From positions 365,258 to 402,619 of the forward strand of contig NW_008705589.1 in NCBI RefSeq assembly GCF_000186865.1: DNA of 37,362 bases, read 5' to 3'. Position 1 is the stretch's first letter; each line of letters begins with the position of its first letter. Both the position numbers and the translations under genes were made by a program. Origin of the DNA: Aureococcus anophagefferens. Taxonomy: Eukaryota > Sar > Pelagophyceae > Pelagomonadales > Pelagomonadaceae. Shown in pieces: positions 1 to 37,362 of this stretch. Below the pieces are notes generated by a model that had not been told where the DNA came from, ran no database searches, and worked only from the letters and a program-made list of their open reading frames with translations.

Positions 1-1505
1 ACGCTTTTTGAAAGACGATTAATCGAGAAGTCCTTGGAGGCGTCGAAAGGTGTCTGCCCTGTCACGGGCAACGAACTGAGTGTGTCAGACTTGCTTCCGG
101 CAAGCCACAGCGTCGGTATTTTAGCGACCAGCCCTCTTCGCAAGACTGTAATTATTTGAGTCCGTAGGTTGAGGCGAATCTTGCGGTACGCCCGCGGCCG
201 TTGACAGCAACGTCGCTCCCGGGGATGCTAGCGATGTTTCAAAATGAATGGGATGATGTGATGCTGGAAACCCACGTTATCAAACAACAGCTTCACGCAA
301 CCCGCAAAGAACTCTCGCATGCACTTTACCAACACGATGCAGCGTGTCGTGTGATTGCGCGTCTTGTGAATGAGCGGGACGAGGCGCAGAGGCTCGTGGC
401 CGAACTGCAACGCAGTCTCGCAGGCAAGCTAACGTCGGAAGGAATCTCAAGCAACACACCGAATATTAGCAAGGATGGGCTAGGCCCTGAAGTCATCACG
501 CACTTGACAGATTTCTGGAAGAAAACATCCAGGTCACGCAAGAAACGACCGGTGTCAAGGCAACTGAGCCCTGCTGAAACAATAATTGGCTGGTCGAAGA
601 AGACGTCCATGGAATTGTTTAATTCAAATTCGGGTGCAACAGATGTCGCTATTTGCCAGCTTTCAGGTGCAATCGTCTGTGCTGGCGGAAAATCTGGTGT
701 TGCTTGGCTCGCCGCGGCCAGTGCCCCTGCCGCCACAAGTAAAGGTTGTGTTGCGGATACATGTTCCATCATTCCGGGTAGTGCATCCTCACCGGGCACG
801 GTATTTGCAACCTCAGGCGGCGACAAAATAACTCTCTGGAAAGCCAACGAGAAGGACCTCTCGACCGTTGCGTCTGTCAGAGTCCCTGGCGCTGCATCTG
901 TGGCAGCTCACCCAACAGGAAGCTACGCCGCAATTATTAGCAGCAATGCAAGCTGGGGTCTCGTGGCGTTTGGCACTGAGATGAGTACGCTACGCGAGCT
1001 AAGTCTGGTGATGCCTGATGATCCTAGCGAAGCTCCGTCTGCACCACTTAAGTTCCACCCAGACGGCCTCATTCTTGCAACGCCGACAACTTCATCGCAG
1101 GGGCATGTTGTCCGTATTTGGGATGTCAAAGAGCAGAAGAGTGTTCACGCTTTCGAAGGTCATTCGGCACCTGTCTCGTGCGTCGCCTTCTCAGAGAATG
1201 GCTATTACATGGCCTCCTCTTCTATCGATACCTCCGTCAAGATTTGGGACCTTCGTAAACTCATCGAATTAAAAACGATCAATAACTGTGATAGGGTAAC
1301 TGCCCTAGCCTTCGACCGCAGCGGCAAATACTTGGCTCACGCCTCTGCTACGCGCATTCAAATTCACGCGGTGAAGGAATGGAGCACACTGAGTGAACTT
1401 GAAGTGGATGGGCAGATTCGTGCGCTTGACTTTGGTATCGATGCAGAATTTGTCGCAGCTGCCTCTTCCAAGGGCAATCTCGACTTTTTCGGTTCGTGCA
1501 ACTAG
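1..1505 (+). CDS. PRP19: Pre-mRNA-processing factor 19 (U-box E3 ligase, WD40), 5' end cut off
   Basis: Prp19 is the spliceosome-associated ubiquitin ligase at the core of the Prp19/NineTeen complex, acting in the nucleus in splicing and DNA repair. Bases 1-115 encode the end of the U-box (LFERRLIEKS, CPVTGNELS); the window edge removes roughly the first 25 residues. A 92-nt GT-AG intron (116-207, GTATTT...GACAG) joins in phase 1 to the second exon, giving SVATSLPGML, the family's conserved stretch before EWDDVML. The coiled-coil tetramerisation region follows (ELSHALYQHDAACRVIARL, almost identical across eukaryotes), then WD40 repeats including VRIWDVKEQ and VKIWDLRK with GH and SxD blade signatures. 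The stop is at 1503-1505. About 470 residues are visible against about 500 in animals and fungi, so only the start is missing. Identity is very secure; the intron join rests on phase and homology. Confidence 0.96.
116..207 (+). other. Intron in PRP19
   Basis: 92-nt GT-AG intron in phase 1, donor GTATTT and acceptor TTGACAG. Removing it restores the conserved S-V-A-T-S-L-P segment between U-box and coiled coil. Frame 1 hits a stop inside it, so it cannot be read through. Confidence 0.85.
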
Positions 1506-2224
1506 TACTAAAGCTTGGTGTGTTCGTCTCATACGCCCTTGCGTTCGCCTTACACTTTGCTTGATGAGAGAATTTAGCACCAGGCTACGCGAGAGCTTCT
1601 CTTCAAGCACAGAAAGCAGCCCCTGGGGCTGACGGACCAGGGGCCGGCGTCGCTGGCCAGTGTGGAAAACAACTTTAGGACCTAGCCGGACCTAGCCCCG
1701 TCGACATAGCGATATGTTTGAAGCGTAGGGCAGTAACATATCCCGCCGGCGGGATATGTTAAGCGCCGTTAAACGCCGTTTAACATATCCCGCCGGCAGT
1801 ATAAGTCGGAACTAGTGGGAACCTAGGCCCCAAATAACGCGCTAATAACGCGTTATAAACCCCATAATAAACGCGGCCGAGGAACCCGCGTAATTTACGT
1901 AAATAACGCGGTCCATTTTTTTTTACTCAACTTTTTTTTTCTAGTCAAATCGACGCCGTTTGCATCTCGGACCCCCGGCGAAAACAAAAAAATAACATAA
2001 AAAAAAAGCTCCGCGTAAATAACGCGTAAATGACGCGTAAATAACGCCGTGGCGACGCTCACGTTATTAACGCCGTCGCGTAATTTTATACCTAGGTGGG
2101 AACTAGGGCAAATTTAAGGAGCTGGCATGGAGCAACTCATCACCTCTCTGCGGTCGCCCTGCGACTGAACTAGGTTCAAAACTCCCCCGCGCGCGCGACG
2201 ACGACGACGGTGGTGGTGGGGGCA

Positions 2225-2257
<33 letters not shown>

Positions 2258-2605
2258 ACCGACCAACCGACCGGCCCAGAAAATAGGTGCCAGGAACTCG
2301 CCCTGGACCCAGGGGAAGTCACCCGAGGCCCCCCCGAGTACGCCCAAGTAGGATTTAATCAAAGTTTACGCTCCTGCCGATACTTCCTCCGACCGACGAG
2401 AGTCTCGAGTGTATCCGCGGTTAATCTGGCTGAGACAGGATGGTGAAGAAAAGTCGAGCATCGGGGACGAGGCTATCGCCTTGCTTCAAATTACATGAAT
2501 CGATGGAAACAGGGACAATGGGAGTGAGCCAAGCCCTGTTCCACCAGCGTCATTGTTGAAATTATTTCACGCAATTATTTCATCTGCAATAGGTTCCAAC
2601 TACGG
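1506..2605. other. Intergenic region with palindromes, CG/AT short repeats and a GC-rich microsatellite
   Basis: No convincing gene in about 1.1 kb. It holds a perfect 26-bp palindrome (1735-1760) and a half copy (1782-1797). Bases 1830-2090 are a degenerate array of ATAACGCG / CGTAAATAACG words. Bases 2195-2265 are a GAC/GGT/GGC trinucleotide run. Open frames across the trinucleotide run are low-complexity artefacts. Confidence 0.7.
1735..1760. repeat. Perfect 26-bp palindrome, family P copy 1
   Basis: Arm AACATATCCCGCC is followed directly by its exact reverse complement. A half copy lies at 1782-1797 after the word CGCCGTTT. Identical or near-identical copies occur at 21065-21090 and 21291-21316, so this is a dispersed family and not a chance palindrome. 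Confidence 0.85.
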
Positions 2606-4358
2606 ATGCCGGTGGTTGGTGCCGAGAAGGAGGGCGGGTCGACCCGCGAGGAGACGGGGCTTCAGAGACCCCATTCCGCCCTGGTTCGCAAGCCCGAGCC
2701 AGGGGGGATCGGGCAAAGACCGCGGCCGCGGTCAGCGTCAGTGCGGCGACAGAGTCGGAGCGTGGCATTGCGGGAACTTTCACTGGTGCACGACCGGTGG
2801 AACAATCGACAGGAGCATCGGGGGACCGTGCGCGTGAGCTACCCGCGCGACGCAATTCGGCAGCCGACATCGGCTTGGCCGCAGCTTGTGGCCATGGACG
2901 CGGCCGCGCCACACCCACTGGAGCGGTGGTCGCCACGATTTGAGCGCGCGAAGCAGAAGCGTCTTCAGCATGAGTATAACAAGGCACAGAAGGCGCGCGT
3001 GGAGCTGCACCGACCCGAGCGAAGGCGCGCGGCGGAAGCGCGCTCCAAGCGAAGCAAGCTCTGGCTTGCCCGCGTCATCCACATTGGCCTTCGTGCATCC
3101 CTGCTCGCACATTGTCTCGGGGCGGATCGGAACCTCACCTGGGACGTTCCCTGGGACTGGGGTGACGACAGCAAGGATGGCGACAGCCAACTCTGCGTCG
3201 ATGACGACGCCAGTGGGGCACAACGTCAACGCCTAGAGCGTGGAGTATCGTTGGCGTCACTCGACGACCGTAGACGGAAATGTGACAAGATCAAGGAAAA
3301 GGAGAAGTGGCGGAACGAGCGTAGGCAGGAGTATATCGCAGCGGCCAAGGTAATCGCGCAATGGTCCTTCTGTTGCGTCTATCTTTTGCTCGAGTCCCCA
3401 CGCGACTGGCCTCCGGGCGACTGAGGCTTCGCTCACAGGTTCATTGCGATCAAATACCAGCGCGTCGTGGACAAGGCACGATGGGTGCCATTCCTGCTCG
3501 GCCGCTGCGTGCGGCGGATGGAAAGGGCGTTTCGCATCAAGTCTCGACGATGGGCGGCGGACCTGATCTCCTCCTTCCTCGTGTGTCCCGAGTCCTGGTA
3601 TGTCGCCCACCCGAGTTCAACGCGCGTAGGTGGAGACCAAACGCACGGGGGCCGTGGCGATCCGGAGGCTCCAGCGCAGCGTGCGTCGAGTCCAGACCGT
3701 CGTCCGCGTTTGGGGCGCGTGCCGCGCCGCACGCATCGTACTTCTTGACAAAGCATTTCAGCGACAAGAGCGACGCTACCGGGAGGAGCTCTTCGAAATC
3801 AATCGTGACGCGCAAGTACTTGCACTGGAGCGCATGCAGAAAAATCCCCTCTTCGGGGCACGTACCGTCCGTCTCTACACTGCCAACGCGCGCCTCAAGA
3901 AGCTCCTCAGCCTCCGGGGCAACAGCCATATCTCAACGCGTCTCCGTGCGCGGACGCAGGATACTAGCGCTCGCTGTGGGGCCGCGGACACGGACCTCCC
4001 CTCGATCGCCGACTCGCTAGAAGCAGACTCGCCCGGAATCGAGGACGGAGGTCGGCGCGAATACCGGTCGTGGAAGAAGCACGACCGTCGCCGATTCCTC
4101 GAGGATCTCCTAACGAAGCAGCGCAGAGCCCACCAGCTCCAGTCCGAAAAGGACTACTACGATGCGCTCCGGAACATGCACAAGGTCGACACCTCCGACG
4201 TGCGCAAGCTCCTCCTCCAGAAGTCAAACGATACCACGGAGCTCGACGCGCACATCCTCCTTTCCAAGCCCGACTGGATTGAGAGACACCCCCTCTTCTG
4301 CATGCTCACGAGGCGGGGTGGCGCCATCGAGGGGTGTCGGGCCGCCATCTGCCAGTAA
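2606..4358 (+). CDS. Uncharacterised basic helical protein with IQ-like segments (3 or more exons)
   Basis: I do not recognise this protein. Exon 1 starts at ATG 2606 and is very rich in Arg, Lys and Glu (KIKEKEKWRNERRQEY). The next exon encodes RWVPFLLGRCVRRMERAF, and the third encodes RRLQRSVRRVQTVVRVW and KAFQRQERRYREELFEI. These alternating aromatic, hydrophobic and basic stretches look like degenerate IQ or calmodulin-binding helices. The C-terminal third (DRRRFLEDLLTKQRR, KDYYDALRNMHKVD) is charged and helical, ending at a stop at 4356-4358. The best first junction is donor AAG|GTAATC at 3350 with acceptor ACCAG at 3460, both phase 0; 3331-3438 is an alternative. The second intron starts at 3598 (GTATGT) and ends at 3679 or 3667. 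No catalytic motif is visible. Good evidence that a gene exists, none for its function. Confidence 0.6.
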
Positions 4359-4636
4359 ATCCGCGAGTGTGATGGACAAAAGCTATCCGCCAGACAGTCT
4401 GATCAATGATCATCAATGATACTATGGATTTTTGACTACCACGAAATAAAAGTACGGGGGGGAGACGAGGGAGCCTTGGCGAGTTTTCTCTAGTTAGAAG
4501 AATATGAGAGTATCCCTAGCTAGGCCCCTCCTCTCTCCCCTCGTATCATCTGGGCCGGGTACGTCCGGAGAAGGCGCTGCCTTATTTGGCGAGACGCGCC
4601 GCGGGGCAACTATCCGTGGGGCAGCCGATACGATAG

Positions 4637-4693
4637 CTGGCAAGTAAAGACCATGCCTCTCTCTCTTTCGAAGCCTGAGTGGGGATCTGGCTG
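4637..4693 (+). repeat. Dispersed repeat H, copy 1
   Basis: About 55 bp starting CTGGCAAGTAAAGACCATG match 18214-18268 in inverted orientation with only a few substitutions and a small indel. Both copies end near GGGGATCTGGCTG. No terminal inverted repeat is visible. Confidence 0.75.
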
Positions 4694-4847
4694 GGAAGGG
4701 TAGTTATTTGGAACAGCATTTGTAACAGAATATCACGAGAGAGCCGTAAATTACATCAGGGATAATCCTCAGTATCAAACAGATGGTGGTCGAGCAGGCG
4801 AATTTCTATATACCAACTTGAAGTTCATCATGGCTTACGAGTTAGGA

Positions 4848-5087
4848 CCCAAAGCACCGCGGGGGCCACCCCGGGCCCAGTGAACCGCCTCCTAGGTGGT
4901 TGGGAAATGTTACCATCTCCTATGCGCTAAACGCTCTCTGTAGCGCGAAAATGCCTGACTGCAACCGGCTGGGGGAACGTTGGGGGAACCTCTCTGGGGC
5001 CGGTACCAGCCCACCACCCGCGTCCATAGGGACGCGCCGACGAGCCAGACAGTACTCACGGGGCGCGCAACTAAATAAGAGGAGTAG
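4848..5087 (+). repeat. Dispersed repeat A, copy 1 (split by about 115 bp)
   Basis: Blocks 4848-4880 and 4996-5087 match the continuous copy at 33500-33614 (CCCAAAGCACC..., then GGTACCAG..CCACCACCCG to AACTAAATAAG). The first copy carries about 115 extra bases between the blocks, so either an insertion happened here or a deletion occurred in the other copy. Confidence 0.8.
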
Positions 5088-5600
5088 GCTCCAGGACACG
5101 ACCGCGAACGAAGCCCGCGGCTTTGATTAATTCGATTTGCCGGGATTACCTACTCGATACGTAACGAACGCGCGCGCGCGCATGCGTGCAAAATGGACGG
5201 GAAATGGTCCAGTTTCCTTGAAAGTCGACAAAATTGCGAGCCGAAAGACGAGAATCACCCGGCTTTGATGCTTCTTGAATACCGGGACTGCGAAACCCAA
5301 ATGTAGACGTGTTTTTGGGGCCCCTGCCAGGTAAGAAAGTTTTCGTTTCTTCAACTTAGAATTCAACAAAAATTTGATTTCCCCACATTCTTTGATTTTT
5401 TGGCCCAGTGGAGCCGTTCCCCGGTGGATTTCAAAAACGGAATGCGACCCTGGTAAAGTGGGACCTAGATACACGCACAGCGGCCCAGAAGAGCCGCTGC
5501 TCGGAGCAGGCCGCACACACGGGGCGCTTACGTTAGCCTGGAGTACACGGCGGCGGAACCAATGCTTGGGTGCGTCAAGCTTCCCACGTTCGGCAGGTCC

Positions 5601-6056
5601 CTACTTGAGAGGGATGAACCGGGAGCTGTTTGTGCTCCCGATGCCCGGGCGCCCGTGGCGCACCGGCTTGTATGTGATCGAGAATTCCCCGAGATAGTGG
5701 CCGACCATCTCGGGCTTAATCTCGATGCCATTGAAGACCTTGCCGTTGTAAACACCGACGATGGAGCCGATCATTTCGGGCACAATGATCATGTCGCGCA
5801 GGTGCGTCTTCACGGGCTCGGGCTTGTCCATGGGCCCGCAGTTCTTCTTGGCCTTGCGAAGGCGTGCGATGAAGCGCTTGGGCTTGGATTTCAGACCGCG
5901 GTAGATGCGTCGCCGGGCGCGAGCGTGGATGAGCTTAGCGAATTCCTCGTGGTTGAGGTCTAACAGCTTCTCGAGCTCAATGCCGCGAAACGTGAACTTG
6001 CGGAAAGTGCGTTTCTTGCGCAAGGCCGCGGCGCGTTCCATCTCCGACTCGTCCAT
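5601..6056 (-). CDS. RPS15: 40S ribosomal protein S15 (uS19)
   Basis: uS19 sits in the head of the cytosolic small ribosomal subunit near the decoding site. The 151-residue product has the normal eukaryotic length and is uninterrupted. It starts [20 protein letters not shown], continues with ELEKLLDL and [11 protein letters not shown], then the family core [34 protein letters not shown] and [20 protein letters not shown], and ends NSSRFIPLK. The ATG at 6054-6056 is the only sensible start and the stop is at 5601-5603. No intron is needed. Codon use is strongly GC-ending, as expected for a highly expressed gene in this genome. The upstream flank to 6340 shows no element I can name. Identity is certain. 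Confidence 0.98.
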
Positions 6057-6334
6057 GATTGCCTAAACGATTCGGGAATCAAACGAAGACGCAAAGTCAC
6101 CGCGAAGCGTGGAAAGGTGGGCGATCGCGATCCCACTAATGGCGCACGCGACTTAGCTGCCGCGCGACTCCATTCCGGCCTCGGACACCCAACGCGGAAG
6201 GGTTGGGAAAGTTGGGAGGTGGTAGGTAACAGACACGGCCGCAGGACGCGGGCGACAGACTTTTATCGGCGACCTCGTTGTCGCTCCTCGGCGAGCCGTA
6301 TCCTAGTTAGCGATTTTAGGCTGGCTCAGCCAAG

Positions 6335-6772
6335 CACAGAAGGGGCCCCTAGGCAACGCGCGGTCTGGGCGTCTTTCGCTAAGTCCCCGGGCAGTCTCCG
6401 CCAGGTCCTCCGGCGTCTCCGGCGCGTCTCGGAAGTCGCGTCTTGGCCGCGTCTGGGGCGTCTCGGCCGCGTCTGGCGGCGTCTGGCCGGCGTCTGGGCC
6501 GGCGTCCCGCGTCTGGGCTGCGTCTCTCGCGCGTCTCTCGCGTCCCGCGGGTCTGGCTTCGGTCCCGGGGTCGTCTTTCGTGGTCGTGGGTTCGGTCCTG
6601 GGGTGGTCTCTGGCGTCTTTTTTTTCGCGTCCCGGCCGCGTCCCGCGTCTCCGGCGCGTCTCGGCCGCGTCCCGGGGCGTCTTGGCCGCGTCCTGCCGCG
6701 TCCCGGAACTCGCGTCTCCCGCGTCTCGGCCGCGTCTGCAAGACGCAACGTTGCCTAGGGGCCCCTCACAGA
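6335..6772. mobile_element. Non-autonomous TIR element (MITE-like) with low-complexity interior
   Basis: An 18-bp terminal repeat AGGGGCCCCTAGGCAACG at 6341-6358 is matched by its exact reverse complement at 6749-6766. The element is flanked by a 6-bp direct repeat CACAGA (6335-6340 and 6767-6772), a probable target-site duplication. The 390-bp interior is an irregular array of words such as GCGTCTCGGCCGCGTC, with no transposase. Long open frames on both strands of the interior result from its stop-free composition. Confidence 0.8.
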
Positions 6773-7265
6773 GTGTAAGCCTAGTGTAGCCGGAATTGCC
6801 CTAGGTTGCCCTTCAAGGTTTACTTAGCTATAGGTTTACAGTGCAGTGGATATATGTTGGCTTAGTTGCTTACTTGTATCTTTTGGACGGGGATATCCGG
6901 GTGCGGTATCCTCTTCTTCAAGTTCAAGTTGCCAGTGTCTGGCGCGCAACGTGGCGCGACTCGTCACGGTCGCCGCCGAGCCCTGCAGCCGCGCCATACC
7001 CGCCTACGGGATGACGGACGCACCAAGCCGAAATACCCGGCATGGGAAACCGGACCCGGGTATATGCCGGTATATACCCATACCGGTATATACCCTCCGA
7101 AATACCCAGAGCTGTGGCGGGAGACTAGACCAGAATGACACGGCCCGGTGTGTTTACCACCATAGAGCTCAGGCTGCCATATTTAGCCCCATAACTTCAG
7201 ATGGACATCGATCTCGCCACTGGCATTTAAACCCCACTTCGAGTCACCCCCTTACTCTCACCTTC
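6773..7265. other. Intergenic region with GGTATATACC palindromes
   Basis: This is the 3' flank of UMP-CMP kinase. Around 7058-7098 there are clustered palindromic words (CCGGTATATACC, TACCCATACCGG). Bases 7131-7155 share a 25-nt identical word with 36074-36098. I see no gene. Confidence 0.5.
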
Positions 7266-7982
7266 TTATTCCTGGTATACCTCCAAGGCCTCGATGGCCG
7301 CTCTCGTGAGCCCCCAAACCTCATCGACGTCCCCAGCCGCGGGCACGGCGATGAGCTTCCCGCGTTTCTTGAAATGCTCGATGATTGGCCTCGTCGACTC
7401 CTCGTACGTCCTGAAGCGTTTTAGGGCAGCCTCTGCGTTATCATCACTCCGCCCGCTCGTTTCCCCGCGCTTCATAATACGTTCTTGCATGACATCATGG
7501 GAAACGTCGTAAAAGAGGACGCCTCCAACGTCCGTCACGTCCGACATGAGTTCGTCCCATCCCTCGAGATTGTCCGAGTTCCTCGGGAAGCCGTCGATCA
7601 CGAAGGTGTGCGCCACAGAGGCCTGCATAGCCTTGCGGATCAGGTTCAACGTCACGCGCACGGGCACAATCTTCCCCTCGGCGATGTAAGCCTCGATGAG
7701 TTCGCCGTCAGCGCTACCGGACGCGCGTTCCGCGCGCAGCAGATCACCCGCCGAGAGATGCACGAAGCCGAACTCCGCCTCGAGCTTGGCGCATTGCGTT
7801 CCCTTGCCTGCGCCGGGACCGCCGAGGCAAAAAAGCACACGAGCCTTGCGCGCATCTCCGTCGGCGCTCGAGTCGCGCGCGATCACGCGCGATCGCGGTT
7901 CATGCCTCGAAGACAAGGCCACTGGCCGCATCGCGCGCACGAGGGACGTCGCCGCGATCGTGAGCGTCAATTTACACCGCAT
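7266..7982 (-). CDS. UMP-CMP kinase (nucleoside monophosphate kinase)
   Basis: It transfers phosphate from ATP to UMP, CMP or dCMP in pyrimidine nucleotide synthesis. Visible motifs are the P-loop GGPGAGKGTQ (about residues 54-63), LSAGDLLRAE, the NMP-binding FVIDGFPRN, and the short lid RIMKRGETSGRSDDN, which is typical of UMP-CMP kinases and not of long-lid adenylate kinases. The C-terminus contains KRFRTYEESTRPIIEHF. The core is preceded by about 45 residues that are basic and contain few acidic residues (MRCKLTLTIAATSLVRAMR), which could be an organellar targeting peptide. ATG at 7980-7982 is chosen because the open frame extends upstream only to a GTG codon at 7994. There is no intron. 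The flank upstream of the start carries a motif shared with another gene (7995-8030). Confidence 0.93.
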   Translation of the reverse strand: MRCKLTLTIAATSLVRAMRPVALSSRHEPRSRVIARDSSADGDARKARVLFCLGGPGAGKGTQCAKLEAEFGFVHLSAGDLLRAERASGSADGELIEAYIAEGKIVPVRVTLNLIRKAMQASVAHTFVIDGFPRNSDNLEGWDELMSDVTDVGGVLFYDVSHDVMQERIMKRGETSGRSDDNAEAALKRFRTYEESTRPIIEHFKKRGKLIAVPAAGDVDEVWGLTRAAIEALEVYQE

Positions 7983-7994
7983 TCTCTTTTTCAC

Positions 7995-8030
7995 AGGCGG
8001 GGTTTGCTCCGCGACGGCGTCCGATGCCGA
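7995..8030 (-). promoter_or_regulatory. Shared upstream motif E, copy 1
   Basis: Read on the minus strand, GGAGCAAACCCCGCCT preceded by GGACGCCGTCG lies 13 nt upstream of the UMP-CMP kinase ATG. The same approximately 37-nt motif, with two single-base indels, lies 37 nt upstream of the SH3/J-domain gene start (18043-18080) in the same orientation relative to the gene. It could be a core promoter or 5' leader element. Two copies only, so this is inference. Confidence 0.45.
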
Positions 8031-8058
8031 GGGGGTTGACCGCCGGTATGCCTGGTAG

Positions 8059-8311
8059 TATGCGCCTACTATGCGGGTTTTATGCGGGTTTTATGCGGGT
8101 GGTATGCGGGTTTTATGCGGGTTTTATGCGGGTGGTATGCGGCTGCTATGCTGGTCGTATGCGGGTGGTATGCGGGTGGTATGCGGGTGGTATGCGGGTG
8201 GTATGCGGGTGGTATGCGGGTGGTATGCGGGTGGTATGCGGGTGGTATGCGGGTTTTATGCGGGTTGTATGCGGCTGCTATGCTGGTGGTATGCGCCTGC
8301 TATGCGGCGAC
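8059..8311. repeat. 11-bp minisatellite, 23 units
   Basis: Twenty-three contiguous 11-bp units of the form TATGCGGGTGG, with variants ending GGGTTT, GGCTGC, TGGTCG and GCCTGC. Eight identical units sit in the centre (8158-8245) and the variants cluster at the edges. A stray unit lies at 8359-8373. Because 11 is not a multiple of 3 and the unit contains no stop, all three forward frames are open with the same cyclic peptide; I do not regard it as coding. Confidence 0.95.
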
Positions 8312-8541
8312 CTCCGGCGGCCGTCGCCTGGGGTCGTCGACAGCGGTCGCCGGGCTGCTATGCTGGTGGTATGGCGGTAGCAGGCTTACCCTGTGATCAC
8401 AGGGCCGCAGAAAGCAGCGTTAGTGGTCCATAGCCCAGACTCGGGGTGTGAGTGTTATAGGATACGGGGGATACCGCCGGGGGTATCTCTGCCAGCGAGC
8501 CACTAGGGAGATCATAGTACAAAACTCTCTATCTCTCTAGC
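8312..8541. other. Flank with inverted copy of repeat B
   Basis: Bases about 8494-8541 (CTAGGGAGAT..., CTCTCTATCTCTCTAG) match 35869-35910 in inverted orientation. The short palindromic stretch GGGGGATACCGCCGGGGGTATC lies just before it at 8467-8488. No gene is seen. Confidence 0.5.
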
Positions 8542-8615
8542 CGCTCCGAGCTCGACAAGGTCCGCTACGAGCGCGAGCACGCCGAGTACCTCGCCAAGGG
8601 CGGCGCGGCGGAGTA
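8542..8615 (+). pseudogene. Orphan 3' exon fragment
   Basis: After the acceptor-like tract ATCTCTCTAG, a strongly codon-biased segment encodes RSELDKVRYEREHAEYLAKG and then GAAE and a TAA stop at 8613-8615. Nearly every codon ends in G or C, as in the real genes here. No compatible upstream exon is visible, since the upstream bases are repeat B and the minisatellite. It is either the last exon of a gene interrupted by repeats or a duplicated fragment. I do not recognise the product. Confidence 0.35.
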
Positions 8616-8821
8616 ACAAATCGAATTAGGGTCGTGCACCGGAGATGCTAAGACAGAGCCTCGGTGGGATTGGGTAACTAGGGAGGGCTGAGTGGGGTAT
8701 CTCGACGAACCGGCGGCTGGGCGAGGCTGTTCGCCTAGAGCACTAGAGCATTAAAGGAGAGCATCGTGACGCACTCACTTAGCTCATCCGAGGACGCCGG
8801 TCCCCCCTCACAAAGGTTAAT

Positions 8822-9473
8822 CTAGGACAGCTCGCGTCGGCGAAACGGCGCCACGGGGCGCGCGAGCATGCCCCCAAGCGCCAAAGCAACAGCAGCCATT
8901 GAAATTAAAAATAACATGAAGCCACGATGAAGGCCAACGGTTGTCAGCCGCGAGTTCAGCCGTCCTGCACAACGCTTCTGCTCGTGCATCGATGCAGCGA
9001 TGCTAAGATTTGGCGCTGCGCTCGATCTGTGGACCGTGCCGCGCCTCGGGGCCCGCAGCGAATCGCTCGGGAAACGCCATCGGTCGAAGGCGACCAACTT
9101 AGCTCGCGTCGGGGCAGCCCATGGATGATGAGAACGGCCATTGACGGTGAACGGCGGTCGATGGGGGGCCAACCTCGTACCAGGGGTCGAGCTGGCAGCG
9201 AGAGTGGGAGGTGACATCCCCTCGATTGTCCTTCTCGACTGGCCCGGCAAGGACTGCGCTGCCAGCTCGGAACATGCGTTCCGCGGTCAGCGCCGTGGCA
9301 TTCGCGACGCTCGCGCCTCTCGGAGTCGATGAGGTGATCTCGATCAAATCGACTCGAGCCGGAAAGCTGCCGCGAACGCATCTGATCGCCCTCATGACGA
9401 ACGATTCCCGACGCTCTGTGGCTCGAATTTGACTCAAAATCGGGTCAGGGGAAGCTGCCGCGCCTCGTCCCAC
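8822..9473 (-). CDS. Hypothetical protein with C-terminal transmembrane helix
   Basis: Not recognised. Frame 8822-9250 on the minus strand ends in a clear hydrophobic helix (FMLFLISMAAVALALGGML) followed by a short basic tail, as in a tail-anchored or type I membrane protein. An overlapping minus-strand segment, 9099-9473, reads plausibly as protein (RVDLIEITSSTPRGASVANA, VLAGPVEKDNRGDVTSHS) and could be an upstream exon, but I cannot place a junction. A second copy of the hydrophobic segment points the other way at 9674. Gene structure is uncertain. Confidence 0.25.
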
Positions 9474-9664
9474 CCCCTGAAGCGGTCCGTTTGCATCGCC
9501 TCACAATCGTCCGGATGTCGCGTCTTCGCATGTGCCTCGTCCATATGTTTGCGGACCTCAAAGCTGCTGGGATCGTTGCACATCGCTGCATATTCGCGGA
9601 GCGCGGGATGTCCAACCAGTTGACGAAGCATCGGCAGCTGACGAATGCGCTCGGATAGCTTCAC
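9434..9664 (-). CDS. Hypothetical fragment sharing a duplicated segment with 14102-14290
   Basis: The minus-strand frame encodes NDPSSFEVRKHMDEAHAKTR, then HPDDCEA and RFRGWDEARQLP. A related version (NDLSSFEGRT, VKTRHSGDC, FRGWNAARS) is encoded on the minus strand at 14102-14290. Conservation at protein level across about 45 residues suggests a real domain. There is no ATG at the start of this frame (GTG at 9664), so it is probably an internal exon or relic. Function unknown. Confidence 0.3.
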   Translation of the reverse strand: MKLSERIRQLPMLRQLVGHPALREYAAMCNDPSSFEVRKHMDEAHAKTRHPDDCEAMQTDRFRGWDEARQLPLTRF

Positions 9665-9673
9665 GTTGTCGTC

Positions 9674-9812
9674 ATGTTATTTTTAATTTCAATGGCCACC
9701 ATTGCTCTGGCGTCCGTGATTTTTCTCGCCGGCCTGGGGCGCCGCGCGCCGCCGTCAGACACCTCAGAAATAAAAAGTTACGTCCGTCAGTACTCCCGGA
9801 ATCCGAGATAAC
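9674..9812 (+). CDS. Second copy of the MLFLISMA transmembrane segment (partial)
   Basis: The plus strand encodes MLFLISMATIALASVIFLAG followed by a polar tail, with a stop at about 9810. It is the mirror image of the helix at 8822-8935; 24 of 24 bases around ATTTTTAATTTC are identical between the inverted copies. Upstream coding cannot be identified; an acceptor-like GGATAG immediately precedes it. Confidence 0.25.
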
Positions 9813-10011
9813 ATACGGGGTACGTCCGAGCTACTTATATGCACTAGAGGACGTGGCTACGAGGCTGTGCCATGTCTCAAGTATTTTTTTTTTCGCGGAG
9901 CGAACAGCTCGGTCCTAGAGTCGAGGTACACCTGGAGCTGTGCGCAGACGTCGTCGCTGAGCTAATCCGGCGGGGTATGTTACTCCGCTGCTATGGGGTT
10001 ACGAAAGATAC

Positions 10012-12260
10012 CTACTTTTTCTCCTTTTCTTCGTCGAGATTGTAGTAGTCGCCCTTTTTCTTTTGCTCCCGGTCCAACACGGAGTTGAGCTTGTTGATTC
10101 GGGGGCGGAAGTTTTCAGGGTCGCGACGGAAAGTGATGTCGAGTTTTTTCAGGAACGTGTTGAAGCCGTCGGCCGGGGAGAGGGGGGCGCCGGCGGTGCA
10201 CTCGATGCCTGGTTCTCCACGGTAGACGACAACGCGATCGTAGAGCGCGGTCGCCATGACAAAGTCGTGCTCGATGATGAAGGCGGTCTTGCCGAGGTGA
10301 GAGACGACCCAGCGTTTCATCACCTTGGCACATACGATGCGCTGCTCCACGTCGAGGCCCGCCGAGGGCTCGTCGATGAGGTAGATGTTCGCTGGGGTGC
10401 CGAGGCAGACCGTGATGGCGAGGCGCTGGATCTCGCCGCCGGAGAGGCTCTTGACGGGAAGGTTCTCGATCTTATCGAGGCCGAGAGGCTTCATCACGAG
10501 GAGACGGAAGAGGCGGTCCCCGAGACCGTGCTGGATGCGCGCCTCGAGGAAGTCCTGGACCGTGCCTGGGAATTTGCGGAAACGCGGACCGACGTGCTGG
10601 CGCTTGTAGGACACGCCAAGGTGCTTGAGGCTGTGCTTCTTCCCACCCTGCGCCCCCGACGCGTCCTTGCCCTGCTTATCAGCATCGGCCTCGTCGTAGG
10701 ATCCCGCGAGCATAGACATGAACGTCGACTTGCCGCAGCCGTTCTCGCCCATGAGGCCGACGATCTCGCCATCGCGGAATGCGCCAGCCTCGACGTGCAA
10801 CGTGAAGTCCTCTCGATCCACCTTATCCGAGGTGAGCGTGCGCGTCATGGCCGGATACGAGTGGCTCGGGACCTTCTTCTTGCCGTCCTTGTCGACGGCT
10901 GCTGCGCCCGGGCCGCCGCCCGTTGCCGCCTGCGCCTCGGCAAGCTGCGCGTCCTGGACCGACACCTGAAAGCTCAGGGCCTCGGCGCGGAAGCGCATGT
11001 TCTCCGCAGAGAAGTAGCCCGCGAGGAACTGATTAATGCCGTTGGCCGCAGACTGGCGCTTGGTCACGACACCGTACGCGCCTGCGCGGATGGCGCTGTC
11101 CAGCCATTGCGCCGGCGCGACGCGAGCCTCCCCGAAAATGACGCCCCAGCTCGGCCCCGTCGCGCGCAATCGCCCCGGGTCTGCTTCTCTCCTCGAGACC
11201 TCCGGAGGCGGACGATGGCGCGCGCACTCCTCGAGTCGGCCCGTGTCGCATCGGACGGGCCGGCGACCCGCCTTCAGCGCCGGCGCGCGCCAGGACCGCC
11301 GTAGAGGCAGCAGACTGCGTCGCTCATGTGGTCCAGCACTGTCAAGTCGTGCTCGACGACGACAACGTAGGTGCTCTGCGCCTTGCGCGTCGCCTCCGCG
11401 GCGCCACTCTGGCCGTCGCCGTCCTTGTAGCTCCCCGCCTCGACTAGGCCGCGGATCGCGGACGAAGCCGCCATGCGCTGCTTGACGTCGAGGAAGCTCG
11501 ACGGCTCATCGAAGAGGTAGACATCGGCGTCGATGCACAGGCACCGTGCGATGGCGAACCGCTGGAGCTCCCCGCCGCTCAGCATCTGCACCTCGCGGTT
11601 GAGGAGATTCCTGAGGTCGAGCGCGTCGATCATTTCTTCGCTCTTGCCGCGCTCGTCGAGCTCTTTGAGCGACGCACCCACGGTTTTCCCGACGAACTTG
11701 CGAGCGAGCTGCGGCTCCAACTGCGGCTTCACCACCACCCGCAGTCGGTCCTCGCACAGCGCCGTGAAGTAGTTCTGCAGGTCGCTCCCCCGGTAGTAGC
11801 CAATGATGTCCGCCCAGCTCGGCGGCGTGCCTCCGATGACGCCCAGGTTGGGCTTGATGCGCCCGCTCAATGCGTGGATCGCCGTCGACTTGCCGATGCC
11901 GTTTGTCCCCAAGAGCCCAAGGACCTGCCCCGGCCGGGGCGTCGGTAGCCCGTGGAGCACGAATGCATTCTCCCCGTATCGGTGCGTCATATCCGTCTCC
12001 AAATTCGTCGGCAATTTCACGATGGACACCGCGCCACCGGGGCAATGCTTTGCTCGCGTCAGGCATGCCATGCAGAGGTCCTCGCTGATGCGCACCAGTT
12101 TTCCCTGCACCTCGATGCACGTCTTCCCGCACTTTCCCGCGTACTGTTTCAGGAACGCATAGGCCGCAGAATTCGGCTTGCACTTCTCCGGGTCTAGGAT
12201 CAATATCCGACGGTCAACGGCCGTCGTGTCCTTGGCTTTGCGCTTGGCAAGAGCGGACAT
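10012..12260 (-). CDS. ABCE1: ABCE1 / RLI1 ribosome-recycling ATPase, with altered Fe-S ligands
   Basis: ABCE1 splits post-termination ribosomes and aids initiation. Two exons (12260-11291 and 11081-10012) give 679 residues. NBD1 has GTNGIGKST, LSGGELQRFAI, YLFDEPSSFLD and VVEHDLTVLD. NBD2 has GENGCGKST, LSGGEIQRLAI, YLIDEPSAGLD and IIEHDFVMAT. The C-terminus DITFRRDPENFRPRINKLNS is diagnostic. The 209-nt intron needs a GC donor (CTG|GCGCGC) to give LYGGPGAYGVVT without loss; a GT donor would delete two conserved residues. Oddly, the N-terminal Fe-S region keeps Cys27, 44, 48, 63, 66 and 73, but the canonical C-x4-C-x3-C-x3-C-P block is replaced by residues 28-43, and the third cysteine of the second motif is Arg69. 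A 20-residue insert lies before the NBD1 H-loop. The start ATG at 12260 is the last one before the conserved region. Confidence 0.94.
11082..11290 (-). other. GC-AG intron in ABCE1
   Basis: 209 nt, phase 1. Donor side CCTG|GCGCGCGCC, acceptor side GCGCAG|GCGCGTAC. The word GGCGCG occurs at both junctions, so the exact cut could slide, but only the GC-AG placement ends in AG. Confidence 0.65.
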
Positions 12261-12645
12261 CACGCGTCCCTGCTGTCCGGCGACTGGCGACTGGCGACCC
12301 ACCGAGGGCACCGTGAGTGCACCGTGAAGTGCTTCTGTTTCCACCCACTTGATCTACCCACTCGTACGAAACTTGGCCTCACGGTCGCCTGGTATCATCG
12401 AAAGCCGGGGTTCGGAAATCGATCTTATGGAGAACTCCTCCCGCTCGGCAGCCTCGTGTCGCCCCACTGCGGGGTGCTCGGCCCGCGCCAAGCTGGTGGC
12501 GCTCTGCGCGCGCGTCCTGGTACTAGGAGACTTCGGCACCAATAGACGATGTCAGATTGACTTTCCAACAAACTGTATCACTAAGTTTGCGTCGGTATTG
12601 GTGCTGTTCTCCCCGGGTATTCTAGGGGCACTAGCGCGGACTCTC

Positions 12646-12822
12646 AGCCTGGATAACACCAAGGCAGCCCTCGCTAGATGTGAGATAAGAAAAAGGGAAA
12701 AGATACGGCGACGCGTATCTGTAGGGTAAAGATATAGTGAGATAAATAGGGCGGATACATGCACTGCAATGTCAGCTTCAAACTAAGCTAAAGGTAGATA
12801 TTGAAGGCGGAAATCCCGCCAC
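12646..12822 (-). repeat. Dispersed repeat D, copy 1
   Basis: 177 bp nearly identical to 30765-30941 in inverted orientation. The copy ends one base before the ATG of the gene at 12824 (CCCGCCAC|A-ATG). Its end contains the short hairpin GGCGG-AAATC-CCGCC. There are no obvious terminal inverted repeats or target duplications. Confidence 0.9.
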
Positions 12823-12823
12823 A

Positions 12824-13330
12824 ATGGCCCCCAAACTTGATTCATACCGTCCTCGGTATGCCGCCGCGGGACAGCCCTTAGTTGGGGGCCGTCGGTGGAC
12901 GCTCGCGGAGTCGCTGAACGTCGGCGACTTCGTGGCGCTGGAGACGGGCGACTACTGGCGCCCGCAGCGCGAGGGCGGCGGCAGCACGCACGCCTTTTTG
13001 CTCGCGCGCGTCATGGAGCAGCGCGGGAGCGGCGGGAAGGGCTACGTCGTCGCGGACGACCGCGCGACGCGGACGCACGACAACGAGGAGTACCGCCCCG
13101 GGGACCCCGTCGTCCTGGTGCGCCTCTTCGACCGCACGGGCGCGGACACGCGCCGCTTCACCGTCCGCATCTACCGCGCGAACGGCAGGAGCGTTCTCCG
13201 AAAGCTCGACTCGGGCGACGGCCGCGAGGACCAGCCCGTCGTCGGCGGCACCACCGCCGTCGCACCACGCGCGACGTACACGATCACCTCGGCCGCCGAG
13301 CGCGCGATCACGACCGCGGCGGCGCACTGA
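12824..13330 (+). CDS. Hypothetical protein, beta-rich, high GC3
   Basis: A 168-residue frame with extreme G/C third-position bias from about codon 22 onward, which supports real coding. The sequence (VGDFVALETGDYWRPQ, HAFLLARVMEQ, PGDPVVLVRLFDR, RRFTVRIYRANGRSVL) alternates hydrophobic and polar residues like a small beta barrel, possibly SH3- or BAH-like, but I recognise no family. The first 20 codons are less biased and follow repeat D, so the true start may be an exon beginning after the AG at 12885. It could also be the 3' exon of a longer gene. The stop TGA is at 13328-13330. Confidence 0.5.
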   Translation: MAPKLDSYRPRYAAAGQPLVGGRRWTLAESLNVGDFVALETGDYWRPQREGGGSTHAFLLARVMEQRGSGGKGYVVADDRATRTHDNEEYRPGDPVVLVRLFDRTGADTRRFTVRIYRANGRSVLRKLDSGDGREDQPVVGGTTAVAPRATYTITSAAERAITTAAAH

Positions 13331-13562
13331 GTCCGCTTTTCGCGCGCGTTTCGCCCGCGGGCGTCGTTTCGCGCGCGCGCGCCACACCACCGACGCCGTC
13401 CCATCCGAGCCCCTGGCCGACGCCGTCCCTCGCGGACGTCCCCGGACTGGGGCGGACGCGTCGTGACCGCCCCCGGGACCACCCGGTATCGTTAGCAATT
13501 GTTTCGTACTTCTGGGGGGGGTCGACCGTGGTCAGAGCCTCAGTTAAGGCGAGCCGCAGCGA

Positions 13563-13603
13563 GGTATCCGCAGTCTGGTATCCGATACCAGACTGTGGAT
13601 ACC
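13563..13603. repeat. 41-nt near-perfect palindrome
   Basis: Two 20-nt arms (GGTATCCGCAGTCTGGTATC and its complement) around one central C, with one mismatch. The arm itself contains GGTATCC twice, so the structure is partly self-similar. A further TGTGGATACCGG follows at about 13617-13628. Confidence 0.85.
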
Positions 13604-14101
13604 GAAGGTGTGTTATCTGTGGATACCGGACGGCCCACTTCGTCGCAGACGCAGCCCGGGCTGCGTTTTCGCAAAAGTCGCAGCCTGGTCGCATTCTCCA
13701 TGTATGGCGACCTACGGCCCGCGCGGCGACACCTACAGCCTTCGTGACCATCGATAGCCACTCTGACGAGCTTTCGGCTTCCTCGGAGGCCTCGAAGCCG
13801 CTGCGGTCGGGTTGCCCCTGGCTGCGGCGCGTCCACGCCACATGCAAACGGTCCCAGGACCTGGTGCGGCTGGGTGCGATGGTGTCGCTCGACCGGGGGA
13901 CGTCCTGGGACAACCTCCTCGCGTCACTGGCGCTGGAGGAGTCGTGAACCGTCACTGTGTCCCGGCGGCGGGCAGCCGCGGCGCCCGAGCCCCGACCAGA
14001 CAAACTCGACGATCTCGACTCTCGCCGGCCAGACCTTTTAACAAGGCGATGCCGGAGTGACGACAAACGATCCCTGTCGCTGCACGAGCTCGAAAACAGC
14101 T

Positions 14102-14290
14102 TTAGGGGGTCGGGGGAGTCGAGCGCGCCGCATTCCAGCCCCTAAACTCGCCCGTCTGAGTCGCCGCGCAATCGCCTGAATGTCGCGTTTTCACCAGTGT
14201 GTTGTCCGTGCGCGTGCGGCCCTCAAAGCTGCTGAGATCGTTGCGCAATTCCCCATATTTGCGGAGCTGCGCCACCACAAAGGCTGCCAT
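14102..14290 (-). repeat. Duplicated segment C, copy 2
   Basis: About 140 bp related to 9470-9610, with matching protein-level motifs on the minus strand (SSFEGRT, VKTRHSGDC, EFRGWNAAR). The shared nucleotide word CCTCAAAGCTGCTG is exact. It is probably a duplicated exon or gene relic. Confidence 0.5.
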
Positions 14291-14436
14291 ACTCTCTCGG
14301 CCGCTCAGATGCGTCCTGCGGATAGATCGATTGATGTTTGATGGATGTCTGAATGGGATACCAGAGTGGGATACCACACTATTATTATCTGAAATCTTCA
14401 TCAGCCAGCTGATATTGGTAACATGCGCATTACATA

Positions 14437-16292
14437 ATGGGACCATGCTCGAGCCGCCCGCGGCTTCGCCTAAACGAGAACCTCCTCAGCACGGCCGACT
14501 TTTCATCAAAATACATCAAGAAAGTGACGCGAGGTGATGGGAAGAGGGAAAATCTTGTTCTGGGCCAAGGGAGCTTCGGGAAGGTCGTCTTAGTAGAAGA
14601 GAGGGCGACGCGCAGCGTAATGAGGGCTCTTTGGTCCATTATCTTGGATCTACTTCACCTGACTGGGGCAGTTTGCGAACTTGATGAGGAGAGAACGGCT
14701 CGAGTCGAGAGAGACGGTAATAAGGCGCAGCTCATGAGTGTACCGTGACTCCTCGATTACTTTTTCAGGACGACATCCAACGTAATATTGGGGTCCCGAA
14801 GACTAAGAACTCTCTTTGTCATTGCGGTAGGCAACGAAGGACACTTTTGCTCTGAAAATGATCGTGAAGCGAAAGCGAAGTGGCGGAAACGCAAAGCTGC
14901 TGGAATCGTTGCAGACTGAGATAACCATCCTCCAGCGGTGTGGGTCACACGAGAACGTGTTGCAGCTCTTCGACGCGTTTGACACGCCTCGGCGTGTGCT
15001 GCTCGTGATGGAGCTCGCGACGGGCGGTGACCTGCTCGGCTGGGCGACGGACGTGCACCGGCCGTTCAGCGAACGGCACGCTGCGAGCGCGACGGTTCAA
15101 ATCCTTGGTGCCATTGCTTTCCTCCACGCTCAGGGCATCGTTCATCGCGACATCAAACCTGACAACGTCCTCGTCCGGGACCGAGGGAGCTTTGTGATCA
15201 AGGTTGCCGACTTCGGATGCAGCAAGATTCTCCCGATCGCCAAGAGGGGCGGTGCGCCCAACGGAGATAGTGATCTCGGGAAGCCTATCATCAACGACGA
15301 CGCCTCCGAGCACGAAGCTCTCATGGAGACCTTCGTCGGAACCAAAGTCTATGCCGCGCCCGAGATCCTCCGGCACGAGCCCTACGATGCGACAGTGGAC
15401 GAGTACTCGACGGGAATCCTCCTCGCATTGCTTCTCACGGGGACACATCCACTCAGCGATGTTGAGATGGACACCAACCTCGCGCTCGCCAGTAGCAATG
15501 CTCAGCGCGGGACTTCTTTCTTTCGTACACAAGAGAGAGGCGTGGCAAATTTCTGGCTGCTTTTCCACAGGCGATGTGGCGCATCTCATCGATTTTCGCT
15601 GCGCCAGCTGGCATTCGGTCGCGCCCGAAGGGGTCGAGGTGGTCAAGGCTCTCGCGAACACAGACCCTGCGCTCCGGCCGACAGCAGACGCCGCCCTCGT
15701 GAGTTTCAAGTGGCTTGCAGATTTTGAGACTCTGGCCGACGATGCGCCGCTCTCCGATGATGTACTCTGTCGGCTTCGGAAACTTCGTGTCGATGGGGTG
15801 CAGGCCTTGGCGCTCCGCCTCGCCGCAACGTCCGGTGCCCGTGGTGCGTCAGCGAGCTATTCTTCCTTCGCTACGGCCACCGACAGCCTCTTTGAATCCC
15901 TTGACGCGGATGCCACGGGGATGCTCAGAAGGGCAGAGCTCGTTCACGCGGCCGAAGCAAGCGGACTCGGCGCGAACGACCTCGACGTCGCTTTTGACAA
16001 CGCGGATCTTGATGGGACGGGCGTCGTGAGTAAGGATGAGTTGCGGGCGGCGCTTCTTTGTTCGCACCACGAGCTACTCGAAAGTCTACTTGTCGTTGCA
16101 TTCGAGAGGATGGATGTCAGCAAAACCGGCACCATCTCAAAGCAGGACATTGTTGACGCTGCCAAGAGCGTCGGCATCAAGAGACTGGACATCAAAGATG
16201 TCGGTGCATGGATCGCCGCGCACGACGAGGCCGGCGACGGGGTGCTTTCATTTTGTGAATTCAAGAATATGATGGAGCGAGTCACGGAATAA
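14437..16292 (+). CDS. Calcium-dependent protein kinase (CDPK) with four EF-hands
   Basis: A calcium-activated Ser/Thr kinase of the plant, alveolate and algal type, probably membrane-associated: it begins MGPCSS, an N-myristoylation-type start next to a palmitoylatable Cys. Three exons (14437-14616, 14831-15491, 15571-16292) join in phases 0 and 1 to give 520 residues. The kinase domain shows LGQGSFGKV (42-50), Lys69 in FALK, HRDIKPDN (165-172), DFG (187-189) and APE (236-238). DEYSTG replaces the usual DxWSxG. Subdomain XI is DPALRPTADAAL. Four EF loops follow with correct ligand spacing: DADATGMLRRAE, DLDGTGVVSKDE, DVSKTGTISKQD and DEAGDGVLSFCE. The introns are canonical (GTAATG...GGTAG; GTAGCA...CCACAG). 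The activation segment is long, about 45 residues between DFG and APE. Confidence 0.93.
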
Positions 16293-16483
16293 TCAACTGA
16301 AAGCTAGCGCCGCGCCGTCGTCTCGCACCTCGCGCGTCCCGACGTGCGTCCCGCGCCACAGAGCACCTCGCGACGATGATTAGCAGACATCCATATAGAG
16401 AGGCTAGACCAACGGGAAATCGGGGTGTTTCGGCGGAACAATGGTCCTTTAAACGCGGCTATGGTATACCCCAAACAAAAGCG

Positions 16484-17020
16484 AGGTACAGTCTACTCAG
16501 GGGCCATTTTACTCCGCTGACGCTACTTAAAACGACGCCCTGAGTGACTGTACCTATTTTCCCTCGTCGCTACGCTCCTCGGGGTCGCTGACGCTCCTCC
16601 TCACTCGCTTCGCTCGTTCGGGAACTCGCTTCGCTCGTTTGCGCTATGTTGAAGTTTAAATTGAATTTTCCCAAAATGGTAGAAATTTATCATATACTAG
16701 TATATAAAAATGATGATATACTATATAGTATATAAATATGTTTATACTCTTTTTTTTGACGCAGGATGAAAACCTTCGTTTTTCTACATATCAGGTTTTT
16801 ATCGTCATTTTTTTGTATATGATAACCATTTTGGGAAAATTCAATTTAAACTTCAACATAGCGCAAACGAGCGAAGCGAGTTCCCGAACGAGCGAAGCGA
16901 GTGAGGAGGAGCGTCAGCGACCCCGAGGAGCGTAGCGACGAGGGAAAATAGGTACAATCACTCAGGGCGTTGTTTTAAGTAGCGTCAGCGGAGTAAAATG
17001 ACCCCTAAGTGATTGTACCT
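16484..17020. mobile_element. Foldback element with about 197-bp inverted arms
   Basis: Arms 16484-16680 and 16825-17020 are reverse complements with only a few differences, around a 144-bp AT-rich core. Each arm begins with its own inner hairpin (AGGTACA..TC.CTCAGGG to CCCTGAGTGA.TGTACCT, 16484-16555 and 16950-17020). Each arm also carries the repeated word CGAACGAGCGAAGCGAG. There is no transposase and no clear target duplication. It lies about 190 bp beyond the CDPK stop. Confidence 0.9.
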
Positions 17021-17189
17021 ATTTTTTCTCGAAGTTTGCAGTCAGTGGGAGTCCGCCAACCTCCGGCGGCCAAGCGCCAGGACTACCTCAAATTTGACTC
17101 GTCCGATGGCACCAGCTAAGACTGCTATGCGAGATATCGTCCAATAGAGACCATGCTTCCTCAGAACGATGGACTCTAGTGCCCGCGGT

Positions 17190-18006
17190 TCAGCGCGAAG
17201 CTGCTCCTGATTGCCTTTCTTCGCGAAGTCGCAAGACAGCGCTGTCGTAGGAATGCCGCTGGGCGTCGTCGACAAGGACTTCGTACGCATCATTCAGGTG
17301 CGCCATGATCGTCGAGCTTTCCTCAGAATTATTGCGGTCGGGGTGATGGAGCTTGGCGAGAGAGCGGTATGCTAGCTTAATGTCGCCCACTGACGCCATC
17401 TCCTCAACTCCGAGGGCCTCGTAAAGTGATCGTCCGCCCTGCGCGACACACCTAGCGGCTTCGATGACGAACTTGCACGCTACTGCGGCCTCTGCGTGCA
17501 GTGGTTCCCGAGACCTACAATCGGTGCTAACTTTTCGTATGCGAGAAAAGGCTGACATCGGACGCTGAGCCGGACTCGTCGAGATTTTCGGTGGCTGCGC
17601 GTGCAAATGCATTCATCCCTTGCATCCTTTTGTGTGGCTTGGCATCCTGTCTCAAGCCGGGCTCGCCATTACCATCGCTCTCATCCGTCTCTACTAGCAC
17701 GTGGACAGTGCCTTGGTCGTGCGTGGTCTTGGCCGCGCTTGCGCTCCTAACCTTTCCCTTCTTGTAGACGAAGTCTTCCTCCTCCACGGCGTCCCGCAGA
17801 CATTTCAGGGAGACCCAGCCGTCGACGGGGTATTCGATGCGGCCCCGCATGACCTGGCGCGTGGCGCAGTTGTCGGTAATATACGTGCAATCTTCTTCGA
17901 TAAGGTGCACCGTCTCGCCTGGCTCCAAAACTGCGACCTTCAGCGACGTTGTATCGAGTTTCGAGCGAACGACCGCGCCGGGCGCTCTCACCGTCCGTGT
18001 ACTCAT
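17190..18006 (-). CDS. J-domain co-chaperone with N-terminal SH3-like region
   Basis: Two exons, 18006-17532 and 17491-17190, joined across a 40-nt GT-AG intron in phase 1 give 258 residues. The C-terminal J domain (SLYEALGVEEMASVGDIKLA, AKLHHPDRNN with the HPD motif, HLNDAYEVLVDDAQRHSYD) should stimulate an Hsp70 ATPase. The N-terminal half (VRSKLDTTSLKVAVLEPGE, VHLIEEDCTYI, RIEYPVDGWVSLKCL) resembles a small SH3-like barrel. The middle is acidic and polar, probably disordered. There is no Gly/Phe region or zinc finger, so it is a type III J protein. Two adjacent Met codons at 18009 and 18006 are possible starts; an upstream one is at 18024. Upstream motif E is shared with UMP-CMP kinase. 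The intron placement rests on phase and on recovering a helical run (KAAVACKFVIEAAR). Confidence 0.75.
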
Positions 18007-18042
18007 CATGACAGTCGGGTTCACAAAACGAAGATGTTACAA

Positions 18043-18080
18043 AGGCGGGGTTTGCTCCGGCGACGGCGTCCGATGGCCGA
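18043..18080 (-). promoter_or_regulatory. Shared upstream motif E, copy 2
   Basis: Same motif as 7995-8030, in the same orientation relative to the downstream gene, 37 nt before the ATG at 18006. Differs by two single-base insertions and otherwise matches across about 36 bases. Confidence 0.45.
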
Positions 18081-18213
18081 CGCGCCCCCCGTCCAAACTA
18101 CCGGGGATTGGTGTGCGGCCAGGGACGCCCGGTGGCTAGACGTGCCAAAAATAAGCGCTCGCTGGCATGTAAAGACCAACCCCCCCGGCGGGGATAACTA
18201 GCTTACCTTCGTT

Positions 18214-18268
18214 CAGCCAGATCCCCACCAGCTTCGAAGGAGAGAGAGGCATGGTCTTTACTTGCCAG
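18214..18268 (-). repeat. Dispersed repeat H, copy 2
   Basis: Inverted copy of 4637-4693 (reverse complement begins CTGGCAAGTAAAGACCATG). Confidence 0.75.
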
Positions 18269-18511
18269 AAGCGCTCGCTTTTGGACGAATGGCTAGCCGT
18301 TTCGCTGGCTTGAGTACCAAACACGTACGCGCGGGCCGGGAACGGAGACCTCTGAGGCCAAGCTTCCGACGCACGGCAGCCCGTTCTGGTGGTCGGAGTG
18401 GCCTTCCATGACCCCTAGGCGTAAGCCTGACCGTCGGTGCCCCCATTGGAGGTGGTTCTGGCGTCGACCAAATTCCACCGCGCGGGCCTCGTCTCCGCGG
18501 GGCTGCCAGGC

Positions 18512-18804
18512 CGATGGAACCGTGACGGCGTGTCCGGTGCTCTCAGAGGCTAGGCGCCTCGAATGGCTCACATGGACCACACGATGTCAATAAGTGCAAC
18601 ATAGGCGTGGGGAAGTTCAACATAAAATCACCATAGCCCGGTTCGAGAGCCACAGGTGGCGCAGCAGTGTTATGAATTCCATGGAGGGCATCAGTTGTGA
18701 GCTTGTTTGAGCTCTAGAGCTCGAACGAGTCGATTCTCAGCACTCGTTTTGTTTGTTGTTGAGCCTTTGCAGCGAACCGACAGTTAGGTGTGTAAGGACT
18801 AGTA
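18512..18804 (+). repeat. Dispersed repeat F, uninterrupted copy
   Basis: About 290 bp from GATGGAACCGTGACGG to AAGGACTAGTA. The same sequence recurs at 25405-26046, where it is split by a 340-bp insertion. It has no recognisable coding capacity and no clear inverted ends. The match is high throughout, so the duplication is recent. Confidence 0.9.
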
Positions 18805-19131
18805 CTATCTCGCTAACGCGCGTTCCACGGGGGGGAAACGGGCTCTTCTGAGCGTGTGGTGCGAGGAGTTTGAGGACTCCGCTCTGCGCGAATGGCTCCC
18901 GTCAAGGCGTTACTAATCGATGGCCCAGCGCCGTGGCTGATGACATGATATGGCCTCATTAGCGCACACGGCCGAGCGTTGCGCCATGCTGGGGCTAGAA
19001 GCACTCGAAGCTGTGCCGTCAGTGGGAATCGCTGGTCGGACGCATCTTGCGTTCCTTCCATTGTTAACGCACGTGACCAGAAGCTGCGTACTATAGATGA
19101 CCCACGGGATACCACCGGGAGCATCGGGACC
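18805..19131. other. Intergenic 3' flank of frataxin
   Basis: About 330 bp between repeat F and the frataxin stop. I see no gene or structured element. Confidence 0.5.
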
Positions 19132-19713
19132 CTAGATACCATGAATGTGTAGCTGCAGCTCGGCGTGGAGAAGATCGGAAAGTTTCGAGGCATCGCGCGT
19201 ATGTCTCCAGATGCCATCCTCTCCGCATTCGTACCTGCAGGGGCCACTGCCGGGCCAGGCGGATGGGAACGATCGCAACCAACATTTTACGCACCTCATG
19301 GGCGATGACAACCATATCTGCTTGTTGGGAGCCTGCTTGTTGATGACCCACGAACCGTCCAAACATTTAATACTTAGAACTCCCGAAGCAAGCTCGCACT
19401 CGACGTCATCACGCTCCTGTTCAAGATCGTCCACGGCGTCTAGTATCGCTTCCAGGGTCTGATCCGCAGCGGCGTGATACGCCAACATCGATAATATCTT
19501 CGAAGACGACGGCGCGCGCGGATCTCCAGTTCTCACGTATTTCTTTACAACAAAATCCAGACTGCTGGATGCGTACTTTCGTAAGGCCGCTGCACCGAGA
19601 CTGCGTGTGCACTGGAACAGCATGATAGCGTGGGATAGCGCCGTGATGCAGCCAGAATCACAGCCAGAACGAGCTACTGGGAGTACGTGATGTACGCGCA
19701 CCTTCGCGGCCAC
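19132..19713 (-). CDS. Frataxin (mitochondrial iron-sulfur assembly)
   Basis: Frataxin binds iron and the cysteine desulfurase complex in mitochondria. The core shows YHAAADQTLEAILDAVDDLE (helix 1 and acidic ridge), VECELASGVLSIKC, WVINKQAPNKQIWLSSP (the family signature), RYECGEDGIW and SKLSDLLHAEL. A 48-nt segment (19294-19247) starts GTGCGT, ends GGCAG and splits the signature loop. Removing it gives WLSSPMSGPCRYEC, aligning without gaps to frataxins elsewhere, in 177 residues. Its length is a multiple of 3 and it has no stop, so unspliced RNA would add 16 residues. The N-terminal about 75 residues (MLFQCTRSLGAAALRKYASS within them) look like a mitochondrial presequence; Met codons at 19713 and 19623 are both possible starts. 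Confidence 0.92.
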   Translation of the reverse strand: MAAKVRVHHVLPVARSGCDSGCITALSHAIMLFQCTRSLGAAALRKYASSSLDFVVKKYVRTGDPRAPSSSKILSMLAYHAAADQTLEAILDAVDDLEQERDDVECELASGVLSIKCLDGSWVINKQAPNKQIWLSSPMRCVKCWLRSFPSAWPGSGPCRYECGEDGIWRHTRDASKLSDLLHAELQLHIHGI

Positions 19714-21498
19714 TAGAGGGCTGCACGGACGTAGCGTTGCACCTTGCTATCTGCGGTGCTCAAACATCTCCTGCGGGAGCGTGATCGCGACGCGAGCTTT
19801 AACATGTGTTGGTTCGGTTTTCGAGGCCGGGGTCGCGCGCGTCGCGCCGCGTGCGCGGCGCAGGGTGCGCGGAACGCGCGGGGCGGGTGCTGGGCGGGTT
19901 CGGGTGTGTTGAATCGCGTCACGAAGACGACGTTGGACGCGGGCATCGACGCGACGCGAGTTTTGACATGTGTTGGAGCAGGCGCCTGGGCGAAAAAAGA
20001 CGATGTTGCCCTGAGAGCCCTGCTCGTCCGATGAGCAAGGCCGAAAACAACCATAGGGCTAGCCGCGGCCATAGAAGTATTTATTTATTATTTGGGGCCG
20101 CCGGCTGTAGTATGTCATAGAGGTCCTCCGTCGACCACGCGCGCGCGGGTCGACTGCCGAACTGAAATGTTGGCAGAATTGTTGAATTATGCCCCCCTCC
20201 AGGCGCGCGCTTTTAGTTAGCGCGCTAATCGTATCGTTTGAGACACTTTTCAGGGTGTGGGGTCGCCGGTTCGGGTTGGGAGTCGTAATTAAATGTTCAA
20301 CAAAACGCTTACTTGAAGGGAAGTATCACCCTGGGTTATTCGTTTTCAGAGTTTGTTTTCGGCCTTGCCGATGAGCCCCAAACTTGGCAGGCTTCATCTC
20401 TCATATAGTTTAAGTGCTTCCGTGAGCTCCAACTTTGTCTCGAGCCAAAATGTAGTCCCGGTGATCGGTCCATCGCATGAAACGAATGCATGCCTCGGTG
20501 ATAATCCCATGACTATATTCTGGGTCGCAGCTGTGCTGCAGCTTACGATAGCACTCTAATACATACATAGGTCGCGTCTACCAAGCTTGGGGCTTGCGCG
20601 CGACGACCGTGGCGATGCGACCCCTCGCTCTCACTACACCGCACACATTATGGCCTTTTAGACGATGGCGCGCGCGCCCAACCCCATGGTCTTCAGACCT
20701 GAAACTTGGCAGTGAAGCCTTTGGAGGGCTTCTGGCACGTGGTTTGGAGCGGCGTTGCAGTTTGCCCTTAAAGAAACTTGAAGGGCAGTTTACCAAGGCT
20801 AGGCAGTGGGGGGAATCAAAATCGCAAAATCGTAAGGGGTTTGGGGTATTTCGGGTCCGCAGAAGGGCTCTGGAGGGCTTCTGGAGGGCTTCTGGCACGT
20901 GGCATGGGGCGGGTCGCGCCCCCTAAGGCGTGGGCGGCGCGTCAGAGGTCCCCGGCGAGGCGTGAGCGGCGGTGTTGAGGTCCCTTTTGAAGGGCAAGCG
21001 GCGGTGTTGAGGTCCCTGTTGAAGTACAAGGTTTGAGGTTGAAGTCCAAGTTGAAGCGGCGTTTAACATATCCCGCCGGCGGGATATGTTAACCTGTGCG
21101 CCGGGAGGTGGGGCCCCGGATGCTCTGGAAGTAGAACCTCATGGGGTATTTTAGGTCCGAGTCCGCGAACGGGTTCTGGCGCGTGATTTTGGGCGGGTCG
21201 CGCCTCTTAGGCGTGGGCGGCGCTTCTGAGGTCCCCCTTGTTGAAGTGCAAGGTTTGAGTTTGAATGAAGCCTAGGTTGAAGCGGCGTTTAACATGTCCC
21301 ACCGGCGGGATATGTTAGCGAGGTAGCCCCCCCCCACAAGGGGAGGCTGAGCTCAATTGAATTAGATAATGCCAGAATGAAGACCGACGGACCGCGCTTG
21401 GATACATGAGGTCACGGAGTAAATACATACCCTGCCCTGTGAGTTTGGCCTATGGGCGTGTCCATCCATCCTGTGATTGTTTTTGGCCTTGGCTCTGG
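19714..21498. other. Long intergenic region with short direct repeats and tandem unit G
   Basis: No gene supported. Bases 19788-19977 contain a 25-bp direct repeat (GCGACGCGAG.TTT.ACATGTGTTGG). 20100-20570 is unstructured. 20690-20910 repeats the phrase GGAGGGCTTCTGG. 20844-21318 holds two copies of unit G, each ending in palindrome family P. Confidence 0.6.
20844..21318 (+). repeat. Two tandem copies of unit G, each ending in palindrome P
   Basis: Unit 1 (20844-21090) and unit 2 (21139-21318) share GGGTATTT..GGTCCG, GGGCGGGTCGCGCC, AGGCGTGGGCGGCG, GAGGTCCC and TTGAAGCGGCGTTTAACAT. Both end with the 26-bp palindrome (21065-21090 perfect; 21291-21316 with two changes). A diverged palindrome copy with similar flanking words is at 1735. 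Confidence 0.75.
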
Positions 21499-23070
21499 CT
21501 ATGAACCTTGGTGAAACCCGCTGCCTGACAGTCGGTCACGGGACAACCACAAAGTTTCCGAAGTGCATCTCGAAACACAGAGTCCAAGAGAACCAATGGA
21601 GTCGAGCACGTCCAAGAGTCCCCCGATATCAAGCCACCTGATCTCACGGAGAAGAACGCCGTCGAGAAGACCCTCGAGGGCCCGATCGGGTCGGACGCGG
21701 AGGTTTGCGAGAGCGCGGAGCACCTTGGGGAGACCCTCTGCGTTGAGTCGACGCGCCTCAGGGTCGAGGGCGTCGACGAGGGCGCGCTCGGCGCGTCGCC
21801 GGTCTTCACCGCCGTCGCCAAGGCGCCCGCTACCAAAGGCCCAGAGCGTATTTGCGAGAGCAGCGGCGTCCATGCGACATGCCTCGCGCGCCGCGGCAAC
21901 ATCGAGGCTCCGGAGGACATCAGGCTCCAGGCCGCTGTCTATGTCGAGGGCTGCCGTGGCCCAGACCGCATAAGCGACGCCGGCCGCATCCATGCGACGC
22001 GCCTCACGGCAGACAGCGGCTGCAAGAGCGCTCCAGGTCGGTGCACTTGGTGCCGTGCGAAGCATAGCGTAGGCCCAGATCGTATTGGACGCGCCCTGCG
22101 CCGTCATTTGGGGGGCTTCGCGTTCCGCCGCGATGTCGAGCGCGGCGACGCACTCTGGCACGTCGCGACTGCCACCAAGGTGCGCAAGGCCACAAAGCGC
22201 GTTTGCCACTCCCTGTGACGACAACTTTCGGACCGTCCGAATGATCGCATCGACCAGTGACCCAAGGGGCACGTCCCGTGCACCCACGCAACCATGCTTG
22301 ATGAGCACCTACATGAAACGACCGTGGATACGGAGCATCCGCCAAGGGAGCCCTGTGATCCCTCGCGGTCCTGACGAAGCGTACGAGCTCTTTAGAATGA
22401 GAGAGAATGGACTAATAGACTCAAAGCCCGCACTATGCGATGAGGTAAAAAAAGGCTAAAAAGGAAGTGAGCCTTGGTGCAGGCTCATTGGACGCTGAAA
22501 GGAGACGCCATAGCCGTGGAGCGTGTTTGACGCGTGCCGCGCCTCAAACGTAGATGCGTGTCGTGACGCGAGATGCCCCAGCGCGGCCCAAGCCGGGTCT
22601 CGTTGGTGTGGTAGTGGCATCCGCTGTTTGGCCCGCTTCGCAAGCTGAGATACCGCAGTGCTCGTGTTCACGCCATTCATCGCCTCGTTCGATACGATCG
22701 AGAGAATCGACGCTCCGTCCCGAGCGGCCATAATGCGCTGGTTCCGAGCGATAAACTCCGCATTGGAGCCAGCACACTGAAGGTCGGACACCCGATCAAG
22801 CGTGTGTTCGCGACTGCGACCACGATCACAGCCGGGAAAAAATTCAGGTGGTCGCTCCCGAGACCGACTTCGTCGCTCGCATCCATGATGCCGGAACGTG
22901 TGCCGACCTTGTATAGCGTCGAAACGTTCGCTTGAGCCGAAGCGGCGTTGATGTTGCCGACCTTCGTATCTATAGGACCCGTCGTTGAAGCAGGAGCGGT
23001 GACGATGCTGGAATTCGGGATGCTTGCTCACTGGCTCGTACTTTCTAAACCTCGAGGCGTTCTTCTCCAT
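21499..23070 (-). CDS. OPR/RAP-type helical-repeat protein, probably organellar RNA-binding
   Basis: Tandem helical repeats of about 35-40 residues are visible: GVANALCGLAHLGG, GASNTIWAYAMLRT, GVAYAVWATAALDI, ALANTLWAFGSGRL and GLPKVLRALANLRV. This A-N-[TA]-L-W-A pattern is characteristic of octotricopeptide and FASTK-like repeats, whose members bind chloroplast or mitochondrial RNAs. The upstream exon (23070-22507) carries NQRIMAARDGASILSIV, AVSQLAKRAKQ and ARHASNTLHGYG, the usual entry region and another repeat. Joining 22507 to 22308 in phase 0 gives about 457 residues; the donor GTCTCC is weak but the acceptor ATGTAG is clear. The N-terminal about 100 residues are basic and rich in Arg, Ser and His. 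No RAP domain is seen at the C-terminus, so the gene may be truncated or have a missed last exon. Confidence 0.72.
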
Positions 23071-23085
23071 TATGCGCCAACACAC

Positions 23086-23833
23086 CCCTGACGAAATCCA
23101 ATGCGGCTGAGATGCAGCTCACAGCCAAAACGCGTTGGTCGGGATTCCCGACCAGCGCGCAGGGTAAATTTTGACCTTTGGCTCCGAGCCACTAAACTTT
23201 TGGAAACCTGAAAGCCTCATCATCGCTACGCCGTGCGCCACAGCCTGATTGCGCTCCGACGGGGTGGTCATTAAATTTTGTACACTTTTAGCAAGGGTGG
23301 TTCGGCTTATATTTTTTGGGTCAGGTTGGGTTTGAGTGATGAGTTGCTGAGGCATTTGAAGGTAGAGATGTGTGATGTGGCTATGGGTATGCCGCCAGAG
23401 CATGGCCAGTATAAGGCAGACTTAGCATAGCCAGCATAGGCCAGTATGAGCGTCCCAGCATAGGGAGGATAGCATAGTCCCGAGTTAGGGTAGCATAGCC
23501 CAAGGAGCGGAATGTAGGCTCCCTAGGTAGCTGGCTTATCGCCAAGCGCACTTTGATTGTGCTTAATCACACTCGCGTTCTGACCTCGATAGTCGCCGTT
23601 TATCACCTCCCCGCTGAGGTGGCTGCGCCATCCAAGCGCGGTCCGTCGGCCTTCATTCTGGCACCTTTAATTGAAACTGAGCTCAGCCCCCCCCTTGAGG
23701 GAGTAGTTTACTCTGCCTCCTTTAGCTCAGGCCAGTGGGAGATACGAAAGGCCAAGTGGACGGAAACCTCCCTGGGAGGCGTCCTCGGCCACATTTTGTC
23801 GTGAAATTGCCGCAGAGCTTTTCTTGAAAATAG
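23086..23833. other. Intergenic region between the divergent OPR and PIG-L genes
   Basis: About 750 bp. 23404-23510 contains irregular GCATAG words (CATAGCCAGCATAGGCCAGTA) like a decayed minisatellite. No gene. The region should hold the promoters of both neighbours but no motif stands out. Confidence 0.5.
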
Positions 23834-24626
23834 ATGAAACTAAGTTACTTCGTCCTGCCAATGACACCAACCTATGAAGATGTTGTTATTCTCGTTATCG
23901 CACACCCCGACGACGAGAGCATGTTTTTTTTTCCAACACTTGCGCGCTTGTCTGCGGAACGGCCCGTGCACATTCTGTGCCTCTCTGACGGAGGCTACGA
24001 CGGCTGTGGCCCCGCGCGCGACCGCGCAGCTGAGCCTTGGCTCGTTCGAGGGACCCCCCCCTCTCCAGGTGCGCCGGCGCGAAATGTATTCCGCCGCGAT
24101 GCGGTTTGGGGCAACAGCTTCGGTTGTGGAGGACCCGCGCCTCCAAGACGGCGGGGAGTGGGATGCCTGCGTCGTTGCGGAGGTGGCGCGGCGAGGCATC
24201 GAAGCTTCCTTCGCCGTGAGAGGCTCTTGTCGACGATGCGTCGTGACATTTGATGAGCGCGGGGCGTCGGGCCACAAAAATCACGCGTCGACCTCTCGTG
24301 GGCTGGTCCTGCTGCGATTGGCGTCTGAGTCGCAGGCAGATTCACTCTTTGGGACGCGCTTCTTCGAACTGGAATCGACACCCTTCACGAGTCGCTTCCT
24401 TGGTATGCTCGCAGTTCCCGTTGGCCTCGTGCGATCACGCGTTGATCCGCAGCCTTCTGTTCTCTACGCTAACTTGGATGTCATCACCGCATTTCGCGCT
24501 CTAGCTGTCCACGAAACACAATTTGTCTGGTTCCGCAAGCTTTTTCTTGTCTTTTCCTCGTATACGTTTCTCAACCGGCTCATTGAGATTCAAAGGCCGA
24601 TAATGCCGATACATTCGCTTAGATGA
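23834..24626 (+). CDS. PIGL: N-acetylglucosaminyl-phosphatidylinositol deacetylase (PIG-L)
   Basis: This enzyme removes the acetyl group from GlcNAc-PI in the second step of GPI-anchor synthesis on the ER face. Motifs are VIAHPDDESMFF (zinc/catalytic AHPDDE), LCLSDGGYDGCG, EDPRLQDGGEWD, VVTFDERGASGHKNH (GHxNH) and FVWFRKLFLVFSSYT near the C-terminus, all in the family order. Exon 1 is 23834-24013 and exon 2 is 24069-24626; together 245 residues, close to animal PIG-L. The 55-nt intron must start with GC (CCC|GCGCGCGACC) and end at the pyrimidine-rich TCTCCAG; no GT donor fits the phase. No N-terminal hydrophobic anchor is visible, unlike animal PIG-L. A small secreted protein with a GPI-like tail is encoded at 32272. 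Confidence 0.9.
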
Positions 24627-25404
24627 ATTTGACTAGCTTACCGAGGTATGTAGCAAGCGCAACAGTGTACGCCTTAGTGTAGCAATGTGCATTCGTCCAT
24701 GCAGTATCTGGCGCCGATGCAGTACCTCTTAGCACGCGAAAGCCTGGCGCCGCAACTGTTCATTGACAACTGCCGCATTCACCATCTAAAACATGCGCAA
24801 GGGGCAAGTAACACACCATGCTTTACCAGGTCTCACCTGTGGGAAGGTTACGGGAAGCCTGCCCCCTCACTCCACCGCCTGAACTTCCTCAAACAGCACT
24901 AATATGAAGAGTCTGTCAGCGGCTTGGACTTAGAAGCGATGGAGACCACACAGATTTGAGAGCCAAGTTTACGATGACGCGATTTTGTTTGCAAGGGATA
25001 TGGAGAAATGGGTGGGCCTCGCGGGTCTCATCATGGCCGACCATGCCCCACAAGTGGTGCAACAAAACTGAGTGACCGAGAGCTTTCCGAGTCGGCCGAG
25101 AGTTCATTTGGCGGCCGGCTAGAGGTACTTCCTCCTGACTAGCCTAATTAACGTTTCGTGACACGGATCAACCAAATTCGATTAGTCGATCATAAAACGT
25201 GTGCAATTACGTTGGAATAAATGCATCCGCATGAAGTTTTGCTCTATTCCACGTTTCTGGAGCAAAGAGGCCAAAACGAGCGCGGCCCAGCCCCATGTTG
25301 AAGTTCAAGTTGAATAGACAGCCCTATGTTGAGGTAGCCTGTGGTCGTCAGCAGCCGCCGCCGGGCAGTGTGTGGGCCGCAGGGCTTCATGGATGTGCTC
25401 GGAG
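24627..25404. other. Intergenic region, no recognised feature
   Basis: About 780 bp downstream of PIG-L. Short open frames on both strands show no codon bias. I see nothing structured before repeat F. Confidence 0.5.
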
Positions 25405-26046
25405 ATCGATGGAACGGCGTGTCCGGTGCTCTAGGCGCCTCGAATGGCTCACATGGACCACACGATGTCAATAACTGGCAGTGACGAGATCGAGCTGTGA
25501 AGTTCACTTTTGGACGGCCTGAGTAATCAAAACAATCGGCTCAATCAAAGTCCGAGCCAAACGCCGCAGGGTATACGTCCGTGGCTGTCCGGCTCCTGGC
25601 CGTACTGGCGACTCCAACGAGCTCCCTTTTAAAGCTCCCTAGCCGTACTGGCGACTGTAACTTGAAGTAAAGAACCCTTAAAAAAAAAGGTCGACCACGT
25701 CCAGACGAGGCCAAGCTCGAGCGCCGGCCGAAATTAATCAAAAGCCGGGTCGAAATTAATCAAAAGTTCACTTTTGTACTACTTTAAAAGTCAACTCTCG
25801 CTCGATCTCGTCACTGGTAACTGCAACATAGGCCGAACATAGGCGTGGGGGAGTTCAACATAAAATTACCATAGCCCGGCTCGACAGCCACAGGTGGCGC
25901 AGCAATGTTATGAATTCCATGGAGGGCATCACTTGTGAGCTTGTTTGAGCTCTAGAGCGCGAACGAGTCGATTCTCAGCACTCGTTTCAAATGTTTGTTG
26001 TTGAGCCTTTGCAGCGAACCGACAATTAGGTGCGTAAGGACTAGTA
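25405..26046 (+). repeat. Dispersed repeat F, copy split by a transposon
   Basis: Segments 25405-25477 and 25818-26046 correspond to the continuous copy at 18512-18804. The break lies between CAATAACTG and TAACTGCAACATA; in the intact copy the site reads CAATAAGTGCAACATA. Confidence 0.9.
25478..25817. mobile_element. 340-bp non-autonomous TIR element nested in repeat F
   Basis: Ends are inverted repeats (CAGTGACGAGATCGAGC at the left, its complement at the right, with related subterminal GTT/GTGAAGTTCACTTTT words). A 6-bp target duplication TAACTG flanks it (25472-25477 and 25818-25823). The interior contains a direct repeat CCGTACTGGCGACT and GAAATTAATCAAAAG twice. No coding capacity. Confidence 0.88.
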
Positions 26047-26368
26047 AGAGGAAGGGGCCCGCCGGCTATTGTTTCTATTGAAGGGGGCTCTCGAGTAAGG
26101 CCCAACCGCGGCTCGGTCTCTTCCGCCGCAAGCTGCACTAACTACGCTCGGTGGTTCTAGCGAGTGGCGAGGCGCCACGCCAGCGACGATTTCGAGGTCG
26201 AGACGGAGGCGAAGCTCCTGGAGCCCACATTGAGGGGCCTGCTTTCGAGGGTCCTGTGCCGCCGCCGCGGCGGCGGCGCTGTCATAGTGGTTCTAACCGG
26301 AGAAGCGGCTCTTCGGGGACCGTCGAATGGCGATGGTGAATCGCGTCAACGCTTAAGTCCACGACGCC
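26047..26368. other. 3' flank of the B56-kinase gene
   Basis: About 320 bp. GC-rich with short open frames; CCGCCGCCGCGGCGGCGG at about 26260 is a local palindrome. No gene seen. Confidence 0.4.
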
Positions 26369-29300
26369 TCATCGCAGTGGTTTGAGGAATGGTGCCCCAA
26401 CATCAATCTCACTGTCGTTAGGCAGGTCATAATCTTCAAACCAGGCTCGAAAGGCCGCATCGGCCCCAAGGTCCCAATACTCGTCGGCGCGTGCAGCTCC
26501 TCCAACCTCACCTGACGCCACGGGCGCCCACATCAGGCTATACTGGCGTTGGGCCCATGCGGCATCACTTACTCGTTGGGAGTTGTCGTTCGAGGCGGCA
26601 AAACGGGTCATTTTGTCGCGGCCGGCGCGAGTCAGCGGCTGAGCCGCACGCGCGTGACATGACCTGACATCAACGCCGGCGAAAAATTCGTGGCTCACGA
26701 GGCTCGCCATGCTTGGGCGTTCGCAAGGCTCGCGCGAGAGAAGCACGAGTTCAAGGGCTGCTGCGTTCCCGTTCAGAGCTCGAACGTTGGTACCTAAAGA
26801 GCACGAAGCCCAGATTCATGATCGCAGAGTGGCCGAAACCAAGTTGACGTCGGAAGTTGCCAGCACTGCCATCGAATGCAAGGATCAGCGCCCGGCTGGT
26901 CTCTTCGTCTTTTGACGAAAATCTTGGGCGCGCCTCCACGCAAAAGTGCAAAACGCAACCGAGGGCCCATGCGTCCGCTGCCGTCGTCGGCCCCGCGCCC
27001 TCAACCTGATCGTAGCGTTCGAATTAAAGTGAATTGCAGAGACATGAGCCCGAATATTTGACCAAGAGAGAGCCACACCGGAACTTGACGCACTCTGGCG
27101 CGAGATAGAGTGTAGTGCCTTCAACCTGTTGGTAGAAATTCAAGAAAAACGATGCTCGACGTTTCGGTAAAACGCAATTTCACAAGTCTTTGTAAGATGC
27201 GTCACACCGGAGTTGGCCCGGCTATCATCAAACTCTTTGTCAGTTGCAAGGATAGCGTTCGCCTAGTTATCGGGATGACAGCATGCCAGTGCAAAGCACC
27301 AATATTCAGTCAGTGCGGGTGGGATGTGCGCCGGAGCATGCCAGGCCGGTCTCGCCGTTTTCTTTTAATGCGGGTTGCCAGTCGCCTGGAGGATGGGCTA
27401 AGTTCGATTTCAGAAGCGACAAAGGAGCAGGCAGTTCTTCACTCCGGGTAGGACCATTTCGAAGATCAGCGATGGTGCGCCGCTGCGCTTCGCGCAGCGC
27501 CGCTTGTGCACTTTCGGTGACGCCACGTGCGGCACCAAAATCAGTGACCTTAACGTGGCCGGCGCCTGCGGCGAGCGATGCACGCCATGAGCCGAGAATC
27601 ATGGGGCGTCGCCGGACGCGAGTCCAGCGCCTGTCAGGAGGACATTCTCTGGTTTGAGGTCGCCGAAGCAAAAGCCCACATCGTGGATAGCCTCGAGCCT
27701 GCGTTTTCGGGGGCGGCTATCAATGTGGGGGCTCTGCCACGTCGTCCTCGCTGGCGCGGGAGCCCCGCGCAGCGACAATCGAACCGAGGACAAAGACGGT
27801 AGCATGCGTGTCGAGGGCCCCCTCTCCTACTACGGCAGAGTGGAGGTCACCGTTAGCAGCGTATTCAAGCACCAGATACCTGGAAATCCGCCTTTGGGCA
27901 AAGGTAGTCCAATAGCCCACACCGGTGCCGCGCGCATCCGATCGCCATCGAAAGCTTGAGAGGAGGCGAGCAACCCCAGGGTGCGAGATGCGCGCTAATA
28001 CGGCAATCTCCCGCGCAATCTGCGCGACGCTATCGAGCTCCTTTGGGCGCGCTAGTCATAGACACGGACCCCTGGACGTTGCGTTCGTATTTGTGTTGTA
28101 TGACTTTGGCCCGCGAGATAACCTTCACCGCATATTCGGGCCAGGCAGACCCGGCGAGTGCATGCTTAGTGGCCGCAGCTCCCTTGAGGATGCGGCGCGC
28201 GTACTTGACCACCTGCCATTGGAAGGAACGCATGCTTAGGAGTCTATAATTGAACAAACGCCCAGGCGAACGAGGCCTTCCAACGGTTCCTGCCACTGTG
28301 GGACGGAGCACGCCGAGGCGAGGCGAGTGGCACACGCTCTAAAAAGCTCTCTTCAAAAAACCTTCTCCTCACCGGACACCGGCATCAACGCCAAATGCGC
28401 CACGCCCAAGTTCTTTGCCAAAGACGAGATCGTGAAATTTGAGATCTGGGAGGATGGCCGGCGCTTCAGCAGTCAGAGCCGCCGCCCAAGCGCGTCGAGC
28501 GGCGTCGGCCGCGCCCTCAGCTGAGAGGCCCGTCTCTCTGTCGACGGGAGGCGCAAGCTTGGCTGCGAAGGCCCGTACAAAGTCGAGGCCCTGGAGACCC
28601 TTCGGGCCCTCAGGGGTCGTGGGAACCGCGAGGGAGGCGCCCAACCCCCCAGGGGTGACACCTAGGGTCCGCGGCAGCGGCGCGGACCGCCGGAGCGGCC
28701 GCGCTGTGCGCGCCCAGGGAGCTACGCCAGTGACTGTCGTAGGCGGTGGCGCACCGCTCGTGGGCACCCAGTCCCGAGCTGCTCGCGCGCCATGCACAGC
28801 GGCAGCCACGTTCTGCGCGTTTGACCCCGGCGCGGCGGCAGAGCAGGCAGCGCCTCTCTCTTGTTCCGGTTCTGAAACGTCTGCCGCGGCTGCGGCGAAG
28901 GCCCCATTATCGAGCGACTCGAGGCGCTCCAGCACAAGCACCTATGCCCAAACTCTCCCTGCAGTGCCCGCGCTGCCGCGCTTGGCGCTCGTTCGCCCGC
29001 ATATGTGCGGCCGGCGTCGCAGCCTGGCGCGGGGACGCGGCGCCACACGGTCATCCGATTCACCGTCGGATTCCAGTGCGGTTTGCCGCTGCGGAGAAGT
29101 GCGGGTAGGAGAACCCTGATCAGCGAGTGTGCTCGACCTATGGGTGCGGGACTCCTCGCCTCGGCGGTGGAGACTTGTCGTGGGCACCGTGGCTCCGCCC
29201 GTGGCGCGCGCGCAGAACTCGTCCCGGCGCCAGACATGGAGGCCCTTTTCGACGAGGCGCCAATTTTCGGATCTAACACACGCCGCAAGGCGGTCGATGT

Positions 29301-30258
29301 AGCGCGGGAAGCAGCGGTCAAGTGCTCGGTCGTCAACGGCAAAGGTCGTGGCGAAGGGTCCAGTGTGTGCGGCGCGCGCGACGAGGAGTTCCTCGAGGGT
29401 CACGAGGAGCAGGATTTCCTTGCTCGTTGACGCGGACGAGGAAGCGGGCCAGGCGTCCAGGATGCCGAGTACCTGCGACGTGAAGACTATTCGCGAGAAG
29501 CTCTTGGAGAATCCTGTGCGACGTCACACTTGTCGCTTCGTGAAGTCTAGTCTTTGTTGACGACTGCGGTTGTCATAAAAAAAATTTACTGCGCCGCCGA
29601 ATACGAGGTCCGCACCGTGAAGGGGACTTATCCGGATGACACCGAGGCAACATCCCTGGAGCTCGGTCGCGTACGAGCCGATGAGCGGTAGCTGGTCGCG
29701 CCACTCGGCGAATTCACTTGGGAGCCAAAGCGGAAGGAGCGCGCGCTCGAGCAGTGCGCCGGCGGCGGGTGCGGCCAAGGCCGCATCCCGCCGCTCCGAG
29801 AGCGCGTAAAGGACGGCCTGTAGCACTCCAAGCACGGGTGCAATGGCCCACCGCCATCGCGGTGCCTGCCTGTACGCGTCTACCTCCGACCCAAACGCGA
29901 GCCGCATTGACGACCGCTGGCTCTGGCACGCAGCGTACGCCGCGATGAGCGCCCGCTTGATCCAATCACGCTCAACAGCTGGCGGGCACTGTCGCAACCT
30001 CCCCAGGAGCGCATCGCATAGCCCATCGTCTACAAGCGCCGATATCTGGTTTGCCTCGGCTTCGCGCATACACTCAACCAGAGTCTGCAGCTCAGGCGTC
30101 AACTCCCCGACCAGCCCTTCGTTCCAGTTTCTCACCGCGCGCTCCTCAGACCACGCTTTGGAAAGTGCTATGATTCGGGCTCGGGCTGACGCCGGCGCCG
30201 GCGCGCCGAGCAAGTTACATGATGCCGTGTCGTGACTAGTCTCAACGTCGCTCGACAT
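26369..30258 (-). CDS. Fusion of PP2A B56-type regulatory subunit and Ser/Thr protein kinase
   Basis: Thirteen phase-consistent exons (30258-29641, 29472-29214, 29137-29049, 28941-28390, 28212-28078, 28040-27934, 27879-27769, 27698-27631, 27565-27455, 27385-27342, 27125-27090, 27005-26867, 26760-26369) give 886 residues. Residues about 60-345 match the B56 HEAT fold: ERDWIKRALIAAY, ALLERALLPLWL, SKEILLLVTLEELL, RLAACVRSENWRLVEKGL, VLLPALLRSGKPHWN and VLVLERLESLDNGAF. After a 140-residue Ala/Pro linker comes a complete kinase: GKELGRGAFG (497-506), Lys536, FGDLKPENVL (Asp637), DFG 655-657, APE 707-709, DAWALGC and ERPSMASLVSHEFF. HRD is replaced by FGD, so it is a non-RD kinase. Exon 28941-28390 spans the B56 end, linker and glycine loop without a break. 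Several introns need GC donors. The E5/E6 and E10 junctions and the 5' start (the frame is open to a GTG at 30369) are less certain. Confidence 0.82.
28390..28941 (-). other. Single exon linking B56 domain to kinase domain
   Basis: 552 nt with no stop and no need for an intron. It begins with the last B56 helix (VLVLERLESLDNG) and ends with the kinase glycine loop (GKELGRGAFG). The intervening about 140 residues are rich in Ala, Pro, Gly and Thr. This exon is the physical evidence for the fusion. Confidence 0.8.
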
Positions 30259-30522
30259 GCCTCCGGCCAGTGACTTTGCGCGAGCTCTCCGGCGCCGGCG
30301 CGTCGCGTTCTCGCGCGCAGCGGCCGCCACAGACTTGGCGGCCCGGCGGCTCAGCAATGGACACGCCACACCTCGATCGGCAGCCGGGCCAATTCAACGA
30401 AAAACGCATCTCCACCGACCATGGAGATTTAGCCTCCAGGGTGGAGAATGGGTAAGGGGTGGATGCATGAACCCGCGAGGCCCACGCTCATCGGCGGCGT
30501 GCACTGATGGGCGCCCCTTGGT

Positions 30523-30770
30523 CGCCGCGTCGAGGCGAGCATAATCCGCGCTGACAGCTTCCTCTGAGGTGCCCCATACTCTGAGCGATCCCCGGGTGCG
30601 ATTTCGTGGCGCGCGGGCGGACTAAATAAAAAAGGAAAAAACTTAAAAGCGGCGCGTTGGCGCGCCGAGGTCCACCCACGCGATGGGGCAGCTCGGCGTT
30701 CCCGGCGCTCGGCGCATGGGGCACCTCAGAGGAGGCAGTCAGCGCGGATTATGGTCGCCTCGATGTGGCG
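30523..30770. mobile_element. 248-bp TIR element abutting repeat D
   Basis: Left arm 30523-30576 and right arm 30717-30770 are inverted repeats over 54 bp with about five mismatches (shared core CATAATCCGCGCTGAC and CCTCTGAGGTGCCCCA). The interior is about 140 bp with no coding. The right end overlaps the first six bases of repeat D (30765). No target duplication found. Confidence 0.8.
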
Positions 30771-30941
30771 GGATTTCCGCCTTCAATATCTACCTTTAGC
30801 TTAGTTTGAAGCTGACATTGCAGTGCATGTATCCGCCCTATTTATCTCATTATATCTTTACCCTACAGATACGCGTCGCCGTATCTTTTCTCTCTTTCTT
30901 ATCTCACATCTAGCGAGGGCTGCCTTGGTGTTATCCAGGCT
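30765..30941 (+). repeat. Dispersed repeat D, copy 2
   Basis: 177 bp, inverted and nearly identical to 12646-12822. Starts with GTGGCGGGATTTCCGCC and ends GTTATCCAGGCT. Not associated with a visible gene start here. Confidence 0.9.
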
Positions 30942-31124
30942 AGCGCACCATTCATTGCAAGTCTTCAAGAACCAAGTAAAGTCTGTATCTTACTCGTCCC
31001 CGCCTCAGATGCCGGCCGCCCGGGATCCCCGCGGGCCCGCCTCGCAGTGGCAGCTTTTGCGATGGCCCGTGCGCGCGAACGCGGCCGTCCCTATTCACGA
31101 GACTTTGCAGGCCGCTAGAGGATC

Positions 31125-32052
31125 CTACTGAGAGTGCCTCTGCAGCGCATCGACGTGCGGGAAGTCGAACGCGTCGCGAAACCAGCCCGTGCGCTCCGCA
31201 GTGCAAACCAGTGGAGGTCGGTCGACGGGACCGCCTTCCGCGCCGCGCACGACTACGGCGGCTGCTGCGAGCGCTTCGGAGGGTCCACGAAGGTACTGCG
31301 GACGGGGCGCGACGTCGATCATCGTCCCGACGCACGTATTTCGACCGCGGACTGGCGATCAAGGCGCGCAGCGAGACGCTGGCGGGTGAGGTCGCATCGA
31401 TGACGGCGGTTCCAACGATCTCTGACTGCTGCGGAGGCCGCCCTCGACTACCACAACACCTGCGACGCAAAGCGCACGACCCTGGGACCCGTCGACGTCC
31501 CGCGACACGCCGACGGTTTCGGGGTCGTTTTCGGTGCTGGACCAAGTGGCTGGACACGCGTTTTTTTCGCCGACGAGAAACCGCTGCCGTCGCGTATGGT
31601 CATGGCGACGTGCGCGCGGCCCTTTAGAGCGCCGAAAATGACTCGTATGTCGTCGCGTAAGGCTCGGTTTTGGGCTGGATTTCCTCTAGGGATCGGACGA
31701 ACGCCATCCGATCGCTGCAACAATCTCATCAGCTCACTATACTGACCACGAGGAATTCCCTTTTCAGGTGCAGCCCCGTAATCCGCGACGCCTTTCCTGG
31801 CGAGGTAGAGCCTGCGCCACTCCTGGTACGCCGGCAGGTTCATCAAGTGCGTGCGGGTCCCAGTCGAGGTTCAGCCAGGTCTGCTTCCACTGCGACCGCG
31901 GGATCTGGCACGCCGCGATACCATAACTCCGCTCAATCCAGACGGATCCGGACGATTCGAAGGCCGCTTTTGAGTTCCTACGCGGGCTCCTCGGGATAGG
32001 CGCAGCCTCGGGGCTCGGCTCGACGACGGCAAAACCCTGGGTTTTCAGTGTC
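31125..32052 (-). CDS. Unidentified multi-exon gene or relic
   Basis: Not recognised. Minus-strand segments with protein-like character are, in order: TLKTQGFAVVEPSPEAAP and SGSVWIERSYGIAACQIPRS with WKQTWLNLDWDPHA (32052-31843); LMNLPAYQEWRRLYLARKG, GQYSELMRLLQR (31846-31620); DLTRQRLAARLDRQSAVEIR (about 31400-31335); and DVAPRPQYLRGPSEALAAAA, PPLVCTAERTGWFRDAFDF ending at the stop 31125-31127. Codon bias is good. The first two segments meet in different frames with no obvious intron, so the gene may be frameshifted. The plus strand of 31330-31620 also reads plausibly (DVPRHADGFGVVFGAGPSGW), so strand is not certain. No function is proposed. Confidence 0.35.
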
Positions 32053-32271
32053 GCCCCCTAATTTGACACATTCCCATTACTACACACTTTATTCAGGACT
32101 AGCAGTAGCAGTAGTGCGTGTTTGACTTGATGAAGTATCCTGTATCCTTAGTTAGGGCAGTAGAAATAGAGAAGTAGAGCATCCCACCAACCATCGTCGA
32201 GAAGGAATAGGAACACCTCCACTTCATTGAATACACGTGAATTTAAGACTGGCTCGTTTGTCCGAGGAACT
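32053..32271. other. Short intergenic region
   Basis: AT-richer 3' flank of the cysteine-rich gene, including CAGTAGCAGTAGTGC. No feature. Confidence 0.4.
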
Positions 32272-32896
32272 TCAAATTATTCCAAAGGCCACAAGTTGAC
32301 AGGCAGTCACAAATAGAGCTTTGATTGTGAGCTTCGGCGCAGCGTCAAGTACCCAGACGTGGAACGTAGACTCATCGTTGCAGTTGTCCGTATAGCAGCA
32401 AGTCGCATTGCACTTTTTGAAGTAGTCGCTCGCCTGGAAGTACCATGGCATGTTTCGACACCACGGCTCGAGGTTCTGCTGCGAGCAGAGATCTCTCACC
32501 CCACATGTTGAGTACCTACCGTGACCACTTGGACGGTATGGACAGAGACTCTGAAACATGCTTAACGGAAAGTTGTTGTCGTCTTTTCATGGTACTGTAC
32601 GTCACGCTCATGCAGGCATCGTAGGAGGTCGGGCAAGTGTAATTGCGCTCGATTCCACTGTCATCCTCGTCGGGGTACCCTTGAAGCTACAAGATGTTCA
32701 GCTTCGTCCCGCGTTGCGGTCTACATAACAGGGGCGCTGGACATCACTTCCATGTTTTTGTTGTAATCGTAGCCCTGCGTCGGGGTTTACTGCCGCACGC
32801 AGCACACCCAAGGGGAAGGTAGACCTGATAACAGGAGATGCCCATAACCGCCGTCGTCATACCGACGAGGCAGAGGCGTCGCAGCGGGACTCTCAT
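32272..32896 (-). CDS. Small secreted cysteine-rich protein, Ly6/uPAR-like pattern, probable GPI anchor
   Basis: ATG at 32896 begins MRVPLRRLCLVGMTTAVMGI then SCYQ, a plausible signal peptide, followed by a GT donor at 32824. A later exon encodes YTCPTSYDACMSVT (to 32601). It joins across an 85-nt GT-AG intron (32600-32516, phase 2) to YSTCGVRDLCSQQN, WCRNMPWYFQ, FKKCNATCCYTDNCND and the hydrophobic tail TIKALFVTACQLVAFGII. The C-x3-CC-x3-DNCN ending is the hallmark of Ly6/uPAR three-finger domains, and the terminal hydrophobic stretch fits GPI attachment. The middle exon or exons, around 32770 to 32680, are not resolved. Family assignment rests on cysteine spacing only; it could be an unrelated disulfide-rich ectodomain. 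Confidence 0.5.
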
Positions 32897-34145
32897 TATG
32901 CCTCGGTTAGGATATGTGTCGATCTATATCCTTTGAACACTTCCGAGTCGCCGAGCCTGGTGCTACCGGAGGCTTACCGGTGACTGGACCTGGCACGTCG
33001 CTGTGACGCTAACCAGACAGGAGCAAAAGAGCGCTATGCACAGGACGCCAGGGACACTACCCCCAAACGGCCTCTCCAGCCCCGTCAACGGTCTCCCAAC
33101 GGACCGTCCCCAGGGGCAAGTCCGGCCGCCTCATCCGAAAAATTTGAGTGCGACCTCGCACGCTTTCTCTGACGGCCACTTGGCTCGTCTCTGTGACGTT
33201 TGGCAGTCTTTACAATAGGTGGGCTGAATTTTCGGCGCTTCACCTCCTTTAATACAGAAGAGTACCGCAAGTGGCGGCGGTATTGGGGTCCACCATGCCA
33301 GTATTCCCCCCACCACCGCTTTTTCTCATCTTGTGTTCCGTCTGCTCGGGTATAGTTTATTACCATGGTAAAATTTGTAGACCCTGGTAGCACCAGTGCC
33401 TGGTTTCTTATACCTGCATCCGAATTATCTTTTGGGACCAAAATATAGAGGTAGTTTAGCAATTCCTATAGGAACCAATCCTCAGCTGGCCCCAGAACAC
33501 CCAAAGCACCCCGGGGGCCACCCCAGGCCGGTACCAGTCCACCACCCGCGTCCGTAGGGACGCGCCGACGAGTCCGGCAGTACTCACGGGGCGCACAACT
33601 AAATAAGGGGAGTACTGCAAATTGCCTTTACGGCGGTGCTATATGTGTCCGGTTGCGAGTTAGTGGGCTAGCCCACCTATCATCGTCCTGCCTCTACGTC
33701 CTGCCCAAAATAACACTGCTGGTTGTGGTGGCCCTCTCCCAGCTCGCCGCTTCCCCGGGGTCCGGGGCCGCGGCGGCGTGGATTATTTTTTCAAGCATGC
33801 TTGGGCCTCTATTGACCTGCATGAAAATCCAATCTCAAGTTGAGCTACAATGAGACTGCATTCTTTACAAGATTCGAGCGCAGCTGACCATCAGACGGGC
33901 CGAAAGCCGTAGACGGATTCCCAGAGGCCCATCTTTTCCGGCTTCGTCGAGGTCAAGCCGGTCGTCGTCGATCGACGCTGCGACTTCGTTTGCCTCGGCG
34001 CCGGCGCGTAGATGCCCGCACGACTTGAGTTTGCGAAACTCGACAAGGATGACACGCCAGGAGACGCGGGCGAATGTGCGTTTCCCTTAATCTCGCTGAT
34101 GCCGGCGCCCTCCAAGTTAGCAAGCTCAGGTCGAGGCCCATGCTG
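32897..34145. other. Intergenic region with repeat A copy 2
   Basis: A minus-strand stretch at 33300-33460 reads like an extracellular segment (NQALVLPGSTNFTMVINYTR) but has no neighbours to join. Repeat A lies at 33500-33614. 33615-34145 holds nothing I can support. Confidence 0.4.
33500..33614 (+). repeat. Dispersed repeat A, continuous copy 2
   Basis: Matches the two blocks at 4848-4880 and 4996-5087 in the same orientation (CCCAAAGCACC..., CCACCACCCGCGTCC, CAGTACTCACGGGGCGC, ACTAAATAAG). Confidence 0.8.
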
Positions 34146-35809
34146 TCACACCATGCTCCTCGCCAACATTGCACCGGGCGCTGCTTTGGCGTGCCCGAGG
34201 GTGCCATACTTGGCGCCTGAGTTGGTCATTCTCGCCGCGGCATAGGCGTCAAGCTGCTTGCGCAGGTGCGCGCCCACAGGCACGGATATGAAGTAGTGGG
34301 TGAGGAAAGCGCATACGAAAAGTGTCACAGGCAGGACAATCTGGAATGTCCAGACGCCATAGGGGGCCTTTTGGTAGGCACCGTAGCTCACACCAAAGGG
34401 CGCTCGGCCTTGTTCTGTGTACAGCGTGTCCTTGTCCGCGGCGGCGTGGTAAGCGGCCCCAACGAGGTGAAAAACGACGGCCTGGAGGATATATTGCGCG
34501 TAGGATATCGCTCCGAAGTACTGTAGCCAGGGTCTCTTGAAAGCTGCGGCGGTGGGATCTGTCTCTGAACAGAGGCCAACTATGATCAGCGCGTTGAGGG
34601 GTGCGAGACCGCCATTGTGAATGAAATAGAAACGTCCACCCGCGTACTCGTCGTCGTACAACTTCATGCCCGAGATGCCCTCGACGCTGCAATTGAGCGC
34701 TGTGAGGACATAGGCAGTGTAGCCAACGGTCGCCCCATGGTTCACCAGCCAGCGCAGCGCGACGGCGAACGGAACGGAACCCGAATTGACGACTTCGAGT
34801 GCCTCTCTTGTCGGATCGGCACCGCGGATGCCACAGCGGATGCCAAAATCAAGGTATATGCGCGCAAGGACCATGCCAAATGCAAAAGTGTGCACATACA
34901 TGAGCGGGTTGTAGCGGTAGAAATCATGGGGTGCATCTGCATGTGAGAGACCACGAAACCACATGTCCATGCCAGCACCGCCAGAACATGCCCAAAGGCC
35001 GACAGCAGTCGGCACGAGCGCCTGGCGCGGCAGCCGACGAAGGATGCGATACAGCGGCTTGAAAAGGATCCAGTAGAACGCCAACGCCGACATAAACCAC
35101 GCGGGGACGTTCCAGTGGATGGCCATCGCGTAAAATTTACCGCCCACGCGTCCATCTTGTTTCCCATATTTGGCACAGATCATGTTCGGCCACCAAGCCT
35201 GGGTCAGCGTTAGATGCATCCCATAATTAACCCAGTCCTGCCACGTCGCGTAGTTAAAAGCACTGGTACCTATCGAGAGCACACATTGAAGCCGCTTCAG
35301 GATAGAAACAGTTCGCGCCCGTGCCTCGAGCAGCCCAAGGCAGGGAGCAAAATATAGGTTCAAGGCTGCGCCTAATGAAACACTCCTATCTCGGAACGCT
35401 GTTCGGTGCCAGCGAGGTTGAAAAGAACTAGGACCAAAGACAAGAGGTACGCAGGGTACGTGTTCGTGAGCCTCTCGGCAACATACTGCCACGTGGGTTT
35501 CAAGTCGTCTGGCATCGAAGATGAAAGCCGCGCCACCGCAAGGACAAACCTACCAGCGCGACAGGAGTTCTTGCAGAATCACAAGCCGCCGAACGCTGTA
35601 GCGAACCCAGAGAGGATAAAAAAATACTGGGTCAGAAAGGTGCCGAAGCGAAAAATGCGTATCGCCGAACGTTTCTCAGATTCGCTCACGTCGATACCTG
35701 CCCATTGATAAATACCCCCACCATTTGGGGTGTAGTAGTGGTAGGCCACAATCCAGCACGAAGCCACGTAACGCGAAAACACCAGGGAGTCGAACCGCAC
35801 GCGTCCCAT
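34146..35809 (-). CDS. Membrane acyltransferase, acyltransferase-3 (OafA/YrhL-like) family
   Basis: Exons 35809-35583, 35549-35410 and 35269-34146 join to exactly 497 codons (496 residues). The N-terminus RFDSLVFSRYVASCWIVAYH, with the family's conserved His (AYHYYTPN), and FLTQYFFILSGFATAF are typical of acyltransferase-3 membrane proteins, which move acyl groups onto sugars or other acceptors. About ten hydrophobic segments follow (YLLSLVLVLFNLA, WFMSALAFYWILF, YVHTFAFGMVLARIYL, YAQYILQAVVFHLVG, WTFQIVLPVTLFVCAFL). The short C-terminal tail is polar. Intron 1 is only 33 nt (GTGATT...TGGTAG, phase 2). Intron 2 (35409-35270) appears to use a GC donor (GCACCG) in phase 1. The start ATG at 35809 directly precedes the conserved region. 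The substrate cannot be predicted. Confidence 0.85.
35550..35582 (-). other. 33-nt intron in acyltransferase gene
   Basis: GTGATTCTGC...GCTGGTAG, phase 2. Removing it restores GGLFVLAVARL between the first and second membrane regions. Unspliced, the frame stops at once (TTG TGA). Confidence 0.7.
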
Positions 35810-36508
35810 TTGGAAATTTAGAAACGAGACGTGACGCGGCGGCGGTATAGAAAAATTTACAGGCGGTAGAGAGATAGAGAGTTTTGTATCTCCCTAGTGG
35901 CTCGCAGATGAGGTGAACCATAGCACAGGCGTTATAGGCTAGGTTAAGGAGGAGGAGGATACGGGGGATTGGTATCCTAGGGGATGACGCTGGGGGAATT
36001 GGGTCATCTGCTCCCCCGCCGCATGCGGGCGTATGGAGGGGGGTCCGCGAGGGGGCCCGATGGGAGCCCGCTTCAGAATGACACGGCCCGGTGTGTTTGG
36101 CAGTGTGACTTAGAGTGCCGCTGCCAGCGGACCGGGCAGCGGACCGGGGACCTCTAGGAGGCAGCCCCATCGCGTGGTGCAGCTAGCGATAGGCATCTTT
36201 GGCCACGTTGAGCCGTCTCGCGCGTCCGCCCTACGCTCTGCTCGCCGGCACCCCACGAACCCCCCTGGAGTCTATATACTATTTTGCAGTGTGTCGCGGA
36301 GCGTCCGTCCGAGCAGCAACATAAAACTTTTAATGAGTGGTTAAAAGCGAGCGCAGCGAGCAACCTCAATTAAACGAGTGGCCGATAGCTCGCGAAGCGA
36401 GCTTGCCGGCCGTAGGCCGGCTTGTTATGCTTAAGCACGAGTTTTAGGCGGTGTAGGGCGGTACCGAGGCATCAGCAAGCGGGCACTCCGACGACCGAGT
36501 CGGTGGTC
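35810..36508. other. Intergenic region with repeat B, a shared 25-mer and hairpins
   Basis: 35869-35910 is repeat B (inverse of 8494-8541). 36074-36098 is the word shared with 7131-7155. 36388-36421 contains two adjacent hairpins (GCTCGC-GAA-GCGAGC and GCCGGCC-GTA-GGCCGGC). No gene. Confidence 0.6.
36388..36421. repeat. Two adjacent short hairpins
   Basis: GCTCGC-GAA-GCGAGC is followed by GCCGGCC-GTA-GGCCGGC, separated by two bases. Similar GCGAAGCGAG words occur in the foldback element at 16484-17020. They lie upstream of the PH-domain gene; function unknown. Confidence 0.6.
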
Positions 36509-37315
36509 ATGCACGGACCCCACGACAAGTTACCCGATGGTGCGCTCCAGCGCGCGGGCGTGCTCTACAAACGGTCAGACTTCCTCAAGGATTGGCAGCC
36601 GCGACATTTTAAGCTCGAGGGCTTCTACCTGCGGTATGCCTTGCCGGATTCCCCGCTGACGGTGAAGAAGGCGCTGGACTTGGCACTATGCAAGATCACG
36701 CGCTGCGATGCGCCCGTGCGCTCCAGGGGAGCGCAGAATTTCCACCTCCTTGTCGTGACGAAGATCGGAGCCGGCATTGAATGGACGCTCGGAGCACTCC
36801 ACGCGCGCGAGGCGGACGAGTGGGTCTTGGCACTCAAAGCTGCAGCCGGCAAGGCCACGCGGCGCGTAGTCAAAGGTGTCCAAGATGAGCGGCGCGCCGA
36901 GCTGTGTAAAGGTGTCCAAGATGAGCGGCGCGCCGAGCTGTGTTGCGCCCCGTCGACCGAGTCGCTGCCCACCGCGGCTCCTGCGTCCACGTTGAAGACC
37001 GAGGGTCCTCGGCGGCGTGCGCTTGCACGCAAAAAGAGGCCGAGCGTCGCCCCAGCACCAACACCGGCCGTGGATATGGTCGCCAAAGTGGCGCCCGCAC
37101 TGTCGAATACGCACCTCAAGCCCGGTGCCGCATGTCTGCCCTCGCCGCAGAGCAAGCGGCGACATTTCGTTATCCTCGGATTTCTCGCTCCCTCAGTCAT
37201 TTACATTGCATGCGGCGCGCATCCTGGCATCCAGCCGCTCCGCGGCGCCATATTTTTTGCATCACTCCTCGCCGTCGGCGTGAAATCGTCCTTTTTATCG
37301 GCGGCCACCTCATAG
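36509..37315 (+). CDS. PH-domain protein with C-terminal membrane segments
   Basis: Residues about 12-115 form a pleckstrin homology domain: AGVLYKRSDFLKDWQPRHFK, LEGFYLRYA, NFHLLVVTKIGAGIEWTLGA and the invariant Trp in EADEWVLALKAA. PH domains bind phosphoinositides or proteins at membranes. A perfect tandem duplication, KGVQDERRAELC twice, follows. Then comes a Pro/Ala-rich basic linker and two hydrophobic segments (HFVILGFLAPSVIYIA; AIFFASLLAVGV) that probably anchor it. The frame is open from 36422, but the first ATG is at 36509 (MHGPHDKL), chosen as the start. The stop is at 37313-37315. Intronless in this window; 268 residues. Partners are unknown. Confidence 0.75.
   Translation: MHGPHDKLPDGALQRAGVLYKRSDFLKDWQPRHFKLEGFYLRYALPDSPLTVKKALDLALCKITRCDAPVRSRGAQNFHLLVVTKIGAGIEWTLGALHAREADEWVLALKAAAGKATRRVVKGVQDERRAELCKGVQDERRAELCCAPSTESLPTAAPASTLKTEGPRRRALARKKRPSVAPAPTPAVDMVAKVAPALSNTHLKPGAACLPSPQSKRRHFVILGFLAPSVIYIACGAHPGIQPLRGAIFFASLLAVGVKSSFLSAATS
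36872..36943 (+). repeat. Perfect 36-bp tandem duplication inside the PH-domain gene
   Basis: Copies 36872-36907 and 36908-36943 are identical, adding exactly 12 codons (KGVQDERRAELC) in frame. Confidence 0.97.
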
Positions 37316-37362
37316 TCTCGCGCCAGCGCCCTTTTTCGAGATATCCTTTTCTTTCGGCGGGG

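Follow-up and report, generated by a model that had tools for sequence, protein, structure and literature searches.

Kinases and phosphatases are normally coupled through separate scaffolds. BubR1, a kinase-like protein with a kinase domain, is one of the closest described systems. In the excerpted parts of PMC4930772, its kinase fold is coupled to the phosphatase subunit B56 through a short LxxIxE motif, and the R197A and H187A substitutions in human B56 gamma abolish BubR1 binding. Joining of the two kinds of domain in one chain is represented by the PKG-like proteins of Phytophthora and plants, and B56 is not among the kinase accessory domains tabulated in the excerpted part of PMC3019232. 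Here we analyse a locus of Aureococcus anophagefferens in which a B56 domain is followed by a linker and a kinase domain (Table 1); the window, that is the whole stretch of DNA under analysis, comprises 37,362 nucleotides of contig NW_008705589.1.

The B56-kinase fusion in the window is real. The first-pass annotation had proposed a single-frame B56-linker-kinase protein encoded by thirteen exons; its coordinates, strand and domain order held, and our own model has 11 exons, with several lawful splice choices leaving the splicing of the stretches 27522-27126 and 26866-26794 ambiguous. Four of the ten introns in this model are of the GC-AG type; the GC donor of exon 2 at 29198 was picked for its fit to the length of the relative P0001, a GT donor at 29174 being lawful too. 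In the spliced 921 aa model, PF01603 matches residues 59-375 with 58.2 bits (cut-off 25, E 9.4e-16), covering positions 119-394 of the 413 of the profile, and PF00069 matches residues 522-818 with 116.9 bits (cut-off 31.7, E 1.4e-33). The contiguous stretch 29472-28945, read alone and unspliced, gave B56 at E 0.0011, under the family cut-off, and neither exon 1 alone nor exon 4 alone gave a Pfam match. Because B56 and kinase sequences had in part guided the choice of splice sites, tblastn against the raw window was taken as an independent test. Protein P0001 of Chrysophaeum taylorii yielded one HSP of 292 bits (P0001 29-575 on 30150-28075) that spans B56, linker and kinase without splicing, further collinear HSPs continuing to position 26387, and its best score in 20 shuffled windows was 29.6 bits. 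The PF01603 score above cut-off, together with the match of this relative to raw DNA, rules out a chance B56 similarity. As had also been claimed, the domain boundary lies inside the uninterrupted exon 28941-28390, which is open over 184 codons, has no Met, and runs from the end of B56 through the complete linker to the glycine loop of the kinase.

Table 1. Features of the fusion gene (positions in the window)
Feature	Position	Strand	Remarks
Whole coding region	26369..30258	(-)	11-exon model, 968 aa; variants of 921 and 985 aa; tblastn of P0001
Exon 1: N-terminus and first matched B56 HEAT repeats	29605..30258	(-)	Tyr190/Arg197 groove equivalents within 29943-29914
Exon 2: central B56 HEAT repeats	29199..29472	(-)	GC donor at 29198
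Exon 3: B56 HEAT repeat containing HWNPTVNRM	29049..29137	(-)	
Exon 4: B56 end, Ala/Pro linker, kinase start (G-loop)	28390..28941	(-)	uninterrupted, without Met
Conserved linker motif APPPTTVTGVAPWA	28711..28752	(-)	within exon 4
LKFHDLVFG, conserved kinase-domain entry	28417..28443	(-)	
Exon 5: kinase beta-strands with catalytic Lys (YAVKVI)	28078..28212	(-)	
Exon 6: kinase alpha-C Glu through hinge	27769..28040	(-)	GC donor at 27768
Exon 7: catalytic loop F-G-D-L-K-P-E-N, Gly in place of HRD Arg	27631..27698	(-)	GC donor at 27630
Exon 8: DFG and long activation-loop insert	27330..27565	(-)	3' end uncertain, 27522 to 27330
Exon 9: VEGTTLYLAPE	27063..27125	(-)	
Exon 10: DAWALGC region	26867..27005	(-)	3' end uncertain: 26867, 26849 or 26840 among GT donors
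Exon 11: kinase end and C-tail	26369..26793	(-)	WAQRQYSLMW at 26557-26528
Degenerate tail box DLPNDSEIDVGAPF	26428-26387	(-)	in exon 11

The co-occurrence of PF01603 and PF00069 in other proteomes, proposed earlier as a check, was found in at least 65 database proteins besides the window (the best 120 of 393 matches in the third homologue search were used). The seven hosts that are named comprise a pelagophyte, diatoms and Chrysoparadoxa. A linker motif, TG-x(1-4)-APW, is present in 65 of the 66 fusion proteins formed by the window and these 65. From this set, 63 proteins could be scored at the HRD site, three being truncated models; 61 had a scorable tail, five without the WxRRxxS tail motif being left out; 61 had a B56 half of sufficient length; and 57 had both. 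The view that no protein of this domain order had been described survives in part: no paper on a B56-kinase fusion protein was found in the literature searched, but the database record P0011 lists both domains in its own name. From these comparisons, the fusion is an ancient signalling protein that has been conserved in diatoms and other related algae. Neither this conservation nor the lineage of the kinase was foreseen in the first-pass annotation.

We then considered the kinase half. In a quick tree of 46 rows, all 24 fusion rows (the window, 22 of the 65, and P0026, which has no B56 in its precomputed annotation) form one clade with an SH-aLRT support of 99, and PDK1-type and fusion rows share a clade (95) apart from the other AGC kinases of the genome, 12 of the 15 own-genome kinase loci tried having yielded a row. 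The genome's own PDK1 stands beside the fusion clade (82) and not with the other PDK1-type rows. The fusion kinase is in this way shown to be of PDK1 descent. Foldseek and VIA lists consist of kinases and so bear on this half only, and the 50 named matches listed from the viral library are likewise kinases. The kinase had been described as complete, and the catalytic residues that we checked agree with this: Lys111, Glu130, Asp205, Lys207, Asn210 and Asp223 are kept in 24/24 fusion rows. Carrying the catalytic Lys, the alpha-C Glu, the catalytic Asp and the DFG Asp, the fusion kinase is putatively active. In contrast with the 11 PDK1-type rows, which all have Arg204, Ser241, Thr148, Leu155 and Lys115, the HRD Arg (Arg204) is absent from all fusion proteins scored (0/24 in the column count, 0/63 of those scorable), as is the T-loop Ser241 (0/24, the window's own column hinging on an uncertain splice). 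The PIF pocket is changed as well, Lys115 being kept in 3/24 rows and Arg131, Thr148, Gln150 and Leu155 in none; at these five columns the window has Arg, Ile, Ser, Arg and Ala. Arg131 and Ile119 are missing from the PDK1 of this genome too (Ser and Glu, respectively, stand there), and some of the PIF change may thus be older than the fusion. No PH domain was matched in the spliced fusion protein (Pfam, maximum E-value 10). The PH domain is missing from many PDK1-type rows too.

The fusion is the sole PDK1 or B56 of its genome in neither case, since A. anophagefferens has a separate PDK1 with a PH_3 domain and two ordinary B56 loci. The former, seventh by E-value with the human PDK1 query, was named PDK1 because of its PH_3 domain, its HRD, its T-loop serine and 43% identity. 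The genome-wide PF01603 search listed the two ordinary loci and not the window fusion, which was missed because scoring goes exon by exon. The genome's canonical B56 keeps His187, Arg188, Lys240 and His243, and its acidic loop reads EEDEP.

All eight PDB sequences matched by the window's B56 half are B56 subunits. Across the fusion rows the peptide groove is conserved at Tyr190 (61/61), Arg197 (61/61), Arg201 (60/61) and Ile231 (as I/V, 59/61). At the other groove columns, His187 is found in 13 rows of 61, Arg188 in one, Lys240 in none and His243 in 32; the window has Ile, Ala, Ala and Ala at 187, 188, 240 and 243, with Tyr190, Arg197 and Arg201 kept. Because these four residues are often lost, the groove of the fusion is probably no ordinary site for LxxIxE. 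A WRDQ-type insert is present in 58/61 rows. As for the acidic loop, to which excerpts of two reviews (PMC7072873, PMC9608770) ascribe a part in forming the holoenzyme and in A/C binding, no fusion row out of 61 has three or more acidic residues across its five columns, although seven carry a loosely defined acidic-Pro pattern at some place in their B56 half. The loop lies near profile position 91-95, and the strongest PF01603 match begins at position 102 or beyond in each of the nine fusion proteins tested. P0011 has a second PF01603 stretch, its position not being given. Residues of the acidic patch are mostly lost. The missing loop counterpart, and a LxxIxE groove that is kept only in part, weaken the earlier proposal of PP2A core recruitment through the B56 half.

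The reading that we favour, at a probability of about one half, is that docking in a kinase of PDK1 origin has been transferred to a captive B56 groove, over which the kinase's own tail may act as a gate. One polypeptide permanently joins the kinase to a B56-type HEAT solenoid. T-loop phosphorylation would no longer be needed, so that the usual way of turning the kinase off would be closed to phosphatases; AGC substrates would no longer dock through the PIF pocket, and docking and positioning would have passed to the captive groove, a reader of short peptide motifs, while assembly of the PP2A A/C core may be lost or much weakened. In most relatives, a box in the kinase C-tail (x-x-I-x-E ... 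F) might compete for the groove in cis, as a latch. Its columns are well conserved (I/V/L in 55/57, Glu in 54/57), and AlphaFold2 gives it pLDDT values of 87 and 77 in P0001 (901-920) and 91 and 90 in P0017 (961-980), flanking stretches being lower. The strict LxxIxE motif occurs in 24/61 tails against a shuffled mean of 0.87 (maximum 5 in 1000; the shuffles ignore the kinship of the tails). Leu at box position -3 is found in 10 of 12 proteins keeping His187 and in none of 45 others, an association that amounts to one change on the tree and one independent pair, so that its test has no power. In the window's own tail the box is degenerate, with Pro at the I column and Asp at the E column, and no LxxIxE was found there, although the pelagophyte-like relatives P0001 and P0003-P0006 carry one close to the C-terminus; thus, the latch may not work in A. 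anophagefferens. More broadly, and tentatively, B56 may have been taken over from the phosphatase and put to use in substrate docking and self-gating by a PDK1-derived kinase that T-loop phosphorylation can no longer control.

Alternatively, the B56 half might still recruit PP2A A/C, so that a writer resembling PDK1 and an eraser, PP2A, would meet on shared AGC-type substrates. The B56 fold covers the greater part of the HEAT array (E as low as 6.4e-62, in P0008), the kinase half is PDK1-derived, and the genome has AGC kinases with a T-loop Thr/Ser, one of them with an F-x-x-F-T-Y tail. However, the acidic loop and most acidic-patch residues are gone and the profile matches start beyond the loop, and we consider this reading rather unlikely, a tethered PP2A core being possible but weakened.

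The tail could instead bind a separate, canonical PP2A-B56 in trans through LxxIxE, like BubR1, with the fusion's own B56 half scaffolding or competing. The strict motif is present in the 24/61 tails given above, 20 of its 26 sites are found away from the box, all at most 27 residues from the C-terminus, and the genome's canonical B56 has an intact groove at the four columns given above. Yet fewer than half of the tails carry the motif, the window's does not, and AlphaFold2 confidence in the monomer falls on the box and not on the last residues, which makes such an adaptor or decoy improbable. We also give little credence to the box being an AGC-type hydrophobic motif packed on the kinase N-lobe, with an unrelated role for B56. 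It ends in a conserved Phe (59/61), and P0017 superposes up to residue 948 on the C-tails of Akt and PKA (571-948 on Akt1 144-446), its residues 931-950 being of low confidence (pLDDT 56 and 38). The aligned ranges of both models, however, end at Akt 441-447, before the hydrophobic motif, and the PIF-site residues of the fusion kinase are changed. Finally, an artefact in which two adjacent genes were fused through misreading or misassembly is a negligible prospect, even though the gene model has no transcript from A. anophagefferens and its splice sites were chosen by the analyst, since the junction exon is open and Met-less, 62/66 proteins have the identical domain order and linker motif (one lacks the motif and three are truncated models), and P0010, P0027 and P0056 are ORFs from de novo transcripts, in keeping with the original statement that these are not two neighbouring genes.

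If the captive-groove reading is true, a phosphatase specificity code has been rewired to steer a kinase. The fusion is a direct test case of whether a kinase can reuse the peptide-reading code of B56. Diatoms and other ochrophytes, algae of great importance in the ocean, have retained this coupling of kinase and phosphatase parts within one chain, and annotation of PDK1/B56 signalling in them must reckon with a fused protein as a third player next to the usual PDK1 and B56. Compared with PDK1 (PDPK1, yeast Pkh), the fusion has no PH match, no HRD Arg and no T-loop Ser, most of its PIF-pocket residues are changed, and its activation loop bears a long insert. Like PP2A B56 (B', PPP2R5), it passes the PF01603 cut-off and shares the groove residues Tyr190, Arg197 and Arg201, but it is joined to a kinase, has the WRDQ-type insert, and lacks the acidic loop together with the greater part of the acidic patch. 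The PKG-like proteins also hold phosphatase-related and kinase domains in one chain; there, according to the excerpted part of PMC3019232, a phosphatase domain is combined with an inactive kinase and cNMP domains. As in BubR1, a kinase fold is coupled to B56, but the B56 of BubR1 is a separate protein, whereas that of the algal fusion is covalently attached.

The locus at window positions 30258-26369 (minus strand) encodes, in our own spliced models, a single-frame protein made of a B56 domain, a linker and a kinase domain. These models have 11 exons, against the 13 counted in the first-pass annotation, and give a protein of 921, 968 or 985 aa. In the 921 aa model both Pfam domains scored above the cut-off: PF01603 (B56) with 58.2 bits at residues 59-375, so that the PF01603 similarity whose absence the annotation had named as a refutation is present, and Pkinase with 116.9 bits at residues 522-818. 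At E<=10 the B56 half matched eight PDB sequences, every one a B56 subunit (best E 2.3e-5), and the top match of the kinase half was PDK1 (E 2.3e-21). Since the splice sites were picked with these two families in mind, a match in the raw DNA is the fair test. When the raw window was searched by tblastn with P0001, a fusion protein from Chrysophaeum taylorii, a single HSP of 292 bits spanned B56, linker and kinase (best of 20 shuffles, 29.6 bits), and further collinear HSPs reached near the end of the gene. The junction lies, as first read from the sequence, inside an uninterrupted exon (28941-28390), whose 184 codons are open and contain no Met; therefore, a separate ATG start for the kinase, named at that stage as evidence against a fusion, is excluded in this exon and frame. 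In our model, four of the ten introns within 29604-26794 are GC-AG, and in seven of the ten the first two intron bases equal the first two of the next exon; intron 1 (GTATTCGG) and exon 2 (GTACTCGG) are identical at 7/8 positions. These starts look as if introns had been inserted with target duplication.

The co-occurrence of the two domains in other proteomes, which had been suggested as a check, was found in at least 65 distinct database proteins annotated with both PF01603 and PF00069, including diatoms and other ochrophytes (26, then 20 and 19 new ones from successive homologue searches, the last from 120 of 393 matches listed). Hosts include Chrysophaeum taylorii, Thalassiosira sp. AJA248-18, Seminavis robusta, Mayamaea pseudoterrestris, Chrysoparadoxa australica, Nitzschia inconspicua and Cylindrotheca closterium; four of these seven are Ochrophyta by lineage look-up, and we take the remaining three to be diatoms. 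P0010, P0027 and P0056 are ORFs of de novo transcripts. The order B56, linker motif, kinase holds in 62 of the 66 proteins (window plus 65); P0027 lacks the motif, and three models end ahead of a scorable catalytic loop. All but one of the 66 proteins carry the linker core TG-x(1-4)-APW: 26 have a single copy, 35 have two and 4 have three. Two other proteins, P0077 and P0076, are annotated as B56 only, yet read through the linker motif into the kinase start and then into unrelated residues; the break falls three residues past the position of the window gene's intron 4 in P0077 and further on in P0076. Each is probably a fusion gene truncated at an intron.

Of the 46 rows in a quick kinase tree, 24 were fusion rows: 22 from the 65 database proteins, the one from the window, and P0026, a relative without B56 in its precomputed annotation. 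All 24 formed a single clade (support 99), which grouped with the PDK1-type rows (support 95); the genome's remaining AGC kinases, like the other kinases, fell outside this group. Against the PDB, the family profile gave PDK1 as top kinase (223 bits) and RSK2 as the next kinase listed (180 bits). The genome's own PDK1, seventh by E-value with the human PDK1 query, carries HRD and an S-F-E-G-T T-loop and adjoins the fusion clade (support 82), outside the other PDK1-type rows. Because this separate PDK1 and two ordinary B56 loci are present, the fusion gene is a derived addition to the genome's usual set. In the tree, the EukProt transcript P0027 branches as sister to all other fusions; it retains B56 His187 and Arg188, has lost the HRD Arg, and may represent an earlier stage in the history of the fusion.

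Other features of the window and of the Aureococcus genome (G000)
Feature	Position	Strand	Evidence
Prp19-like splicing factor	201-1505	+	domain match: PF08606 and WD40 repeats
Adenylate kinase	7266-7994	-	domain match: PF00406, E 8.5e-44
Two adjacent ABC_tran ORFs, presumably ABCE1/RLI-like	10012-12344	-	domain match
Protein kinase, then EF hands in an overlapping ORF; a CDPK-like gene spread over two reading frames	14858-16292	+	domain match: PF00069, E 1.9e-43
Own PDK1, kinase domain	C1:680226-681062		43% identity to human PDK1
Own PDK1, PH_3 domain	C1:681333-681650		after the kinase, same 651-codon ORF
Kinase domain	C21:451240-452022		within an 8992-codon open frame

We then compared kinase residues, numbered by human PDK1, between the 24 fusion rows and 11 PDK1-type rows. 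Lys111, Glu130, Asp205, Lys207, Asn210 and Asp223 are kept in 24/24 fusion rows. HRD Arg204 is found in none of them, nor in any of the 63 scorable proteins out of 66, and Ser241 is likewise absent from all 24, with Arg in its place in 20 (the window's own residue there hangs on an uncertain splice). At the PIF pocket, Lys115 remains in 3/24, and Arg131, Thr148, Gln150 and Leu155 in none, whereas Arg204, Ser241, Lys115, Thr148 and Leu155 are each present in 11/11 PDK1-type rows and Gln150 in 10/11. According to passages in a review (PMC6327997), this pocket recruits substrates bearing a hydrophobic motif, and the charge of Arg131 is required for activation by a PIF-pocket ligand. Position 131 is Lys or Arg in 10/11 PDK1-type rows, the exception being the genome's own PDK1, with Ser at 131 and Glu at 119, which suggests that the PIF change may in part be older than the fusion.

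In the B56 half, the groove core is retained across 61 rows (Tyr190 61, Arg197 61, Arg201 60, Ile231 as Ile or Val 59); of the other groove residues, His187 is kept in 13, Arg188 in one (P0027), Lys240 in none and His243 in 32. In human B56 gamma, according to passages of PMC4930772, the Ile pocket is lined by Tyr190 and Ile231, the Glu is bound by Lys240 and His243, and His187 and Arg197 steer the main chain of the peptide; H187A or R197A abolishes binding. The acidic patch is retained at Glu276 in 10 rows, Glu310 in 8, Asp313 in 1 and Glu316 in 2. No counterpart of the acidic loop was found: none of the 61 fusion rows has as many as three acidic residues across the five columns aligned with EEDEP, and a loose acidic-Pro pattern lies somewhere in 7/61. 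The top PF01603 stretch begins at profile position 102 or later in 9/9 fusion proteins tested; that of the genome's ordinary B56 begins at 69, which places the loop near profile 91-95. This loop is called critical to holoenzyme formation and C-subunit binding in passages of two reviews (PMC7072873 and PMC9608770). Recruitment of PP2A by the fused B56 itself stays a live alternative, weakened by these counts.

A tail motif, W-x-[RKQ]-R-x-x-S, is found in 61/66 proteins and is followed by a box with I/V/L in 55/57 and Glu in 54/57. Strict LxxIxE occurs in 24/61 tails (mean 0.87 and maximum 5 in 1000 shuffles); six of its 26 occurrences are at the box, and the 20 elsewhere are all within 27 residues of the C-terminus. 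It is also a live alternative that these motifs bind ordinary B56 in trans and thereby recruit PP2A; in the window's own tail, no LxxIxE was found and the box is degenerate. Leu at box position -3 is present in 10/12 proteins with His187 and 0/45 without; His187 changed once on the tree, so this association is one event. In AlphaFold2 models of P0001 and P0017, another fusion protein, the HEAT and kinase domains are confident, the linker is low-confidence and the tail box is a confident island (pLDDT: P0001 901-920, 87 and 77; P0017 961-980, 91 and 90). P0017 superposes up to residue 948 on the Akt and PKA C-tail, with 931-950 low-confidence, and none of the listed Akt ranges extends past residue 447. 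Where the tail would dock is our inference.

Altogether, the kinase and B56 changes make up one pattern. The kinase no longer has either end of its T-loop phosphate switch, and its PIF docking site is mostly gone; the B56 half has lost a part tied to PP2A assembly but retains a core of the peptide groove. The simplest reading is that docking may have shifted to the captive B56 groove.

Among the open-access journal papers matched, judged by title and the opening of the abstract, we found none on a B56-kinase fusion. B56 is not among the kinase accessory domains tabulated in a Phytophthora kinome paper (PMC3019232), and neither B56 nor PP2A was found in the main text of a hybrid-kinase paper. 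Both parts of the protein belong to known families; their combination and shared losses are new to us.
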